Below are positions 1 to 64,000 of a stretch of DNA of 64,000 nucleotides, piece by piece; within the stretch, counting starts at the first letter, position 1, and every line of letters starts with the position of its first letter. The translations under genes were made by a program, and so were the position numbers. The notes below the pieces were generated by a model. The model had not been told where the DNA came from. It saw nothing but the letters and a program-made list of their open reading frames with translations, and ran no database searches. The DNA comes from Martelella alba (GTDB taxonomy: Bacteria > Pseudomonadota > Alphaproteobacteria > Rhizobiales > Rhizobiaceae): positions 62,001 to 126,000 of the forward strand of contig NZ_VHLG01000011.1 of assembly GCF_006516955.1 (NCBI RefSeq). The letters are read 5' to 3'.

Positions 1-223
1 CCGCCGGATCGAACAGCGGCCCCTTTTCAGACGGCGCTGACGCGGTGATGTCGTTTGATTTCGCCACCCAGATCGATACGCCTTCCTTGCGGCGAGTATA
101 GACATCACGGGCGTGGCGGATCGCCATTTCCGCATCCGGCGCGTGCAGGCTGCCGACATGACGGTGGTTCAGCCCGTGCTGCCCCCGGATGAAGACTTCA
201 TAAAGCGGCCATTCCTTGGACAT
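1..223 (-). CDS. paaB: Phenylacetyl-CoA epoxidase subunit PaaB (partial, C-terminus off the left edge)
   Basis: PaaB is the small structural subunit of the phenylacetyl-CoA 1,2-epoxidase (PaaABC(D)E), which oxygenates the ring of phenylacetyl-CoA in the cytoplasm. About 74 codons are present. The protein starts MSKEWPLYEVFIRGQHGLNH and includes GSLHAPDAEMAIRHARDVY, the characteristic conserved N-terminal part of PaaB. The start is the ATG whose complement is at 221-223, preceded on the minus strand by a GGGAGGAG Shine-Dalgarno sequence. The gene follows paaA by 25 bp on the same strand, so it is co-transcribed with paaJ and paaA, and paaC/D/E are expected to the left of the window. It is too short for the ORF track, but the reading frame is open to the window edge. 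Confidence 0.9.
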   Translation of the reverse strand, partial: MSKEWPLYEVFIRGQHGLNHRHVGSLHAPDAEMAIRHARDVYTRRKEGVSIWVAKSNDITASAPSEKGPLFDPA

Positions 224-248
224 GTTGAAACTCCTCCCAGTCTCGCAA

Positions 249-1241
249 TTATTCGGCGGCAACAGCGCTTGCCCGCGCTGCACGTTTATCAGCATGGGCG
301 GCAAGCCCGTCGCGGAACCACTGGCCGTCTTCCCAGGCCTTGACCCGGGCAGCGAGCCGTTCGCGGTTGCAGGGACCATTACCCTTGATCACCGCGAAGA
401 ACTCCGACCAGTCCGGCTCGGAAAAGTCGTAGCCGCCCTTCTCCTCGTTCCATTTGAGATTGTCGTCAGGCACGGTGAGGCCGAGATATTTCGCCTGCGG
501 CACGGTCTGATCGACGAATTTCTGCCTGAGCTCATCATTGGTATTGATCTTGATCTTCCAGGCCATGGATTGGGCGGAGTGGACACTGTCCTTGTCAGAC
601 GGTCCGAACATCATCAGCGACGGATACCAGAAGCGGTTCAGCGCATCCTGTGCCATCTCCTTCTGCTCCGGCGTGCCAAAGGCCATTTTCATCATGATCG
701 AATAGCCCTGGCGCTGATGGAAGCTCTCTTCCTTGCAGATCCGGATCATCGCCCGCGAATAGGGGCCGTAGCTGGTGCGCTGCAGCGGCACCTGATTCAT
801 GATCGCCGCCCCGTCGACCAGCCAGCCGACCGCCCCCATATCCGCCCAGTTCAGCGTCGGGTAATTGAAGATCGAGGAATATTTCATCCGCCCGTCATGG
901 AGCTTCTCGATCAGCGCGTCGCGCGAAACGCCAAGCGTCTCGGCGGCTGAATAAAGGTAGAGCCCGTGACCGGCCTCATCCTGAACCTTGGCCAGCAGGA
1001 TGGCCTTGCGCTCCAGCGACGGGGCGCGGGTGATCCAGTTGCCCTCCGGCAATTGCCCGACAACCTCGGAATGGGCATGCTGGCCGATCTGACGGATCAG
1101 CGTCTTGCGATAGCCCTCCGGCATCCATTCCTTCGGCTCGATCTTCTCGCCATTGTCGATCCGCGCCTGAAAGGCCATCTCCTCCAGCGACATGTCTTCG
1201 CGGGCTTTCATGCCTTCCGATTTCACCATCTGTGCATACAT
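249..1241 (-). CDS. paaA: Phenylacetyl-CoA epoxidase catalytic subunit PaaA
   Basis: PaaA is the di-iron oxygenase subunit that forms ring-1,2-epoxyphenylacetyl-CoA. The 330-residue product is close to the usual family length (just over 300). The ferritin-like ExxH ligand motifs are visible: E89-A-G-H92 in [11 protein letters not shown] and E172-S-F-H175 in [13 protein letters not shown]. The start chosen is [10 protein letters not shown], with AGGAAAGG about 8-10 nt upstream. An in-frame extension of 25 codons reaches back into paaJ and carries no conserved sequence. It lies 17 bp after the paaJ stop and 25 bp before paaB, forming an operon. The assignment is firm because the catalytic motifs and the neighbours agree. 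Confidence 0.96.
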
Positions 1242-1258
1242 GGTTGAGGCCCTTTCCT

Positions 1259-2464
1259 TCAGATCCGTTCCAAAATCATGGCGATGCCCTGCCCGACGCC
1301 AATGCACATGGTGCAAAGCGCATAGCGGCCACCGCTGCGGTGCAGTTGATTGACGGCGGTGAGCACCAGCCGCGCGCCCGACATGCCAAGCGGATGGCCG
1401 ATGGCGATCGCCCCGCCATTGGCGTTGACATGTGGTGCATCATCTTCAAGACCCAGTTCGCGCAGCACGGCCAGCGACTGGGCGGCAAAGGCCTCGTTCA
1501 GCTCGATCACATCCATATCGGCCAGACGCAGTCCCGCAAGCGACAGGACCTTGCGCGTCGCCGGTACCGGCCCAACGCCCATGATACGCGGCGGCACACC
1601 GGCAGCCGCCATGGCGACAATGCGGGCGCGCGGTGACAGATCATTGGCGCCTGCCGCCTCTTCCGAGGCGATCAGCAGACCGGCCGCACCGTCATTGACA
1701 CCGGAGGCATTGCCCGCGGTCACCGTCAGCTCCGGCCCGTTGACGCCCTTCAGCCGGGCGAGCGCGGCCATATCCGTTCCCGGGCGCGGATGCTCGTCCG
1801 TGTCAACGACAACCGGCGCCCCCTTCTTCTGCGGAATGGAGACCGGCACGATTTCTTCGGCAAAGACGCCAGCCGCATGGGCGGCCTGCCAGCGGGCCTG
1901 GCTCATCGCGGCGAAGCGATCCTGGTCCTCACGCGAAATACCGTAATCGGCAGCGACGTTATCGGCTGTCTCCGGCATGGAATGGGTTCCGAAGGCTTCA
2001 TGAAGCTTGCGGTTCTTGAAGCGCCAGCCGATCGTTGTGTCGTAAATCTCAGCCTTGCGGGAAAAGGCGGTCTCCGCCTTGCCCATCACGAAGGGTGCGC
2101 GGCTCATGCTTTCCACGCCGCCGGCGATCATCAATGCCGCATCACCGGCGCGGATCGAGCGGGCGGCAAGGCCGATCGCATCCATACCCGAACCACACAG
2201 CCGATTGACCGTTGTGCCCGGCACATTGACCGGCAGACCGGAAAGAAGCACCGCCATGCGCGCCACATTGCGGTTGTCCTCGCCAGCCTGATTGGCACAG
2301 CCAAGGATCACATCGTCGACACTTTCCCAGTCGACCGACGCATTGCGAGCCTGAAGCGCTGCCAGCGGAAGAGCAGCAAGGTCGTCCGCGCGCACGCCCG
2401 AAAGCGCGCCGCCATAGCGGCCGACAGGTGTGCGAACAGCATCGCAGACGAATGCGTGCGTCAT
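1259..2464 (-). CDS. paaJ: 3-oxoadipyl-CoA thiolase (PaaJ/PcaF type)
   Basis: This is a degradative thiolase that cleaves 3-oxoadipyl-CoA to succinyl-CoA and acetyl-CoA, the last step of phenylacetate (and beta-ketoadipate) breakdown. The 401-residue product starts [20 protein letters not shown]. Catalytic residues are present: the nucleophilic Cys90 in [10 protein letters not shown], His357 in [11 protein letters not shown] and Cys387 in TMCIGVGQG. The start is the ATG with AGGAGAAAG directly upstream; the longer frame (to 2533) has no conserved residues. It is first in the paaJ-paaA-paaB unit. The family is certain. Whether the preferred substrate comes from phenylacetate, protocatechuate or both (pcaF versus paaJ) is inferred from the neighbouring epoxidase genes. 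Confidence 0.93.
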
Positions 2465-2543
2465 GACTTTCTCCTCCGCTGCAGCCGGTTTCTCGCGTCC
2501 AGCCGCCTTCAACCTCTGAATTCCGGCCCGCAATCGTCAGATT

Positions 2544-2591
2544 GACCGGGCAGTACCGGTCGGGAATCTCCACATTCACCGACCGGTCGGT
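2544..2591. promoter_or_regulatory. Two GACCGG-type palindromes in the paaX-paaJ intergenic region
   Basis: ACCGACCGGTCGGT at 2578-2591 is a perfect 14-bp palindrome. A second inverted repeat, GACCGG-N6-CCGGTC, spans 2544-2561. Both lie 80-130 bp upstream of the paaJ start and downstream of the paaX stop, where the paaJAB promoter should be. Palindromes centred on ACCGGT are typical of TetR-family operators (PaaR-like regulators of phenylacetate genes). That the site controls paaJAB is inference; PaaX or a TetR encoded outside the window could bind. Confidence 0.6.
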
Positions 2592-2675
2592 CACTTATAT
2601 AAAACAAAAAGCATCACGCTGAAAGAGATAAAATTGATTTTTGTGTGATATTTAATTGAAGCGCAGTTTCCGCGT

Positions 2676-3554
2676 TCAGCGCAGGCTTTCGCGTTTCAGC
2701 AGTGAAAGCCGCCTCAGTGTGGCTGCGGTTTCAGCCGGCACGGCACCGGCATCATCCATGAAATGCGCGCCGACATGGCCATCAGCGGCTGGCGACAATG
2801 CGAGATAGAGCCGGACAAACAGCCGGCGCGCCGCGCCGCCGCAAAAATCGGGTGGTAGTGCATTGGCCGGAAGGCGCGGGTCGAGCAGCGCGGCAAAACG
2901 ATAGAGATGAACAAGCCGCAGCCTGAGCGCCAGCGCCACCGGCCCTGCCGGACGAAAGCCATCCGCCAGCGCTGCGGCAACAGGCGCAAAGCGATCAACG
3001 AAGTTCGTGTAACGCTCGCTCACCTCGTCCAGCGGCCAGTATCGTCGGGCGGCGGCAACCAGCGCCTCCCCCCCGGCAAGCGCTTCCGCCGCCAGAATTG
3101 CCCCCTGCGGGCGCTCAATATCCGACCGGTTCGGTGCCAGCGCCACATCAGCGCCAATCCCCACCCAGTCATCCGAAAGGGGGGCGTCGCCAAAGCCGAG
3201 CGCCACCAGAAAACCATCCGGCGCAGGTGCCGGATCGTAAAGAATGGCAGCAGCATGCAAGAATTCCTGCCGCGCCGCAGCCGCAAGCCGGTAATAGCTT
3301 TTACGCCCCTGGCGCTCCCCTTCCAGCCGGCCGCTTTCAACAAGCCGCGATACGGCGGTGCGCACCAGGCTTTCGGAAATGCCATGATCGGCGCAGGTCT
3401 CGATCAATGTGCCCATCCACAGACGCCCGCCGCGCGGAACCGCAACATCGCCGTAAAGCGTGACGATAAAGGCCGTCGCGCGCGGAATTGCCATATCAAG
3501 GCAGGCCGTGACCGCATCCGGCAGATCAGATTGACGCTCGAAAGCAAAAGGCAT
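2676..3554 (-). CDS. paaX: Phenylacetic acid degradation operon repressor PaaX
   Basis: PaaX is a phenylacetyl-CoA-responsive transcriptional repressor of paa genes. The 292-residue length matches the family's usual size. The N-terminal winged helix-turn-helix is visible at about residues 25-90 (TAFIVTLYGDVAVPRGGRLW, then SESLVRTAVSRLVESGRLEG), followed by the PaaX-like effector and dimerisation domains rich in aromatics and arginines. The start ATG at 3554 is preceded on the minus strand by AAGGATGG. It lies upstream of paaJ on the same strand with a 211-bp gap holding two palindromes, so it may be transcribed separately. Confidence in the family is high; ligand and target are inferred from context. 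Confidence 0.9.
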   Translation of the reverse strand: MPFAFERQSDLPDAVTACLDMAIPRATAFIVTLYGDVAVPRGGRLWMGTLIETCADHGISESLVRTAVSRLVESGRLEGERQGRKSYYRLAAAARQEFLHAAAILYDPAPAPDGFLVALGFGDAPLSDDWVGIGADVALAPNRSDIERPQGAILAAEALAGGEALVAAARRYWPLDEVSERYTNFVDRFAPVAAALADGFRPAGPVALALRLRLVHLYRFAALLDPRLPANALPPDFCGGAARRLFVRLYLALSPAADGHVGAHFMDDAGAVPAETAATLRRLSLLKRESLR

Positions 3555-3693
3555 GAACCATCCTTGATAGCATCACAGATATTCGCGACATTATTTCCAA
3601 ATGTGACATTTCAGACAAGCCGGAAATGCGGTGGCACCGCAATGCCAGCGCAGGACACCGGATAGAGATAGGCCTTTAGACTAGTAAACATAG

Positions 3694-3715
3694 AAAAATT
3701 TTACTTAACGTTTCC
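3694..3715. promoter_or_regulatory. Putative LacI-family operator copy 1 (upstream of the regulator gene)
   Basis: The 22-bp sequence beginning AAAAATTTTACTTAACG is nearly repeated at 4839-4860 (19 of 22 positions identical). The two copies lie upstream of the LacI-type regulator and upstream of the binding-protein gene, the two places where an autoregulating sugar repressor would bind. The role is inferred from position and conservation; it also overlaps a likely promoter. Confidence 0.5.
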
Positions 3716-3758
3716 GATCTTCTATAGAGAGAGAAAACAGTCGTCGGGGGACGCAGGG

Positions 3759-4838
3759 ATGGTCACAATCAGGGAAATCGCCAAGGCGGTCGGCGTTTCA
3801 GCCGGAACCGTTTCGCGGGTTCTGAACTATGATGCCACGCTTTCGATCTCCGAGCCGAAGCGCAAGGCGATTATCGAGACGGCCGAGGCGTTGAACTACG
3901 CCACGCCGCGCAATCGCAACCGGCCGAAATCTGGCCCGCTGCAGCTGCGTGATCGCCAGCAGCCGGTTGCCCGGCTGGCGACCGTGCATTTTCTTGAAGC
4001 CGATGAAGAACTGATTGACCCCTATTATATCGGCGTGCGGCTGGGTATCGAGCGCCGCTGCCGGGCCTATGCCACCGACATCGTCAAAATCTTTCATTCC
4101 GAACTTCGCAGCGAAGCCGCACAATTGCAAAATGCTTCCGGCGTCATCGCGATCGGCAAGCACAGGCCGGAGGAGATTGCCTTTCTCGCCGCACATAGCG
4201 ACCATCTTGTCTTTGCCGACTTCGCCCCCAAGTCGGATGATTTTGACTGTGTTTACAGCGACCTGGCGATCGCGACGCGGACAATGCTTGATGGCCTTCG
4301 TGATGCTGGATACCGCCGCATCGCCTTTATCGGCGCCCATGACCGCATCAACGGCCCGACCGACCCCTATAGCGAGGTCCGCTGTCGCGCCTATGTCGAC
4401 TGGCAGCGCGAAAACGGCACATTCGATCCGTCCCTCATCGCCCTCAACGATGATTGCAATAACGGCCAGAATCTACGGCTCGAGGTCGGCTACGAACAGG
4501 CGCGCGCGCTCCTGAGTGCTGCAGCCCGGCCGGACGTCATCGTCACGGCCAACGACAATATCGCCATCGGTACCTGCCGGGCGATCATGGAAGCAGGCCT
4601 TTCCATTCCCCGCGATATCGCTGTCGCGTCCTTCAACGACATTCCCGTGGCGCAATTCATCAATCCATCCCTGACAACGATGAAGATTTTCGGCGAGGCC
4701 ATCGGCGAAACGGCCGTCGACCTCCTGGCCGAACGTATCAATGGCCGCCACTATGTGAAGCGGGTGACGATCCCGACCGAAATGATCTGGCGGCAGAGCA
4801 GCCTTCATCCACAGCAGACACGTAAAAACGCTGTTTAA
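3759..4838 (+). CDS. LacI-family transcriptional regulator (EbgR-like) of the lactose operon
   Basis: This is a sugar-responsive repressor. Residues 1-50 form a classical LacI helix-turn-helix with hinge (VTIREIAKAVGVSAGTVSRV), resembling EbgR-type regulators in having DATLSISEPKRKAIIETAE after the recognition helix. Residues about 70-350 form the periplasmic-binding-protein-like effector domain, including VIVTANDNIAIGTCRAIMEA and IAVASFNDIPVAQFINPSL. The 359-residue length is normal to slightly long. It reads in the same direction as the lac genes and ends 108 bp before lacE. Similar sequences upstream of this gene and upstream of lacE suggest that it controls both. The inducer (a galactoside) is inferred from the neighbouring beta-galactosidase. 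Confidence 0.88.
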   Translation: MVTIREIAKAVGVSAGTVSRVLNYDATLSISEPKRKAIIETAEALNYATPRNRNRPKSGPLQLRDRQQPVARLATVHFLEADEELIDPYYIGVRLGIERRCRAYATDIVKIFHSELRSEAAQLQNASGVIAIGKHRPEEIAFLAAHSDHLVFADFAPKSDDFDCVYSDLAIATRTMLDGLRDAGYRRIAFIGAHDRINGPTDPYSEVRCRAYVDWQRENGTFDPSLIALNDDCNNGQNLRLEVGYEQARALLSAAARPDVIVTANDNIAIGTCRAIMEAGLSIPRDIAVASFNDIPVAQFINPSLTTMKIFGEAIGETAVDLLAERINGRHYVKRVTIPTEMIWRQSSLHPQQTRKNAV

Positions 4839-4860
4839 AAAAATTTTACTAAAGTTTTCC
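4839..4860. promoter_or_regulatory. Putative LacI-family operator copy 2 (upstream of lacE)
   Basis: AAAAATTTTACTAAAG and the following six bases match the sequence at 3694-3715 at 19 of 22 positions. The site starts directly after the regulator's stop codon and lies about 90 bp before the lacE start, a plausible operator and promoter position. The function is inferred. Confidence 0.5.
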
Positions 4861-4946
4861 TTGCGAAGAACAAGAAACTATATTTAGTTTGAGCTGCGGC
4901 AGGGAGAGAGCCGCGTTTGAACGACTGTTCTATTGGGAGGAATTCA

Positions 4947-6218
4947 ATGGACACGCATTCCGTGCTGAAGCATGTCTCGGCCGTCGCCCTTGCCGGTGCC
5001 TGCACACTTGGTGCAACCGCAGCCTTTGCCGGCGAAATCACCGTCTGGTGCTGGGACCCAAATTTCAATGTCGCGATCATGAAGGAAGCTGGCGCGCTTT
5101 ATACCGCCAAGCACCCTGATACGACGTTCAACGTTGTCGACTTCGCCAAGTCTGATGTCGAGCAGAAGCTGCAGACCGCCCTCGCTTCCGGCACCACCCA
5201 GGCGCTTCCTGATATCGTGCTGATCGAGGATTATGGCGCCCAGAAATATCTCCAGTCCTTCCCCGGCGCCTTCGCACCGATGAGCGACGTTGTCGATTAC
5301 AGCGGCTTCGCCCCCTACAAGGTTGAGCTGATGACGCTGGACGACAAGGTCTACGGCATGCCGTTCGATTCGGGTGTGACGGGCATGTATTATCGCAGCG
5401 ACTATCTGGCTGAAGCCGGTTTCAAGCCGGAAGACATGCAGAACATCACCTGGGACCGCTTCATCGAAATTGGCAAGGAAGTCGAGGCCAAGACAGGTCA
5501 CAAGATGACCTCGATCGACCTCAATGATGGCGGCATGACCCGCATCATGATGCAGTCGGCCGGCCAGTGGTATTTCGACGGCAATGGCGACCTGAACATC
5601 AAGGACAATGCCGCGCTGAAGGCAGCCCTTAAGACCCAGGCCAAGATGGCCAATGCCGGGATCCTCTATCCGGCCACAGGCTGGTCCAATTATGTGAACG
5701 CCTTCACCTCCGGCAATACCGCATCGGTGATCACCGGCGTGTGGATCACCGGAACGATCAAGGCGCAGACGGATCAGGCCGACAAATGGCGCGTCGCACC
5801 GATCCCCTCGCTTGACGGTGTCGATGGCGCGACCCATGCCTCCAATCTTGGCGGCTCCAGCTGGTACGTCCTGTCCTCCTCCAAGGAAAAGGACGAAGCG
5901 ATCGATTTCCTCAACGAGATCTACGGCAAGGATGTCGATTTTTACCAGAAGATCCTGACCGAGCGCGGCGCTGTCGGATCACTGCTCGCCGCCCGTGACG
6001 GTGAGGCTTACCAGGCGTCCGATCCCTTCTTCGGCGGTGAGCCCGTCTGGCAGATGTTCTCGCAGTGGCTGAACGACATCCCGCCGGTCAATTACGGCAT
6101 CTTCACCAACGAACTCGATACAGCTGTGACCGCCAACCTGCAGTCGCTGGTGGACGGCAAGCCGATTGATGACGTGCTGGGCGCCATCCAGCAGCAGGCT
6201 CAGTACCAGATCCAGTAA
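4947..6218 (+). CDS. lacE: Lactose/galactoside ABC transporter substrate-binding protein (LacE-like)
   Basis: This is a periplasmic solute-binding protein of family 1 (MalE/UgpB-like) that delivers sugar to the LacFG permease. The product has 423 residues. The signal peptide has a hydrophobic core SAVALAGACTLGATAAFA with likely cleavage after Ala28. The mature part includes DIVLIEDYGAQKYLQSFPG and YGMPFDSGVTGMYYRSDYL, typical of the family. The start is the ATG with GGGAGGAA 5-6 nt upstream; an in-frame ATG 10 codons earlier lacks a site and would spoil the signal peptide. It is first gene of lacEFGZK. The specificity for lactose rests on gene order and the linked GH2 enzyme rather than on binding-site residues. 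Confidence 0.85.
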   Translation: MDTHSVLKHVSAVALAGACTLGATAAFAGEITVWCWDPNFNVAIMKEAGALYTAKHPDTTFNVVDFAKSDVEQKLQTALASGTTQALPDIVLIEDYGAQKYLQSFPGAFAPMSDVVDYSGFAPYKVELMTLDDKVYGMPFDSGVTGMYYRSDYLAEAGFKPEDMQNITWDRFIEIGKEVEAKTGHKMTSIDLNDGGMTRIMMQSAGQWYFDGNGDLNIKDNAALKAALKTQAKMANAGILYPATGWSNYVNAFTSGNTASVITGVWITGTIKAQTDQADKWRVAPIPSLDGVDGATHASNLGGSSWYVLSSSKEKDEAIDFLNEIYGKDVDFYQKILTERGAVGSLLAARDGEAYQASDPFFGGEPVWQMFSQWLNDIPPVNYGIFTNELDTAVTANLQSLVDGKPIDDVLGAIQQQAQYQIQ

Positions 6219-6235
6219 GATTTCCCGACAGGGGG

Positions 6236-6253
6236 GCGGGCCCGACCGCCCGC
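6236..6253 (+). terminator. Intercistronic hairpin between lacE and lacF (attenuator or 3' stabiliser)
   Basis: GCGGGC-CCGACC-GCCCGC forms a 6-bp GC stem 18 bp after the lacE stop, in a 99-bp gap with no T-tract. Such hairpins after a binding-protein gene commonly raise its expression relative to the permeases. This role is inferred. Confidence 0.5.
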
Positions 6254-6317
6254 TCCCGATCTGCACTTTAATGACCGCATGCGGCGCTGAAGCGCCCCGT
6301 GGCGGCGGGATTCGACC

Positions 6318-7214
6318 ATGGCTAATGCAAGACCCGGCAATCTGAAACGGTTTTACAACGTCAACGGCTGGCTGTTTGTCGCGCCGTCGCTGCTGCTCAT
6401 CGGCACCTTCATGATCTACCCGATCTTGAGGTCGCTTGTGCTGTCGTTCTACTCGGGACGCGGCATGATGATGAAATTCGTTGGCATCGGCAATATCCAG
6501 CGCCTCGTCAACGATCCGGTCTTTCTTCAGGCGCTGACCAATACGCTGACATTCCTGATCATTCAGGTGCCGATCATGATCATGCTGGCGCTGATCCTTG
6601 CGAATGCGCTGAACAGCCCCAATCTGAAATTTCGCGGCCTGTTCCGCACGGCGATCTTCCTGCCCTGCGTTTCCTCGCTGGTGGCCTATTCGATCCTGTT
6701 CAAGAGCATGTTTGCCACTGACGGCATCATCAATTCGACGCTTGCCGCAATCGGGCTGATCGACACACCGATCCCCTGGTTTACCGATCCCTTCTGGGCC
6801 AAGACGCTTGTGATCCTCGCCATCACCTGGCGCTGGACCGGCTATAACATGATCTTCTATCTCGCAGCGCTGCAGAATATCGACAAGTCGATCTATGAGG
6901 CCGCGCGGATTGATGGCGTGCCGGCCTGGCGGCGCTTCCTGCATCTGACGATTCCGATGCTGAAACCGGTGATTCTGTTTACCACGATCACATCAACCAT
7001 CGGCACGCTGCAACTGTTCGACGAAGTTTATAACCTGACGGAAGGCACCGGCGGGCCGGCCAATGCGACGCTGACGCTCTCGCTATACATCTACAACCTG
7101 ACCTTCCGTTTCATGCCGAATTTCGGCTATGCGGCAACCGTCTCCTACGTCATCGTGGTGATTGTCGCCCTCCTCTCCTTCCTGCAATTCTATGCCGCGA
7201 GGGAACGCAAATGA
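6318..7214 (+). CDS. lacF: Sugar ABC transporter permease, MalF type (LacF-like)
   Basis: This is an inner-membrane channel subunit of the galactoside importer. It has 298 residues and six predicted membrane segments, the first in NGWLFVAPSLLLIGTFMIYP. The EAA loop that docks the ATPase is EAARIDGVPAWRRFLHLTIP at about residues 195-214. It starts 99 bp after lacE and overlaps lacG by 4 bp (ATGA), which suggests translational coupling. Membership of the MalF/UgpA (CUT1) permease family is clear; the substrate is inferred from the operon. Confidence 0.88.
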   Translation: MANARPGNLKRFYNVNGWLFVAPSLLLIGTFMIYPILRSLVLSFYSGRGMMMKFVGIGNIQRLVNDPVFLQALTNTLTFLIIQVPIMIMLALILANALNSPNLKFRGLFRTAIFLPCVSSLVAYSILFKSMFATDGIINSTLAAIGLIDTPIPWFTDPFWAKTLVILAITWRWTGYNMIFYLAALQNIDKSIYEAARIDGVPAWRRFLHLTIPMLKPVILFTTITSTIGTLQLFDEVYNLTEGTGGPANATLTLSLYIYNLTFRFMPNFGYAATVSYVIVVIVALLSFLQFYAARERK

Positions 7215-8035
7215 TGCCGCGACACGCTTCCCGTTCGGCCGCCAGTTTTCTCAAATATGCCCTTCTGGCGCTGGCCGCCTTCATTTCCGTCTTTCCCTTC
7301 CTCTGGATGGTGATCTCGGCGACCAACACGACCGCCGACATCGTCACCGGCAAGGCAACATTGGGAACCGCGCTTTTCACCAATATCGCCACATTCTTCA
7401 CCCAGGTCGATGTGCCGCTGGTGATGTGGAACTCGGTCAAGATCGCCGTCGCCGGCACCTTTCTGACCCTGCTGATTTCGTCACTGGCCGGCTATGGCTT
7501 CGAAATCTTCAAGTCAAAGCTCCGCGACCGGATCTACACGATCGTGCTTTTGACATTGATGGTGCCCTTTGCAGCGATCATGATCCCGCTTTTCATGCTG
7601 ATGGCCAAGGTTCATCTGATCGACACCCATATCGCCATCATCCTGCCGACAATCGCCTGGGCCTTCGTCATCTTCTATTTCCGGCAGGCGACCAAGGCCT
7701 TTCCGAGCGAGTTACGCGATGCCGCCAAGGTCGACGGACTGAAGGAATGGCAGATCTTCCTCTACATCTATTTCCCGGTGATGCGCTCCACCTATGCGGC
7801 GGCCTTCGTCATCGTCTTCATGCTCAACTGGAACAATTATCTCTGGCCGCTGATCATTCTGCAGTCGAACGAGACCAAGACGATCACGCTTGTCGTCTCC
7901 TCGCTCGCCTCCGCCTACTATCCGGATTTCGGCACGGTAATGATCGGAACGATCCTGGCAACCCTGCCCACCCTCATCATTTTCTTCGTCATGCAGCGGC
8001 AGTTCGTCCAGGGCATGCTCGGCTCGGTGAAATAG
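7211..8035 (+). CDS. lacG: Sugar ABC transporter permease, MalG type (LacG-like)
   Basis: This is the second channel subunit of the importer. The 274-residue product has six membrane segments, beginning with YALLALAAFISVFPFLWMVI. Its EAA-type loop is RDAAKVDGLKEWQIFLYIYF at about residues 160-180, and it ends with the usual FVQGMLGSVK tail of MalG-like proteins. Its start overlaps the lacF stop by 4 bp and its stop is 9 bp before lacZ. The CUT1 family assignment is firm; lactose as substrate is inferred from context. Confidence 0.88.
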   Translation: MMPRHASRSAASFLKYALLALAAFISVFPFLWMVISATNTTADIVTGKATLGTALFTNIATFFTQVDVPLVMWNSVKIAVAGTFLTLLISSLAGYGFEIFKSKLRDRIYTIVLLTLMVPFAAIMIPLFMLMAKVHLIDTHIAIILPTIAWAFVIFYFRQATKAFPSELRDAAKVDGLKEWQIFLYIYFPVMRSTYAAAFVIVFMLNWNNYLWPLIILQSNETKTITLVVSSLASAYYPDFGTVMIGTILATLPTLIIFFVMQRQFVQGMLGSVK

Positions 8036-8044
8036 GAGCACACC

Positions 8045-10288
8045 ATGCGTCACATCACCAAATTCAATGACGGCTGGTTTTTTACCGAAGGCTTCGACAG
8101 CGCATGGCCCGGCAGCCTTCAGCCCGGCGCACCGGTCCGGCTGCCGCATACGGCCGTAGAACTGCCATTCAACTATTTCGACGAGACCTGCTATCAGCGC
8201 GCCTTCACCTATCAGAAGGTTATTGCGTGGGATTCAGCCTTTGAAGGCCGGATCGTCTCGCTTGTCTTCGATGCGGCCATGGCCGACAGCGTGGTCTATC
8301 TCAACGGTGTGCAGATCGCCGCCCACCGCGATGGCTACACGCCTTTCGAGGTGGATCTGACCCCGCATCTCAACACCGGCGACAACCTGCTGACGGTGAA
8401 AATCGATGGTTCGGAAAATCCGGAAATCCCGCCCTTTGGCGATATGATCGACTATCTGACCTATGCCGGCATCTATCGTGATGTCTGGCTGAAGGTGACG
8501 GGCAAAGCCGTCATCCGCAACATCAAGATCGAGACGCCCGATGTGCTCGCCGCGCACAAGAGCCTCTCCGCCTTGGTCTTCCTGAACGGCATTGCCAATA
8601 TTGCCAAAGCCAGACTGCGCGCGCAGCTTTGCGACACCGACGGCACACTGCACGCGGTCGCCGACGTTACGGTGACGGGCGACCATGCGCTGATCGAGAT
8701 GAAGGATCTAGACGATATCCGCCTCTGGGATATTGATGATCCGGCCCTTTACAACCTCACGGTCACGCTTGACGCCGATGGCGAGACGGACGAGATCAGC
8801 CAGCGCTTCGGTTTCCGCAGCGTGGCTCTGACGACAGATGGCTTCAGCCTCAATGGCCGCACCATCAAGCTGCGCGGTCTCAACCGGCATCAGTGCTGGC
8901 CGCATCTTGGCTATGCCATGGGCCGGCGCGGGCAGGAAAAGGATGCCGAGATCCTGAAATATGAGCTTGCCTGCAATGTGGTGCGCACTTCGCATTATCC
9001 GCAGTCGCGCTATTTTCTCGATCGCTGCGACGAAATCGGCCTGCTGGTGTTTGAGGAAATCCCCGGCTGGCAGCATATCGGCGGCGAAGGTTGGAAACAG
9101 GAATCGATCGCCAATGTCCGCCGGATGATCGAGCGCGACTGGAACCATCCGGCAATTTTCATCTGGGGGGTAAGAATCAATGAATCCGGCGATGATCACG
9201 GCTTCTACACGGAAACGAACCGGCTGGCGCATGAACTGGACAGTACCCGGCCGACCGGCGGCGTGCGCTGCATCGAAAACAGCGAGATGCTCGAAGACGT
9301 CTATACGATGAATGACTTCATCCTCGGAGACGAGGAAATGCCGGGGCGCAATCAGGGTCGCGTCTTCACCCGCGATCAAAGGCAGGTGACGGGGCTGCGC
9401 CAGCCTGTGCCCTACATGATCACAGAATATTGCGGCCATATGTATCCGACCAAGCGTTTCGATCAGGAGCAGCGCCAGGCCGAGCATGTGACACGGCACC
9501 TGCAAATGCTCAATGCGGTTGCCGGCGATCCGGCCATCGCCGGTTCGACCGGCTGGTGCATGTTCGACTACAACACCCATATGGATTTCGGCTCCGGCGA
9601 CCGGATCTGCTATCACGGTGTTCTGGACATGTATCGCGAGCCGAAATTTGCCGCCTTCGCCTATGCCTCACAAGGACGGCCTGAGGACGCGGTGGTGCTG
9701 AAGCCGGTGACCTTCTGGGCGCGCGGCGAGCGCAATATTGGCGGCATCCTGCCGCTGATCATCCTCACCAATTGCGATTATGTCGAACTGACATTCGGCG
9801 ATGGCGCGCCGAAGCGGATTGAACCCGACCGAACCACCTATCCGCATCTGCCGCATCCGCCCGTCGTCGTTGACCTTCGCTCGGTCACACCGGCAGAATT
9901 CGGTGAATGGGGCCGGGTCTGGCGGGACGGCACGATCACCGGCTTTCTCAATGGCAAGCCAGCCAAAACTGTCAAAATGGCCGCCGATCCAGTTCCAGCG
10001 CGGCTGGAAATTGCCCCCGATGCTACAGAGATGAAGGCCGGAGAGAAAGATTGCGTCCGCGTGATCCTGCGCGCGCTTGATCAGTGCGGCAATATCCTCC
10101 CCTTCTTCGATGACCCTGTAGCGGTGTCGCTTGAGGGGCCCGGGCGTATCATCGGACCGGATCTCATCGCCTTCAAGGGTGGTACGGCCGGGCTCTATAT
10201 CGAAGCCGGCGACAGCCCTGGCACGCTTACGCTGACAACCCGCTGCCGTCCCTTCGGCGACCAGACCATCACTTTCACTTTGAACTGA
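8045..10288 (+). CDS. lacZ: GH2 beta-galactosidase (LacZ of a lacEFGZK operon)
   Basis: This is a cytoplasmic glycoside hydrolase of family 2 that would split imported lactose or galactosides. The 747-residue product is shorter than E. coli LacZ (1023). The jelly-roll sugar-binding domain is at about 1-155 (LPHTAVELPFNYFDETCYQR, ADSVVYLNGVQIAAHRDGYT), an Ig-like domain at 160-265 and the TIM barrel at 270-590. The probable acid/base is Glu380 in WGVRINESGDDHG and the nucleophile Glu461 in YMITEYCGHMYP. The classical W-S-x-G-N-E motif reads W-G-V-R-I-N-E. A further Ig-like C-terminal module follows (LEIAPDATEMKAGEKDCVRV). A GGAG site precedes the ATG. Beta-glucuronidase activity is an alternative, but gene order favours beta-galactosidase. 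Confidence 0.85.
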   Translation: MRHITKFNDGWFFTEGFDSAWPGSLQPGAPVRLPHTAVELPFNYFDETCYQRAFTYQKVIAWDSAFEGRIVSLVFDAAMADSVVYLNGVQIAAHRDGYTPFEVDLTPHLNTGDNLLTVKIDGSENPEIPPFGDMIDYLTYAGIYRDVWLKVTGKAVIRNIKIETPDVLAAHKSLSALVFLNGIANIAKARLRAQLCDTDGTLHAVADVTVTGDHALIEMKDLDDIRLWDIDDPALYNLTVTLDADGETDEISQRFGFRSVALTTDGFSLNGRTIKLRGLNRHQCWPHLGYAMGRRGQEKDAEILKYELACNVVRTSHYPQSRYFLDRCDEIGLLVFEEIPGWQHIGGEGWKQESIANVRRMIERDWNHPAIFIWGVRINESGDDHGFYTETNRLAHELDSTRPTGGVRCIENSEMLEDVYTMNDFILGDEEMPGRNQGRVFTRDQRQVTGLRQPVPYMITEYCGHMYPTKRFDQEQRQAEHVTRHLQMLNAVAGDPAIAGSTGWCMFDYNTHMDFGSGDRICYHGVLDMYREPKFAAFAYASQGRPEDAVVLKPVTFWARGERNIGGILPLIILTNCDYVELTFGDGAPKRIEPDRTTYPHLPHPPVVVDLRSVTPAEFGEWGRVWRDGTITGFLNGKPAKTVKMAADPVPARLEIAPDATEMKAGEKDCVRVILRALDQCGNILPFFDDPVAVSLEGPGRIIGPDLIAFKGGTAGLYIEAGDSPGTLTLTTRCRPFGDQTITFTLN

Positions 10289-10299
10289 GGCAGATTTTC

Positions 10300-11400
10300 A
10301 TGGCTGATGTTTCACTGAACGCAATCTACAAGAAATTCGGAAATCTCGAAGTGATCAAGGGCGTCGATCTCGATGTCCGCTCCGGCGAGTTTGTCGTCTT
10401 CGTCGGGCCGTCCGGCTGCGGAAAATCGACACTGTTGCGGATGATCGCGGGCCTTGAGGACATTACCGCTGGCAAACTTGCCATTGGCGGCAAGGACATG
10501 ACCGATGAAGACCCGGCCAAGCGCGGGATCGCCATGGTGTTCCAGACCTATGCGCTTTACCCGCATATGACAGTGCGGGAAAATATGGGCTTTGCGCTCC
10601 GCTTTGCCGGCATGGGTAAGCAGGAAATCGCGACTCGTGTTGCCGAGGCCGCGCGCATGCTGGAGCTCGACGCCCTGCTGGAACGCAAGCCGAAAGCGCT
10701 TTCCGGTGGCCAGCGACAGCGCGTCGCCATCGGCCGCGCCATTGTGCGCCACCCGGATGTTTTCCTGTTCGATGAACCGCTTTCCAACCTCGATGCGGAA
10801 CTGCGTGTCCATATGCGCGCCGAACTTTCCGCACTCCATGACCGGTTGAAGACCACAATGATCTATGTGACCCATGATCAGGTTGAAGCCATGACACTTG
10901 CCGACAGGATCGTCGTCCTGCGTCAGGGCAAGGTCGAGCAGATCGGCACGCCGTTGGAGCTTTACAACAGTCCGGCCAATCTTTTCGTCGCTGGTTTCAT
11001 CGGTTCGCCAGCGATGAATTTCCTGCCTGCAACACTTAGCTCCTTGCGGGACGGCCATGCAGTCCTCAATCTTCTGGGTGAGGAAGAACGCGAGATCAGC
11101 ACCGATGGTCTTGCCGTCAGCGCTGGCACCCCGCTGACCGTTGGCGTCCGTCCGCAGCAGATCCGGATTGCAGCCGACGACGAAGCCGGAATTGACGTCT
11201 CCATCACCCTGGTCGAAGCGCTGGGTGCCGAAACAGTCGTCTATGCCGCAACGAAAAGCGGAGAACAGTTGCTGGCCGTTCTTTCCGGCCAGCATGCGCT
11301 GAAATCCGGCAAGACCATCCGTCTGACCTTCGACACGGCCGATATTCACCTCTTCAACGAAAAGGGACTGAGATTGGCAGTCGGGGAGCAAGTTGCCTGA
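10300..11400 (+). CDS. lacK: Sugar ABC transporter ATP-binding protein (LacK/MsmK/UgpC type)
   Basis: This is the ATPase that powers the galactoside importer. The 366-residue product has Walker A GPSGCGKST (36-44), the signature LSGGQRQR (134-141), Walker B VFLFDEP (154-160) and an H-loop YVTHDQVEAMT. A C-terminal regulatory TOBE/OB region starts at about residue 240 (VAGFIGSPAMNFLPA), as in MalK-type subunits. It is the last gene of lacEFGZK, 11 bp after lacZ, and converges on the next minus-strand gene with only 8 bp between stops. The binding protein-permease-permease-LacZ-ATPase order is the A. radiobacter lac arrangement. Confidence 0.88.
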   Translation: MADVSLNAIYKKFGNLEVIKGVDLDVRSGEFVVFVGPSGCGKSTLLRMIAGLEDITAGKLAIGGKDMTDEDPAKRGIAMVFQTYALYPHMTVRENMGFALRFAGMGKQEIATRVAEAARMLELDALLERKPKALSGGQRQRVAIGRAIVRHPDVFLFDEPLSNLDAELRVHMRAELSALHDRLKTTMIYVTHDQVEAMTLADRIVVLRQGKVEQIGTPLELYNSPANLFVAGFIGSPAMNFLPATLSSLRDGHAVLNLLGEEEREISTDGLAVSAGTPLTVGVRPQQIRIAADDEAGIDVSITLVEALGAETVVYAATKSGEQLLAVLSGQHALKSGKTIRLTFDTADIHLFNEKGLRLAVGEQVA

Positions 11401-11408
11401 ACGGAGGA

Positions 11409-12260
11409 TCAGCAGGCGATATTCAGGACGACAGCGCCAAGAAGCGCTGCCTCCTGTGAAAAGGAACTGCCAGCGCTGCCAAGGATTTCATCCGTTCGCG
11501 ACAGACAGATGAAATCGACCAGCGCATCCTCGATCGCCACTGGTTGGTTCCGATCGCGCGATCTTTTGCGATAGATCAGCGTGTCAGGATATTGCGCACA
11601 GATCGCCTGTTCGGCGTCGTCATCATCAGTGGCGAGGAACAGACCGGTAAATCCTTCCGTCGCCATTTTCCGGTCGACTTCACTGAGGAACGTCTCCATC
11701 GGACTGTGCCGGATGGCATGAACATGGTCAGTGCGGCGCACGTGAACACCCAGCATCTTTGACGAATATCCAGCCGTTACGGCCTGCGTCAGACCGTCAA
11801 TCATTGCCGACGGCCTCAGCCATGCATAGGGCACCTCTGGCAGATAGGAGCGCTGCCCGCTGCGAAAGATAATCAGATCCGACGCCGGCATGCGCTCTGC
11901 CATGATCGCATGATCCAGGCCCATGGCCCTTTTTTCCTGCGTCAGTTCACCGAAATGCTCCGATGTCAGATAGTGACGACCGGGGAAGCTGATCTTGCGC
12001 AAGATCTTGTCATGCAATGGATAGTTGCCATGCGATTGTTCGATAATCCGCACCACGGCATCAGGGACATCGAATAATCGCTCGAAGGGACAGTGAAGGT
12101 CGCGATCCATCGGCCAGATCAGTTCAACCGGGCGCTCAAGTCTTGCCGCCAGATCAAGGGCGCAATCGAGGTGACGGAGACGATTGGCGAGCCCGGCCAG
12201 CGTGATGGCTTTCACGGGGCGGGCGGATCGGGCAGCGCTCAACAATCGTTCTCCAATCAA
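11409..12260 (-). CDS. Fucosyltransferase/NodZ-like glycosyltransferase-fold protein
   Basis: The 283-residue product shows motifs of the alpha-1,6-fucosyltransferase/protein O-fucosyltransferase superfamily (GT-B fold). An N-terminal G-L-x-N-R-L-R appears at about 23-29 (GLANRLRHLDCALDLA). The donor-binding H-V-R-R-T-D is at 173-178 (GVHVRRTDHV), followed by FLATDDDDAE and a late SAGSSFSQEAALLGA loop. NodZ of rhizobia uses the same H-x-R-R-x-D motif to bind GDP-fucose. The gene stands alone, convergent with lacK, with no polysaccharide or nod genes nearby, so acceptor and donor are unknown. Activity is inferred from motifs only. There is no membrane segment or signal peptide. Confidence 0.6.
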   Translation of the reverse strand: MIGERLLSAARSARPVKAITLAGLANRLRHLDCALDLAARLERPVELIWPMDRDLHCPFERLFDVPDAVVRIIEQSHGNYPLHDKILRKISFPGRHYLTSEHFGELTQEKRAMGLDHAIMAERMPASDLIIFRSGQRSYLPEVPYAWLRPSAMIDGLTQAVTAGYSSKMLGVHVRRTDHVHAIRHSPMETFLSEVDRKMATEGFTGLFLATDDDDAEQAICAQYPDTLIYRKRSRDRNQPVAIEDALVDFICLSRTDEILGSAGSSFSQEAALLGAVVLNIAC

Positions 12261-12630
12261 ATCAGACAGGTCGCTCTAACAAATCCAGCTGGCGATCACC
12301 AGAAAATATCCACCTGCCCCTTTATGCTGTCGTCCCTGCCTTGCTTGTCTTGCCTGAACCCGACAGAGCCCCCATGCGCCGGACAGGATCGCACAGACCA
12401 GAACAATTTAAAAACCCGACAGGCTCAGCTCGTAAAAACATCCCTGAGCCAGCTGAGTGCCCAGGCGACCATCGCTCTCATCTCGAAAAGGGCAGCGTAA
12501 ACAGGGTGCCAGGCCCGCCGCCATGAGCGCGCGGCGCGCACACGATGCCGCAGCTGCGTCATCCATCTGGCGCACCCATCTGTTCCATACCGGTCAGTCG
12601 GCTTCCACCATGCCGGTACCAAACTGAGCC
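12261..12630. other. 370-bp intergenic region, no gene recognised
   Basis: This lies between two minus-strand genes. The short frames here have no conserved sequence or ribosome-binding site. It should contain the promoter of the fucosyltransferase-like gene, but no clear element was identified. Confidence 0.5.
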
Positions 12631-13260
12631 TCAGAGATAGGTGTCGCCGATCGGTTCGAAAGGCCCGCCATTGCTGCTAAACTGTGGAATATGGGCAAGA
12701 CCTGCGACAAGCTTTGCATCCTCGCCAAGCGTTTCGAGCCAGTCCCGGGCCTCTGTCAGGATCACGCCGATGCCGACAACCTCGCCACCGGCCTTGCGCA
12801 CCAGATCAACAGAGCCCTTGATGGACGAGCCGGAGGCAACCACGTCATCGACCACAACGACGCGCCTGCCCTTGAGAAGCGGCAGCGAGCGCCGATCAAG
12901 CATCAGGCGCTGTTCACCCTTGGAGGTGATGGATGAGATTGACTGCACCAGAGCGTCACCAAGATGGATTTTCGGCGACTTCTGCAAAATGACATAGTCG
13001 TCAAGGCCGAGTGCGCGTGTGACTTCTATTGCCACGGGAATGCCGAGCGTCGCCGCGCCGACAACGATATCCGGCTTCATCGGTGCCAGCTTTTCAGCCA
13101 GCTTGCGGCCGGCATGTTCACCGAATTTCACCCCAAGATCGATCACCATCATCAGCGAAATGGCAAAATCCGGCTTGATCGCAACGATCGGCAGTTCCAC
13201 CTCCATTCCCGCGACATCCACCGTGAAGCGCTGATCGGTAACGTAGGGCATCTCGGTCAT
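12631..13260 (-). CDS. Phosphoribosyltransferase, adenine phosphoribosyltransferase-like
   Basis: This is a type I PRTase of 209 residues. The PRPP-binding loop is RRVVVVDDVVASGSS at about 132-146 and the preceding core strand is KPDIVVGAATLGIPVAIEV. Such enzymes join a purine or pyrimidine base to PRPP in salvage, or act as sensors. The start chosen is MTEMPYVTDQ, with AAGGAAAC about 8 nt upstream; the longer frame (21 more codons) begins in weak sequence. It is longer than typical Apt (about 180) and closer to a group of alphaproteobacterial PRTases of unproven specificity. It stands alone, so the substrate base cannot be deduced. Confidence 0.8.
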   Translation of the reverse strand: MTEMPYVTDQRFTVDVAGMEVELPIVAIKPDFAISLMMVIDLGVKFGEHAGRKLAEKLAPMKPDIVVGAATLGIPVAIEVTRALGLDDYVILQKSPKIHLGDALVQSISSITSKGEQRLMLDRRSLPLLKGRRVVVVDDVVASGSSIKGSVDLVRKAGGEVVGIGVILTEARDWLETLGEDAKLVAGLAHIPQFSSNGGPFEPIGDTYL

Positions 13261-13659
13261 GATCTGTTTCCTTTTCAGATTTGAGCGGTTCTCGACATAG
13301 AAGCCAAGCTGGCGCAAGGTCATGCGCTTGTCCCGGTCGAGAAGCCGTACATGATAAACGGCAGCGCTGTTGAATGAGCCATGTGCACCGCCTGTACCAG
13401 AAGCGGAGCGCGTCGCGCCAGCGCAAATCTGAGCCGTGACATAAAGCCAACATCATCGATTTCCATGCTGTTCATGCAATGTCTTACCTGCCCGCCTTGA
13501 TCAGCACTAGCCGAATGCGGATGGCCGGATGAGTGTTGACGGGTATCGCAACGACGATGCCCCCGAAACTGGCCGGCAGGCAGGACCACCCTCGGCGAAA
13601 GGCGAGTATCCTCCAGTAATCGCAAATCAACAGCAGGAGGCGACGAAAGCGCCGATACT
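13261..13659. other. 399-bp intergenic region with one possible small minus-strand reading frame
   Basis: A minus-strand frame starting near 13475 (MNSMEIDDVGFMSRLRFALA) ends at 13320, where its stop overlaps an upstream ATG of the PRTase frame (ATGA). No family is recognised and it may be chance. Otherwise no gene, RNA or repeat was seen. Confidence 0.3.
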
Positions 13660-14361
13660 TTATGCTCGGTGCAGATGCGCAAATGCTGCTGCCAGCGACT
13701 GCGTCTTTCGCCTGTCATCGCCGAGATCAAGACTGTCCATCACTGCCTGCAGGTGATGACGCATGGCCCGTGCAGCAGCGTCCTCATCGCCTGCGGCAAT
13801 TCTGTCGATCAGCACGCCATGCCCATCCAGCGAGCAGCCCGCATAGGCGGGCCGCTGATAGAGCGAGACAACCAGGCTGTCGCGGGTCACCAGCTCGCTG
13901 ACAAGATCGACCATCACTTCATTGCCGGTGAGCCGGGCCAACTCACGATGAAATTCCCCGGTCAACCGATGCGCCCTGCCATTGTCGCCGTGCCCTCTTG
14001 CCCGTTTTTCCTCGGCGACAATCTCACGCAGTATCTTCAACTGCCGAGGCTGAACCTTGCGGGTAACAGCACGGATAACGCCTTCCTCAACGATCTGGCG
14101 GGCAGCGTTGACCGCGCGCGCTTCTTCAATCGACGGACGTGCGACAAAGGCGCCCCGCATCGGCTCGATGACCACGATTTTCTGATCGGTCAGGCGATAG
14201 AGAATCGGCCTGATCCGGGTTTTGCTGACACCAAAGACCCGGCCCAGGTCATCCTGCCCGAGCTTTGCACCGGGCGCCAGACGCCCCTCAACGATGGCGT
14301 CGAATATCTCACGATAGATCTCGTCATCAGTCATCGGTCTGCTCTCTGACGCCATCCTCAT
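13660..14361 (-). CDS. GntR-family (FadR/FCD subfamily) transcriptional regulator
   Basis: This is a metabolite-responsive regulator. The winged helix-turn-helix at about residues 10-75 includes YREIFDAIVEGRLAPGAKLG and FGVSKTRIRPILYRLTDQKI. The C-terminal all-helical FCD domain (about 85-230) shows RQIVEEGVIRAVTRK, the FHRELARLTGN metal/ligand motif and DGHGVLIDRIAAGDEDAA. The start is uncertain: ATGs at 14361, 14355 and 14334 are all possible and none has a strong ribosome-binding site; 14361 is used here. Two identical ATCGTATACGAT palindromes, one upstream of this gene and one upstream of the divergent serine hydrolase, are of the form FCD regulators bind, so it probably regulates both. 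The effector is unknown. Confidence 0.85.
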   Translation of the reverse strand: MRMASESRPMTDDEIYREIFDAIVEGRLAPGAKLGQDDLGRVFGVSKTRIRPILYRLTDQKIVVIEPMRGAFVARPSIEEARAVNAARQIVEEGVIRAVTRKVQPRQLKILREIVAEEKRARGHGDNGRAHRLTGEFHRELARLTGNEVMVDLVSELVTRDSLVVSLYQRPAYAGCSLDGHGVLIDRIAAGDEDAAARAMRHHLQAVMDSLDLGDDRRKTQSLAAAFAHLHRA

Positions 14362-14508
14362 CTTCAAACTCGCACGCCACCACGATCGGGCCTCATGCAT
14401 TCATCCTTGCAACACATCAAGTCAGGTTGACAAGATCACAATTACAACCCGTCTTTCTCCGGCCACCGCATCAGGGTTGCCACCGGCAGCCTTCAGATCT
14501 CGGCCATT

Positions 14509-14520
14509 ATCGTATACGAT
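14509..14520. promoter_or_regulatory. GntR/FCD-type palindrome copy 1, ATCGTATACGAT
   Basis: This is a perfect 12-bp palindrome about 150 bp upstream of the GntR gene start. The GTATAC core is common in operators of FadR/FCD-subfamily GntR proteins. An identical copy lies at 14917-14928. Autoregulation is inferred. Confidence 0.65.
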
Positions 14521-14916
14521 GTTTTCGCTATCATAGCCAATTCAATTAAGAATACAGTGCAGTGCGGTCCAGCGATCACCGCCTGCCCCGACGGCGAACC
14601 GCGCAAAACTGCATTGTATTCCGAGTTTTAGCAGCACTCCCGATGATGAGGCTTCTTCGGCGGATGCGGTCGCTTGCAGGTTCTCGCATGTGCAAAAGCT
14701 CGTCTTGGGATTCGACAGGATACGACCGTGGCAAAAATCGTTGACATTGCTGTAGTCGCATCCCCGCGCATCGCGGAAATTTGCTCAGCAAATCAAAAAC
14801 GGCATTTGTATAATGCGTTAGCCCTCCCTATGGCCGCAGACTTCTCAAATTGAAAACCTGCAACAGCCGGCGTGCCGCCAACAGAAAAGCCCAAGTCAGC
14901 AATTCATTAGACAATA

Positions 14917-14928
14917 ATCGTATACGAT
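14917..14928. promoter_or_regulatory. GntR/FCD-type palindrome copy 2, ATCGTATACGAT
   Basis: Identical to the site at 14509-14520, placed about 145 bp upstream of the serine hydrolase start. It suggests the GntR protein also controls that gene. Confidence 0.65.
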
Positions 14929-14951
14929 TTTAGTTGTGATATGGCAATTTT

Positions 14952-14970
14952 CATGCAGTATAGCTGCATG
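14952..14970. promoter_or_regulatory. Inverted repeat CATGCAG-TATAG-CTGCATG upstream of the serine hydrolase
   Basis: Two perfect 7-bp arms flank a 5-nt spacer that contains TATAG, so it could be an operator over a -10 element or a 5'-leader hairpin. The sequence differs from the GntR sites, so a second regulator is possible. The function is inferred only from symmetry and position. Confidence 0.4.
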
Positions 14971-15071
14971 TAGAGAGCCTGCCTGCCCCTGAAGGGAGCG
15001 ACCGGTGCGATCGACCGGACAATCCGTGGTGGCGCGAGGGCCGAACGCCAGGACAGAGGATTGGAACTCTT

Positions 15072-16175
15072 ATGAAACATGCCCTTGCAGCCATCGCCCT
15101 TCTCGCGGCATCACCTGCCGCCGCCAGTGACCCCTTGCTCAATGACACTGTCGAATTCACAGGGCAGATCTTTCAACTCGACACGGCAGTGCCAGGCCTC
15201 GTGATCGCCGCCGTTCGCGGTGATGAAAGTGTCGTTTACGGCTTTGGCGAAGTGACAAAGGGCAGCGGTATCGAACCGGACGGCGATACGATCATAGGCG
15301 TCGGATCGGTGACGAAAACCTTTACCGGACTGACACTTTCCTCGCTCGCTGCCGATGGCACGGTTGCATTGACGGACCCTGTCGGTCCGCATGCCGGCGT
15401 GGTCGACGCCCTGCCGCAGAAGGACGGACACGAAATCCGCCTGGTCGATCTTGCCACCCATTCGAGCGGCCTGCCCCGTGAACTCGCCCCCGTTGACGGC
15501 GCCGAGAAATACAGCGACGCCTCCTTCAGGGCCAACCTCACCGACCATCCGCTGCTTTTTACGCCGGGCACCGGCGTCCTCTACTCAAATGTGGGGTTTG
15601 ACGTGCTTGCCATGGCACTCTCCGACATCACCGCAGAGCCCTATCCGCAGCTGCTCAAATCCCGGGTCACCGATCCGATCGGCCTGACAGCCACCAGCTA
15701 TATCAGACCGGCGGGCGAAAACGCCATGACTGGCTATGACTGGAATGGCAATGAAATGGATCCCGGCGACCCCATCGCCAATCGCGGCGGTGCCTCAGGC
15801 CTCTACACCACAGCCAATGACATGGTTGAATATCTGAAATGGAACCTGGACCGCCTTGGCACAAAGGATGCAAACATGCGCGCAATCAGCCATGCCGCCT
15901 GGCTGATGCGTGACGGGCTTTCGCCGGTCTATGGCCTTGATGAATCCGGTCACATGGACGCCATGGGGCTTGGATGGGTGATCATGATGCCTGAGGGAGA
16001 TCACCCGCTGATCATTCAAAAGGCGGGCGGCACGAACGGCGTGTTCAGCTATCTTGCTTTCGCCCCCTCGCGCGGCGTCGGCGTTTTCATTGCCATCAAC
16101 CAGTTCAACTTTTCCGCCGGCATGGAGATGGCCCATGTTGTCAATGATCTGATCGCGACGCTTGCGCCGCGCTGA
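15072..16175 (+). CDS. Exported serine hydrolase, class C beta-lactamase/DD-peptidase family
   Basis: This is a 367-residue exported enzyme of the beta-lactamase/transpeptidase-like fold. The signal peptide is ALAAIALLAASPAAA with cleavage near residue 19. The nucleophile motif S-x-x-K is Ser79-V-T-K82 (GVGSVTKTFTGL), the Y-x-N motif is Tyr171-S-N173 and the third motif is represented by KAGGTNG near residue 319. These enzymes act on beta-lactams, D-amino peptides or esters, and the sequence alone does not tell which. AmpH-like peptidoglycan hydrolase or esterase activity is more likely than true AmpC resistance. It is divergent from the GntR regulator and probably under its control. Confidence 0.82.
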   Translation: MKHALAAIALLAASPAAASDPLLNDTVEFTGQIFQLDTAVPGLVIAAVRGDESVVYGFGEVTKGSGIEPDGDTIIGVGSVTKTFTGLTLSSLAADGTVALTDPVGPHAGVVDALPQKDGHEIRLVDLATHSSGLPRELAPVDGAEKYSDASFRANLTDHPLLFTPGTGVLYSNVGFDVLAMALSDITAEPYPQLLKSRVTDPIGLTATSYIRPAGENAMTGYDWNGNEMDPGDPIANRGGASGLYTTANDMVEYLKWNLDRLGTKDANMRAISHAAWLMRDGLSPVYGLDESGHMDAMGLGWVIMMPEGDHPLIIQKAGGTNGVFSYLAFAPSRGVGVFIAINQFNFSAGMEMAHVVNDLIATLAPR

Positions 16176-16286
16176 GGCAAGCCCGACAATTCAACCCGCG
16201 CGCGCCGCAAAGCGCTGTTCATTGCAACAAGCCCTGCCGGGCGGCGCAGAAGCGAGATCCGTTCCTGTCTGGCTTAATGCCCGTCG

Positions 16287-17072
16287 TCACGACAGAACCG
16301 GCATATCCACCTCGTGCCGGTGAATGATGTGGCCGCCATTGCCGTCGATGAAGTGGATTGCATAGCTATATGGGCTATCGACCACGTCGGGCGTGTTTAA
16401 TGCGTCAACGGACAGATCGAACATGAAGGCGGGACTGCCGGCGGCGCGCACATTGACACCCTTCCAGAGACACGTGATCGGCCGGTGAAGATGACCGCAA
16501 AGCAGCGTTACCGGCCTGTCATTCAGCGCCATAAGAGCGGCGAGCGTATCGGCTCCCTCCATCAGCGTTGCCGCATCGAGCACCCCCATGCGGGTCGGGC
16601 ATGGCGGGTGATGCAGCGCCACAAGCGTCTCGCCCTCGAAGGGAAGCGAAAGACGCGATTCCAGCCAGGCCAGCCTTTGAGCGCACAGCCTTCCACCCAC
16701 TTCACCGGGAACATGGCTGTCGAGTGCGATGATGCGCACAGGACCTTCCCGCCATTCATAGTGGAGAAATGTTTCATCCGCATAGGGCAGATCGGGAAAG
16801 GCAGAGCGCATCGGCCCGCGGGCATCGTGATTGCCCGGGATCGGCAGGACCGGCATCTCAAGCGGCGCAAGCACCTGTTTCAGCAGGTCATAATCTGCGG
16901 CAAGACCGTCATTGCTATTGTCGCCTGTCAGAACAACAAGATCGATCTTCGGGCGAAAGGCTGCAAGATCGGCAACGAGACGGCGCGCCCGCTCAACCGC
17001 ATCCGGCCGCACCAGGCCGTTTGGGTCATAGGTCGCTGAAATGTGCAGATCCGAGATATGGGCGATCAACAT
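16287..17072 (-). CDS. Class III metallophosphoesterase (GpdQ/CpdA-like phosphodiesterase)
   Basis: This is a two-metal calcineurin-like phosphodiesterase of 261 residues. The five metal-binding blocks are present: D8-x-H10 (HISDLHIS), G-D51-N (VLTGDNSND), G-N-H-D at 80-83 (IPGNHDARG), HHPP near 152, and GHLH near 192. The size and the HHPP...GHLH spacing match the cyclic-nucleotide/glycerophosphodiester phosphodiesterase group (CpdA, GpdQ). It is the last gene of the DeoR-ABC operon, 24 bp after the second permease. The likely role is therefore to hydrolyse the imported phosphodiester (for example a glycerophosphodiester) in the cytoplasm; this is inference from context. Confidence 0.82.
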   Translation of the reverse strand: MLIAHISDLHISATYDPNGLVRPDAVERARRLVADLAAFRPKIDLVVLTGDNSNDGLAADYDLLKQVLAPLEMPVLPIPGNHDARGPMRSAFPDLPYADETFLHYEWREGPVRIIALDSHVPGEVGGRLCAQRLAWLESRLSLPFEGETLVALHHPPCPTRMGVLDAATLMEGADTLAALMALNDRPVTLLCGHLHRPITCLWKGVNVRAAGSPAFMFDLSVDALNTPDVVDSPYSYAIHFIDGNGGHIIHRHEVDMPVLS

Positions 17073-17096
17073 GAATTTTCTCCGACAGTGGCAGCG

Positions 17097-17912
17097 TCAG
17101 CGAATGCCGGCGCGCATGAAGCTTTGAACGAATTGACGCTGGAAGATGAAGAAGGCGATCAGAAGCGGCGCGACCGATGTCAGCGTTGCCGCTGTCAGCG
17201 TCGGCCAGTCGATCCCCTGCTCAACGGCGGAAAACACCTGCAGGCCGACCGTGATGGGGCGCGTTGTGACCGAATTGGTGACGATCATCGGCCAGAGAAA
17301 ATTGTTCCAGTGGTAGGACACCATGACAAGGCCATAGGCAAGATAGACCGGCTTTGCCAGCGGCACATAGACCCGCCAAAGCGTGGTCAGCGGCCCGGCG
17401 CCTTCCATGCGCGCCGCCTCATCCAGCTCCTTCGGCACGGTCTTGAAGGCCTGGCGGAACAGGAATATCCCGAATGCCGAGGCGAGATAGGGCAGCGCAA
17501 TCGCCAGGATTGAATCCATGGCCCCCAGCGCCGAAACCGTCTGATAGTTCCGGACCAGCAAAACCTCCGGCATGACCATCAGTTGCACCAGAAACAGCAT
17601 GAAGAGAAGCTGCGATCCCCGAAACGGGAAGACAACGAAAGCATAGGCTGCAAGCGTGCAGATCACGAACTGGCAGATGACGACCAGCACCACCAGCACA
17701 ACCGTATTGAGAAAATAGCGATCGAATGGTGCCAGCGCCCAGACATGACGGAAATTCTCCAGTGTCAGAGGCGCAAACAGCGAGAATCTGGTCGCATAGG
17801 CAGCGGTGTGAAACGCTGTCCAGACGGCATAGCCGAGCGGCAGGACCCAGATGAGAGCCAGAAGAAGCGCTGCAACAGAGGCAGAAAGCGAGGTTTTTGC
17901 GTGCCCCTTCAT
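17097..17912 (-). CDS. ABC transporter permease, UgpE/MalG type
   Basis: This is an inner-membrane importer subunit of 271 residues. The first membrane segment is ASVAALLLALIWVLPLGYAV and the EAA loop is DEAARMEGAGPLTTLWRVYV at about 187-206. It ends with FVQSFMRAGIR, typical of CUT1 MalG-like permeases. The start chosen is the ATG at 17912, which overlaps the stop of the upstream permease (ATGA); the longer frame into that gene is not credible. It belongs to the DeoR-ATPase-binding protein-permease-permease-phosphoesterase operon. Confidence 0.87.
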   Translation of the reverse strand: MKGHAKTSLSASVAALLLALIWVLPLGYAVWTAFHTAAYATRFSLFAPLTLENFRHVWALAPFDRYFLNTVVLVVLVVICQFVICTLAAYAFVVFPFRGSQLLFMLFLVQLMVMPEVLLVRNYQTVSALGAMDSILAIALPYLASAFGIFLFRQAFKTVPKELDEAARMEGAGPLTTLWRVYVPLAKPVYLAYGLVMVSYHWNNFLWPMIVTNSVTTRPITVGLQVFSAVEQGIDWPTLTAATLTSVAPLLIAFFIFQRQFVQSFMRAGIR

Positions 17913-18784
17913 CGGTAGAAAATCCTTTTGTCCGCATAGGCAAACTGAATGAGCGCAATCACGGCCAGAATGGCCAGAAGCACAACGCTGAGCGTAGCCG
18001 CATAGGCCGTGTCCCAATAGCTGAATGCCGTTTGATAAATATAGAAAAGCAGAAGCTGGGTTGCGTTGTCCGGCCCGCCCTTGGTCATGGCAATGACGTG
18101 ATCCACAAGCCGGAAAGCATCAATGACGGCATTGATGGCCACGAACAGGGTCGTCGGCATCAGCAGCGGCAGAATTACCCGTCGCAGGCGCTGCAGATAA
18201 TTTGCCCCTTCAAGGGTCGCAGCCTCAATCAGGACCGGTGAGACCTGCTGAAGCGCCGCCAGATAGAAAATCATGAAAAATCCGGCATTCTTCCAGATCG
18301 TGATGACGATCAGACTGCCCAGAGCCGTTTTCGGATCACCGAGCCAGTTATTGCCAGCCAGACCGAATATCCCGAGGATCTGATCGATCAGCCCGTAATC
18401 TGGCGCATAGAAGAACATCCAGATATTCGCCACCGCGATCATCGGCAGCATGGTCGGCATGAAGAAGGCCAGCCGGGCAAAGCCACGAAAGCGAATCTTC
18501 GCATTGACCAGCAAGGCCATGGCAAGCGCCAGCCCCATCGACAGCGGAATTGTCGTCGCTGCATAGATGAGATTATTGATCATGGCCTTGAAGAAGACCG
18601 GATCGGAAAACAGGGTGTGATAGTTATCCGTACCGATGAAGACGGCCCCGCGCTTGCCGCGCGGGGTCGAAAAGAAGCTGTCCCAGATGGTTGCGGCCGT
18701 GGGAAAGTAAGTGAAGGTCACCAGCAGCACCACCGCTGGCGAAAGCAGCGCCATGCCATAAACGAGGTTGCGGGAAACTTTCAT
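17909..18784 (-). CDS. ABC transporter permease, UgpA/MalF type
   Basis: This is a 291-residue inner-membrane subunit with six membrane segments, the first in VYGMALLSPAVVLLVTFTYF. The EAA loop is EAATLEGANYLQRLRRVILP at about 205-224. The start is the ATG at 18784 (MKVSRNLVYG), with GGAGAAG about 6 nt upstream. It overlaps the next permease by 4 bp. The resemblance to UgpA (glycerol-3-phosphate importer) is at family level; the substrate is inferred from the downstream phosphodiesterase. Confidence 0.87.
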   Translation of the reverse strand: MKVSRNLVYGMALLSPAVVLLVTFTYFPTAATIWDSFFSTPRGKRGAVFIGTDNYHTLFSDPVFFKAMINNLIYAATTIPLSMGLALAMALLVNAKIRFRGFARLAFFMPTMLPMIAVANIWMFFYAPDYGLIDQILGIFGLAGNNWLGDPKTALGSLIVITIWKNAGFFMIFYLAALQQVSPVLIEAATLEGANYLQRLRRVILPLLMPTTLFVAINAVIDAFRLVDHVIAMTKGGPDNATQLLLFYIYQTAFSYWDTAYAATLSVVLLAILAVIALIQFAYADKRIFYR

Positions 18785-18831
18785 ATCATCTTCTCCACGG
18801 CCATGATCCAATCAAACAGGCTCCGGCCAGA

Positions 18832-20124
18832 TCAGTTCTGATAGGGGCGCAGAATGCGCTCAGCCTGTTCCTGGGCACGGTCCATGGCGTCCTGCGGTGT
18901 CGCCTGTCCGGTGAGTGCTGCCTGCAGGCCGTCATTGAGCGCCTGACCGACACGGGCGCTGTCATAGGTGGACAGTTCAGGAACCGAAACCGCGATCTGC
19001 TGACGGGCCACATCGGCAGCCGGCACCTCGGAGACATAATTCTTCAACGTTTCGGTCTGCCATGCATCCTCACGCGGGGCGACATAACCGGTCTGGATGC
19101 TCCAGTCGGCCAGCAGGTCAGCCGAGGTCATGAACTTGACGAATTCGAAGGCCGCAGCCTTCTGCTCATCACTGGCATCCTTGAAGATGTAGAGATTGCC
19201 GCCGCCCAGCACCGAAGCCGGATCGGGATGGCCCGGATAGGGCGCAATACCGAAATCGAAACTGGCATTCTTGCGGATATTGGTAAGGTTACCGGTGGTG
19301 GTCCAGGCCATGGCGAGACGTCCTTCCAGGAAATCCTGAGGCGTTGTACCCCACTGCTGGATACCATCGGGATGGATGCCATATTTCGTGCCGAGATCGA
19401 CCCAGAACTGCAGTGCCTCAACAACCTTGGGATCGTTGAAATAGGTCGTCTTTCCGTCGTCGCTCATCAGCCGGGCGCCGTTCTGGGCGGCCAGAGCACC
19501 AAAGAGCCACTGCGCCGAACCGGAATTGCCGGGAATGCCGATCGCATATTGCGTAACCGTGCCGCTTGCATCCTTGAGCGTCAGCTTCTGGCCCATTTCC
19601 ACCAGTTCGTCCCAGGTTTTCGGCGGCTGTTCCGGATCAAGACCGGCAGCGCGAAAGGCATCCTTGTTGTAGAATTCAACCGCCGTTGAGCGCTGAAACG
19701 GCACGGCCCAGAGGTGGCCATCCACCTTTGCCGAAGCCAGGAAGGCCGGCATGAAGCCTTCAACCCAGGTCTTGTCATCATCCGTTTTGATGAAGTCGTC
19801 CATGGGCTCGACAACCTCATTATCCATCAGCGTGAAAATGTCGGTCGCCAGCAGCACGGCAACGGTCGGCGGCGTGCCGTTCTTGGCGGCCGTCATCGCC
19901 TTGGTGGTCGTATCGGTATAGTTGCCGGCATAGACCGCATCGACATGAATATCAGGATGGGCCTTTTCGAAATCGGCAACATAGCCATCCATGACCTGGG
20001 TCAGCGGACCGCCAACCTGAACCGGATAATAGAAGGTGATATCGGTGGCGAGAGCCGGAACCGAAGACAAAAGGAGAGCGCTTGCGCCGGCGAAGAGCGC
20101 ATTCTTCATGACAGGGCTGAACAT
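18832..20124 (-). CDS. ABC transporter substrate-binding protein, UgpB-like
   Basis: This is a 430-residue periplasmic family-1 solute-binding protein. The signal peptide includes NALFAGASALLLSSVPALA and mature protein begins near TDITFYYPVQVGGP. The phrase ITFYYPVQVGGPLTQVMDGY resembles the N-terminus of UgpB-like glycerol-3-phosphate/glycerophosphocholine binding proteins, and GSAQWLFGALAAQNGARLM is family-typical. The start is the ATG with GAGGAAG upstream; longer frames run into the ATPase gene. It lies between the ATPase and permease genes of the operon. A ligand of glycerophosphodiester type is likely but not proven. Confidence 0.85.
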   Translation of the reverse strand: MFSPVMKNALFAGASALLLSSVPALATDITFYYPVQVGGPLTQVMDGYVADFEKAHPDIHVDAVYAGNYTDTTTKAMTAAKNGTPPTVAVLLATDIFTLMDNEVVEPMDDFIKTDDDKTWVEGFMPAFLASAKVDGHLWAVPFQRSTAVEFYNKDAFRAAGLDPEQPPKTWDELVEMGQKLTLKDASGTVTQYAIGIPGNSGSAQWLFGALAAQNGARLMSDDGKTTYFNDPKVVEALQFWVDLGTKYGIHPDGIQQWGTTPQDFLEGRLAMAWTTTGNLTNIRKNASFDFGIAPYPGHPDPASVLGGGNLYIFKDASDEQKAAAFEFVKFMTSADLLADWSIQTGYVAPREDAWQTETLKNYVSEVPAADVARQQIAVSVPELSTYDSARVGQALNDGLQAALTGQATPQDAMDRAQEQAERILRPYQN

Positions 20125-20141
20125 CAGAAACTTCCTCTGGG

Positions 20142-21194
20142 TTAGGGAATGGCTGGCGCGGCGGCATGGCCGGGAGAAGCCGATGGAACCCGTCGCTGAC
20201 CAGTTTGCGCATCGAAAAGATGAACGGCTGCAGCCGGCCACCCGATCGAAATTGTCTCACCCGGATGGCGGGTGAAATGTCCGGGCATGCGGGTCTTCAG
20301 CTGCAGGTCGCCAAAGCGCACCGCAAGGACCGAATCCGCGCCGAAATATTCAATGGCTTCAACCGTAACCGGCATGCCATCATCTTGAATTGCGATGTCT
20401 TCCGGACGCAGGCCAACCACCGTCCCGGCCGGCAGGTTCCGGCCATATTCGCCAAGCGCTGCGCCGTCACACAGGTTCATCGGAGGCGCGCCGATAAAGC
20501 TCGCGGCAAACACGGTCTCAGGCCTGGCATAGAGTTCAACAGGCGTTCCGAACTGTTCGATATGACCATCGCGCATCAATACAACGCGGTCAGACATGCT
20601 CATTGCCTCGGCCTGATCGTGAGTGACAAAAATCATCGTGATCCCGAGACGCTGCTGAAGGCTGCGGATTTCCGCCCGCATTTCGGCTCTGAGCTTGGCA
20701 TCGAGATTGGAGAGCGGCTCGTCCAGCAGGCAGACCGGCGCTTCGGCAACCAGCGCACGGCCCAGCGCCACGCGTTGCTGCTGACCACCGGAAAGCTGTG
20801 CCGGACGGCGATCCAGCAGCTTTTCCAGACCAAGCAGCGGCGCCACTTTCGCCAGCTTGTCCCTTTGGGCTGCACGGCTTTCCCCGCGCACCGAAAGGCC
20901 AAACACGATATTCTGCGCGACGGTGAGATGCGGGAACAGCGCATAGGACTGAAAAACCATTGCCACACCACGTTTGGCGGATGGCAATCCGGTGATATCG
21001 CGACCATCGAGATGGATTGCACCGGCCGTTGCCGCGTCAAGCCCGGCAATCAGCCGCAATGTCGTCGACTTGCCACAGCCGGAAGGCCCGAGCAGCGAGA
21101 TGAACTCGCCCTCACGCGTCTCGAAGCTGATATCATTCAGAACCGTCACCGCGTCGTAACGCTTGCTTAGCCTGCTGACCGAGAGGATAGACAT
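20142..21194 (-). CDS. ABC transporter ATP-binding protein, UgpC/MalK type
   Basis: This is a 350-residue ATPase of the CUT1 group. Walker A is GPSGCGKST (36-44), the signature LSGGQQQR, Walker B VCLLDEP, and the H-loop FVTHDQAEAMS. The C-terminal TOBE-like part begins FAASFIGAPPMNL and includes VVGLRPEDIAIQ. It is first of the structural genes after the DeoR regulator (11 bp gap) and ends 17 bp before the binding-protein gene. The transporter is complete: ATPase, binding protein and two permeases. Confidence 0.88.
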   Translation of the reverse strand: MSILSVSRLSKRYDAVTVLNDISFETREGEFISLLGPSGCGKSTTLRLIAGLDAATAGAIHLDGRDITGLPSAKRGVAMVFQSYALFPHLTVAQNIVFGLSVRGESRAAQRDKLAKVAPLLGLEKLLDRRPAQLSGGQQQRVALGRALVAEAPVCLLDEPLSNLDAKLRAEMRAEIRSLQQRLGITMIFVTHDQAEAMSMSDRVVLMRDGHIEQFGTPVELYARPETVFAASFIGAPPMNLCDGAALGEYGRNLPAGTVVGLRPEDIAIQDDGMPVTVEAIEYFGADSVLAVRFGDLQLKTRMPGHFTRHPGETISIGWPAAAVHLFDAQTGQRRVPSASPGHAAAPAIP

Positions 21195-21205
21195 GATCTT
21201 GCTCC

Positions 21206-21964
21206 TCAGGCGAAAATCAGTTTGCGCTTGAGCGCATCCGGCACATCGCCAACGCGCAGGCGCGCCGCCTCGTCCGTGATGATATAGTCGACCTCATCAA
21301 GCGATGCCGTCACGGAAAGGGCGGCACGGCCAAACTTCGAATGATCGGCCACGACGACGACAGTCTGCGCAATGTCGATCATCGCCCGCTGCGCCTCTGA
21401 CATCAGGGGTGAAGAAATGGCGAGCTGGCCACGATCGAGATTAATCGCCCCGACGCTCAAAAAAACCTTGTCGACATTGAAACGGCGGATTGCGTCTGCG
21501 GCCAGCGGTCCGGCAAAGCTGTGATTGACCTCGAAATATTCACCGCCCACCACATAGAGCTTGCCGACACTGGCGGCAGAAAGGCAGGAAAAAATATCGG
21601 CGCCATTGGTGACGAAGGTGAGATCCTTGCGCCCGGACAATTGCCGGGCGACATGCAGTGTCGTCGTTCCAGCATCAATCAGCACGGCATCGCCTTCCAC
21701 GACAAGATCCGCCGCAGCCTTGGCAATCCGCGCCTTCTCCGCAGAGCGCTGCACCAGACGCTCGGCATTGCTGAAATCGCGCGTGATCTGATTGAGCCCG
21801 ACCGCGCCGCCATGGGTGCGTTGGATCAGCCCTCGCCCTTCCAGATCCGCAAGATCCCGCCTGACTGTCGCCTCGGACACGCCAAGAAACGCACAGAGGT
21901 CCTGCGTATCAACATAGGATGATGACTGCAAACGCTCAAGAATCTGAGCATGTCTTTGCGGCAT
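21206..21964 (-). CDS. DeoR-family transcriptional regulator (GlpR-like)
   Basis: This is a sugar-phosphate-responsive repressor. The N-terminal DeoR helix-turn-helix is at about 1-57 (ILERLQSSSYVDTQDLCAFL, VSEATVRRDLADLEGRGLIQ) and the DeoRC effector domain follows (VLIDAGTTTLHVARQL, TFVTNGADIFSCLS). It includes the VVADHSKFGRAALSV block typical of GlpR/DeoR. The start used is the ATG at 21964; a GTG at 22003 would add 13 residues but has no ribosome-binding site. It is transcribed with the ABC operon, so it is probably its local repressor. GlpR-like proteins sense glycerol-3-phosphate, which fits the phosphodiesterase downstream; this is inference. Confidence 0.88.
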   Translation of the reverse strand: MPQRHAQILERLQSSSYVDTQDLCAFLGVSEATVRRDLADLEGRGLIQRTHGGAVGLNQITRDFSNAERLVQRSAEKARIAKAAADLVVEGDAVLIDAGTTTLHVARQLSGRKDLTFVTNGADIFSCLSAASVGKLYVVGGEYFEVNHSFAGPLAADAIRRFNVDKVFLSVGAINLDRGQLAISSPLMSEAQRAMIDIAQTVVVVADHSKFGRAALSVTASLDEVDYIITDEAARLRVGDVPDALKRKLIFA

Positions 21965-22429
21965 CAGGGAATGTGTTGCACGATCAATCAAAGCGAAAAA
22001 CACCGATATTTACTGAACTCTTTCGCGATCTAAATGCCACTTCAACATGACACTAGAATGAAGGCCGTGCGCAAATTGATCGAAATCGATCATAATAGAG
22101 GCATCTCTGGCAAAGCGCTGCCTCACCCGGAAACACGACATCCAGCAAAGAAAGAGCGCCGGAACCTGCAACATTTCTGTTCGATGACACGGGGCGCTTT
22201 CCTGATCAGTCAAGCCACTGCCCGTGTTGCGCATGCCTCACCGCCCGCAGCCTGGCAATACACACCCGAATGCCGGAAAGAGACACCCGCGAGGCATCCA
22301 GTGACCGGGCGCAAATCATTCAGTCGTGACTTTTGAGTACCACTGCCTCGTCAGAGCTGGTGAAGATGGCTATGATCCCCGCCAATCCGAGATGGCCAAA
22401 CAGGCCGAGAATTCAGAAAGAGGACGACC
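21965..22429. other. 465-bp divergent intergenic region (DeoR / xseB)
   Basis: No gene, RNA or clear repeat was recognised. It should carry the promoter of the DeoR-ABC operon on one strand and that of xseB on the other. The last 20 bases before xseB contain an AGAGGA ribosome-binding site. Confidence 0.5.
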
Positions 22430-22684
22430 ATGACCGACGCCGCCAAACCTGCCAAGATCGCCGACATGACCTTTGAGCGTGCGGTCGAAGAACTGGAACG
22501 CATCGTGGCCCGGCTGGAGCGCGGTGACGTGGCGCTAGACGAATCAATCGCCATTTACGCACGCGGTGAAGAGCTGAAAAAGCATTGCGAAAAGCTTCTG
22601 AATGCAGCAGAAGCCCGCGTCGAGAAGATCCGCCTCGATCGTTCCGGCACACCAGCCGGGACGGAACCGCTCGACGAGGCCTGA
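22430..22684 (+). CDS. xseB: Exodeoxyribonuclease VII small subunit
   Basis: XseB is the small subunit of exonuclease VII, which degrades single-stranded DNA bidirectionally. The 84-residue product has the family core [20 protein letters not shown] followed by [20 protein letters not shown] and [15 protein letters not shown], an antiparallel helical pair that binds XseA. The length is normal. An AGAGGACGACC site precedes the ATG. It lies upstream of a pirin gene and dxs; an xseB-dxs association is common in alphaproteobacteria. Confidence 0.95.
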
Positions 22685-22703
22685 TCAAAACAAGGAAGCA
22701 CCG

Positions 22704-23630
22704 ATGTCTTTCTTTCCAGGAAACGATCCGCAACCGGGTGATGCACCGTCCTGCGATGCCATCAGCCAGTTGATCATTCCGCGCACCAGCGACATCGGCG
22801 ATTTCGAGGTGCGGCGGGCGCTGCCGACCATAAAACGACGGCTGGTCGGTCCCTTCATCTTCTTCGATCGCATGGGCCCGGCCCGCATCACCGGGATCAA
22901 TGCGCTCGACGTCAAGCCGCATCCGCATATCGGCCTTTCGACCGTGACCTACCTGACCGAAGGCGAGATCAAGCATCGCGACACGCTCGGCAACCAGCTG
23001 GTGATCCGGCCCGGTGACGTCAATCTGATGACGGCCGGTAGAGGGATCGCCCATTCGGAGCGCACCCCGGACAATCTGCGCGATGACAGCCACACGCTTT
23101 CCGGTGTCCAGACCTGGCTGGCTCTGCCAGAAGCAAAAGAGGTGATGGATCCCTGTTTTGGCCATACCGAGCGGGATCAATTGCCTGACTTGAGCGACAA
23201 GGGCGTAACCGGCCGCGTTGTCCTTGGCAATTTCGCCGGATTGACATCCAAGGTTGCCACATTTTCCGACACGCTGATGGTCGATCTCGCACTTGAGGCA
23301 GGCGGCCGCCTGTCCTTTGCTGCAGCGCATGAAGAACGGGCGATTTACATTCTTTCCGGCAATCTCGAAATAGCTGACGATACCTTCGCTCCCGAACAGC
23401 TTCTGGTGCTCAGACCTGGCGATGCAATCACGCTGAAGGGTGCCGCCCCTGACGGATGCAGGCTGATGCTGTTTGGCGGCGCAGCACTGGAAAGTCCCCG
23501 TCATATATGGTGGAATTTCGTTTCATCCTCCAGGGAACGGATCGAACAGGCCAAGGAAGACTGGAAACAGAAACGCTTCGGACTGGTCGCCGGGGACGAA
23601 TCCGAATTTGTTCCTTTGCCCGGCTCCTGA
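22704..23630 (+). CDS. Pirin-family protein (cupin)
   Basis: This 308-residue bicupin begins MSFFPGNDPQPGDAPSCDAI. The N-terminal pirin domain (about 30-170) contains the metal-binding histidines in KPHPHIGLSTVTYLTEGEIKHRD, and MTAGRGIAHSERTP supplies a further His/Glu pair. The C-terminal pirin domain follows from about 200. Pirins are iron-binding cupins; some are quercetinases and others modulate transcription or metabolic enzymes, and the sequence does not distinguish these. The start is the ATG with AAGGAAG upstream, 19 bp after xseB; a frame extending back through xseB is rejected. Confidence 0.88.
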   Translation: MSFFPGNDPQPGDAPSCDAISQLIIPRTSDIGDFEVRRALPTIKRRLVGPFIFFDRMGPARITGINALDVKPHPHIGLSTVTYLTEGEIKHRDTLGNQLVIRPGDVNLMTAGRGIAHSERTPDNLRDDSHTLSGVQTWLALPEAKEVMDPCFGHTERDQLPDLSDKGVTGRVVLGNFAGLTSKVATFSDTLMVDLALEAGGRLSFAAAHEERAIYILSGNLEIADDTFAPEQLLVLRPGDAITLKGAAPDGCRLMLFGGAALESPRHIWWNFVSSSRERIEQAKEDWKQKRFGLVAGDESEFVPLPGS

Positions 23631-23737
23631 AATTGGTTAAGAAGAAGCCTTATATTCGTGTAAGCCGACCCTATAGCGTCAGCGCGATGCAAAACCATGA
23701 ACTGTGACCGCGAGACGGCCACCAAGAGGCAAAAACA

Positions 23738-25657
23738 GTGACGGTACCGTCAAAAACGCGCCTGCTAGACAAGATCAACCTCCCGTCCGACCTCCGTGCG
23801 ATCGACGATCGCGAACTGCCGCAGCTGGCGCAGGAGGTTCGCGAGGCGATGATTGATGCCGTGTCACGCACCGGCGGGCATCTTGGTGCCGGGCTGGGCG
23901 TGGTCGAACTGACGCTTGCCATTCACAAGGTTTTCAACACGCCTGAAGACCGGCTGATCTTCGATGTTGGCCATCAATGCTATCCGCACAAGATCCTGAC
24001 CGGCCGCCGCGACCGGATGACAACGCTGCGCCAGGAAGACGGGCTGTCCGGCTTCACCCGCCGCGCCGAAAGCGAATATGACCCCTTTGGTGCGGGCCAT
24101 TCCTCGACCTCGATTTCCGCAGGGCTTGGCATGGCGGTTGCCGCTGACCTCAAGGGCGAGCCGCGCAATGTCATCTCCGTCATCGGCGATGGCGCGATGT
24201 CGGCCGGCATGGCCTTCGAAGCGCTCAACAATGCCGGCGCACTTGGCGCGCGGCAGATCGTCATTCTGAATGACAACGACATGTCGATTGCGCCGCCGAC
24301 CGGCGCGCTCAGTGCCTATCTGGCCCGCCTCGCCTCGGGTCGCGCTTATCTGGAAATCCGCGATTTCTCCAAGCGGCTTACGCAATATCTCGGCAAGTCC
24401 GTCGACAAGGCGATCTCGCGCGTGGTTGGCCATGCCCGCGGTTTCGTCACCGGCGGCACCATGTTCGAAGAGCTTGGTTTTTACCATATCGGCCCGATTG
24501 ACGGCCATTCCTTCGAGCACCTGCTGCCCGTGCTGCGCAATGTCCGCGACAATGCCCATGGCCCGGTGCTGATCCATGTCGTAACGCAGAAGGGCAAGGG
24601 CTACGGGCCGGCAGAAGCCGCCGCCGACAAATGCCATGCCGTCAGCCGTTTTGATGTGGTGACCGGCCACCAGACCAAGGTCAAGCCCAATGCGCCGAGC
24701 TATACCAGCGTCTTCGCAGAAGCGCTGGTGCAAGAAGCCACCCATGACGACAAGATCGTCGCCATCACCGCAGCCATGCCATCGGGCACCGGGTTGGACA
24801 AGTTCCAGAACGTCTTCCCGAAGCGGCTCTTCGACGTCGGTATTGCCGAGCAGCATGCCGTTACCTTTGCCGCAGGACTTGCAACCGAAGGCATGAAGCC
24901 CTTCTGTGCGCTCTATTCGACTTTCCTGCAACGCGGCTATGACCAGGTGGTGCATGACGTGGCCCTGCAGGGCCTGCCCGTGCGCTTTCCTATCGACCGC
25001 GCAGGCTTTGTCGGTGCCGACGGACCGACCCATGCCGGGTCCTTCGACACCACTTATCTCGCCACCCTGCCCGGCTTCGTTGTCATGGCAGCCGCCGACG
25101 AGGCGGAACTGAAACATATGGTGCGCACGGCCGCCGCCTATGACGAAGGCCCGATATCTTTCCGGTATCCGCGCGGCGAAGGCCGCGGCATCGAAATGCC
25201 CGCCCGCGGCGAGATCCTTGAGATTGGCAAGGGGCGCATCATGACCGAGGGCAGCAAGGTCGCGCTGCTATCTTTCGGCACGCGCCTTGGTGAAACCCTT
25301 GAGGCAGCTGCGCTGCTGAACGCCTCCGGCCTTCCGACCACCGTGGCCGACGCCCGCTTTGCCAAGCCGCTTGACCTTGAGCTGATCCGCCAGCTGGCGC
25401 GTCATCACGAAGTTCTGGTGACGATCGAGGAAGGCTCGGCAGGCGGGTTCGGCGCCCATGTGCTGCAATATCTGGCCAATGAAGGCCTGATCGACCACGG
25501 CCTGAAGGTACGGCAGATGGTGATGCCCGATCTCTGGGTGGAACAGGCCAAGCCCGAAGCCATGTATGCCCGCGCGGGACTGGACCGGGAAGGCATTGTC
25601 GACACGGTTTTTGCAGCACTCGGCCAACCCCGTATCGCCACCGGCACGATCGGCTGA
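23738..25657 (+). CDS. dxs: 1-deoxy-D-xylulose-5-phosphate synthase
   Basis: Dxs condenses pyruvate and glyceraldehyde 3-phosphate to DXP, the first step of the MEP isoprenoid pathway, using thiamine diphosphate. The 639-residue product has the normal length. The catalytic region [17 protein letters not shown] is at about 75-91, the ThDP/Mg motif [18 protein letters not shown] at about 152-169 with NDND following, and the transketolase pyrimidine-binding and C-terminal domains include [17 protein letters not shown] and [16 protein letters not shown]. The start codon is GTG, with AAGAGG upstream. It is probably co-transcribed with tlyA and the RNA methyltransferase downstream. Confidence 0.97.
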
Positions 25658-25712
25658 GTGCCAGCCGCCGAAAGCGCTTGCACCTGCCGGAAAAACCGTT
25701 CAAGGACCGCAT

Positions 25713-26465
25713 ATGTCCGGATCCCTCGCTCCCATGCGCCTCGACCAGCTTCTGGTCGCGCTTAACCGTTTCGATACGCGCTCGCGGGCGCGTGATGCGA
25801 TCCAGCGCGGCACCGTGAAGGTCAATGGCCGAAGTGTCAAAAAACCAGGCGAGACCGTGACGCCCGATGCAGAAATCACCATTGACGATCCGGCCAGTCA
25901 ATATGTCTCGCGTGCAGCCCTGAAACTGGTGCACGGACTTGTCCATTTCGGCCTGTCGCCGGCTGGCTGTCACGGGCTTGATATCGGCGCGTCGACCGGC
26001 GGCTTCACCCAGGTTCTGCTGGAGGCGGGCGCGCGGCATGTGACTGCGGTTGATGTCGGTCACGGCCAGATGGCCGCAAAGATCGCCGAAGACCCGCGTG
26101 TCACCAATATTGAAGGGTTGAATGCCCGTCAGCTTGCCAAAACTGACATCGGTGACGGCCCCTTCGATTTCATCGTCTCCGATGTTTCCTTCATCTCACT
26201 GAAACTGGCGCTGCCGCCCGCGCTCGACATCGCCGCACCGGGGGCCGCCTGTGTGTTACTGGTCAAGCCGCAATTTGAAGCGGGGCGTGAGGCGATCGGC
26301 AAAAAGGGCCTGCTGAAAGATCCGGCACTGGGTGCCGAGGTCGCAAAGGATCTGGAAAGCTGGCTGGTCAAGACCTGCGGCTGGACAAGTCTCGGGCTGA
26401 CCACCTCTCCCATTGAAGGCGGCGATGGCAATATCGAATATCTGCTCGGCGGCAGAAAGGCTTGA
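25713..26465 (+). CDS. tlyA: TlyA-family rRNA (cytidine-2'-O)-methyltransferase
   Basis: The protein has 250 residues: an N-terminal S4 RNA-binding domain (about 8-65; RLDQLLVALNRFDTRSRARD, VKVNGRSVKKPGETV) and a FtsJ-like SAM methyltransferase domain (about 68-248; GLDIGASTGGFTQVLLEAGA, DFIVSDVSFISLKLALP, LLVKPQFEAGRE). TlyA methylates 2'-O of cytidines in 16S and 23S rRNA in some bacteria, and related proteins were named hemolysins. The start used is MSGSLAPMRL; MRLDQLL eight codons later is an alternative. It lies after dxs and 16 bp before the next methyltransferase gene, so the three probably form an operon. Confidence 0.9.
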   Translation: MSGSLAPMRLDQLLVALNRFDTRSRARDAIQRGTVKVNGRSVKKPGETVTPDAEITIDDPASQYVSRAALKLVHGLVHFGLSPAGCHGLDIGASTGGFTQVLLEAGARHVTAVDVGHGQMAAKIAEDPRVTNIEGLNARQLAKTDIGDGPFDFIVSDVSFISLKLALPPALDIAAPGAACVLLVKPQFEAGREAIGKKGLLKDPALGAEVAKDLESWLVKTCGWTSLGLTTSPIEGGDGNIEYLLGGRKA

Positions 26466-26481
26466 AAGGACGCAAGACGGA

Positions 26482-27729
26482 ATGGGTGCTGAAACCGTAA
26501 TAATCGAGAAACTTGGCAGCCAGGGCGATGGCATCGCCAAAGGCCCCGTCTTTGTCCCCTTCACCCTGCCGGGCGAAGAGGTGATGATCGCCCGCAACAA
26601 GGACCACGGCACGCTGCTGGCCCTGAAAAAGGCCGCGCCGGAGCGCATCGCACCAGCCTGTCGCCACTTCGGCCCCGATGGCAGGAACGGCACCTGTGGC
26701 GGCTGTGCGCTGCAGCATCTGGGACCAGACAGCTATCGCGCCTTCAAAACCGCACTCGTTTCCGATGCCCTTGCCTTCCAGCATATCGACTGTCCCGTCG
26801 CGCCGCTGGTGGAAGCGGCCCCCGGCGAAAGGCGCCGTGCCAGCTTTGCCGGGCGAAAAACGGAAACAGGCATTGTCTTCGGCTTTTCAAGTCCGTCTAG
26901 CCATCACATCGTTGCGATAGAGGAATGTCCCGTCCTGTTGCCATCGCTGGTGGCTCGTTTTCCAGCCTTTAAACTTCTTGCAGGTATTCTGACGTCCAGT
27001 GCCGAGCCCTTCCGCATCGCGGTTCTGGAAACGGCGACCGGCCTCGATATTTCCTTCTCTGGCCTTAAAAAGCCTTCTGAAAAACGCCGTCAGGCGGCCA
27101 TCAAGGCTGCGCTGACGCTGAAGGGCATCGCGCGGCTTTCGATCGATGACGAAATCCTTGTCGAACCCGACAAGCCCAGTCTTTCGATCGACGGCGTGGC
27201 GCTGGTGCCACCGCCCGCGGCCTTCAGTCAGGCCAGCATCAAGGCCGAGGACGCGATGGCCCAGCTTGTTCTGGACCATCTTGCCGGGGCGAAACGGGTT
27301 GCGGATCTGTTTTCCGGCTTTGGCACATTCGCGCTGCGGCTGGCGCAAAGAGCGCGGGTCCATGCGGTGGAATCCAGTGCTCCCGCGCTTGCAGCGCTAG
27401 ACCATGCCGCCCGCAACCATCAGGGGCTCAAACCGGTCAGCATTGAGCGGCGTGATCTCTACCGCCGGCCGCTAATGCCGCAGGAGCTGAAGATTTTCGA
27501 TGGCATCGTCTTCGACCCGCCGCGCGCCGGCGCCCGCGAACAGGCGGAAGAACTGGCCCGCTCGATCGTACCGAAAATCGTCGCGGTGAGCTGTAATCCG
27601 GCAACGCTTGCCCGCGATCTGGAAATCCTGGTCGCCGGCGGTTACCGGATCGACAAGATTACACCGATCGACCAGTTCCTCTGGAGCCCCCATGTGGAGG
27701 CCGTCGCCTGCCTGACCAAGATTGCCTGA
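26482..27729 (+). CDS. Class I SAM-dependent RNA m5U methyltransferase (RlmD/TrmA superfamily) with Fe-S cluster
   Basis: This 415-residue enzyme would methylate C5 of uridine in rRNA or tRNA. Residues 1-55 form a TRAM-like domain (IIEKLGSQGDGIAKGPVFVP). The four Fe-S cluster cysteines of the RlmD group are visible: C60, C72, C75 (TCGGCALQHL) and C149 (IEECPVL). The SAM site is VADLFSGFGTFALRLA near 295, and the catalytic cysteine lies in VSCNPATLARDL. A stop precedes a 23-bp gap to the bidirectional terminator at 27744. Whether the target is rRNA U1939, U747 or another site cannot be told from sequence. Confidence 0.9.
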   Translation: MGAETVIIEKLGSQGDGIAKGPVFVPFTLPGEEVMIARNKDHGTLLALKKAAPERIAPACRHFGPDGRNGTCGGCALQHLGPDSYRAFKTALVSDALAFQHIDCPVAPLVEAAPGERRRASFAGRKTETGIVFGFSSPSSHHIVAIEECPVLLPSLVARFPAFKLLAGILTSSAEPFRIAVLETATGLDISFSGLKKPSEKRRQAAIKAALTLKGIARLSIDDEILVEPDKPSLSIDGVALVPPPAAFSQASIKAEDAMAQLVLDHLAGAKRVADLFSGFGTFALRLAQRARVHAVESSAPALAALDHAARNHQGLKPVSIERRDLYRRPLMPQELKIFDGIVFDPPRAGAREQAEELARSIVPKIVAVSCNPATLARDLEILVAGGYRIDKITPIDQFLWSPHVEAVACLTKIA

Positions 27730-27743
27730 GGGACAAATGCAAA

Positions 27744-27767
27744 AGGCCGGAGACGATGCTCCGGCCT
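27744..27767. terminator. Bidirectional rho-independent terminator
   Basis: AGGCCGGAG-ACGATG-CTCCGGCCT is a perfect 9-bp stem with a 6-nt loop, flanked by AAAA on the left and TTGTTT on the right. It serves the plus-strand methyltransferase and the convergent minus-strand BA14K gene. The same hairpin type recurs at 28421 and 28652. Confidence 0.85.
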
Positions 27768-27787
27768 TGTTTCGGTTGGATGCCCGA

Positions 27788-28234
27788 TCAGTAATAGGGC
27801 GAATAACACTGCTGACGCGGCCCGTTATAGGGCTGATAGGTGTTATCAGAAGCCCGATAGGACTTATAGCGATCCTCACACCATTGATAATGGCGCGGAT
27901 TGATGCCGTTGCCGGAGGTTGCATAGTTGTTGTTGTTATTGCCGGCAGCAACCGCACCGCCGATAATCAAGGCGCCCGCGCCAAGGGCGGCAAGCGGCAC
28001 CCAGGCATTGCCATTCCAGCCCCAGTTGTCATGCGGCGGCGGACCGGGCGGCGGCCTGCGACCGGGGCCGCCATAACCGGGCGGCGGCCCTTGAACCTTG
28101 ACGATATTTGGCTGATCGCCTGAAACGGGTGCTGCAATGCCAGGCATTGCACTGGCAGGCACCGTCGCAGCAGCAAGAAAGGCAGCGGCAACTGCACCGA
28201 TAAGGGTCTTTTTCACGTAATCGAGCATCTTCAT
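27788..28234 (-). CDS. BA14K-family protein, paralogue 1
   Basis: This is a 148-residue exported or membrane-anchored protein. A signal peptide (VKKTLIGAVAAAFLAAATVP, cleavage after ASA) is followed by a Pro/Gly-rich stretch (PPPGYGGPGRRPPPGPPP), a short hydrophobic segment [18 protein letters not shown] and the conserved C-terminal BA14K domain [20 protein letters not shown] ending [10 protein letters not shown]14K proteins were described in Brucella as immunoreactive lectin-like antigens. The start has GAAGGGAG upstream. It is the last of three tandem paralogues; its 3' end is almost identical in DNA to that of paralogue 2, which points to recent duplication or gene conversion. Confidence 0.85.
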   Translation of the reverse strand: MKMLDYVKKTLIGAVAAAFLAAATVPASAMPGIAAPVSGDQPNIVKVQGPPPGYGGPGRRPPPGPPPHDNWGWNGNAWVPLAALGAGALIIGGAVAAGNNNNNYATSGNGINPRHYQWCEDRYKSYRASDNTYQPYNGPRQQCYSPYY

Positions 28235-28420
28235 ACTCCCTTCGACCGGATACAACGCATCTGTCAGCGCATGGTTCCCCAAACAGCTTGATTTTGCGTT
28301 ACCGGAACACGTGTTAGCGAACACTATCTGAACCACGGATTAACACAGAAGCAGACGCTGCACCATTTCTCTCCCGTATGCAGGACCGTCAACGACGGCC
28401 AGCTTATTCACACGCAAAAG

Positions 28421-28442
28421 AGCCGGAGACATTGCTCCGGCT
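28421..28442. terminator. Terminator-like hairpin, left duplicate flanking the palindromic element
   Basis: AGCCGGAG-ACATTG-CTCCGGCT, a perfect 8-bp stem preceded by AAAAG. It differs from the hairpin at 28652-28675 by one loop base and from that at 27744 by few bases. It lies on the far side of the repeat element from the gene it would be expected to terminate. Confidence 0.75.
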
Positions 28443-28443
28443 T

Positions 28444-28653
28444 CAGACGGCTGACAAAGTCATTCAGCTTGTCTGTTTGGAGTGGAATAGCCATCACCTG
28501 CGCCGTCATCCCCGTGCTTGTCACGGAGATCCAGATTCACAAGATATTGAATAGAAAAGTTTTTTCGCCGCGCGGACGCGCGTCGGCTGGATGCCTGTGG
28601 ACCAAGCACAGGCATAACGTCAGAGAAGGGGATAGGCTTCGTCAGCAAACTGA
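28444..28653. repeat. MITE-like palindromic element, copy 1 (about 210 bp)
   Basis: The left end CAGACGGCTGACAAAG and right end CTTCGTCAGCAAACTGA are imperfect terminal inverted repeats (about 13 of 17). Internally, CCGTCATCCCCGTGCTTGTC on the left pairs with a GGCTGGATGCCTGTGG...GGCATAACG arm on the right, so the whole can fold as a large cruciform. A second copy with the same order of blocks lies at 43488-43691. No coding capacity is seen, so it is a non-autonomous element. The GTCATCCCCGTGC core belongs to a type of palindromic repeat widespread in alphaproteobacteria. Confidence 0.8.
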
Positions 28654-28675
28654 GCCGGAGACGTTGCTCCGGCTC
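28652..28675. terminator. Rho-independent terminator of BA14K paralogue 2 (right duplicate)
   Basis: GAGCCGGAG-ACGTTG-CTCCGGCTC, a perfect 9-bp stem, 20 bp downstream of the BA14K paralogue 2 stop on the minus strand. The near-identical hairpin at 28421 lies across the repeat element, so the pair looks like a duplication made on insertion. Confidence 0.8.
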
Positions 28676-28695
28676 TTCTCGTTCACAATACCAAA

Positions 28696-29211
28696 TCAGT
28701 AATAGGGCGAATAGCACTGCTGGCGCGGCCCGTTATAGGGCTGGTAGGTGTTATCAGAAGCCCGATAGGACTTATAGCGATCCTCACACCATTGATAATG
28801 GCGCGGATTGATGCTGCTTCCAGGCGATACATAGTTGTTATTATTGTTATTTCCAGCCGCGATGGCACCACCGATGATCAGCGCCCCGGCCCCCATGGCG
28901 GCAAGCGGCGCCCATGCATTCCCATTCCAGCCCCAGCCATTATAAGGCGGCGGACCGGGCGGCGGTCCCCAGCCACCACGCGGGGGCGGACCACCTTGCC
29001 AGCCGCCACGCGGAGGCGGGCCGCCATGCCATCCGCCACGCGGGGGCGGGCCGCCATGCCAGCCGCGGCCGGGCGGCGGGCCCTGTACTTTCACAATCGC
29101 ACCGCGATGATCCGGCGCCGTGATCGGCATGGCATTGACCGGCAGCGTCGCAGCCGCCACCAGAGCCGCAGAAACGGCGCCGACAAAAGCCTTTTTCACA
29201 TATCCTGGCAT
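28696..29211 (-). CDS. BA14K-family protein, paralogue 2, with Pro/Gly repeats
   Basis: This 171-residue paralogue has signal peptide [20 protein letters not shown], then about four tandem copies of an 11-residue unit [11 protein letters not shown] (residues about 50-85), a hydrophobic segment [18 protein letters not shown], an Asn run and the BA14K domain, identical to that of paralogue 1 from [15 protein letters not shown] to the last residue. The start is ATG with AGGAG upstream; a frame nine codons longer lacks support. The repeat block, made of GC-rich 33-bp DNA repeats, is likely to vary in copy number. Confidence 0.85.
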
Positions 29212-29422
29212 GGTCCAACTCCTGTCCATCCGAGACAAATGCTTCGGCGGAAATCCGGTTTCGGCAAAAGCGACCGGACCGCCATTCGATGTCCTGACTT
29301 AGCAAAAGCGACCTGAACCGGGGCTTAACAATGACCATGTCAAAAAGATATGTACCAGCCGCAAATCCGGCCGGAATGGCAAGCCCCGGCGGCTACGGCT
29401 GCCGGCACCCTGCTGCGCTGCC

Positions 29423-29932
29423 TCAATAATAAGGCGAGAAGCATTGTTGCCGCTGTCCATTATAGGGCTGGTATGTATTGTCGGCCCGGCGATAGGATCG
29501 ATAGGTCTGAGCACACCATTCATAGTGGCGCGGGTTAATGCCTGTGACGGTGGTCTGGGCAGGCTGGTTCTTGTCATTTTGCGACGCTGCGATGACACCG
29601 CCAAGGATCAATGCACCAGCGCCCAGCACGGCAGCAGGCACCCAATCATCATCGTTATCATCGTCTCTGCGCCGTTCACGCGGGGGCGGACGGCGTTCAC
29701 GATAATAATAGTCGTCCTCATAATAGTAATAGCCCGGCTCTTCATACCAATAGCCGGAACGCGGACCATCGTACCAATAGCCGCCCCTGGACTGAACCTT
29801 GACCACATGCGGAGAACCTCCTGCATCTGGTGCCGCAGCGAGCGGCATCGCCCCGGCCGGGGCGGTGGCAAGCGTTGCGAGCACAAGCGTCATGGCGCCT
29901 GCGATGTTTTTTCGGGTATTTCCGGTCATCAT
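29423..29932 (-). CDS. BA14K-family protein, paralogue 3, Tyr/Asp/Arg-rich linker
   Basis: This 169-residue paralogue has signal peptide NIAGAMTLVLATLATAPAGA, a linker unlike the others (repeated G-Y-W-Y, then a YYYYEDDYYYRERRPPP-type stretch and an Arg/Asp-rich run), a hydrophobic segment AAVLGAGALILGGVIAA and the BA14K domain NPRHYEWCAQTYRSYRRADN ending QQCFSPYY. The start MMTGNTRK has GGGAAA upstream. It is first of the tandem trio on the minus strand. The order of parts is conserved while the linkers differ completely, so the linker is probably the variable surface part. Function unknown. Confidence 0.83.
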   Translation of the reverse strand: MMTGNTRKNIAGAMTLVLATLATAPAGAMPLAAAPDAGGSPHVVKVQSRGGYWYDGPRSGYWYEEPGYYYYEDDYYYRERRPPPRERRRDDDNDDDWVPAAVLGAGALILGGVIAASQNDKNQPAQTTVTGINPRHYEWCAQTYRSYRRADNTYQPYNGQRQQCFSPYY

Positions 29933-30164
29933 CAGTTTCCCGTCTGTTCGAAAGATGAAATCACAATCCGTAACTGGCGAAAGAAACCGGCACTGCCTCA
30001 AATCAGAATCTGGGAAAAATACCGGCTCGTGGAACCGTCCTAGGCGGCGATGCAGACGGAATACGGGCCATTTCCAGGCACCGGAAAATATAAGAAAACA
30101 ATAAAGGCGCCGCTCTTCAGCAACGCCCTTTTTGACCGTGTGAACAGTCGGCGATGATTGCCGA

Positions 30165-31097
30165 TCAGTCTGTTGCCTCACCCTTAAGCCGTGCGGCGAC
30201 CTGATCCACCAGCGCCTGTTCCGCATAAAGTCCGCCCGTTGTCAGATAGAGCAGGCCGCCATCGGGATAGATGACCTGCCCCTTCTGCCAGGCCGTGGTC
30301 TGGTCAACGAGATCATTGTCGAGCAGTACCGAAGCCGCGGTACCGGTCTGGCCGATGGTGGCATCGCGATCAAGCACATAGAGCCAGTCAGGATTGGTTT
30401 TGAGGATATATTCGAAGGAAACCGCCTGGCCGTGCGTGCCGACATCAAGGCCCGGATCGGCAGCCGCAAAGCCATAGAGATCATAGACATTGCCGAAACG
30501 CGAACCAGGCCCGAAAGCGGAAACCTTGCCGCCCGTGGTCAGCAGCACGAGCGCGGTTCCAGCGTCTCTGGTCTGGCCCTGAAGCGCACTTACCGATTGT
30601 TCAAGCGCCGAAATCCTTGCCTCGACCTCGTCCTGGCGATCAAAGATCTGGCCGAGCGTGCGGGCATTGGCCTCAACGCTGTCAAGGAAGTGCGCATTGT
30701 CGATGGTGAGGTCGATGGTCGGTGCAATCTTCGCCAGCTCCGCATATTTCGGCTGCGAACGGCCGGCGACAATGATGAGATCCGGCTGAAGCGCATTGAC
30801 CGCCTCATAATCCGGCTCAAAGAGCGAGCCGACCTTGTCATATTCATCACCGGCATATTGCTTCAGCTCATCCGGCAAAGGTGCTGTCGGCACACCGGCC
30901 ACTTTCACGCCCAGCGCATTCAGCGTGTCAAGCGAAGCAAGATCAAAGACCACCACGGTCTTGGGATCGGTCTCCACCTCACTCGTGCCGCTGGCATGGG
31001 TGACTGAAATCATCTCGGCAAACGAAGGCAGCGCGGTGCAGGCCAAAAGGGCCGCCGCAAGAGAGAGGCGGCTGAGGGCAGACGGCATCTGGGACAA
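30165..31097 (-). CDS. Siderophore ABC transporter substrate-binding protein (YclQ/FatB type)
   Basis: This is a 310-residue periplasmic iron-chelate binding protein of the cobalamin/Fe3+ class (cluster 8). The signal peptide is LSLAAALLACTALPSFA. Family blocks include VVVFDLASLDTLNALGVKV, YEAVNALQPDLIIVAGRSQP and FEYILKTNPDWLYVLDRDAT, which resemble the petrobactin/catechol binding proteins YclQ/FpuA. Two starts are possible: TTG at 31097, with AGGAG 8 nt upstream, or ATG at 31088 with poorer spacing. It is separated from its permease and ATPase genes (32496-35168, opposite strand) by an MFS gene. The ligand is unknown. Confidence 0.85.
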   Translation of the reverse strand: MSQMPSALSRLSLAAALLACTALPSFAEMISVTHASGTSEVETDPKTVVVFDLASLDTLNALGVKVAGVPTAPLPDELKQYAGDEYDKVGSLFEPDYEAVNALQPDLIIVAGRSQPKYAELAKIAPTIDLTIDNAHFLDSVEANARTLGQIFDRQDEVEARISALEQSVSALQGQTRDAGTALVLLTTGGKVSAFGPGSRFGNVYDLYGFAAADPGLDVGTHGQAVSFEYILKTNPDWLYVLDRDATIGQTGTAASVLLDNDLVDQTTAWQKGQVIYPDGGLLYLTTGGLYAEQALVDQVAARLKGEATD

Positions 31098-31119
31098 GGG
31101 TGCATCTCCTATTCTTGAA

Positions 31120-31145
31120 TTTGTTTGTCAACATATTGAAACAAA
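31120..31145. promoter_or_regulatory. Inverted repeat TTTGTTT-N12-AAACAAA upstream of the siderophore-binding protein
   Basis: Perfect 7-bp arms lie in an AT-rich patch 23-48 bp upstream of the gene start, where an iron regulator (RirA, Irr or an AraC protein) would act. It does not match a Fur consensus I can recall with certainty. The role is inferred. Confidence 0.4.
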
Positions 31146-31185
31146 CAGACAAGGCAAGATCGGAGAGCGGCTTTTCACCTCACAT

Positions 31186-32400
31186 TTACGTGCCTGCCCC
31201 GGCAGCAACACGTGACCTGAGCCCGAAAAGCCCCCAGACGGCCATGAGCGCAACAAGCGTCAGCAAAAAAATGGCGACAAGGGCGGCAAGGAAACCCAGT
31301 CTGGCGAGACAAAGACTGAAAAGCAGCGGTGCAACTGCCGTTGCAAGATTTTGCGGCAGAGCAATCCGCCCGGCCATCAGCGCATATTCACCCGGTGCAA
31401 AGAAACCGAGTGGCAAAACAGCCCGCGAGACCGCCCCCATGCCTGAACCGAAACCGTAAAGCAGCACGAAGACGACGGCAGCAGCCGGGGACGGCGCGAG
31501 GACGACAGCGACCACGCTTCCCAACAGCGGCAGGCAACCGGCTAGAAAGGCTGCCGGCAGCGGATCATCACTGCGCCCGATGAAAAGATCGGCCGCACGG
31601 GCGGAAATACTGAGAAACGAACGCATGGACGCAAGCCACAGCGCAAGCGCCGGGCCTGCACCAGCAAGGCCAAGGAGTTCGATCAGCGACGGTGAAATAC
31701 CGAAACCGACAATGCTGAAGGCCGTTGAGAACAGGGCGATCAGCACAAAAGCGCGCCGCTTTTCCCGTGCCGGAAGCAATAAGGGCATCCGCGCAGCTTC
31801 GCGGCCTTGCGCGGCTGTCTCTGCCGGGCGGGGCCCCGGACCGAAGAAATTGAGTGGCGCGGCGACGAAGAACAGCAGGCCCGCGCCAAGAAGAAGCGCC
31901 ATACGCCAGCCGGCATTTTCAACGACAAAGGTGAAGGCTGGCCAGGCGAAGCCTGCCGACATACCGGTGAAAATCATCATCAGCCCGATTGCGTGTCGCG
32001 CACCGCCCCCTTCCCGCTCGACAATCGCCGCATAGGCAGGATTGGAAAGCGCAAAGGCCCCGCCAAGCCCGATCACGGCCCAGGCGGCAAAATAGCCTAC
32101 CGGCCCCTGGCATGCTGACAGCAGAACAAGCCCCAGCGCCATCACCATGGCACCCAGCGATAGAAAGGAACGGGCACCATAGCGCGCGACCAGCCGCCCG
32201 ACCGAGGGCCCGGCAAAGGCCAATATCAACATAAAAAGCGTGAGCCCGCCGAACAACATATCCTGAGCAATGCCGAGCGCTTCGCCCATGGGCCGCACTG
32301 TGACGGACAGCATGTCAAAACCGGCCCCCCAACCGATCAGCTGCCCCGCAGACAGACTGCCAATCAGGCGCATGCGCCCCACTTGTGTACCTTGCCCCAT
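31186..32400 (-). CDS. MFS transporter within the iron-uptake locus
   Basis: This is a 404-residue major facilitator with about 12 hydrophobic segments, including LAFAGPSVGRLVARYGARSF (the loop 2-3 G-x-x-x-D/R-x-x-G-x-R motif) and a long central loop (PGPRPAETAAQGREAARMP). It ends in the cytoplasm with FGLRSRVAAGAGT. Because it lies between the binding protein and the divergent permease genes, it may export or import a siderophore, but no substrate motif is visible. The start is uncertain: MGQGTQVGRM at 32400 is used; MRLIGSLSAG nine codons later is an alternative. Confidence 0.75.
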   Translation of the reverse strand: MGQGTQVGRMRLIGSLSAGQLIGWGAGFDMLSVTVRPMGEALGIAQDMLFGGLTLFMLILAFAGPSVGRLVARYGARSFLSLGAMVMALGLVLLSACQGPVGYFAAWAVIGLGGAFALSNPAYAAIVEREGGGARHAIGLMMIFTGMSAGFAWPAFTFVVENAGWRMALLLGAGLLFFVAAPLNFFGPGPRPAETAAQGREAARMPLLLPAREKRRAFVLIALFSTAFSIVGFGISPSLIELLGLAGAGPALALWLASMRSFLSISARAADLFIGRSDDPLPAAFLAGCLPLLGSVVAVVLAPSPAAAVVFVLLYGFGSGMGAVSRAVLPLGFFAPGEYALMAGRIALPQNLATAVAPLLFSLCLARLGFLAALVAIFLLTLVALMAVWGLFGLRSRVAAGAGT

Positions 32401-32455
32401 CGGACATCCCCATGCCCGGCCCGCGATATCCGCCGTCGCCGTTCTTGACCTGTTA

Positions 32456-32477
32456 TCATCTTGTGTCCATAAGATGA
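32456..32477. promoter_or_regulatory. Inverted repeat TCATCTT-N8-AAGATGA in the divergent iron-locus promoter
   Basis: Perfect 7-bp arms are placed 19-40 bp before the first permease gene. A TTGACC (32445-32450) and, 17 nt on, CATAAG (32468-32473) could be -35 and -10, and the repeat overlaps them as an iron-responsive operator would. This function is inferred. Confidence 0.45.
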
Positions 32478-32495
32478 AAAAAATAGTTGACTTCA

Positions 32496-33455
32496 ATGCT
32501 CAAAATTTCGCTCATCCTTCCGCTGTCCCTGATCCTGATTGCCGCAAGTCTATTGACAGGCGCCGGATCGGTTTCGCTGTCATCGCTCATGGCTGGCAGC
32601 AGCGACAACGCAGGACTGATCCTGCTTGCCAGCCGCCTGCCACGCACACTTGCGCTGATCCTTGCCGGTGGCAGCCTGGCAATCGCCGGCACCATCATGC
32701 AGATGTTGACGCAGAACCGTTTCGTCGAGCCATCGACGGCTGGAACGACGGAGTCGGCAGCCCTTGGCATGTTGACGGCGATGTTGATTTTTCCGGACAT
32801 GCCGGTGATCGGGAAAATGGTCTTTGCCGCGCTCTTCGCCATGGCCGGCACGGCGCTGTTTTTGAAGCTGGTGCGCCACATCCCGGCCCGTTCAGTCCTC
32901 ATGGTGCCGCTGACAGGCATCATGCTGGCTGGTGTCATCGGCGCGGTGACGAGCTTTCTCGCCTATCGTTTCGACATGCTGCAATCGCTCGGCGCCTGGT
33001 CCAATGGCGATTTCTCCATGGTCTTGCGCGGCCGCTACGAGATCTTGTGGATCGGTCTGGCGCTTGCCATTCTCGCCTATCTCACAGCCGCCCGTTTCAC
33101 GCTTGCCGGGCTCGGCGAGGCGGTGGCCGTCAGCGCCGGTCTCAACTACCGCCGCGCCATGCTGACCGGCCTTGCCATCGTCGCCCTGACTTCCGCCTCG
33201 GTGGTGGTCACGGTCGGAACAATTCCCTTTGTCGGTCTTATCGTCCCCAATGTCGTCAGCCTGATCTTTGGTGACAATCTTCGAAAGACCCTGCCGATCA
33301 TCGCCTTTGGCGGTGCAGCGCTGGTGCTTGCCTGCGATATTCTCGGACGGATACTGATCATGCCTTATGAAATTCCGGTTGGCACAATGATGGGTATCAT
33401 CGGCTCGATGACATTCCTTTATCTTCTGCTTCGACGGGATGCCCATGCCAGCTGA
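32496..33455 (+). CDS. Iron-siderophore ABC transporter permease, FecCD family (first)
   Basis: This is a membrane subunit of a Fe3+-siderophore importer, 319 residues, with about nine to ten membrane helices. FecCD landmarks are SRLPRTLALILAGGSLAIAG, LGAWSNGDFSMVLRGRY and VGTIPFVGLIVPNVVSLIFG, the last being the conserved cytoplasmic coupling region. The start used is ATG at 32496; an in-frame TTG at 32487 is possible. It overlaps the next permease by 17 bp. With the ATPase at 34410 and the binding protein at 30165 it forms a complete YclNOPQ-like system. Confidence 0.88.
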   Translation: MLKISLILPLSLILIAASLLTGAGSVSLSSLMAGSSDNAGLILLASRLPRTLALILAGGSLAIAGTIMQMLTQNRFVEPSTAGTTESAALGMLTAMLIFPDMPVIGKMVFAALFAMAGTALFLKLVRHIPARSVLMVPLTGIMLAGVIGAVTSFLAYRFDMLQSLGAWSNGDFSMVLRGRYEILWIGLALAILAYLTAARFTLAGLGEAVAVSAGLNYRRAMLTGLAIVALTSASVVVTVGTIPFVGLIVPNVVSLIFGDNLRKTLPIIAFGGAALVLACDILGRILIMPYEIPVGTMMGIIGSMTFLYLLLRRDAHAS

Positions 33456-34413
33456 CATCCGCCGCCTCAGAGCCATTGTCACCCTCAGCTTGCTGGGCGC
33501 AGCAACCTTGATTGCCATCGCCCTGTTCATGACGCTGGGGGCGAAGGGATCATGGTCCTTCGTGCTGGCCTTCCGTGGCGAAAAGCTCGCAGCCCTTCTG
33601 CTGGTTGCCTATGCCATTGCTGTCTCCACCGTGCTGTTTCAAACCGTTGTTGCCAATCGCATCCTGACGCCGGCCATTATGGGATTTGACGCCCTTTATG
33701 TACTGTTGCAGACCGTGCTGGTCTTCCTGTTCGGCGCCGCAGGTTTTTCCACACTGGATCCAAACCTGCTATTCCTCATCGAAACAGCGACAATGCTGAT
33801 ATTCTCGCTGCTATTGTTCCGCTTTCTGTTTGCCGGAACGCGACGCAGCCTGCATCTCGTCATGCTGGTCGGCATTCTGTTCGGCGGCCTGTTCCGCAGC
33901 CTTGCAAGCTTTCTGCAAAGGCTGATCGAACCGACTGATTTCATGGTTCTGCAAGATCAGTTTTTCGCCAGTTTCAACGGTGTCGATGGCAGCCTGCTCG
34001 GCATTTCGGCTATCGCCATCCTTGCTGCATCGCTGATCGCATTCCGGCTCCTGCCCGAGCTTGATATTCTGCTGACCGGCCGCGAGACGGCCATCAGTCT
34101 TGGCGTTGCCCATGATCGGGTGGTCACAACAACGCTGATCGTCGTCACGATCCTGGTCTCGGTATCGACTGCGCTGGTCGGGCCCGTCACCTTCTTCGGC
34201 CTGCTGGTCGCCAATCTGGCCTATATCATTCTGCCAGGCGGCAGGCACCGGCTGGTTCTGCCGGCAGCAGTACTGATCGCCGCGCTGACGCTGGTCGGCG
34301 GGCAGACGCTGCTGGAGCGGGTCTTCGATTTCAACTCTGCCCTTTCGATCATCATCGAATTTGCCGGCGGGATCGTCTTCATTCTTCTTCTGCTCAAGGG
34401 AGTGGCGCGATGA
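33439..34413 (+). CDS. Iron-siderophore ABC transporter permease, FecCD family (second)
   Basis: This is the second membrane subunit, 324 residues. Typical blocks are LRAIVTLSLLGAATLIAIAL, ILTPAIMGFDALYVLLQTVL, LLVANLAYIILPGGRHRLVL and a final FAGGIVFILLLLKGVAR. The coupling motif VGPVTFFGLLVANLAY corresponds to the P-F-x-G-L-x-x-P region of the first permease. An ATG 6 bp further in is an alternative start. Its stop overlaps the ATPase start by 4 bp. Heterodimeric permeases of this form occur in catechol and petrobactin uptake systems. Confidence 0.86.
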   Translation: MPMPADIRRLRAIVTLSLLGAATLIAIALFMTLGAKGSWSFVLAFRGEKLAALLLVAYAIAVSTVLFQTVVANRILTPAIMGFDALYVLLQTVLVFLFGAAGFSTLDPNLLFLIETATMLIFSLLLFRFLFAGTRRSLHLVMLVGILFGGLFRSLASFLQRLIEPTDFMVLQDQFFASFNGVDGSLLGISAIAILAASLIAFRLLPELDILLTGRETAISLGVAHDRVVTTTLIVVTILVSVSTALVGPVTFFGLLVANLAYIILPGGRHRLVLPAAVLIAALTLVGGQTLLERVFDFNSALSIIIEFAGGIVFILLLLKGVAR

Positions 34414-35168
34414 TCACCATAGACGGTGTCACCAAGAGCTACGGCGCAACGAAGGTGCTCGATAATGTGACGCTTGATATCCCCAAAGGGGGCGTCACCA
34501 GCATCGTCGGGCCGAATGGCGCCGGAAAGTCGACCCTGCTTGCCATCGTCGCACGGCTGATGAAGCCGGATTGCGGCCGGGTCACGGTTGGCGGGCTGGA
34601 TGTCTTTGAAAGCGATGATCGTGCGCTCGCCCGCATGCTGTCGATCATGCGGCAGGAAAATCACATTGCGGCACGGCTGACGGTCGAGGACCTCGTCGGA
34701 TTTGGCCGATTTGCCTGGTCACGCGGCCGCCTGACGGCCGAAGACCGCGACCATGTTGCCCGGGCCATGGCTGTAACAGACCTGACCCCGTTCGCGGATC
34801 GCTATCTCGATCAGCTTTCCGGCGGCCAGCGCCAGCGCGCCTTCTTCGCCATGGTGCTGGCGCAGGATACCGATGTGATGCTGTTTGATGAACCGCTCAA
34901 TAATCTCGACATGAAACATGCCGTCGCCACCATGCGGCTGATCCGCCGCATGGCCAGCGAATTTGGCAAGACGGTGGTTCTTGTGGTGCATGACATCAAT
35001 TTCGCTGCCGCCTATTCCGACCGGCTGGTGGCCATGCGCGAGGGAAAACTCTTCGCACGGGGAACCCCTGACGAGATTGTACGCGAAGACGTGCTGGAGG
35101 CGATTTTCGATACGCAATTCGCCGTCCGCGATTTCGGCGGCCGGCGCATTGTGGATTTTTACAGCTAA
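34410..35168 (+). CDS. Iron-siderophore ABC transporter ATP-binding protein (FecE/YclP type)
   Basis: This is a 252-residue ATPase for the siderophore importer. Walker A is GPNGAGKST (34-42), the signature LSGGQRQRAF, Walker B VMLFDEPLNNLD and the H-loop VVHDINFAAAYSD. The D-loop NNLDMKHAV is typical of the iron/B12 subfamily. It closes the permease-permease-ATPase operon, overlapping the upstream gene by 4 bp, and ends 3 bp before the stop of a convergent hypothetical gene. Confidence 0.92.
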   Translation: MITIDGVTKSYGATKVLDNVTLDIPKGGVTSIVGPNGAGKSTLLAIVARLMKPDCGRVTVGGLDVFESDDRALARMLSIMRQENHIAARLTVEDLVGFGRFAWSRGRLTAEDRDHVARAMAVTDLTPFADRYLDQLSGGQRQRAFFAMVLAQDTDVMLFDEPLNNLDMKHAVATMRLIRRMASEFGKTVVLVVHDINFAAAYSDRLVAMREGKLFARGTPDEIVREDVLEAIFDTQFAVRDFGGRRIVDFYS

Positions 35169-35171
35169 CGG

Positions 35172-35561
35172 TCAGTTACCGTCTTTCTTCTCGGTGTCCT
35201 GCAGGTTCTTTTCCAGCGTTTGTGCCTGAGGTGTCTGCTCGACTTCCTTTAGCAGCGTGCCCTCCGGCTCGCCCGGCATATCGCCGTCGTCATCATCCTC
35301 TTTGACGTCAACGCCATCCACAGGTGGCAGCGTATCGTCGGTTTCCGCATTGCAGGGCGGCAGCGGTGCATCGCCGCAGGGACCGGGCGGTCCGGACTGG
35401 ACGCGCGTATGGAGTCCATCAGCAACCGAAAGCTGCATGGCCTGTCCGACAGGGGACATGGCGAAAACAGCACCGGCCTGACATACGAAAATCGTAGCAG
35501 CTGCCGAAAGCGCTGCGATCTTATAGGAATAGCTCACGTTAATCTCCATCTCCCGCGCCAT
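35172..35561 (-). CDS. Hypothetical exported acidic protein
   Basis: No family was recognised. It has up to 129 residues: a signal peptide (IAALSAAATIFVCQAGAVFA) and a low-complexity, acidic mature part with paired cysteines (PCGDAPLPPC) and a VDVKEDDDDGDMPGEPEGTL stretch. The start is uncertain: ATG at 35561, ATG at 35549, or GTG at 35537, which has GGGAGATGGAG well placed upstream. It is convergent with the iron ATPase gene, so it is not part of that operon. It is probably a secreted or periplasmic protein. Confidence 0.6.
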   Translation of the reverse strand: MAREMEINVSYSYKIAALSAAATIFVCQAGAVFAMSPVGQAMQLSVADGLHTRVQSGPPGPCGDAPLPPCNAETDDTLPPVDGVDVKEDDDDGDMPGEPEGTLLKEVEQTPQAQTLEKNLQDTEKKDGN

Positions 35562-35605
35562 TATCAGATAGATCTAGCACAAGGCATAAGCGCATATCCA
35601 GCGCC

Positions 35606-36640
35606 TTAGGAGCCCTGTTCCATCCCGATCAGCACGTTGGCGACATTATAGCCGATCTCCGCCACGCCATAACCGCCCTCCATGACCACGGCGACCGGCA
35701 GACCAAGCCCCGCAATCATCGCCCCCATCTCCAGATAATCGTCTGTTGCCAGCCTGAAAAAGGAGATCGGATCTTTCTCGAAGGTATCGACGCCAAGCGA
35801 CAGGACAAGCGCATCCGCGCCATAGTCGGCGATGCGCTTCAATGCCAGTGCCAGCGTTTCGCGATAGGCGGGCCAGCCGGTTCCGCGCGGCATCGGAAAA
35901 TTGGCATTGAAGCCGAGACCAGCGCCGGTGCCCTTTTCCTCTGCAAATCCCCAGAAGTAAGGAAAGGCATCCTCCGGCTCGCCATGCAGCGAGACGAAGA
36001 AAATATCGTCACGGGCATAGGTAACATCCTGGGTGCCATTGCCGTGGTGAAAATCGACATCCAGGATCGCCACTTTTTCCGCGCCTCTGTCCAGCAGACG
36101 CTGGGCAGCAATCGCGGCATTGTTCAGGAAGCAATAGCCACCGAAGAGATCAATGCCGGCGTGATGACCGGGTGGACGGCTGAGCGAAAAGGCAAAGCGA
36201 TTGGACGCGGCCAGCCAGTCGGCGGCAGAGAGCGCACAATCCTTGGCAGCGGCAACCGCCCGCCAGGTACCCTCGGTAATCGAGGTTTCACAGGAATTGG
36301 CATAATAGCCGAGCATGCCGTCGATATTTTTCGGCGGGCGGGCGTGATCGGAACGGCGCACCTGCAGCGAGATCGGGATCGCCTCGGTGGTGAAGCCAGC
36401 ATCACGCCAGAGCGCCCAGGCTTTTTGCAGAAATTCAACGTAGCCGGCATCATGAAGTTTCAGCGGCACCGACAGGTCGTACCGTTCGGGTGCGGCGACA
36501 TCGGTAAAGCCCTTTTCGCGCACGGCGGCCAGGATCCATTCGGCGCGAAACGGCCCCTCAAAGGGTTTTGCAAGCTCTCCGCCGTGAAGTTCCGTCTTTG
36601 CATCGCGGAACTTGTGATCTTCTGAATAGAATACGCGCAT
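35606..36640 (-). CDS. Acetylpolyamine amidohydrolase / histone deacetylase-family protein
   Basis: This is a zinc amidohydrolase of 344 residues, the length of bacterial acetylpolyamine amidohydrolases. Active-site residues are the His pair H159-H160 in RPPGHHAG, Zn ligands Asp196 and His198 in DVDFHHGNG, and a second Asp ligand near 286 in LSLGVDTFEKDP. GGYCFLNNAAIAA is the family's glycine/asparagine loop. It deacetylates acetylated polyamines in the cytoplasm. The start is the ATG with GGGGAG upstream; a 66-codon in-frame extension is rejected. It follows a GNAT gene and an XRE-cupin regulator on the same strand, separated by an 18-bp palindrome. Confidence 0.88.
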   Translation of the reverse strand: MRVFYSEDHKFRDAKTELHGGELAKPFEGPFRAEWILAAVREKGFTDVAAPERYDLSVPLKLHDAGYVEFLQKAWALWRDAGFTTEAIPISLQVRRSDHARPPKNIDGMLGYYANSCETSITEGTWRAVAAAKDCALSAADWLAASNRFAFSLSRPPGHHAGIDLFGGYCFLNNAAIAAQRLLDRGAEKVAILDVDFHHGNGTQDVTYARDDIFFVSLHGEPEDAFPYFWGFAEEKGTGAGLGFNANFPMPRGTGWPAYRETLALALKRIADYGADALVLSLGVDTFEKDPISFFRLATDDYLEMGAMIAGLGLPVAVVMEGGYGVAEIGYNVANVLIGMEQGS

Positions 36641-36674
36641 ATGGCTCCCCTGCTTTTGTTTAAAAATGTGCTGA

Positions 36675-36692
36675 GCCGGTTCTAGAACCGGC
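36675..36692. promoter_or_regulatory. Perfect 18-bp palindrome between the GNAT and amidohydrolase genes
   Basis: GCCGGTTCTAGAACCGGC is self-complementary over 18 bp. On the minus strand it lies 24 bp after the GNAT stop and 35 bp before the amidohydrolase start, with TTTTT a few bases later. It could be an operator for the adjacent XRE-cupin regulator or a 7-bp hairpin terminator. The symmetry is seen; the role is inferred. Confidence 0.55.
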
Positions 36693-36716
36693 GGGAGGGC
36701 GCCGTAAAGACTCCGG

Positions 36717-37241
36717 TCAAACCTCAAGCCTCTTGTAGAAAAAAGTCGTGCCGCAATAGCCGCCCGCCGGATAGAGAGCGTAATCGGGAACCGTGCCGAC
36801 GCGGATCCAGCCGAGCCGGGGATAGATCGCTTCGGCATCCGAGCCGGTTGCAGTGTCCAGCACCAAAAGAAAACGTCCGCGTGCAGCGCTTTCGGCCTCG
36901 GCCGCGGCCATCAATGCCCGGGCAAGCCCGCGACCACGCGCTGAGCGCATGACGATCAGTTTCATCAGATCACCGCGATGCGGCTGATTGGGCTTTTGCG
37001 CGAAACCGATCTGAACCGTGCCAAGGATTTCACCCGCCTCTTCGGCAATCAGCAGGATATGACTGCCCATGGCGACCCCTTCGGCCGTTTCGCGCCAGAA
37101 CCTCTCCGCCGCAACCACATCGAAAGGCGCCATAAAGCCCATCGAGGCATTGTCCTCCACACTGTCTTCCAGCAGCGCGACCAGCCCCGGCACGGCCTGA
37201 AGGGCCGTTTCAGCATCGAGAAGACGAATTTCAGCCGTCAT
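36717..37241 (-). CDS. GNAT-family N-acetyltransferase
   Basis: This is a 174-residue acetyl-CoA-dependent acetyltransferase. The acetyl-CoA binding motif A is at about 90-115 (LMKLIVMRSARGRGLARALM, with R-x-x-G-x-G/A), followed by LLVLDTATGSDAEAIYPRLG. The acceptor is not evident from sequence. It sits 15 bp downstream of the XRE-cupin regulator and upstream of an acetylpolyamine amidohydrolase, so polyamine acetylation is a reasonable but unproven guess. Antibiotic or amino-acid acetylation are alternatives. Confidence 0.85.
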   Translation of the reverse strand: MTAEIRLLDAETALQAVPGLVALLEDSVEDNASMGFMAPFDVVAAERFWRETAEGVAMGSHILLIAEEAGEILGTVQIGFAQKPNQPHRGDLMKLIVMRSARGRGLARALMAAAEAESAARGRFLLVLDTATGSDAEAIYPRLGWIRVGTVPDYALYPAGGYCGTTFFYKRLEV

Positions 37242-37256
37242 GACGGTCCCTTTCCT

Positions 37257-37853
37257 TCACGCGCCCCGCTCGATGATCACGGCGTAGCGCACATCTTCGG
37301 CAGTCAGATTTTCAAATGCATGAGTGATGGCGATGTCCATGAAGAGGCAATCGCCGGTCTCAAGGCGGTAATCCCGATCCCCGACACGCACATCAAGCGC
37401 GCCTTCCAGGACCCAGAGATATTGCCGCGTTCCCGCAGACCCCGGCTCCGGCGGGAAGAAGATGCGCGCACCGGCGGGAAAGCGGACCGAAACGATATCG
37501 ACATTAGACCCGACGCCTGCCGGTGAAACCGCGCGGCGGATATAGCCCGTTTCCGGATCGCGCCAGACCGGCTGATCACCGTGCCGCGACAGCGGATCGG
37601 CCGGACGGTCGGCATCGGCGAAAAAATCGGACAAAGTCGTGCCGAGCGCCGCACAAAGCTTGGCCAGAAGCAGTGCCGAAGGCGAGGCCTCAGCCCGCTC
37701 GATCCGCGAAATCATCGCCCGGCTGACGCCGGAGACATCCGCCAGCTGGTCAAGCGTCAGACTGCGAAGATTGCGCAGCCGTTTCAGGTTCACACCGATG
37801 GCGTGGTCAAAATTGCGATCCAGATCATCCATGATGAGATCATGGATTTCCAC
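37257..37853 (-). CDS. XRE-family regulator with C-terminal cupin (PuuR-like)
   Basis: This 198-residue regulator has an N-terminal XRE helix-turn-helix at about 18-73 (NLKRLRNLRSLTLDQLADVS, VSRAMISRIERAEASPSALL) and a C-terminal cupin at about 110-197 (RQYLWVLEGALDVRVGDRDY, LETGDCLFMDIAITHAFEN). Proteins of this form include PuuR, which controls putrescine catabolism. It leads the set regulator-GNAT-acetylpolyamine amidohydrolase on the minus strand. The ATG at 37853 is used; an in-frame ATG seven codons on is possible. The ligand is inferred at best. Confidence 0.87.
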   Translation of the reverse strand: MEIHDLIMDDLDRNFDHAIGVNLKRLRNLRSLTLDQLADVSGVSRAMISRIERAEASPSALLLAKLCAALGTTLSDFFADADRPADPLSRHGDQPVWRDPETGYIRRAVSPAGVGSNVDIVSVRFPAGARIFFPPEPGSAGTRQYLWVLEGALDVRVGDRDYRLETGDCLFMDIAITHAFENLTAEDVRYAVIIERGA

Positions 37854-37919
37854 TATATGAGAGTCAAGCGCAAATTTTTGAGAATTGCGGTCAACCGCCC
37901 ATACCCCGAAATGTCCGCC

Positions 37920-38729
37920 TCACTCCGCCCGCCAGGCCGTATCACCGCAAGGGCCGGTGGTATCGAGCACGGCGCGAAGATCACCACGCTTGACTGCGGC
38001 ATCGATGAAGGCTTTGCGTTTGGGGGTAAGCTGGGCCTCCAGATCCGGGCTGTTGATGGCCAGGATACCGAAGCGGCTACCGGGATCGAGGATCATCCGC
38101 TGACGTGCGAAATCCGTGTCGATCAGCGATTTCTTGAGAAAATAGAGAAGATCGGGGTTCAGTTCCGTTCTGTCCGGCTCGCCATCCAGAAGGATCATGT
38201 TGAACAGGCCCTCCTCCGATCCACGCGCGGCAATCCGCTCGACCCGACGGATGGTCTCAACCATATAGCGATCCGCATCCGTTACCGGCTCGCCCTCAAA
38301 GCGCCCGCAATAACGCACGGTGAAGCGCAATGGCGTCGCCCAGATATCCTTGTGGAGCTTCAGCACATAAGGTGACGTCAGACAGGTCACGAGGTAATCA
38401 TCACCATAGGCCTCGACGCCGGCGCGAAAGGCCTGATCCCGCTCCTCAGGCGTCCCCTGCCGGGCGAATTCAGGATAATAGCGTTCATAAGCCGTCAGAT
38501 AGCGGCCGAAATAGTCCCCGCAATCTAGCACCATATTGCTGTCTTCAGGAGACAAAAAGACATAGAGCATCGTCTCGTCGTCCAGATCATGAAGGGCAGG
38601 GATGGGGTGATCGGCGAAGGACCAGGCAAGCTCGGCATGCACCGTGGACGCAAGCCCCGACAGCACGCTCAGCAAGACCGCGGCAAACCGCAACAACCGT
38701 GAAACGGACAAATTCTCATCCCCCTTCAT
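37920..38729 (-). CDS. Hypothetical exported protein
   Basis: No family was recognised. The 269-residue product has a signal peptide (LLRFAAVLLSVLSGLASTVHA, cleavage near 31) and a soluble mature part with cysteines at LDCGDYFG, VTCLTSPY, RYCGRFEG and GPCGDTAW, which could form two disulfides in the periplasm. Other visible blocks are FLKKSLIDTDFARQRMILDP and LTPKRKAFIDAAVKRGDLRA. The start chosen is MKGDENLSVS; a TTG six codons on has a better ribosome-binding site (GGGGGATG). The open frame continues antisense through lepA for 600 more codons; that extension is an artefact of GC-rich DNA. Confidence 0.7.
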   Translation of the reverse strand: MKGDENLSVSRLLRFAAVLLSVLSGLASTVHAELAWSFADHPIPALHDLDDETMLYVFLSPEDSNMVLDCGDYFGRYLTAYERYYPEFARQGTPEERDQAFRAGVEAYGDDYLVTCLTSPYVLKLHKDIWATPLRFTVRYCGRFEGEPVTDADRYMVETIRRVERIAARGSEEGLFNMILLDGEPDRTELNPDLLYFLKKSLIDTDFARQRMILDPGSRFGILAINSPDLEAQLTPKRKAFIDAAVKRGDLRAVLDTTGPCGDTAWRAE

Positions 38730-38996
38730 CCCCGCCAGATACAACCATAAAGAAATTCGATAGAGAAATACACTCGACCAAATGTTTCTCTGTATTGGAA
38801 ACAACAGCGGCATCGAAATGCCGCCGCCGAAGACATCAGCCCCGCAATCATCAAGATTGACGATCTCAATGAATTGCGCGCGGGCTATATTACGAGAGCG
38901 CAAGGTGCTTGGCTCGCGGTTAGGGCCAGAAGAACAACGGCGGCGCCTGCGCAATTTCGCTTTGAAGACGCCGCATCCGCTGCTATATGCGCGGGC

Positions 38997-40823
38997 ATGA
39001 GCACAAATGACGATCGCATCCCGCTGGACCATATCCGCAACTTTTCCATCGTGGCCCATATCGACCACGGGAAATCGACGCTTGCCGACCGCCTGATTCA
39101 GACATGCGGCGGGCTGGCGGAGCGTGAAATGTCCGCCCAGGTGCTCGATAACATGGATATCGAGCGTGAACGCGGCATCACCATCAAGGCCCAGACCGTG
39201 CGCCTGCACTACAAGGCCGATAATGGTGAAACCTATGTGCTGAACCTGATCGACACGCCCGGCCATGTCGACTTCGCCTATGAAGTCTCGCGCTCGCTTT
39301 CGGCCTGCGAAGGCTCGCTTCTGGTGGTCGATGCCAGCCAGGGCGTCGAAGCCCAGACGCTCGCCAATGTCTATCAGGCGATCGACAATGATCACGAACT
39401 GGTCACCGTCCTCAACAAGATCGACCTGCCCGCAGCCGAACCCGAGCGCGTCAAGGAACAGATCGAGGATGTGATCGGCATTGATGCCTCCGACGCCGTG
39501 ATGATCTCGGCCAAGACCGGGCTCGGCATTCACGATGTGCTGGAAGCGATCGTTCACCGCCTGCCTGCGCCAAAGACGGAAAAGGGCGAGAATGCCCCGC
39601 TGAAGGCGTTGCTGGTCGATAGCTGGTATGACACCTATCTCGGCGTCATGGTTCTTGTGCGCATCATCGATGGCGTTTTGAAAAAGGGCCAGACCATCCG
39701 CATGATGGGTACGGATGCCAAATATCCGGTTGAACGCGTCGGTGTTCTGACGCCGAAAATGCTGGTCGTCGACGAGCTTGGCCCCGGCGAGATCGGCGTG
39801 ATCACCGCCTCGATCAAGGAAGTGGCTGATACCCGTGTCGGCGACACGATCACCGAGGACAAGCGCCCGACCGAACATATGCTGCCCGGCTTCAAACCGG
39901 CCCAGCCGGTGGTGTTCTGCGGCCTGTTCCCGGTCGATGCCAATGATTTTGAGGATCTGCGCGCTGCCGTCGGCAAGCTGCGCCTCAATGATGCATCTTT
40001 CTCGTTTGAAATGGAAAGCTCCGCCGCCCTCGGCTTCGGCTTCCGCTGCGGCTTTCTCGGACTTTTGCATCTGGAAATCATTCAGGAACGCCTGGAACGC
40101 GAGTTCGATCTCGACCTGATCGCCACGGCGCCATCGGTTGTCTATGAAATGTCCATGACCGACGGCTCGGAGATCGAGCTGCACAATCCGGCAGACATGC
40201 CGGAAGTGGTCAAAATCAGCGAAATCCGAGAGCCCTGGATCAAGGCCTCGATCCTGACGCCCGACGATTATCTCGGCAGTATCCTGAAGCTCTGCCAGGA
40301 TCGGCGCGGCATCCAGACCGATCTCACCTATGTGGGCAACCGGGCTATGCTCTCCTATGATCTGCCGCTCAACGAGGTCGTGTTCGACTTCTATGACCGG
40401 CTGAAGTCGATCTCCAAGGGCTATGCCTCCTTCGACTATCATCTCGCCGACTACCGCGCTGGCAACCTCGTGAAAATGTCGATCCTCGTCAATGGCGAGC
40501 CGGTTGATGCACTGTCGATGCTTGTACACCGCTCGGCGGCAGAAAAACGCGGCCGCGACATGTGCGAGAAGCTGAAGGAACTGATCCCGAAGCACATGTT
40601 CAAGATCCCGATCCAGGCCGCAATCGGCGGCACGGTGATTGCGCGCGAAACCATTTCGGCGCTCCGGAAGGACGTGACGGCCAAATGCTATGGCGGTGAC
40701 GCAACCCGCAAGCGCAAGCTTCTGGAAAAGCAGAAGGCCGGCAAGAAGCGCATGCGCCAGTTCGGCAAGGTGGAAATCCCGCAGGAAGCCTTTATCGCCG
40801 CGCTGAAAATGAGCGACGAGTAA
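38997..40823 (+). CDS. lepA: Elongation factor 4 (LepA)
   Basis: LepA is a ribosome-associated translational GTPase that remodels stalled or mistranslocated ribosomes. The 608-residue product is of normal length. G1 AHIDHGKST is at 20-28, G2 [14 protein letters not shown]3 DTPGHVDF and G4 NKID. The C-terminal LepA domain ends with [20 protein letters not shown], the conserved basic tail. The start is [10 protein letters not shown] at 38997; the frame is open 41 codons upstream but lacks conservation. A clear hairpin terminator follows. Confidence 0.97.
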
Positions 40824-40853
40824 AATTCACACCACTTGCGCAATGCATGAAGG

Positions 40854-40882
40854 CGGGATGGAAGGCATGGCTTTCCATCCCG
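40854..40882 (+). terminator. Terminator of lepA
   Basis: CGGGATGGAA and TTCCATCCCG form a perfect 10-bp stem around a 9-nt loop, followed by TTTGCGTTTTC. It lies 30 bp after the lepA stop. Confidence 0.8.
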
Positions 40883-40975
40883 TTTGCGTTTTCGCCCGGC
40901 CCTTTCCCTGCGATCAGGGGTGGATAAACCGCGATCCCGCCGCCATTCGGCCACGCCCCGTGCCATAATAGCGGC

Positions 40976-42835
40976 ATGAGAAACGAAAGCCTCCCCATGC
41001 CGAACCAGACCGCCGCCCTGTTCCAAAGCGCTGCCGAACCGCTGGATATTCTGCGCAACGTCTATGGCTATCCCGCTTTTCGTGGCCGTCAGGCAGAAGT
41101 GATCAACCGGCTGGTGGCCGGCGGCGATGCGGTGGTGCTGTTTCCGACGGGTGCGGGAAAATCGCTCTGCTATCAGATCCCCGCCCTTTGCCGTTCCGGT
41201 CTGGGTATCGTCATCTCGCCATTGATTGCGCTGATGCGCGATCAGGTGGAAGCGCTGAAAGGGCTTGGCGTCAAGGCCGCCGCGCTCAACTCGACCCTCA
41301 GCCAGGCCGAATTTGCCGATATCCGCAGCGCCATCGCCGGCGAGGCGCTCGATCTTCTCTATGTCACGCCGGAACGGGTTCTCACCCCCGGCTTTCAGAC
41401 CCTGATCGGAAACAGGCAACTCTCGGTCATCGCCATTGACGAAGCCCATTGCGTCTCGCAATGGGGGCATGATTTCCGCCCGGAATATGCTCGCCTCAGC
41501 GAACTGGCGGAAAGCTTTCCGGGGATCCCGAGGATCGCGCTGACCGCGACCGCCGATCCGCACACACGTGACGACATCATTGCCCGGCTGGGACTGCAGG
41601 GGGCCGATGTCTTCACCACCTCCTTCGACCGGCCGAACATCTCCTATGAGATTGTCGAGCGGAACCAGCCACGCGATCAGCTCCTTCGTTTTCTCGGACG
41701 ACACAAGGGCGAAAGCGGCATTGTCTACTGCCTGTCGCGCGCCAAGGTGGAGGAAACCGCCGAGTGGCTGAACACGAAGGGCATCCGCGCGCTTGCCTAT
41801 CATGCCGGCATGGACCGGGATCAACGTGACCGGCATCAGGATGCATTCATCCGTGAGGATGAGCTTTGCCTTGTCGCCACCGTTGCCTTTGGCATGGGCA
41901 TCGACAAGCCCAATGTGCGCTATGTCGCCCATCTCGATCTGCCGGGTTCGGTCGAGGCCTATTACCAGGAAACCGGACGCGCGGGCCGCGACGGCCTGCC
42001 ATCAGAGGTGTGGATGGCCTATGGCATGGCCGATGTGATCCAGCGCGGCCGGATGATTGATCAGGGCAATGCCCCCGATGAAATCAAGCGGGTGGAACGC
42101 GCCAAGCTGGAAGCATTGCTGTCGATCTGCGAGACGGCCGGGTGCAGGCGTCAAGCGCTTCTCGCCCATTTCGGCGAGAAGGCCCCCGAGCGCTGCGACA
42201 ATTGCGACACCTGCCTGACCCCGGTTGAAACCTGGGACGGCACGGAGGCTGCCATCAAGGCACTTGCCGCAATCTACCGAACCGGCGAACGCTTTGGCGC
42301 CGGTCATCTGGTGGATGTGCTGCGTGGCGTTGAAAACGACAAGACCCGCCGTTTCGGCCATACGGACATGCCGGTATTCGGGGTTGGCAGCGATCTTTCC
42401 GCCACCGTCTGGCGCTCGGTCTATCGCCAGCTTCTGGCCGCCGGCTTCATCCATGTCGACCACGATGCCCATGGTGCGCTGAAGCTTGATGCGGAGGCCG
42501 CCCGCCCGGTTTTCCGGCATGAGCGACAGGTCCAGTTTCGCAAGGACCGAAGCGACAAGGCGCGCAGCACAGCCAGCCGCCGCCCGTCCGGCGCGAAGGA
42601 TACGCTGGATCAGAAGGATGGCGAATTGTTTGAGAAACTGCGCGCCACCCGCATGGTGCTGGCCAAGGAAAATGCCGTTCCGCCCTATGTCATCTTTCCT
42701 GACACGACACTGGTTGCCATGGCGAGGGAACGCCCATCGGACGAAGAGGAAATGCTGGAAATTTCCGGCGTCGGACCGTCAAAACTGGAGCGCTACGGCG
42801 AGGCATTTCTCGCCGTCATACTCGAACATGGCTGA
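40976..42835 (+). CDS. recQ: ATP-dependent DNA helicase RecQ
   Basis: RecQ is a 3'-5' DNA helicase for recombinational repair, 619 residues. Motif I is FPTGAGKS, motif II IDEAHCVSQWGHDFRPEY (the DEAH box with the RecQ aromatic loop) and motif VI QETGRAGRDG. The zinc-binding cysteines are in ETAGCRRQALLAHFGEKAP and RCDNCDTC, a winged-helix RQC domain follows (about 415-510) and an HRDC domain is at about 540-617 (LRATRMVLAKENAVPPYVIF, EISGVGPSKLERYGEAFL). The start at 40976 or at an ATG seven codons later cannot be decided; neither has a strong ribosome-binding site. Confidence 0.96.
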   Translation: MRNESLPMPNQTAALFQSAAEPLDILRNVYGYPAFRGRQAEVINRLVAGGDAVVLFPTGAGKSLCYQIPALCRSGLGIVISPLIALMRDQVEALKGLGVKAAALNSTLSQAEFADIRSAIAGEALDLLYVTPERVLTPGFQTLIGNRQLSVIAIDEAHCVSQWGHDFRPEYARLSELAESFPGIPRIALTATADPHTRDDIIARLGLQGADVFTTSFDRPNISYEIVERNQPRDQLLRFLGRHKGESGIVYCLSRAKVEETAEWLNTKGIRALAYHAGMDRDQRDRHQDAFIREDELCLVATVAFGMGIDKPNVRYVAHLDLPGSVEAYYQETGRAGRDGLPSEVWMAYGMADVIQRGRMIDQGNAPDEIKRVERAKLEALLSICETAGCRRQALLAHFGEKAPERCDNCDTCLTPVETWDGTEAAIKALAAIYRTGERFGAGHLVDVLRGVENDKTRRFGHTDMPVFGVGSDLSATVWRSVYRQLLAAGFIHVDHDAHGALKLDAEAARPVFRHERQVQFRKDRSDKARSTASRRPSGAKDTLDQKDGELFEKLRATRMVLAKENAVPPYVIFPDTTLVAMARERPSDEEEMLEISGVGPSKLERYGEAFLAVILEHG

Positions 42836-42853
42836 CCTACAGCCTATTCCGGC

Positions 42854-43345
42854 TTACTTCGGCTCAGCGGTCAGCGTGTTGAAGCGGTGCTCATATTCAC
42901 GGCGCAGCTCACGGCGCAGTTCGGCCTCGCGACAGCGGCGCTCCTTTTCCGGTGAATTGAGATCGAGCTTCGGCACCGGCGTTGGCTTGCCGGAATGATC
43001 GACGGCAACCATGGTGAAATAACAGGAATTGGTGTGCCGGCGCTCCCCGGTCGGGATGTTTTCAGCCTCGACGCGAATGCCAATTTCCATCGAAGTGCGA
43101 CCGGCATAATTGACCGAGGCACGGAAGGTCACGAGTTCCCCCACATGGATCGGTTGACGAAAGGTCACCTGATCGACCGAAAGCGTGACGGCATAGACCT
43201 GGGAAAAGCGCGCGGCGCAGGAATAGGCCACCCGGTCCAGAAGGTTCAGCAGCGCACCGCCATGCACCTTGCCGGAAAAATTCGCCATATCAGGCGTCAT
43301 CAGCACAACCATTTCAATCTGGCTCGGATCGTGGGCGCGGTCCAT
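42854..43345 (-). CDS. Acyl-CoA thioesterase (YciA/ACOT hotdog family)
   Basis: This 163-residue hotdog-fold enzyme hydrolyses acyl-CoA to free acid and CoA. The core is MVVLMTPDMANFSGKVHGGA, whose N-F-x-G-x-V-H-G-G motif is the YciA/ACOT catalytic helix start, then LLNLLDRVAYSCAARFSQ and VTLSVDQVTFRQPIHVGEL. A charged C-terminal tail (EKERRCREAELRRELRREYE) is longer than in YciA. It is convergent with recQ, with 18 bp between stops. Chain-length specificity is unknown. Confidence 0.92.
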   Translation of the reverse strand: MDRAHDPSQIEMVVLMTPDMANFSGKVHGGALLNLLDRVAYSCAARFSQVYAVTLSVDQVTFRQPIHVGELVTFRASVNYAGRTSMEIGIRVEAENIPTGERRHTNSCYFTMVAVDHSGKPTPVPKLDLNSPEKERRCREAELRRELRREYEHRFNTLTAEPK

Positions 43346-43469
43346 GGGCAGTCCTTTTCTCCGGTGAGGATCGGGTATCGAAGTCTCCAGGCAAATGCAG
43401 ATTGAATCAAGTCAAGAGCACGGGGCTTCAACATGTTCCGCTTTGAAAAGCAGGGTTGCAGACAGAAAA

Positions 43470-43486
43470 GCCGGCATTTCGCCGGC
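43470..43486. terminator. Terminator-like hairpin, left duplicate flanking repeat copy 2
   Basis: GCCGGC-ATTTC-GCCGGC, preceded by AAAA. It is identical in stem and loop to the hairpin at 43692-43710 and unlike the hairpins that flank repeat copy 1. It lies on the distal side of the element from the autotransporter gene. Confidence 0.7.
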
Positions 43487-43487
43487 C

Positions 43488-43691
43488 CAGACTGCTGACA
43501 AAGCCATTCAGCTTGTCTGTTGAGGTGGGATACCCCTCCGCCGTCATCCCCGTGCTTGTCACGGGGATCCAGTTTCATAAGGCTTTGAATAGGTGGCATC
43601 TATCGTCGCGCGGACGCGCGGCGGCTGGATGCCTGTGGGCCACGCACCGGCATGACGTTAGAGAAGGGGGCAAGGTTTGTCAGCAGCCTGA
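43488..43691. repeat. MITE-like palindromic element, copy 2 (about 204 bp)
   Basis: The ends CAGACTGCTGACAAAG and TTTGTCAGCAGCCTGA are inverted repeats (14 of 16 matching). The interior carries the same order of blocks as 28444-28653: CATTCAGCTTGTCTGTT, CCGTCATCCCCGTGCTTGTC, CGCGCGGACGCGCG, GCTGGATGCCTGTGG and ATGACGT. The GTCATCCCC...GGATCCAG arm can pair with the GCTGGATGCC...GGCATGAC arm. It has no coding capacity. It is in the same orientation as copy 1 and likewise sits downstream of a minus-strand gene. Confidence 0.8.
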
Positions 43692-43710
43692 GGCCGGCAT
43701 TTCGCCGGCC
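43692..43710. terminator. Terminator of the autotransporter gene (right duplicate)
   Basis: GGCCGGC-ATTTC-GCCGGCC, 27 bp downstream of the autotransporter stop on the minus strand. Its core is duplicated exactly at 43470-43486 across the repeat element. Confidence 0.7.
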
Positions 43711-43737
43711 CCTTCCCTCCCATTATTCGATTTTCTG

Positions 43738-46700
43738 CTACCAGCGCAGTTTCAGCCCGACATTGGCACCGAGACCATAGCTGTCACCGAAATCGGCCAG
43801 GGCAGTTGACGCTCTCACTTCGGCGTAAAGCGCATAGTCGATATTCTCGGTTTTCCAGCCATAGGATGTACCGAAGCCGATTTCTCCGGTCCAGCGGTTC
43901 GATTTGCTGACACTGTCGTCACCGGCAAGAACAACTTCGCTGTCACCGAGAAACTCGTAATAGAGATTGGCGATACCGTAGACATTGGTATTGCGGGCAA
44001 AACCGCTTTCATCCAGCCAGACATTGTTCTTTTCAAGCGCAAGCCCCATGCGGGCGAGCAGGCTTTCGGCATTCTTGAAATCCACACTGTCCTGATAAGC
44101 GCCGGTGAAATCATCCGCCCCGACATTGGTGTAGGATAGCTGGCCCTGCGGGGTCAGCGCGAAACCGCTGTCGAGATCAAACTGGCGTCCGGCCTCCAGC
44201 GAAAGCGCGACGGCCGTTGCATCGGTCCCATTCACATGGCGCGACAGATCGTCGGTCTTGAGATTGCTCGTATAGAAGGTGGTTTCGGTCTGGGCATCGG
44301 CATAAAAACCATTGGTCCCGTACCAGGTGAGGTTGGCACCGATGCCATAACCTGATGGCAGCATGTCACCGGCACCGTATTGCGACCCCACACGGGCCGT
44401 CGCCAGGCGGTATTGCCCGGTCACGCCAGCACGCAGAACACCTTCGGCACCATCATAAAACAGACCGTCCACCCCCAGCTGGGTTTCGAATTGCGAAAGA
44501 TCATAGTCATAGCCCGTTGCACTGGAGGCTGGATTGACATGGCTGCGCCCGCCAACCATCCGCAGCCAGATGCCATCGGATGCCGGAAGTGTTCCCGGAT
44601 CGACAGCGCCAGCCATCTCATAGCCCTGTCGCTGACCGGTACGCTGACGCAGGGTCGGCAGCCGTGACATTTCCATGAGAACAGGCATATAGGCTTCATA
44701 GACCGGCAGGTAAGGTTGAAGGGAAGGCTGCTCATCACCCGTCTGTTCGGGGACAAGATACAGCCCCGGATCCAGACCATTGCCCGGATCACTGGACAGT
44801 TGATAGGAATATTTGCCCGACGCGATCTCACCCTTATATCCAAGTGAGAAATGGCTGCTGTCGACTTCTGAATTATCGGCATGATTGACCAGAAGAACAG
44901 GAGCCGGCACTGCCGGACTGCCAAGGTCGGCAACCTCGATTTTGGTATTGCCGTCAATACCGCCGCCAATGGTTGTGAGATCACCCTGGCTTGCGCCGAA
45001 ATCGACATCCACGGCAAGCCTGCCGTCATTGGCCGAATAGTTGCCGCCAATCGCCAACCGGCCGTCGGCAGCACCATCCTGCATCGACAGGGTACCGCTA
45101 TTGGTAACATCACCGTAAATTCTGGTCCTGCCGGAGCCGATGGAAAAGAAGGTGCTGCCCGCATCGGCTATGTTGAGATTGCCGAAAAGATCGAAATCCC
45201 CCGCCTGTCCGACCCGAACGGTGGAATTGTTCTTAAGTGTGAAGTCGCCAAAGCCGTTCGGATTGCCGCCGGAATAGCCATCAAGGTCCAGCTCGTTATC
45301 GGTAAAGGTCAGATCGGCATTATCGGCGGTAAACGTCTCCCAGTTGATGATATTGGCACCGACAAGACCGTCATTTACCGTCGAGACGAAAGCGATATCA
45401 TCGACATCACTGACACTCATGAGGCGCATCGCATCGCTTTGCTGACCGCCCTCACCGTCCTCGCCGCCATCGAAGATCACATCGGAGAAACCATCGACAT
45501 TGCCAACATAGATCTCGGCCAGATCATTGCCGCCCTGGCCGTAAAAATTGCCCTGAAGCAGTCCGCCAGTCCAGTAAAAGCTGTCAGTATCCTGATATTG
45601 CTCGCCCGGGCCTTGCGGATCATAGTCACCATAAATATTGCCCGAGACCACACCGTTGCGCAGGTTGAACCGGGATTTACCCGCGCCGAGCATGCTGTCA
45701 CCTTTGATGGTGCCTGAGTTGGTGACGGAAACATAGCTGTCGGCGCGCTCCGCACCGTTCCAGATGGCATAATGGCGGCTGGATTTGCTGCCGTCGATCG
45801 TGCCGTATGTTCCGATTTCAATTCCACCGTAAAGTGACGTCGACCCCTCCGGCGTTTGCCTGAAGCCGATTGCGGCCTGCGCCTCACCGGTTGCGCTTAC
45901 CTCACCGCTGAGAACCGAGATCTGCGTTATCCCGGTCATATCGGGCCGGTCATCCGTGTTTGCGTAACCTGTCAGACCAAGGGAACCCGCACCTGACACG
46001 GAGACAACGGGATTGCCCTGCCCGTCACGATTGCCCACGGTGATGCTGTCAACTCCGGCGCTATCGTTCGAGACAAAGCTGATCCCGTCAGCCGCCGCCC
46101 CTGAGGTGGCGATGAAGCCATCCTGAAAAGCAATATCCACACGGCCGCCAGCAGTCTGTCCATCATGGAGGACATGAATGCCATCGGCGCCATCGCCGCT
46201 CGTGGCGATTGATCCGCCATCCATCGCGACCTTGACGTTGGCATGACCAACAGCACTCACGTCAATGCCACGACTTTGCGCACCATGCGTGCGGATATCG
46301 GCGACGCCGCCCTGATCATTTTTGCCAATAACCAGATTGACAGGACCGCCAGTGCTGGCAAGGTCGATACCGCTGGACTGATCCCCCTCGGTCTCAATCG
46401 CCGCCGCAGCAAGCTGCGCATCAATTCCGGTATAGCCGCTGGCATCCGCCTTGATACCGGCAGAACGTTCCCCCGACGTACGTATATCGACCTGCGGAGC
46501 CTCGATCTTGATAAGGCCGCCGCCGTTGTGATGGACGTAGACACCAGCGGCATCATCCCCCTGCGTGGCGACGACCTCGCCCTTTGCTGCATCGTTTTGC
46601 AGATAGATTTCATTGGGTCCGGAATTACCGGTCTCGGCATAGATGCCATTTGAGCCATTTCCGGTCGTGGTGATCGTCCCGCCCCGGTAGGAGATGCTCG

Positions 46701-48348
46701 CAGTGCCAAGCGGGCTCGCCGCCGAAACCTTGACCTGCAAGCCATTGGCGTGATCGCCATGCGTGGTGACCGAACCGCCCGACATCACGATTTGCGCCGC
46801 CCCCATGCTGCCTTCCGTTATGGCGGATATGCCGTCCGCTCCGTCACCACCCGTCACGATGACACCGTCGCGCATCAGGACACGGGCAAGCCCGTCCCCC
46901 TTGGTCAGCGCGAAAAGCCCGTCCGAATTGGTGCCAGAGGTTGTGAAGGCGCGGTCCCCATCCTTGTCATCCATGGTGATGATCGCATCGCCGCTGCCTA
47001 GATTATAGGCCGACGCGGCATAGGCACCACCGCCATCAGTGGTTTGCGTATCCCCATAGGTCGAAACCCGTCCACCCGTTATCTGGACAATGGCATCGCC
47101 CGCATCGCTGGCGTCTTCAACCGAAGCCCTTAACCCGGTTGAATTATCACCCAGAGTGGTGACACTGCCGCCCTGAAGTTCAATCCAGGCATTTGCCTGG
47201 CCTTTTGCCTGAGCATAGAGCGCTGCACTTGAACTGCCCTTGGTCGCCACGGAAACAGAGGAAATCGTGGCACCTGCGGAATCATCCCCCATGATGATGA
47301 TGACATCGCCCTTGCCAGAGGCCGTCGCAAATGCGCCATTCGAGCCGTCCCCCTGGGTTTCGATCCGGCCGCGGGAAAAATCGATCCGGGAAACCGCTCC
47401 CACCTCACTTTGCTGCGACGTGCGCGAGACCAGGCCATTGCTGTTGTCGCCCTCGGTCTGGACAACCCCATCACTCATGAAGACAAGCGCGGAGCCACTT
47501 CCGAGAGCATCAGCGACCAGTGCATTGCCCTGCAGCGAACCAGAATCCGAACGATCACCTTTCGACATGATCGTCCCACTATTCATATGCACTTCAGCGG
47601 AAGAGGCGCCATAGGCCTTAGCCATGCCGATAGTCGCATCCGGACCGAACGCGCTGAGCCTGCTGTTCCCGCCAATGACGATGGCAGCCTTGTCGCCAAC
47701 GGCCGAACTCTCCGACGTAACCGCCTGCAACAGGGTCTGACCGGCGATCGGCGCACTGTCCCCCAGATTGATCGTTGAACTCGAAACGGTGATCGTTCGC
47801 GATCCTGGTCCCATATTTTCCGTGCCTAACGTGTAGGCTGTCATATATTCGGATCCATTCAGAGACTGGTCCGCACCCGAGATGACCAAAGTCAGATCCC
47901 CGTCATAAGTGTCCGGAGCATTAAGCATTATCGGCGCTCCAGCCGAACTGTCATCTGAGAGCGAAACCGGCGTAACCGCATTATCGACCATTAAGTTAGC
48001 ATGTAATGACAAATATGATGCATTTGAGTCATTTTTATTGACGGTATGGCCGATTGTTTCAACTGACGTAATCAGATCGGGCATGGTGTACACCGCCCGG
48101 CCACCACTGCGCCGCTCCGAGTGAAATCCGGCCTCCCCTTTCCCATCAGAACCGCGACAGTCGACGACATCCCGCGGGCTGCACTCGCCCGCCGCCGCCT
48201 CATCAATCGTGCCCAGGCCGACCGCCGCCATTGTCAGTGCAGCTGCAGAAACAGACCCTCTCAGCATTGCAGCCGTCAGCGGCTTCCAACGCGACTGATT
48301 CGCTCTTTTTGATACTCGCATGTCGCGCGTTCTGCCGTCATTGGACAT
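43738..48348 (-). CDS. Type V autotransporter with glycine-rich repeat passenger
   Basis: This 1536-residue outer-membrane or surface protein has an extended N-region, then signal peptide LTAAMLRGSVSAAALTMAAV (cleavage near AAAG). The passenger (about 60-1180) is a degenerate beta-helix; between about 215 and 780 a unit of 20-30 residues recurs around G-D/N-x-S/A-x-G-L/I (TTLGDNSTGLRASV, TTGNGSNGIYAETG, STSGDGADGI-like). A linker precedes the C-terminal 12-stranded barrel at about 1255-1536, which ends YGLGANVGLKLRW with the expected terminal aromatic. The start is MSNDGRTRDM with GGAG six nt upstream. It lies beside the T3SS and is probably an adhesin; this is inferred. Confidence 0.9.
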   Translation of the reverse strand: MSNDGRTRDMRVSKRANQSRWKPLTAAMLRGSVSAAALTMAAVGLGTIDEAAAGECSPRDVVDCRGSDGKGEAGFHSERRSGGRAVYTMPDLITSVETIGHTVNKNDSNASYLSLHANLMVDNAVTPVSLSDDSSAGAPIMLNAPDTYDGDLTLVISGADQSLNGSEYMTAYTLGTENMGPGSRTITVSSSTINLGDSAPIAGQTLLQAVTSESSAVGDKAAIVIGGNSRLSAFGPDATIGMAKAYGASSAEVHMNSGTIMSKGDRSDSGSLQGNALVADALGSGSALVFMSDGVVQTEGDNSNGLVSRTSQQSEVGAVSRIDFSRGRIETQGDGSNGAFATASGKGDVIIIMGDDSAGATISSVSVATKGSSSAALYAQAKGQANAWIELQGGSVTTLGDNSTGLRASVEDASDAGDAIVQITGGRVSTYGDTQTTDGGGAYAASAYNLGSGDAIITMDDKDGDRAFTTSGTNSDGLFALTKGDGLARVLMRDGVIVTGGDGADGISAITEGSMGAAQIVMSGGSVTTHGDHANGLQVKVSAASPLGTASISYRGGTITTTGNGSNGIYAETGNSGPNEIYLQNDAAKGEVVATQGDDAAGVYVHHNGGGLIKIEAPQVDIRTSGERSAGIKADASGYTGIDAQLAAAAIETEGDQSSGIDLASTGGPVNLVIGKNDQGGVADIRTHGAQSRGIDVSAVGHANVKVAMDGGSIATSGDGADGIHVLHDGQTAGGRVDIAFQDGFIATSGAAADGISFVSNDSAGVDSITVGNRDGQGNPVVSVSGAGSLGLTGYANTDDRPDMTGITQISVLSGEVSATGEAQAAIGFRQTPEGSTSLYGGIEIGTYGTIDGSKSSRHYAIWNGAERADSYVSVTNSGTIKGDSMLGAGKSRFNLRNGVVSGNIYGDYDPQGPGEQYQDTDSFYWTGGLLQGNFYGQGGNDLAEIYVGNVDGFSDVIFDGGEDGEGGQQSDAMRLMSVSDVDDIAFVSTVNDGLVGANIINWETFTADNADLTFTDNELDLDGYSGGNPNGFGDFTLKNNSTVRVGQAGDFDLFGNLNIADAGSTFFSIGSGRTRIYGDVTNSGTLSMQDGAADGRLAIGGNYSANDGRLAVDVDFGASQGDLTTIGGGIDGNTKIEVADLGSPAVPAPVLLVNHADNSEVDSSHFSLGYKGEIASGKYSYQLSSDPGNGLDPGLYLVPEQTGDEQPSLQPYLPVYEAYMPVLMEMSRLPTLRQRTGQRQGYEMAGAVDPGTLPASDGIWLRMVGGRSHVNPASSATGYDYDLSQFETQLGVDGLFYDGAEGVLRAGVTGQYRLATARVGSQYGAGDMLPSGYGIGANLTWYGTNGFYADAQTETTFYTSNLKTDDLSRHVNGTDATAVALSLEAGRQFDLDSGFALTPQGQLSYTNVGADDFTGAYQDSVDFKNAESLLARMGLALEKNNVWLDESGFARNTNVYGIANLYYEFLGDSEVVLAGDDSVSKSNRWTGEIGFGTSYGWKTENIDYALYAEVRASTALADFGDSYGLGANVGLKLRW

Positions 48349-49571
48349 AAATTTCTCCAAGTTGGGGATTTATTTTGACGGCCTACGGGTAAGTGAAACC
48401 CTATTTTTGTTCAATTTCATTTTACTTATTTCAAAATTCAGGAAAATTTTATTCGTATTCAGCGAGCAATGCCCAAGTTACAAAATACTACCCACGGTTT
48501 TACACCGCGACACAACTTGTCACCCTCCTGACTTGCATCACGCTGAGCGCGCTTGTTCCATGCATGGCGTGCACTGCGAGCAAACCCGATCGCCCGGCAC
48601 CTACAACCATAGAGAAATGCCCGACACGTCACGTTGAAATGAGAGCATGTAAGCTGACTGCAGCAGCACATCTGCACAGCACGGGAACTGCGGCAGTATC
48701 CTGCCCGCATACAAATGATCGTCGGCGCAAGCGTCGCCCCATCATTTCAAAAAAACTGAATTCAGTATCGCAATTTCAGCAATTAGACGAATTCTATCGT
48801 CACCATTCACAAACGGAGATAAGACGATGCGTGACCACGAGAACGGCGAAAGCAAGAGCATCCCCCGCGCCCGGAACAGCGCCATCAACGACAATATCGA
48901 GACGACGGATGCACCGGATCGGCACCCGAATATGATCGGCCTGCCACGACCTCGGCTCTATCGAGATGCAGCCCACCAATGCGTCATGTTCAGCATAGCC
49001 CCGGCGAGAAAGCCACCGCATCGAAGGCGCAGAGACCACCATTTCAACGACAGCCAACACCCGGGACCAGACTGGCAGAAAAGATATGCGGGGAGAAGGG
49101 AAACACGCAAAAACAAATACTTACCGATAGGCCCGCTGCGACGATGAGTTTATTTCGCTCCGACTGGCCTGTATCTTCGCCCCTACGGAGGAGCCGCTCG
49201 TTTCGGGCGCGCACCGCAGAGGCGACCAAGCAATCAGATGCGCCTTTGCCGCTGCACATCCAGAAGCCGACGGTAAGGCCGGGCGCGCTACCCTCTCCTT
49301 CGCCCTTGCAATCAGTCAGACCTGACCGAGGGGCCGAACCACAAGGCTCGCCCATGCAGTTCGACAGATATGCCTGTTACAAAATAATAAGACGACTGGG
49401 CAAGCGGCAGCTTTTCGATCATTTCGTGATGTATTGCACACTTTTTAGTTCAATTTCGATCACGATTTCGCCCATTATTTCTGTAAAAGCTGCCGATGTC
49501 CAATATGAAAGGGCAATTTCTTCAGGTCTTTTGCCGATTATATCGCGCATATAACAAGTCGGAGGATACCG
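48349..49571. other. 1.2-kb region without a convincing gene, upstream of the autotransporter and T3SS regulator
   Basis: The first 120 bp are AT-rich and probably hold the autotransporter promoter. One frame, 48827-49147 (106 codons, MRDHENGESKSIPRARNSAI), has a GGAG ribosome-binding site at good spacing, but its composition (Arg/Pro/His-rich) is what out-of-frame GC-rich DNA gives, and no family is recognised. It may be a decayed gene. No RNA or IS ends were seen. Confidence 0.45.
49538..49554. promoter_or_regulatory. Inverted repeat TTATAT-CGCGC-ATATAA before the LysR gene
   Basis: Perfect 6-bp arms lie 17-33 bp upstream of the LysR-type gene and just before its GGAGG site. It could be an autoregulatory site or part of a promoter. 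The function is inferred from position. Confidence 0.4.
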
Positions 49572-50486
49572 ATGAATACAATAAGTATCAAAAAAATGTG
49601 GGTATTCGTAACAGTTGTCGACTCCGGAAGCTTTTCCGAGGGCGCAAAGAACGCATTTATTACGCAGCCCGCAGCAGCCAGCATTATAGATGAAATTGAA
49701 TCGACCGTTGGAAAAGAGTTATTTGTTCGAAACGGGAAAAATAGACGCGCCATACTGACCGAAAAGGGACAGGAAGCCTATGATGTGTTCGTCCGGGCTC
49801 TAACCGTCTATGACGAGGCGCTCTCGACGCTTCTTTCCGAGGACCGCAAGCTGAAAAAGCAAAAGATCCTCATTCAGTCACCCTATGTTGACATCGTGTC
49901 GGCGACCTGGCTGAACGAAGTCCTGCAAAATGAACAGCAGATGCGACTGATGATCGAGCAGGGAAGCTGGCGAGACATCATCAACGCACTTGAAGACCGC
50001 CAGGACTGCATCGCCCTGCTCGACGGTGATGTTAAACCCAAACATGGCGAATTCATTTCCCTTGGCCAGATCGAAATGGTTCTTGCCCTGCCGCGACATT
50101 CAGACGAATCAGCCTTGAGCAAGGCGCGCGACATCGACTGGGAATACATTCCTGAAAACACAATTATCTTTTCCGGTATCTGCCCACAGACATTGCAACA
50201 GGTCTACAGCAGGCTCCGCGCCGCCAACCACCTGTCCATGAACTTCACCGAAATCGGCTCCACCAGTGTTTTGAGAAGCTGTCTGGAAAAGAGCAACCTG
50301 CCGGCTCTGGTTCCGCGCTCGCTCCTGCCCTCCAGCCCCAACGGAGAAGAGATCAAGTTCCTGCCGCTGTCATCGTCAAAAGTGTTTGTCCCGCTCGGCC
50401 TCTACATCCCACATGGCAACAGTCTGCGCAAACTCTTCAGCGAGAAAGCCTCGGCCGAACTTATTCTTTCCGAGAGCCTGAGTTGA
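49572..50486 (+). CDS. LysR-family transcriptional regulator next to the T3SS
   Basis: This 304-residue regulator has a LysR helix-turn-helix at about 5-63 (MWVFVTVVDSGSFSEGAKNA, FITQPAAASIIDEIESTVGK, RAILTEKGQEAYDVF) and a divergent effector domain (about 90-290) with little of the usual periplasmic-binding-protein signature. GGAGG precedes the ATG. The 5' half is AT-richer than neighbouring housekeeping genes. It reads towards the T3SS operon, whose first gene starts 347 bp downstream, so it is a candidate activator of secretion genes. The inducer is unknown. Confidence 0.8.
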   Translation: MNTISIKKMWVFVTVVDSGSFSEGAKNAFITQPAAASIIDEIESTVGKELFVRNGKNRRAILTEKGQEAYDVFVRALTVYDEALSTLLSEDRKLKKQKILIQSPYVDIVSATWLNEVLQNEQQMRLMIEQGSWRDIINALEDRQDCIALLDGDVKPKHGEFISLGQIEMVLALPRHSDESALSKARDIDWEYIPENTIIFSGICPQTLQQVYSRLRAANHLSMNFTEIGSTSVLRSCLEKSNLPALVPRSLLPSSPNGEEIKFLPLSSSKVFVPLGLYIPHGNSLRKLFSEKASAELILSESLS

Positions 50487-50833
50487 CCGCAAAACCCGCG
50501 CGCCAAAACCCGCGCGCCATGTCAGCCATCTGCCCCCCTGATCCAAACGCCCTGCGCCACCTGAAACAACAACAGGCGCACCGCCCCAACTGAGGCCTTA
50601 ACCCGAAAGACTGGAAGCAAAAATGGAACGCTCATGCAAGGCTCCCCTTCTTTCACGGCGGCGCACCGCCACAAAAGAAAGGAGCCCGGCAGCCAGCCTG
50701 ACGCCCCCCTCTGGCACCCAGACCGCAGAGCCAATATTACAGATCATTAATCATTTTCAAAATCGAAAATATTGAATCAACTATAGTAAAAATGTTGATA
50801 TAATGCATATGATAAACAAGCACGGAATATAAC
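50487..50833. other. 347-bp intergenic region before the T3SS operon
   Basis: No gene is seen in it. The last 100 bp (from about 50735) drop sharply in GC and carry the 15-bp element listed at 50779-50793; this is the presumed promoter of the sctE-sctU operon. A repeated AAACCCGCGCGCCA (50492-50518) follows the LysR stop and could be a remnant of slippage. Confidence 0.6.
50779..50793 (+). promoter_or_regulatory. T3SS promoter element copy 1, AACTATAGTAAAAAT
   Basis: These 15 bp are identical to 62228-62242. This copy lies 41-55 bp upstream of the first T3SS gene. TATAGT inside it resembles a -10 hexamer but no good -35 lies 16-18 bp upstream, as expected for an activator-dependent promoter. 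The same sequence on the same strand before two genes of one island suggests co-regulation; this is inference. Confidence 0.6.
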
Positions 50834-51076
50834 ATGTCTAAAGATGATCTGTTTGCCAATAAAGATATCGATTTTGACGATATCATATTCAAGGGATCAC
50901 TTGGTGGGCTCCAGACGATCGAGAAATACATTGAAACACGCAAGGGATTTATTACGCGTGAAATTTCTCGAATTAGTAACTCTGGAGGAGACCCCAGCGA
51001 GCATCTAATAGCAATCAATATGCTGGAACGCGCGGCAAGCCTGCTGGATCAGGTTCTGAAGCTTCAGCCCGAGTAG
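50834..51076 (+). CDS. Small T3SS protein, SctE (YscE/SsaE)-like needle co-chaperone candidate
   Basis: This 80-residue protein is the first gene of the T3SS operon. It reads as two helices joined by a turn, TIEKYIETRKGFITREISRI - SNSGGDPSEH - LIAINMLERAASLLDQVLKL, the layout of YscE/PscE and SsaE, which hold the needle subunit in the cytoplasm together with SctG. Only about 24 residues follow the turn, too few for a needle protein (SctF), whose second helix is about 40-45 residues. An SctF identity is therefore less likely but not excluded. A TPR protein resembling SctG is encoded two genes downstream, supporting the chaperone reading. Confidence 0.5.
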   Translation: MSKDDLFANKDIDFDDIIFKGSLGGLQTIEKYIETRKGFITREISRISNSGGDPSEHLIAINMLERAASLLDQVLKLQPE

Positions 51077-51157
51077 GCGACAAGACCATAGCGCTCCATC
51101 TGAAAGCTCCGCAGATCGCAGAGCATAGACGGGGTCACCCTGGAAGAAGTGGAAACG

Positions 51158-52297
51158 ATGATACTCGCACGCGTCAGCAAGGAAGGCCTGGAGGACCGGC
51201 TGTTCTCGATAGAGGACGGGCTGTCGAGCCTTGGCTCCGGCCTGGATTGCGACATCGTTCTGCTGGACGAAGAAGTCCAGGAACAACACCTGACTTTTCG
51301 TGTAGAGGCCAGTCTGCTTTCGCTGATGCTGGCGCCGACGGCAAACGCCTTCCTTGACCGGAACCAGGAGGGGCAGGAGCCCGTCTTTCTGAGGGCAGAA
51401 GAATGGATCAACTGCTCGGGCGAAGACAGGCTTGGCATTGACGGCATCACGATAACATTCAGCGGCATCGCGACGGCGAACGCGGCGGCGTCACCGATCT
51501 CATCGGCGCGCCGTGCACTGTCTTCAAAGTTGCTGAAATGGCTTCTTCCCACCTTTGCCGGCCTTGGCGTTGCCTGCGGCATTACCCTGCTCATCAGCTC
51601 TTCGCCGGCAAGCAATAACCCGGCCTCGCCGCCTGCTTCGCCAACACATATGAGCGCAATCGAAACCGGTTCCCCGCCTGTAGCCTCGACGCCGGTTGCG
51701 GCCCAAAACCAGCCGGGGGCACCTCAGACGCAATCGGTAACTGAAAGCGCTCTGCAGGAGACCTTGACCAATATGGGGCTGCCACCCGCCGACCTCACAG
51801 ATATCAACGGTGTATGGTCGTTCACAGTGCACGTACCCGACGAGAACGCCCGCGACAACGCCAATGAGGCTCTCGCGGCGCTGAACCTGCCGCTGGCGCC
51901 CGACATCATCCTCGACAGCGATATCGCCACCGCCGTCGAAACCTCGCTTTCGAACATGCGCAGCAAGGCGGAACTTGCCTCCGTAAATCTGGGCGTTGTC
52001 ACACTGAAAGGTCCGCAAGAGACCGACGCCCAGCAGAAGATCATCACAACGCTCGAAGGTGATGTCAGCGGCATCACCAAGGTTGTGTTCGACCACGATG
52101 ACGCCGACCAGATTGCTGCAATCAAGAAACAGATCAGCGGGCTTTGGAGCGGCGTATTTCCATATGTTCTTCTCAATGACAACACGATCATCAGACCGGG
52201 TCAGCAGATCAACGACAATGCCACTCTGGTCAGCGTCGAGGAGCATGCGCTGACCGTTGACCTGGATGGGCACAACAAAAGGATTGAGGTTGAATGA
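51158..52297 (+). CDS. sctD: T3SS inner-membrane ring protein SctD
   Basis: SctD forms the outer layer of the inner-membrane ring of the basal body. The roughly 379-residue product has an N-terminal cytoplasmic FHA-like domain (about 1-110; LFSIEDGLSSLGSGLDCDIV), a single membrane segment near 125-148 (LLPTFAGLGVACGITLLISS), a Pro/Ala-rich linker (SPASNNPASPPASPTHMSAI) and periplasmic ring-building modules to the end. ATG at 51158 with GTGGAAACG upstream is used; a GTG at 51149 is possible. The stop overlaps the next start by 4 bp. Confidence 0.85.
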   Translation: MILARVSKEGLEDRLFSIEDGLSSLGSGLDCDIVLLDEEVQEQHLTFRVEASLLSLMLAPTANAFLDRNQEGQEPVFLRAEEWINCSGEDRLGIDGITITFSGIATANAAASPISSARRALSSKLLKWLLPTFAGLGVACGITLLISSSPASNNPASPPASPTHMSAIETGSPPVASTPVAAQNQPGAPQTQSVTESALQETLTNMGLPPADLTDINGVWSFTVHVPDENARDNANEALAALNLPLAPDIILDSDIATAVETSLSNMRSKAELASVNLGVVTLKGPQETDAQQKIITTLEGDVSGITKVVFDHDDADQIAAIKKQISGLWSGVFPYVLLNDNTIIRPGQQINDNATLVSVEEHALTVDLDGHNKRIEVE

Positions 52298-52737
52298 CGA
52301 CCCCTACCATGAGCTATAGCGATGATGACCTCTACATTCTCGGCAACATCGCATCGCTGGCGGTCAAAACGGGAATAGGTGAGCAGGCGCTCCCGATTCT
52401 CAAACTGGTACAGCAACAGCGCCCCAACAATGCCGCCGCTTTCATCGTTGAATCGATGTATCTTTTCTCCATTGGGAAAAAGCAGGCTGCTCTTTCGCTG
52501 CTGGAAACCTGCGGTGCCTTTGACGCCGAGAAAAACCGCGATGAGGCCCTGGCCTTCCACCTCTACCTCCTCCAGCAGGATGGCCAGCTGAAACGGGCCG
52601 TCAGGCTGGGCACGGCCTATCTGGAAGAGCGTCTCATTGATTCAAAATCAGCAATCGAAGCCACGCGCCTGGTCACCACCGAGTGCCAGAAAGCACTCGG
52701 CACCTTGCTCGACGGCAAAACAGGCGCAAACCGATAG
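52294..52737 (+). CDS. TPR-like T3SS chaperone (SctG / HrpB1-like)
   Basis: This 147-residue all-helical protein has tetratricopeptide-like pairs: LYILGNIASLAVKTGIGEQA, ILKLVQQQRPNNAAAFIVES and LYLLQQDGQLKRAVRLGTAY. Small TPR proteins at this place in T3SS operons are needle chaperones (YscG/PscG) or members of the HrpB1 group. It overlaps sctD by 4 bp and precedes sctI by 9 bp. The TPR fold is supported by the sequence pattern; the partner is inferred from operon position, and is probably the needle subunit, which is not in the window. Confidence 0.6.
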   Translation: MTTPTMSYSDDDLYILGNIASLAVKTGIGEQALPILKLVQQQRPNNAAAFIVESMYLFSIGKKQAALSLLETCGAFDAEKNRDEALAFHLYLLQQDGQLKRAVRLGTAYLEERLIDSKSAIEATRLVTTECQKALGTLLDGKTGANR

Positions 52738-52746
52738 GGGAAAACC

Positions 52747-53145
52747 ATGGCCATAGCCTTTCCGACAACAATAGCACCCGTTCGGGCAGAACCCCCGACC
52801 GGTCTCAAGGAGGTTGGCGGCAACATCACCAAGGCATTTGGAGATGTTGAAAACTACATGCTGGCGGATGCCAAACAGGCGCTCAACCCCAACAATGCGT
52901 TCATGCGCCCGATCCCGCTGCCCGTCGAACAGATGTTTAACCGGTATGAAGCGCAGATCAGGACTCCCGAGGAACGCAAGATCTTCGAGACGATGAAGAA
53001 AAATACCTACGCGCTTTATGCACGCAAGAACGAGAATACGCAGCAGCAAGTTTCTCGCAACATCGAGAGCGAGCAGATCCAGCTATCCGTCAAAGCCGCA
53101 AGCAAGATCATCGCCGCAATTCAGCAGCTGCTGTCTTCACAATAA
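52747..53145 (+). CDS. sctI: T3SS inner rod protein SctI (candidate)
   Basis: SctI forms the inner rod linking export gate and needle. The 132-residue product has the size of YscI-type rods. Its C-terminal helix SVKAASKIIAAIQQLLSSQ is like the conserved polymerising C-terminus of SctI proteins, and the gene lies directly upstream of sctJ as is usual. The N-terminal half (AIAFPTTIAPVRAEPP...) is poorly conserved, as expected. GGGGAAAACC precedes the ATG. The assignment relies on the C-terminus and position. Confidence 0.65.
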   Translation: MAIAFPTTIAPVRAEPPTGLKEVGGNITKAFGDVENYMLADAKQALNPNNAFMRPIPLPVEQMFNRYEAQIRTPEERKIFETMKKNTYALYARKNENTQQQVSRNIESEQIQLSVKAASKIIAAIQQLLSSQ

Positions 53146-53192
53146 GCAACCGGACATCGGATTTCCGCCATGCCGTCGCAGAGGCTCAAAGA

Positions 53193-53945
53193 ATGACAAG
53201 GCGTATTGCAGCCATCATCTTCATATTGCTGGCTCTGACATCCTGCAAGGAAGTCCTGAATACCGGGCTATCCGAGAGCGAGGCCAATCAGATCCTCAGC
53301 ACGCTGATACAATACAATGTTGAGGCGACGAAGACCCAGGCCAAGGACGGCACATCGCAGATCCTCGTCGAGCGATCACAATTTTCATACGCGGTGAAGC
53401 TACTCGACAGTTTCGGCCTGCCGAAGCAGAAGTTCACCGATGTAAGCCAGATGTTCGAGAAGGATGGCCTCGTCTCATCGCCAACAAAGGAGTGGGCCAA
53501 GCTCAATTTTGCCCAGTCGCAGGAATTGGCGTCGATGATCGCGACCATCCCCGGCGTCACCAGCGCCAAGGTGCAGATCGCCAATCCGCGCCAGACCAAC
53601 CCCTTCGAGGAAAAGCCGAAACCCAATGTGGCCGTATTGGTGCTGGCGGACAGAAACAATATCAGTCCCGATCTGGTACCGCAGATCAAGAAGCTGGTCT
53701 CCAATAGCGTCGACAATATCGACTATGACAATATCGGCGTCGTCATATCGCCGGTAACGCCACCGCCACCGCAGCAGGTAAAATTCGAAAGCATTGCCGG
53801 CATTTCCATTGCGTCCGGCTCACTCGCAGGCGCATTGCGGCTTTCTCTGCTGATCGCAGCAGGTGGAGCGCTGCTTGGTCTTGGTACCGCTGCGGCCGGC
53901 TGGTTCATCTGGAAATGGAGCCGCAAGCGCAAGGAGAACGCGTAA
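53193..53945 (+). CDS. sctJ: T3SS inner-membrane ring lipoprotein SctJ
   Basis: SctJ forms the inner-membrane ring, homologous to flagellar FliF. The 250-residue product has a lipobox LALTSC with the modified Cys18, the ring-building motif NQILSTLIQYNVEATKTQAK, then SQELASMIATIPGVTSAKVQ and PNVAVLVLADRNNISPDLVP, all typical of YscJ/PrgK. A C-terminal membrane anchor lies at about 215-243 (SLLIAAGGALLGLGTAAAGW) with a basic cytoplasmic tail KWSRKRKENA. The stop overlaps the next ATG (TAATG). Confidence 0.95.
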   Translation: MTRRIAAIIFILLALTSCKEVLNTGLSESEANQILSTLIQYNVEATKTQAKDGTSQILVERSQFSYAVKLLDSFGLPKQKFTDVSQMFEKDGLVSSPTKEWAKLNFAQSQELASMIATIPGVTSAKVQIANPRQTNPFEEKPKPNVAVLVLADRNNISPDLVPQIKKLVSNSVDNIDYDNIGVVISPVTPPPPQQVKFESIAGISIASGSLAGALRLSLLIAAGGALLGLGTAAAGWFIWKWSRKRKENA

Positions 53946-54592
53946 TGACGATCCCGGTCAAGGATAAAACGTCTGCAATCGACCCCTTGTTGAACCCTGC
54001 GGTTCTGGCCCGGGTCACCGGTGTGAAACAGCCTGAAATCCTGTCAGCCCTTGCTGCCAGCCGGTTCCTAAAAGATGCGCTGACGGACCGCATAAACAGC
54101 CAGCTGCCACCGCTGCCGGACAATATTCCTGATGCACAGGAACGCAATTACATCCTTCTGTCCTCGCTGTCGGCCGAACAATTTCATTGCGCCGCACGGC
54201 GGATCACGCTTCTGATCTGCCGCCAGGCCGTCTTGAAGACGACAGCGGGTCAGCAGCTGAAAATGCTGAGTGAATGGGTCGGTGATGCGGGCTTCCTGCG
54301 CCAGGTCGTCCGCAGCCATAGCGCCGCACCGCAGGCAATATCGCCGTTGTCCGATCTCGACAGCGATCTGCTGGACAGTTTTGACCAGCTTGTTCTCAGC
54401 TACCTGTTGGGATTGCTTCACCCGGCGCATCGGGCCCGCTTCATCATGCAGCTTGACGAGGACGACCTGCCCGACGCCGAGATGCTTGGTGACGCCGACA
54501 GGAAGCGCCTTCTGGAACTACTTCACGAGGCCTGGCCTGTGCCTGAACCGAATGCAGAACCGGAGGCAGACCATGGCACTTCCCAGAATTGA
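53945..54592 (+). CDS. sctK: T3SS sorting-platform protein SctK (by position)
   Basis: This 215-residue cytoplasmic protein lies between sctJ and sctL, where sctK is usual. SctK links the SctQ pods to the SctD ring. The sequence is poorly conserved in the family; visible features are helices SALAASRFLKDALTDRINSQ, FDQLVLSYLLGLLHPAHRAR and an acidic C-terminus. The start ATG overlaps the sctJ stop by one base (TAATG), and its end overlaps sctL by 20 bp. The assignment depends mainly on synteny. Confidence 0.6.
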   Translation: MTIPVKDKTSAIDPLLNPAVLARVTGVKQPEILSALAASRFLKDALTDRINSQLPPLPDNIPDAQERNYILLSSLSAEQFHCAARRITLLICRQAVLKTTAGQQLKMLSEWVGDAGFLRQVVRSHSAAPQAISPLSDLDSDLLDSFDQLVLSYLLGLLHPAHRARFIMQLDEDDLPDAEMLGDADRKRLLELLHEAWPVPEPNAEPEADHGTSQN

Positions 54593-55205
54593 TCTCAGGC
54601 CGCTGACGCAGCTGCCCGCCGGCCCCATCATCCCGTCGGCGATGATTGCAGCCTGCGCACAGGCGCGCGACATTGAGCAAGAGGCAAGACAGGCCGCCGA
54701 ACGGATCACACGCCAGGCGGAAGCCGATGCGGCCGAACGCCTGGTACAGAGCCGGCCTGAAGGCATCGCCGAAGGGCTGGCACTGCTGGCAGATGCCACT
54801 GCGCGGCTGCAGGACGAGCGCAAGGCGCTCTCCAGCCAGCTGCGCGCAATCCTGCAGCAATGTCTGGAACATGTACTGGGTGAAATACCGGTTGAAATGC
54901 GTGTACCGGCTATCCTGCAAAACATTCTTCAAGACTATGAGGACGAACTCGATATCCGCCTCATGGTGCATCCCGATAATCGCGCCGCCTTTGAAGCGGC
55001 CGTCAACACCTTCGTAGCGGCCCGGCCGGCCCGGACACCGATCCGCGTTACGGTCGAACCATATATGTCCGAGACCGATTGCCTCGTCTATGCCGGACCG
55101 GACGTCATCGACATCGCCGTGCCGACAATCGCACAGGAAATGATCGCGGCACTGACGCTTGATCCAGTACGCGATGACGGCAATACGACAAGGGGAGCGC
55201 AATAG
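54573..55205 (+). CDS. sctL: T3SS stator protein SctL (FliH-like)
   Basis: SctL regulates the SctN ATPase and bridges it to SctQ. The 210-residue product has an N-terminal helical, Ala/Glu/Arg-rich stalk ([40 protein letters not shown]) and a C-terminal V-ATPase E-subunit-like domain ([38 protein letters not shown]). GGAGG lies 6-7 nt before the ATG, inside the end of sctK. It ends one base before sctN. Confidence 0.85.
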
Positions 55206-55206
55206 A

Positions 55207-56532
55207 ATGGCGCAGCATCCCGACAGCACGGATCTCGACGAAACGCCCATGCGTGCCAGTCTGGCACAACCTTTCCGCAGACGCGGGCGCGTCATCAAGG
55301 TCACCGGCCCATTGCTGCGCGCGACCGGCCAGTTCGGCATTGGCGAAATCTGTTCGATTTCACGCAGCAATGGCCCACCGCTTCTGGCCGAAGTTGTCGG
55401 ATTTGATGCCAATGAAACCATCCTGACGCCCTATGGCCGCACTGCCGGCATTTCCTATTTTTCCGTCATCGAACCGGTGATGAGCGAATTCGAAGTACCC
55501 GTCAGCGAAGCGATTGTCGGCCGCGTGCTGGATTCACTCGGCCGGCCGGTCGATAACGGCCCGCCGCTGGGGCCCTGCGATCGCTACCCGGCCAATCGCC
55601 CGCCACCGGATCCAATGACGCGGCCTCCGATCGACCGTCCGTTTTATCTTGGCGTTCGCGCGCTTGATGGAGCGCTGACCTGCGGTGAAGGTCAGCGCAT
55701 GGGCATTTTCGCGGCGGCAGGCGGCGGTAAATCCACCCTTGTCTCGCAACTTGTCCGCTTTGCCCGCTATGACCGCTGCGTTGTCGCACTCATCGGCGAA
55801 CGCGGCCGCGAGGTCCGCGAATTTATCGAGCATCAGCTGGGACCGGAGGGCATGGCCCGGGCCGTGATCATCGTTGCAACATCCGACCGCCCGGCTGTCG
55901 AACAGGTCAAGGCCGCCTATACCGCCACAGCCATTGCCGAATATTTTCGTGACCAGGGCGGGCGCGTTCTTCTCATCATGGATAGCCTGACCCGTTTTGC
56001 CCGCGCCCAGCGCCAGATCGGGCTCGCTGCCGGGGAACCCCCGACACGCCGGGGTTTTCCGCCTTCGGTTTTCGAACAGCTTCCCGGCCTGGTGGAACGC
56101 GCCGGGCGAACACCCAGAGGGTCGATCACCGCACTTTATACCGTGCTGGTGGAAGGTGATGACATGAACGAGCCTGTTGCCGACGAGACGCGGTCCCTGC
56201 TCGACGGGCACATCATTCTTTCGCGCAAGCTGGCCAGTGCCGGACATTATCCGGCGATTGATGTCAGCCAGAGCGCGAGCCGTGTGCTGAACAATATTGT
56301 CAGCCCGTCCCACCTCAGCTCGATTCAGAAACTGCGCGGCCTCCTGGCCAAATATGACGAGATCGAGCTGCTGGTGAGGATCGGCGAATATGCTGCAGGG
56401 GCAGACCCGATGGCCGACGAAGCGCTGCAGCGCAAACCGGAGATCGACCGTTTCCTGCGTCAGTCGACGAAGGACTTTTCCGATTTCGATGAAACGCTGC
56501 AATTGCTCAGGGAGACCGTCGGCGATGCATAA
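55207..56532 (+). CDS. sctN: T3SS ATPase SctN
   Basis: SctN is the hexameric ATPase that unfolds and strips chaperones from substrates at the export gate. The 441-residue product has Walker [10 protein letters not shown] at about 169-177, Walker [11 protein letters not shown] with Asp259, the conserved [10 protein letters not shown] and [20 protein letters not shown] segments, and [20 protein letters not shown], all diagnostic of the FliI/YscN family. The N-terminal region ([20 protein letters not shown]) is the beta-barrel collar. The start has AGGGGAG upstream. It overlaps sctO by 8 bp. Confidence 0.97.
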
Positions 56533-57010
56533 TTTCCAACAGATCGTCATGTTGCGCAAACGCCGGACGGAGCGCGCGCGCCGCGACGAGGTTCATGCCC
56601 ACGCGGCGCTGGAGAAGAGCCGCAGCGCCCTTGCCGAAGCCCGACAGGCTGTCGATGACTTTCGCGAGGCAACGAAAAATCTCGAATGGGATCTGCTCCA
56701 GAGACTTCTGGGCCACGCCGTATCCATCAACGACCTCCTCGATATTGAAGTCCAGCTCAAAGCCGCCCAAAAAAAGGCGCAGGAACTCGTCGACAGGGTT
56801 GAGGTCTGCAAAAATACCGAACAGGAGGATGTGCAGCGGCTTGAACAGCAGCGGAGCAGGCGCATTGCCGCCTCACTGAAGCAGAACAAAAGCGAAGAAC
56901 TGGAAACAGAATTCGCGACGCAGCGCCAGCGCGAACTGACCTTCGCCGAAGACGCGCTAATGGATGAGTTCAGCGAAATAGCATTCAACCGTCAGCAACA
57001 GGGGGACTGA
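56525..57010 (+). CDS. sctO: T3SS stalk protein SctO (FliJ-like)
   Basis: SctO is a coiled-coil stalk that inserts in the SctN hexamer and contacts SctV. The 161-residue product is nearly all heptad-forming and charged ([60 protein letters not shown]), with a conserved type of start [11 protein letters not shown]. Its start lies within the end of sctN and its stop overlaps the sctQ start (TGATG). In Ysc-type systems sctP follows sctO; here sctQ follows directly. Confidence 0.8.
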
Positions 57011-58128
57011 TGTACGATCCCGCCCCCCTGCTGGCAGCATTGCCCACCATGGAACCAGCCGCCATGCTGCTGGTCAACCGCCTGGCCGCGCGGCAATGGC
57101 AGCTACCGATCCAGGGCTCGCTCGAACAGCCCATGCCGATGACAATCGCCTTCATGCCCTGGCATCGCCAGGTCGCCGGCCCCTTTACAAAAGTGACGAT
57201 AGACTGCAGCGCAGGCACGCTTGCCTTCCTCGTTGAAGCGAAATTCTGCGACCTCATCAGCGACATCACACTGCCAGGATGGCGCACGGAAAAGCGCGAC
57301 AACCTGCCGACCGACTGGCGACTTTCACTCAGCTTCGAGCACTGGCTGACAGAATTGGGATTGATAGAAACGATCAACACATTTGACATCGCCAGTCTTG
57401 ACCGCACCCCGTCCCCCACGGGAGCCGGGCCGCAGATCGCCTTTCGCCTCAATATTGGTGATCAGGTCTTCTTTGGATCGCTCGATATTGCCGCGTTCAA
57501 TCAGGAAACACTTGGCTTTCTTGATCAAATCCCGCCTGTGGCCATGCTTGGCAGTTTCACCCCGGATTTTGCCTGCAGGATCACCTTTCCGCGCGTCAGC
57601 CTAATCGATGCCGACTATCGCCGCATCCGTCCCGGCGACCTCATCCTCTTAACCCCGATGCGTGAGGAAGCCATACCCGCCTCATTGCACATCCGCGGTG
57701 TTGGCGCTGCCGCCGCGCTGATCCACGAGGATGGCATGATGACATTGAACGAAGCGCCAAGGGAGAACACGCCAATGGAAGATGAAGACGATTACGGCAC
57801 CGCTGAAGACGAATTTGCTCTGGAAGACGATCTGGAAATGGATGAGCACGACTTCGCCGATGCGCAACCGAACGGGCGGCAAGCGGGAAACACGCTTGGT
57901 GAATTGCCAATCAGGATCGACGTTCATCTCGCCGGCACCCGCATTACGCTGGAGGAACTGCAGACTCTCGGACCCGGCACCACCCTGCCACTGGCCGGAC
58001 AGCTGACAGACCCCGTGACGATCCGGGCCAATGGACGGGCAATGGCAAGCGGATATCTGGTGGTCGTGGACGGCCAGCTCGCGGTGCAGATCAAGACCTG
58101 GCCGGGCAAACCGGTGAAAGGGGAATAG
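57010..58128 (+). CDS. sctQ: T3SS cytoplasmic ring protein SctQ with acidic linker
   Basis: SctQ builds the cytoplasmic sorting platform (C-ring pods). The 372-residue product has an N-terminal domain, a first SPOA-like region at about 130-245, then a strongly acidic linker at about 253-285 (MEDEDDYGTAEDEFALEDDL) and the conserved C-terminal SPOA domain at about 298-370 (LPIRIDVHLAGTRITLEELQ, LAVQIKTWPGKPVKGE). Some SctQ genes have an internal start giving the SPOA2 fragment; ATGs just before and inside the linker (57775, 57838) could serve. It ends 1 bp before sctR. Confidence 0.87.
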   Translation: MYDPAPLLAALPTMEPAAMLLVNRLAARQWQLPIQGSLEQPMPMTIAFMPWHRQVAGPFTKVTIDCSAGTLAFLVEAKFCDLISDITLPGWRTEKRDNLPTDWRLSLSFEHWLTELGLIETINTFDIASLDRTPSPTGAGPQIAFRLNIGDQVFFGSLDIAAFNQETLGFLDQIPPVAMLGSFTPDFACRITFPRVSLIDADYRRIRPGDLILLTPMREEAIPASLHIRGVGAAAALIHEDGMMTLNEAPRENTPMEDEDDYGTAEDEFALEDDLEMDEHDFADAQPNGRQAGNTLGELPIRIDVHLAGTRITLEELQTLGPGTTLPLAGQLTDPVTIRANGRAMASGYLVVVDGQLAVQIKTWPGKPVKGE

Positions 58129-58129
58129 A

Positions 58130-58795
58130 ATGGACCAGCTGGCAGACAAGTTCGCGCCCATTCTGCCGACGGCTATCTTGGTGATGAGCCTAAGCCTTTT
58201 GCCACTGCTCGTTGTAATGGGGACATCCTTCACCAAGATCTCGATCGTTCTGGTTCTCCTGCGCAACGCGCTTGGCGTTCAAGGCGCGCCATCCGGGTTG
58301 GTTCTCAATGCCACTGCCCTGACCCTCACTGTCTTCATCATGGTGCCGGTCGCCGATTCAATCTTTTTGAACCTGCAGGCGGCCCACATACGGATCGTGG
58401 ACTGGGACAGCGCGGTCAAAGCCTATGATATCGTTTCAAAGGGATATTCCGACTATCTGCTCAAGTTCACCAATCAGAGCGAGCTTGGCTTTTTCAAGGA
58501 TGCCGCCAAGAAGATCTGGCCCGCCAGTCTGGGTGACACGATTTCCGACACCAACATGCTGATTCTGCTGCCGGCACATCTGACGTCCGAGCTGACCCGC
58601 GCATTCCAGATTGCCTTCCTGCTGTTTCTGCCCTTCGTGATCATCGACATGGTCGTCTCGAATGTGCTGCTGGCAATGGGAGCGATGATGGTCCCCCCCA
58701 TGCTCGTCTCCCTGCCGGTGAAGCTGCTGCTGTTCGTCTCCGTCAATGGCTGGACGTTGCTGCTGCACAATCTGGTGCTGAGTTACGCCCGCTGA
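58130..58795 (+). CDS. sctR: T3SS export gate protein SctR
   Basis: SctR forms, with SctS and SctT, the helical export gate in the inner membrane. The 221-residue product has the FliP/YscR signatures LVVMGTSFTKISIVLVLLRN near the N-terminus and LPFVIIDMVVSNVLLAMGAM, MVPPMLVSLPVKLLLFVSVN near the C-terminus. The four hydrophobic segments are evident. It follows sctQ by 1 bp but is separated from sctS by an unusual 189-bp gap with two hairpins. Confidence 0.96.
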   Translation: MDQLADKFAPILPTAILVMSLSLLPLLVVMGTSFTKISIVLVLLRNALGVQGAPSGLVLNATALTLTVFIMVPVADSIFLNLQAAHIRIVDWDSAVKAYDIVSKGYSDYLLKFTNQSELGFFKDAAKKIWPASLGDTISDTNMLILLPAHLTSELTRAFQIAFLLFLPFVIIDMVVSNVLLAMGAMMVPPMLVSLPVKLLLFVSVNGWTLLLHNLVLSYAR

Positions 58796-58817
58796 AAGGC
58801 CGGGCGCCAAGTGAATG

Positions 58818-58904
58818 CCGCATTTTCGCCGGCCCGATAGAGCCAGGCGAAAATGCGGGAGCTTTGCCGGGTTCGGCGGATGCAACGGATGGCCGTCATC
58901 CGCC
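58818..58904 (+). other. Two strong hairpins in the sctR-sctS gap
   Basis: The first, CCGCATTTTCGCC-N15-GGCGAAAATGCGG (58818-58858), has a perfect 13-bp stem. The second, GGCGGATG-N14-CATCCGCC (58875-58904), has an 8-bp stem. Neither is followed by a T-tract. The rest of the operon is tightly packed, so this 189-bp gap is unusual. It could be an attenuator, RNA-processing site or inserted palindromic repeat. The structure is seen; the role is inferred. Confidence 0.65.
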
Positions 58905-58984
58905 CCGATCCCTTGCCCCTCATGCCATCAGGGCGCAGGCGGCAGAAGACATCGCTATTGGACACGCAAGAGGAGGTTACGCAG

Positions 58985-59248
58985 ATGTTACCCGATGACG
59001 TCATCACAGCAGCACAGAATGCGCTGGCACTGATTTTCTACCTGTCGATGCCGATCATCGCCGCCGCCACAGCGGTTGGCCTGATCATCGCCATTATTCA
59101 GACGCTGATTCAGGTGCAGGAGCAGACCGTGGCCTTTGCGGCCAAGCTCTCCGCGGTGGTGGTCATTTTGATGGTCGCCGGTGCCGGCATGTCGAGCGCC
59201 ATGCAGACTTATGCAAAAGCGGCGTTCAACAATATTCCGAACTTCTGA
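58985..59248 (+). CDS. sctS: T3SS export gate protein SctS
   Basis: SctS is the small FliQ-like subunit of the export gate. The 87-residue product has two membrane helices (LALIFYLSMPIIAAATAVGL and LSAVVVILMVAGAGMSS) joined by the conserved loop IIQTLIQVQEQTVAFAAK. The start is ATG (MLPDDVITAAQ) with AGGAGG upstream; the frame extends 44 codons further back into the hairpin region without conserved sequence. Eleven bases separate it from sctT. Confidence 0.95.
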   Translation: MLPDDVITAAQNALALIFYLSMPIIAAATAVGLIIAIIQTLIQVQEQTVAFAAKLSAVVVILMVAGAGMSSAMQTYAKAAFNNIPNF

Positions 59249-59259
59249 GGCACAACGCC

Positions 59260-60063
59260 ATGTCGGGCATGCAGCAATTGAATGACGCGCTGGGCAACCA
59301 GTCCACCACAATTATCTATTGCCTGGTGCTGGTCATCTGCCGGTTCTACGCCTTTTTTGCGCTTTCGCCCTTCTTCAGCAAATACGCCATGACGGGCTTT
59401 GTCCGCATGGGCGTTATAGTCTGTGTAAGCCTGCTTGTCGTTCCCTCCGCCTATGCGGAAGCCATGACCATGGACAGCAGCCTCACGATTAAATTTGCTT
59501 TCGCCTTGAAAGAACTGGCGCTGGGTTTCCTTCTCAGCATCCTGACATGGCTTCCCGTTCGCGGGCTCGAAATGGCTGGTGTGATCCTCGACACACAGCG
59601 CGGCGCCACGCAATCGCAGTCCTTTGACCCGATTTTTTCTGAGCAAACCACACCGACGTCGATATTTCTGGCTCAGGTTTTTTCGGGCTATTTCTTCGCA
59701 TATGGCGGTTTTCTGATGGTGTTGATGACCGTCTATAAAAGCTTCGAGCTCTGGCCTGTCCTGCAGCCCTTTCCGACAATCGAAATAGACCATGTTTTGC
59801 TTTACCTGCAGATGGCAGGTCATGTCTTTTTCTCTGCCGTTGTGCTCATCGCGCCGATCGCCGGTTTCATGCTGATTGCCGATATCGCCATCGCCTTTCT
59901 GGCACGCAGCGCCCAGAGCCTGAATGCACTCACGCTTGGCATGCCGGTTAAATCGGCAATCCTGTTCATCGTGCTTATGTTCTATTGTGGCATTTTATTC
60001 CCGCGCACGATGGAAACCTTCTCACAAGCCCTAGACATGATGTCAAAGGTGTTCGCGCCATGA
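59260..60063 (+). CDS. sctT: T3SS export gate protein SctT
   Basis: SctT is the FliR/YscT-like subunit of the export gate, 267 residues, with about six to eight hydrophobic segments. Recognisable family blocks are ALKELALGFLLSILTWLPVR, GVILDTQRGATQSQSFDPIF and YGGFLMVLMTVYKSFELWPV. It overlaps sctU by 4 bp (ATGA). Length and order R-S-T-U are normal. Confidence 0.94.
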   Translation: MSGMQQLNDALGNQSTTIIYCLVLVICRFYAFFALSPFFSKYAMTGFVRMGVIVCVSLLVVPSAYAEAMTMDSSLTIKFAFALKELALGFLLSILTWLPVRGLEMAGVILDTQRGATQSQSFDPIFSEQTTPTSIFLAQVFSGYFFAYGGFLMVLMTVYKSFELWPVLQPFPTIEIDHVLLYLQMAGHVFFSAVVLIAPIAGFMLIADIAIAFLARSAQSLNALTLGMPVKSAILFIVLMFYCGILFPRTMETFSQALDMMSKVFAP

Positions 60064-61112
60064 GCGGTGAAAAGACAGAACAGCCAACAGAACAGAAGCT
60101 GCGCAAACTTCGTCAGGAAGGGCAGGTTCCGTCGCGCAAGAATGTCGGTGAATTCGCACTTCTGACCTTCACGACATTTCTGATTATTGCATTGATGCCA
60201 AACATGATTGCCGCATTGATGGAGTTAACCAAAAGCGTGATCAACGATGTCGCGACCAATGCCGAACAACCCGGCATCGCAACCTATGATGCGATATTTC
60301 GGGTTATCTATCTGACACTGAGCATCTGTGGTGCAAGTGCGGCATTCACCCTCTTTGCAACACTGCTTCTGAACCGCTTCAACTTCTCCATGAAGCCACT
60401 GGAGCCGAAATTTTCCAAATTCAACCCGATGAGCAAGCTGAAATCGATCTTCGGCAAGTCCAATCTCTACACATTCATTCGCATGCTGATCTATTTTTCA
60501 GCGGTCAGCTATCTGACTTACGCGATCATTCGCTACAACATCAATAACGCTCTGCAAGCCAGCTATTGTGATCTGCAATGCGAAGCACCGCTTATGATCG
60601 CGCTGCTAAAATGGCTGATCTACGCAATTCTCGCGCTGCTGCTGGTGCTGGCAGCAATCGATTATCTCATCCAATCCAAGCTCTTTATCTCACAAAACAA
60701 GATGTCGAAGGACGATGTCAAACGGGAATACAAGGATCAGGAAGGCAATCCTGAAATCAAGGCAGAGCGCAATTCCATCGCCCGTTCGGATGCTGACGCC
60801 CCGACGATCGGTCAGGCCACACATATCGTCTACAGCGATAGTCATCTTGTCGCGGTGATCTATTATCGGAATGCCAATATGAAGCCTTATGTTGTGGCCA
60901 AATACAGCGGACCACAGGTACAGACACTTGTGCGCCAGCTCAAGCCAACCCGCCTGCAACTCTTCAATCTACCATCCGTTGCCTATGATTTTTTCCGCAT
61001 GGGGCGTCTCAGCCAATATATGCCGGCTCCGTCAATGAAAGGTATGGAGAAGATCCTGGAGATTGAGGACAAGCGCAATGCCGCTGCTGAACAGAACAGC
61101 AATCCAGGCTGA
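60060..61112 (+). CDS. sctU: T3SS substrate-specificity switch protein SctU lacking the NPTH motif
   Basis: SctU (FlhB/YscU family) closes around the export gate; its cytoplasmic domain normally self-cleaves between N and P of NPTH to permit switching from needle to effector export. The 350-residue product has the usual start SGEKTEQPTEQKLRKLRQEG, four membrane segments, and the linker MSKDDVKREYKDQEGNPEIK (215-234). At the place of NPTH it reads S259-D-S-H262 in VYSDSHLVAVIYYR, followed by the normal YVVAKYSGPQVQTLVRQL. A Q-A-T-H at 252-255 lies seven residues earlier. The reading frame is intact, so the change is real in this sequence. Confidence 0.94.
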   Translation: MSGEKTEQPTEQKLRKLRQEGQVPSRKNVGEFALLTFTTFLIIALMPNMIAALMELTKSVINDVATNAEQPGIATYDAIFRVIYLTLSICGASAAFTLFATLLLNRFNFSMKPLEPKFSKFNPMSKLKSIFGKSNLYTFIRMLIYFSAVSYLTYAIIRYNINNALQASYCDLQCEAPLMIALLKWLIYAILALLLVLAAIDYLIQSKLFISQNKMSKDDVKREYKDQEGNPEIKAERNSIARSDADAPTIGQATHIVYSDSHLVAVIYYRNANMKPYVVAKYSGPQVQTLVRQLKPTRLQLFNLPSVAYDFFRMGRLSQYMPAPSMKGMEKILEIEDKRNAAAEQNSNPG

Positions 61113-61149
61113 CATGGCGGTCGCGGGTCAGCGGGCCTGATATGAAGGA

Positions 61150-61172
61150 ATGTCACCGCTGAACGGCGACAT
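61150..61172 (+). terminator. Weak hairpin after sctU
   Basis: ATGTCACCG-CTGAA-CGGCGACAT pairs at 8 of 9 positions, followed by AAAA and not by a T-tract. It may end the T3SS operon, but the support is weak. Confidence 0.3.
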
Positions 61173-61275
61173 AAAATCCCCTGCCTGCAACCAAGACTAT
61201 TTCCCCTTCGGCCTTTGCTTTTCAAGCAGGCGAAGACGCAGATAAATCTCGAGACATGCTTTTCCGGGACGCGCT

Positions 61276-62046
61276 CTATCGCCGCAGGAATTCTACCATC
61301 TTGAAATTGCTCTCGGCCTTTTCCTCCGTTACGACGGGCCCCGCCAGTGCCATGGCCTCGTCCTTCTCATTGCTGAGATAGGCCATAAGCGAGAGATTTT
61401 GCCGGACTTTGTCATCATTACGATTGGAACGATAGAGCTCGGATTCGAGTGTGTAGCTGGAAGTATAGGCACCGGTCAGCATCAAGGAAAGCGCCAGATT
61501 ATTGAGCGCGGCCTTGTTGTCCGGTTGAACGGCAAGAATGCTGCGGTAAACCTGTTGCGCCTGGGCGTGCTGGCTCATCGCGTCGAGCAGGACGCCCTGA
61601 AGGTTGAGCACGACAATGTCACCGGGTGAATGTTTCAGCAATGCATCAATCGAAGCCTGACTGCCGGAATAATCCCGTTGAGCCAGCTGGACCCGGGCAA
61701 CACCAAGCCCGCCCTCACGTTTTGCGCCAAGCCCGATGGCACGCTGGTAATAGGTGCGCGCCTTGAGATAGGCGCCCTGGGCAAAATAGGCATCGCCAAG
61801 CGAGAGCATGGCCCTCTCTGAGCGAGGATTATCCTTCGCCACCCCGTCGAGAATACCATAAGCCTGATCATAGGCGCCGGCATCCAGACCGCTTTCCCCC
61901 GCCGCGATCTGTGCCGAAACAGCTGAATAGGTGCTGTTTGGCCCCGCACAGCCGGTCATGGCACAAAAAAGCGCAATCGCGCCCCCAAGACACAACATCC
62001 TGTTGTGACGCCTGACCAAATGTGAGGCCGTATATGTCACCGACAT
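61276..62046 (-). CDS. TPR-repeat lipoprotein
   Basis: This is a roughly 256-residue lipoprotein with signal GGAIALFCAMTGC, in which the lipobox is A-M-T-G-C. At least four TPR units follow: AYDQAYGILDGVAKDNPRSE, AMLSLGDAYFAQGAYLKART, VLNLQGVLLDAMSQHAQAQQ and AALNNLALSLMLTGAYTSSY. It resembles TadD/PilF-type pilotins. Placed between sctU and sctV on the opposite strand, it could be the pilotin for a T3SS secretin; this is inference. The start is uncertain: ATG at 62046, or GTG at 62040, which has a better spaced GGGGAG. Confidence 0.7.
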   Translation of the reverse strand: MSVTYTASHLVRRHNRMLCLGGAIALFCAMTGCAGPNSTYSAVSAQIAAGESGLDAGAYDQAYGILDGVAKDNPRSERAMLSLGDAYFAQGAYLKARTYYQRAIGLGAKREGGLGVARVQLAQRDYSGSQASIDALLKHSPGDIVVLNLQGVLLDAMSQHAQAQQVYRSILAVQPDNKAALNNLALSLMLTGAYTSSYTLESELYRSNRNDDKVRQNLSLMAYLSNEKDEAMALAGPVVTEEKAESNFKMVEFLRR

Positions 62047-62150
62047 CTCCCCGAAACGAATGGATCGCAGAAACATACTGAAAGAGAATCGCGAATCAGT
62101 CCATGATATATACTAACTTTAGGCTAACATCTCCACAGATAAGAAACGGA

Positions 62151-62220
62151 TGTGTATATTTATTTTTACATATAAAATTTAATTATAATTTTAAATAAAA
62201 ATTTAAATTAAAAAATATGT
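62151..62220. other. Extremely AT-rich segment between two T3SS-linked genes
   Basis: Only four or five of 70 bases are G or C, in a window that is otherwise GC-rich. It consists of short A and T runs with many TpA steps. It lies upstream of both the TPR lipoprotein (minus) and the 92-codon gene (plus). Such DNA is a target for H-NS-like silencers, in alphaproteobacteria MucR/Ros; that role is inferred. Confidence 0.7.
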
Positions 62221-62227
62221 GCATCTG

Positions 62228-62242
62228 AACTATAGTAAAAAT
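62228..62242 (+). promoter_or_regulatory. T3SS promoter element copy 2, AACTATAGTAAAAAT
   Basis: Identical over 15 bp to 50779-50793. This copy ends 22 bp upstream of the start of the 92-codon gene. The presence of the element at both genes suggests they share a regulator, plausibly the nearby LysR protein. Confidence 0.6.
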
Positions 62243-62264
62243 CATTTATCAACAGGAGAGCAAA

Positions 62265-62543
62265 ATGAACAATGTGAAAAATGAAATAAATATAGATATA
62301 TTCCCAGAATACATGAATCTTGTGAAAAATATATTTTATTTTGATATCATTGACACAACGAAAATCAATAAGCGATTCCCGACAAATGCCGAAATGATTG
62401 ATGCAATGACGGAACTCAGCCTTCATGTCGACAGCTCAGATCTTGATGAAGACCTTAAGGCAGAGCTATTGGAACTCATTGATCAGGAACGCGACGTCAT
62501 CGCCTTCTCCGAAATTTCGCGGAACAGCGTCGTCGCCATATAG
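62265..62543 (+). CDS. Small acidic protein of unknown function in the T3SS island
   Basis: No family was recognised. The 92-residue product has an AT-rich 5' half coding for an N-terminal part rich in Asn, Ile, Phe and Lys (NEINIDIFPEYMNLVKNIFY) and a GC-normal 3' half coding for an acidic helical part (MTELSLHVDSSDLDEDLKAE, LLELIDQERDVIAFSEISRN). The composition break suggests acquired or hybrid sequence. AGGAG lies 7 nt before the ATG, and the 15-bp T3SS element lies upstream, so it is likely a real gene of the regulon. It might be a chaperone, a small regulator or a secreted protein; none is supported over the others. Confidence 0.65.
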   Translation: MNNVKNEINIDIFPEYMNLVKNIFYFDIIDTTKINKRFPTNAEMIDAMTELSLHVDSSDLDEDLKAELLELIDQERDVIAFSEISRNSVVAI

Positions 62544-62622
62544 CATGGCGTCAGAAGACACCAGGATCACACGCCCCCGGTGAATGGCGCAAAGAAAGGA
62601 ACGAGCTGCACGGCCGCCGGCA

Positions 62623-64000
62623 TCACCCTTCCGCTACGTCAGCGGTTATGACCCCAACCGGATAGATAACCGTTGTCGGCAACAGTTCAGAATAGGCCAA
62701 TACCGGTATAAAGACCCCCTGCTCGAACAGCAAAGTGTGAAGCGGGAAGCGAATATCCTGTTGCGTCAGGAGAACAGGATGGCGGCCACGCTGATATTCT
62801 TCGCCAACCAGTTTTCGGGTTTGCGCGGCAACATGGCTGGAAAGTTGCGGCTCCAGAACCAGGAAATTTCCTTCATTCGTACTTCGTATCCCTTCGCGCA
62901 ACAGGGATTCAATCGTGGGCGCAACAACAACGACCTGCAGCAATCCATCACTGGCATAACGCCGGGTGATAAACTCCGAGAGTTCATTGCGGACCTTCTG
63001 CAGTAGGAAGCCAGGGTCCTGGGCACGCTCCGACCATTTGAGAATGGCCTCCATAATCTTGACCCGGCTGGAGATCGGGATACGCTCTTTCAACAGCATC
63101 TGCAGAATCCGGCTCACATGATTATTCTGCATAGCCTCGCGCAGATCAGCGACCAGCGCCGAATGTTCGGTCGACATCTCGTTCAAAATCCGAAAAGTCC
63201 CCTGGAAGTCGGCAAACGCATCAAGATGCTCCGCCGTGGCGCGCCTGAGATGCATCATGAACAGTTCCAGCGCACTCCATGAGCCAATACCAAGCTCAGC
63301 GAGTTGGTCCACGTAATCGGTGGAGACCAGGACCCCTTCACGCAAACCATAAGTCTCGATGCAGGGAATACCGATAGCTTCAAGATAGCTGGAATGCGCT
63401 TTGACGAACACGCAATCGGTTCTGTATTCGGCACGCGCCACCTCTTCTCCGCGAATGAGAATGCGGTATTCGGTGCCCTCCTCCCAGTCGACTTCAAATC
63501 GCCAAAAGCCGGCAGGCACTCCATAATCTTCGCCCGTGCGCGCGCGGATACCGTCAAACAGGACCCAGAAATCATTGACATTCACCGAGCAGATGATGTT
63601 CGGCAGCACGACATTGATAATATCCGTTCGCGTCCCCCTCCGGGCAAGCTCACGCGCCTCTTCGTCGAAATGCTCCACGCGCGCGCGCCAATCATGGATC
63701 ATCAGGCCCATGGAGCGCTTCCGTCGTCGCGCTGTCACGACCACACCGGCGATCATTCCCAGACCTACCGTGCAGAAAATCACCGTCGGAAAACCGGGAA
63801 TCATCCCGAAAAGCGAGATCAAGACACCGGCAATGATGATTGTCCGCCCATTGGCAATCAGCTGTTGCACGATTTCGAAACCGAGATTGATCCCACCGGC
63901 ACTGGTCACACGGGTCACCATGGTTCCAGCAGCGACGGAAATCATCAGGGCCGGGATCTGCGCCACCAGACCGTCGCCGACAGTCAAAAGCGAATAGACA
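62623..64000 (-). CDS. sctV: T3SS export gate protein SctV (partial; N-terminus off the right edge)
   Basis: SctV (FlhA/InvA/YscV family) forms the nonameric export gate ring that receives substrates. About 459 codons are present, including the last part of the membrane domain, VGDGLVAQIPALMISVAAGT and LIANGRTIIIAGVLISLFGM, and the whole cytoplasmic domain, with GFWRFEVDWEEGTEYRILIR, ILQMLLKERIPISSRVKIME, ILKWSERAQDPGFLLQKVRN and a C-terminus with LAYSELLPTTVIYPVGVIT. It is on the strand opposite to the sctE-U operon and so is separately transcribed, with more T3SS genes expected to the right. Its stop is 79 bp from the small plus-strand gene. Confidence 0.96.
   Translation of the reverse strand, partial: VYSLLTVGDGLVAQIPALMISVAAGTMVTRVTSAGGINLGFEIVQQLIANGRTIIIAGVLISLFGMIPGFPTVIFCTVGLGMIAGVVVTARRRKRSMGLMIHDWRARVEHFDEEARELARRGTRTDIINVVLPNIICSVNVNDFWVLFDGIRARTGEDYGVPAGFWRFEVDWEEGTEYRILIRGEEVARAEYRTDCVFVKAHSSYLEAIGIPCIETYGLREGVLVSTDYVDQLAELGIGSWSALELFMMHLRRATAEHLDAFADFQGTFRILNEMSTEHSALVADLREAMQNNHVSRILQMLLKERIPISSRVKIMEAILKWSERAQDPGFLLQKVRNELSEFITRRYASDGLLQVVVVAPTIESLLREGIRSTNEGNFLVLEPQLSSHVAAQTRKLVGEEYQRGRHPVLLTQQDIRFPLHTLLFEQGVFIPVLAYSELLPTTVIYPVGVITADVAEG

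What the first reader, a model, noticed from the sequence alone, without database searches (positions are those of the whole stretch)
60834..60845. SctU without the NPTH self-cleavage motif (SDSH at the aligned site)
FlhB/YscU-family proteins almost always carry NPTH and cleave between N and P, which allows the switch from early (needle) to late substrates. Here the codons at the aligned position read Ser-Asp-Ser-His (residues 259-262). Downstream family blocks (YVVAKYSGPQVQTL) keep their usual spacing: 19 residues from this His to the K of KYSG, against 20 in YscU from memory. The frame is intact and the rest of the export gate is complete, so this is not simple decay. Either the switch works without cleavage, cleavage chemistry differs, or the system is locked to one substrate class. 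The missing sctP ruler fits a system with altered switching.
Basis: partly seen in the sequence, partly recalled or inferred. Interest (0 to 1): 0.85.

Follow-up and report, generated by a model that had tools for sequence, protein, structure and literature searches.

The report
Type III export gate without self-cleavage
A secretion-needle protein that normally cuts itself to change what the machine exports has lost its cutting site here and in its relatives, including the working needle of root-nodule bacteria, which suggests that a branch of these machines runs without the textbook switch.

Summary
Confirmed. The window's SctU (60060-61112, 350 aa) has SDSH (60834-60845) where FlhB/YscU proteins have NPTH, and no other NPxH. 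It is not a lone mutation: a second Martelella (83% identical) keeps SDSH with synonymous changes (dN/dS 0.09), and all 7 members found of this T3SS type, window included, lack NPTH. So does a 44-row clade (38 motif-less, 6 truncated) that contains Sinorhizobium fredii NGR234, whose T3SS is published to export pilin, translocon and effectors. The 6 truncated SctUs (Rhizobium etli type) end before the cleavage site. The sctN-sctR gap has room for sctP in 10 of 10 motif-bearing loci and in 0 of 37 motif-less ones. The trees favour a single loss, so this is one event, not replicated. The cleaved domain is relatively less conserved in motif-less lineages. Best reading: an uncleaved export gate in a T3SS that has lost the ruler-plus-autocleavage switch. 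Alternative chemistry is unlikely because the replacing residues vary. Cleavage, substrate order and function in Martelella are untested. None of my paper searches found a report that rhizobial SctU lacks NPTH; the library is only open access. The loci were chosen by similarity, so counts are not frequencies.

The parts
60060..61112 (+). sctU, 350 aa, motif-less export-gate subunit
60060..60689 (+). SctU residues 1-210, membrane part (used for the tree)
   Evidence: alignment with FlhB/SpaS chains; dN/dS 0.084 against L033
60690..60809 (+). SctU residues 211-250, helical linker (CN part)
   Evidence: dN/dS 0.029
60816..60824 (+). A253-T254-H255, clade signature: ATH in 7 of 7 clade A rows, in 0 of 113 other rows
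60834..60845 (+). S259-D-S-H262 at the place of NPTH
60846..61058 (+). SctU residues 263-333, the part corresponding to the cleaved-off CC domain
56525..57010 (+). sctO (YscO-like), directly followed by sctQ; no sctP between
   Evidence: Pfam YscO 2.1e-07 on 56480-57007; ORFs of the interval
57010..58128 (+). sctQ
55159..56532 (+). sctN ATPase (start uncertain)
58130..58795 (+). sctR
58967..59248 (+). sctS (start uncertain)
59260..60063 (+). sctT
53193..53945 (+). sctJ
51149..52297 (+). sctD-like (weak Pfam matches below cut-off)
54570..55205 (+). sctL-like (HrpE family; start uncertain)
62623..63999 (-). sctV, 3' part; the rest and a two-gene secretin lie beyond the window (L072)

Best explanation
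The protein is the SctU subunit of a complete-looking type III export gate that is not autocleaved. In the T3SS lineage to which it belongs, the two halves of the classical specificity switch, the autocleaving NPTH turn of SctU and the SctP ruler/switch protein, are both gone, probably since one common ancestor. SctU keeps its fold, with the cytoplasmic CC domain permanently tethered, and I infer that this domain stands in a state that lets early and late substrates through, so that order is set by other means (timing of expression, chaperones, substrate affinity) or not at all. A side lineage (Rhizobium etli type) has gone further and dropped the CC domain altogether. Shown here: motif absence, its conservation, the missing sctP slot, the tree, the retained fold, relaxed CC constraint, the truncated lineage. 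Inferred: no cleavage, the permissive state, and the absence of a switch.
For: Motif-less in 7 of 7 clade A rows including the window. In the SctU tree built without the motif region, 44 rows (38 motif-less, 6 truncated, no motif-bearing) form a clade, 98/93. sctN-stop to sctR-start distance: 1459-1719 bases in 37 of 37 motif-less loci, 1871-2503 in 10 of 10 motif-bearing, 1004-1016 in 6 of 6 truncated; an ORF in the sctP place is seen in all 10 motif-bearing loci. Purifying selection: dN/dS 0.086 (motif stretch 0.046) between the two Martelella. Fold: the 17 Foldseek hits with E up to 0.001 are all YscU/EscU/PscU/CT091/FlhB C-domains. CC relative to membrane part: identity ratios 0.82-1.10 in motif-less against 1.20-1.71 in motif-bearing pairs at membrane identity 25-75%; CC dN/dS above membrane dN/dS in 4 of 4 NGR234 comparisons, below it in 2 of 2 motif-bearing pairs that ran. 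Literature: all Rhc subgroups lack a hrpP/yscP gene (PMC3574062, passages); NGR234 secretes NopX, NopL, NopP, NopB, NopC, NopA (PMC10970691, passages); in Salmonella flagella the CC domain is reported to hold the gate in early mode and its deletion locks late mode (PMC13060781, preprint; abstract, passages and one section).
Against: Engineered uncleavable homologues behave badly: EscU N262A secretes very little effector (PMC3189125, abstract and passages), uncleavable FlhB stays in early mode (PMC13060781), uncleavable HrcU is impaired for late substrates (PMC3040844, abstract). The motif-less lineages must therefore differ elsewhere, and I did not find where. Deleting the CC domain in Salmonella also stopped early secretion and needed loss of a second inhibitor. 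The co-loss with sctP is one event on the tree, not a replicated correlation. The CC domain is still under purifying selection (dN/dS 0.12 in Martelella), so it still does something. Function of the Martelella system is unknown, and NGR234 is only an analogy.
Confidence: 0.6

Rival explanations
1. SctU is cut by another chemistry or by a host protease at or near the same turn (for example at Asp260 or the conserved Ala-Thr-His four residues upstream), so the classical switch survives in another form.
For: The turn and domain are kept. A253-T254-H255 is invariant in 7 of 7 clade A rows and absent from 113 others.
Against: The four residues at the site vary inside clade A and across the 44-row clade; neither Asn nor Pro is kept as a pair. 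sctP, the partner of the cut, is missing too, and one branch has lost the domain.
Confidence: 0.12
2. A switch exists but without cleavage: the tethered CC domain changes conformation in response to an unrecognised SctP-like protein, such as the conserved 199-aa protein beside the secretin genes.
For: That protein (L072:4744-5340, minus strand) is 58% identical in the second Martelella and has a 27% match (E 3e-07) in L075, with no Pfam hit. The profile searches for T3S4 domains are insensitive: PF02120 hit the sctP-position gene in 1 of 6 motif-bearing alphaproteobacterial loci.
Against: No homologue of the 199-aa protein in other loci held, at E up to 1, although some of these loci may not reach the homologous place. 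CC constraint is lowered rather than kept.
Confidence: 0.2
3. The system is a degenerate or specialised exporter locked to one class of substrate.
For: No NolX-type translocator gene was found in the genome; only 2 of 13 genomes of the genus carry the gene; Salmonella mutants without CC or without cleavage are locked.
Against: Low dN/dS, complete export gate, ATPase, rings and a secretin pair; NGR234 with a motif-less RhcU exports early and late classes.
Confidence: 0.08

Closest known systems
Rhc T3SS family, subgroup I (S. fredii NGR234 pNGR234a) and II (pNGR234b)
   Same: Motif-less SctU (L068, L069), no sctP slot (L068), two-gene secretin as described for Rhc (passages; here), same side of the branch that separates motif-bearing injectisomes.
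   Different: The window's clade A is a separate 7-row clade (100/100), SctU only about 23-27% identical to the rhizobial ones; no NolX translocator gene; it is found with Leisingera and Tateyamaria relatives.
Rhc subgroup III (Rhizobium etli CFN42 p42d)
   Same: No sctP; SctU not cleavable as annotated.
   Different: SctU is 265 aa, ends before the cleavage site and lacks the CC domain; no sctO gene between sctN and sctQ.
YscU / EscU / HrcU / FlhB specificity-switch proteins
   Same: PF01312 family, gene order R-S-T-U, C-domain fold.
   Different: No NPTH, no SctP partner gene.
Hrp-type injectisomes of Rhizobiaceae and others in this survey (L080-L083, L101, L127, L192, L194, L195, L197)
   Same: Same core genes.
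   Different: NPTH present and an ORF between sctO and sctQ in 10 of 10.

Membership tests
FlhB/YscU/SctU export-gate family (PF01312) | Profile match over the full length | tested here: met
   212 bits, cut-off 24.4, residues 3-333; NCBIfam SctU model only 215 of 358 bits
FlhB/YscU/SctU export-gate family (PF01312) | Encoded with sctR, sctS, sctT | tested here: met
FlhB/YscU/SctU export-gate family (PF01312) | C-domain fold of YscU/EscU/FlhB | tested here: met
   Foldseek 2v5g E 1.1e-06 on a moderate model
Autocleaving specificity-switch proteins (YscU type) | NPTH (or NPxH) at the turn | tested here: not met
   SDSH
Autocleaving specificity-switch proteins (YscU type) | Autocleavage between Asn and Pro | not testable with these tools
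   needs protein; the two residues are absent
Autocleaving specificity-switch proteins (YscU type) | SctP/FliK-type partner | tested here: not met
   no ORF between sctO and sctQ; no PF02120 or PF09483 hit in the genome, profiles insensitive
Rhc T3SS family | No sctP, as printed for all Rhc subgroups | tested here: met
   (paper passages)
Rhc T3SS family | Secretin in two genes | tested here: met
   L072: 251 aa Secretin_N and 432 aa Secretin
Rhc T3SS family | Groups with Rhc I-III in trees of core proteins | tested here: inconclusive
   motif-less side of a 100/99 branch, but in its own clade next to L077, unrooted tree with long branches
Rhc T3SS subgroup I | NopX/NolX translocator | tested here: not met
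   PF05819 none in G000; found in 3 of 9 genomes searched

The most novel reading that the evidence does not exclude
A whole branch of type III secretion systems, from marine Martelella and roseobacter-type bacteria to nitrogen-fixing rhizobia and some bacteria outside the class, has discarded the ruler-and-autocleavage switch once and for all, and runs its export gate in a standing, unswitched mode; the Rhizobium etli type is a natural deletion of the inhibitory CC domain.
Probability: 0.45. Interest if true: 0.85.

Novelty: new variant of a known kind. Interest (0 to 1): 0.7.

Why it matters
Reviews seen here describe NPTH cleavage as highly conserved and required for substrate switching (PMC10333785, PMC7064499, PMC7911332, passages). 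Natural systems that work without it, one of them (NGR234) genetically tractable and symbiotic, make it directly testable what cleavage, the ruler and the CC domain each contribute. The truncated Rhizobium etli type is a natural counterpart of the Salmonella CC deletion reported in 2026 to lock late secretion.

Tried and rejected
Sequencing error or lone mutation: rejected by the independent Martelella sp. HB161492 assembly and the clade. Decay: rejected by dN/dS and by the open frame. Alternative NPxH elsewhere: none (output before the failure). Aligning the upstream ATH with NPTH instead: rejected, because it needs a six-residue insertion and the family pattern ATxxxxNPTH fits ATHIVY-SDSH. 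A separate gene for the CC domain behind truncated SctU: the three forward frames of about 1500 bases were read for six loci by eye, none seen. A bypass signature: positions equivalent to FlhB G293 and A298 (FliK-bypass sites in PMC13060781) are G and A in 69 of 69 motif-bearing rows, but in 13 and 27 of 38 and 0 and 0 of 7 motif-less rows; rejected as diagnostic because YscU, which has NPTH and is not in my set, has Y and V there.

Limits: loci were taken by similarity to the window or to rhizobial SctU, so counts are not frequencies. The motif-bearing class was defined by NP at the site, so '69 of 69' for N and P is by definition; the non-circular result is the tree. SctP identity is by place: of 8 sctP-position ORFs scanned, 1 passes a Pfam cut-off (L127, HpaP), 2 have weak PF02120 matches (L192, L194), 5 none; L083 and L195 were not scanned. 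ORFs in the interval were listed for 10 motif-bearing loci and 9 motif-less ones (W, L034, L077, L086, L087, L188, L189, L190, L196); for the other motif-less loci only distances and phmmer neighbours were seen. Rows left out: L187 and L117 (both motif-bearing) from the concatenated tree for missing genes; L097, L100 and L181 because their SctU tails are identical to rows kept. The truncated state of the 39 plasmid records with at least 95% identity was checked only for CFN42. Not in print, as far as searched; none of the 18 papers listed holds both NPTH and RhcU. PMC4620466 is not held.

Full report
Observation. The window is contig 54, bases 62001-126000, of a 4.99-Mb genome in 55 contigs. 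The sctU ORF runs from ATG 60060 to the stop at 61110-61112; residues 259-262 are Ser-Asp-Ser-His at 60834-60845. The protein is a PF01312 member, the only PF01312 match in the genome, and stands in a T3SS gene cluster with sctJ, sctL, sctN, sctO, sctQ, sctR, sctS, sctT and, on the other strand, sctV. phmmer to YscU and EscU and a 120-row alignment agree on the register.

Who carries it. In that genus 2 of 13 genomes searched have it. Five further relatives at 37-47% identity (L002 Leisingera plasmid, L004/L073, L005/L074, L006/L075, L034 Tateyamaria) read GEQY, SDQV, GEQC, SNEL and SDDG at the site. With the window and L033 this makes 7 rows, clade A, all without NPTH. The three residues Ala-Thr-His just before the strand are invariant in these 7 and in none of 113 other rows.

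It is wider than this clade. In the family-level search (297 genomes) the next SctU group also lacked the motif, and a plasmid search with one of them led to Sinorhizobium fredii NGR234 pNGR234a, Rhizobium etli Mim1, Mesorhizobium and Bradyrhizobium. RhcU of NGR234 reads ATLVYRGTAVLIGLRYV where a flagellar FlhB reads ATLVIANPTHFAVALRYV, and its second T3SS on pNGR234b also lacks NPTH. Motif-less SctU also occurs in three genomes outside the class (L188, L189, L190) and in single deeper alphaproteobacterial loci (L077, L087, L196). In six genomes (L107, L108, L110, L112, L113, L114) the SctU frame stops shortly after the helical linker, and no CC domain is seen behind it; L107 matches Rhizobium etli CFN42 p42d with 100% over the aligned part, where the gene is annotated with 798 bases. 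This is the published Rhc subgroup III by its features: no sctO and a pectate lyase gene between sctU and sctV. Truncated SctU is under purifying selection (dN/dS 0.20 in two comparisons).

Tree. On residues before the motif region, 44 rows (38 motif-less, 6 truncated) form a clade with 98/93; clade A has 100/100; all motif-less and truncated rows are one side of a branch with only 37/46 (42% of bootstrap trees). On a concatenation of SctJ, N, R, S, T and the membrane part of U for 55 injectisome loci, the 12 motif-bearing loci are one side of a branch with 100/99. That tree is unrooted and has long branches. With NPTH in the flagellar and other outgroup rows, a single loss is the simplest reading; two losses are not excluded.

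sctP. The distance from the sctN stop to the sctR start is 1004-1016 bases in 6 truncated loci, 1459-1719 in 37 motif-less loci (window 1601, NGR234 1609) and 1871-2503 in 10 motif-bearing loci. In the motif-bearing loci an extra ORF lies between sctO and sctQ. One of 8 scanned has a curated-level HpaP match, two have weak FliK-domain matches, five none, so they are named SctP mainly by place. PF02120 finds nothing in the window's genome or in G303 (37 of 40 genomes had a match, mostly far from the T3SS cluster and presumably FliK); PF09483 likewise (4 of 18, one over cut-off). [quoted passage not shown] those passages do not speak of NPTH. Because the trees suggest one loss, the association is one coincidence of two losses on one branch, however many loci show it.

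Selection and structure. Window against L033: dN/dS 0.086 over residues 1-345, 0.029 for the linker, 0.046 for residues 254-267 (only 6 synonymous and 2 non-synonymous changes), 0.121 for residues 286-345; inside the four codons there are two synonymous changes and no other. In motif-less pairs the CC domain is as conserved as, or less than, the membrane part; in motif-bearing pairs it is clearly more conserved, in every identity band from 25 to 75% (at higher identity the Martelella pair has ratio 1.04). Codon comparisons point the same way: CC 0.25-0.41 against membrane 0.17-0.22 for NGR234 and four relatives, CC 0.00 and 0.04 against 0.16 and 0.33 for two motif-bearing pairs; a third pair failed. 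The pairs are not independent. AlphaFold on four sequences gave moderate models (pLDDT 62.7 and 55.0) in which the site is the turn between two strands, and Foldseek found YscU, EscU, FlhB, PscU and CT091 C-domains, many of them uncleavable mutants.

How it may work. In model systems cleavage is needed: EscU N262A secretes little (PMC3189125), uncleavable HrcU is impaired for late substrates (PMC3040844), uncleavable FlhB fails to switch (PMC13060781, PMC7911332). The 2026 preprint PMC13060781 reports that the cleaved CC domain holds the flagellar gate in early mode, that FliK removes it, and that a deletion locks late mode and stops early export, in a strain that also lacks the protein Fluke. 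The older YscU work also treats the CC domain as a block that must leave (PMC3504009, abstract). In the motif-less branch neither cleavage nor SctP is available, yet NGR234 is published to release pilin, translocon and effector proteins (PMC10970691, passages). The simplest reading is that the tethered CC domain there no longer blocks late export. I could not find the compensating change: the FliK-bypass positions differ in motif-less rows, but YscU has the same residues as the window.

Classification. By fold, profile and gene order it is an SctU; it fails the NPTH and SctP tests of an autocleaving specificity switch and should not be filed as one. The T3SS is Rhc-like (no sctP, two-gene secretin, same side of the tree) but forms its own clade with marine relatives.

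Novelty. None of eight paper searches showed a statement that rhizobial or any natural SctU lacks NPTH or its CC domain; the library holds only open-licence papers and most hits were seen as listings, so prior notice in other journals is possible.

Noticed in passing
L107, L108, L110, L112, L113, L114; L200:10998-11795 (R. etli CFN42): SctU genes that end before the cleavage site and have no CC domain, in clusters without sctO and sctP; dN/dS about 0.20 between divergent members.
   Followed up: partly
L072:4744-5340 (beyond the window's right end), minus strand: 199-aa protein beside the two secretin genes, conserved in the second Martelella (58%) and weakly in L075, no Pfam family; could be an unrecognised ruler, regulator or substrate.
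   Followed up: partly
60816-60824: Ala-Thr-His invariant in clade A and absent from 113 other SctU/FlhB rows, four residues before the lost site; meaning unknown.
   Followed up: partly
L054/L123, L055/L124, L041/L118, L042/L119, L044/L121, L046/L122, L176, L178, L191: Variants of the motif that keep NP: NPTE, NPRH, NPKH, NPSH, NPEH, NPTR, NPVH, several of them apparently in flagellar-type loci.
   Followed up: no
G000 whole genome: No second PF01312 protein and no PF02120 protein, so no recognisable flagellar FlhB or FliK in this genome.
   Followed up: partly
43738-48360, minus strand: 1540-aa ORF upstream of the T3SS cluster, repetitive with a C-terminal region that looks like an autotransporter barrel (by eye only).
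   Followed up: no
L074 and L116 (G260); L182 and L184 (G857): Genomes with two motif-less T3SS of different types.
   Followed up: no
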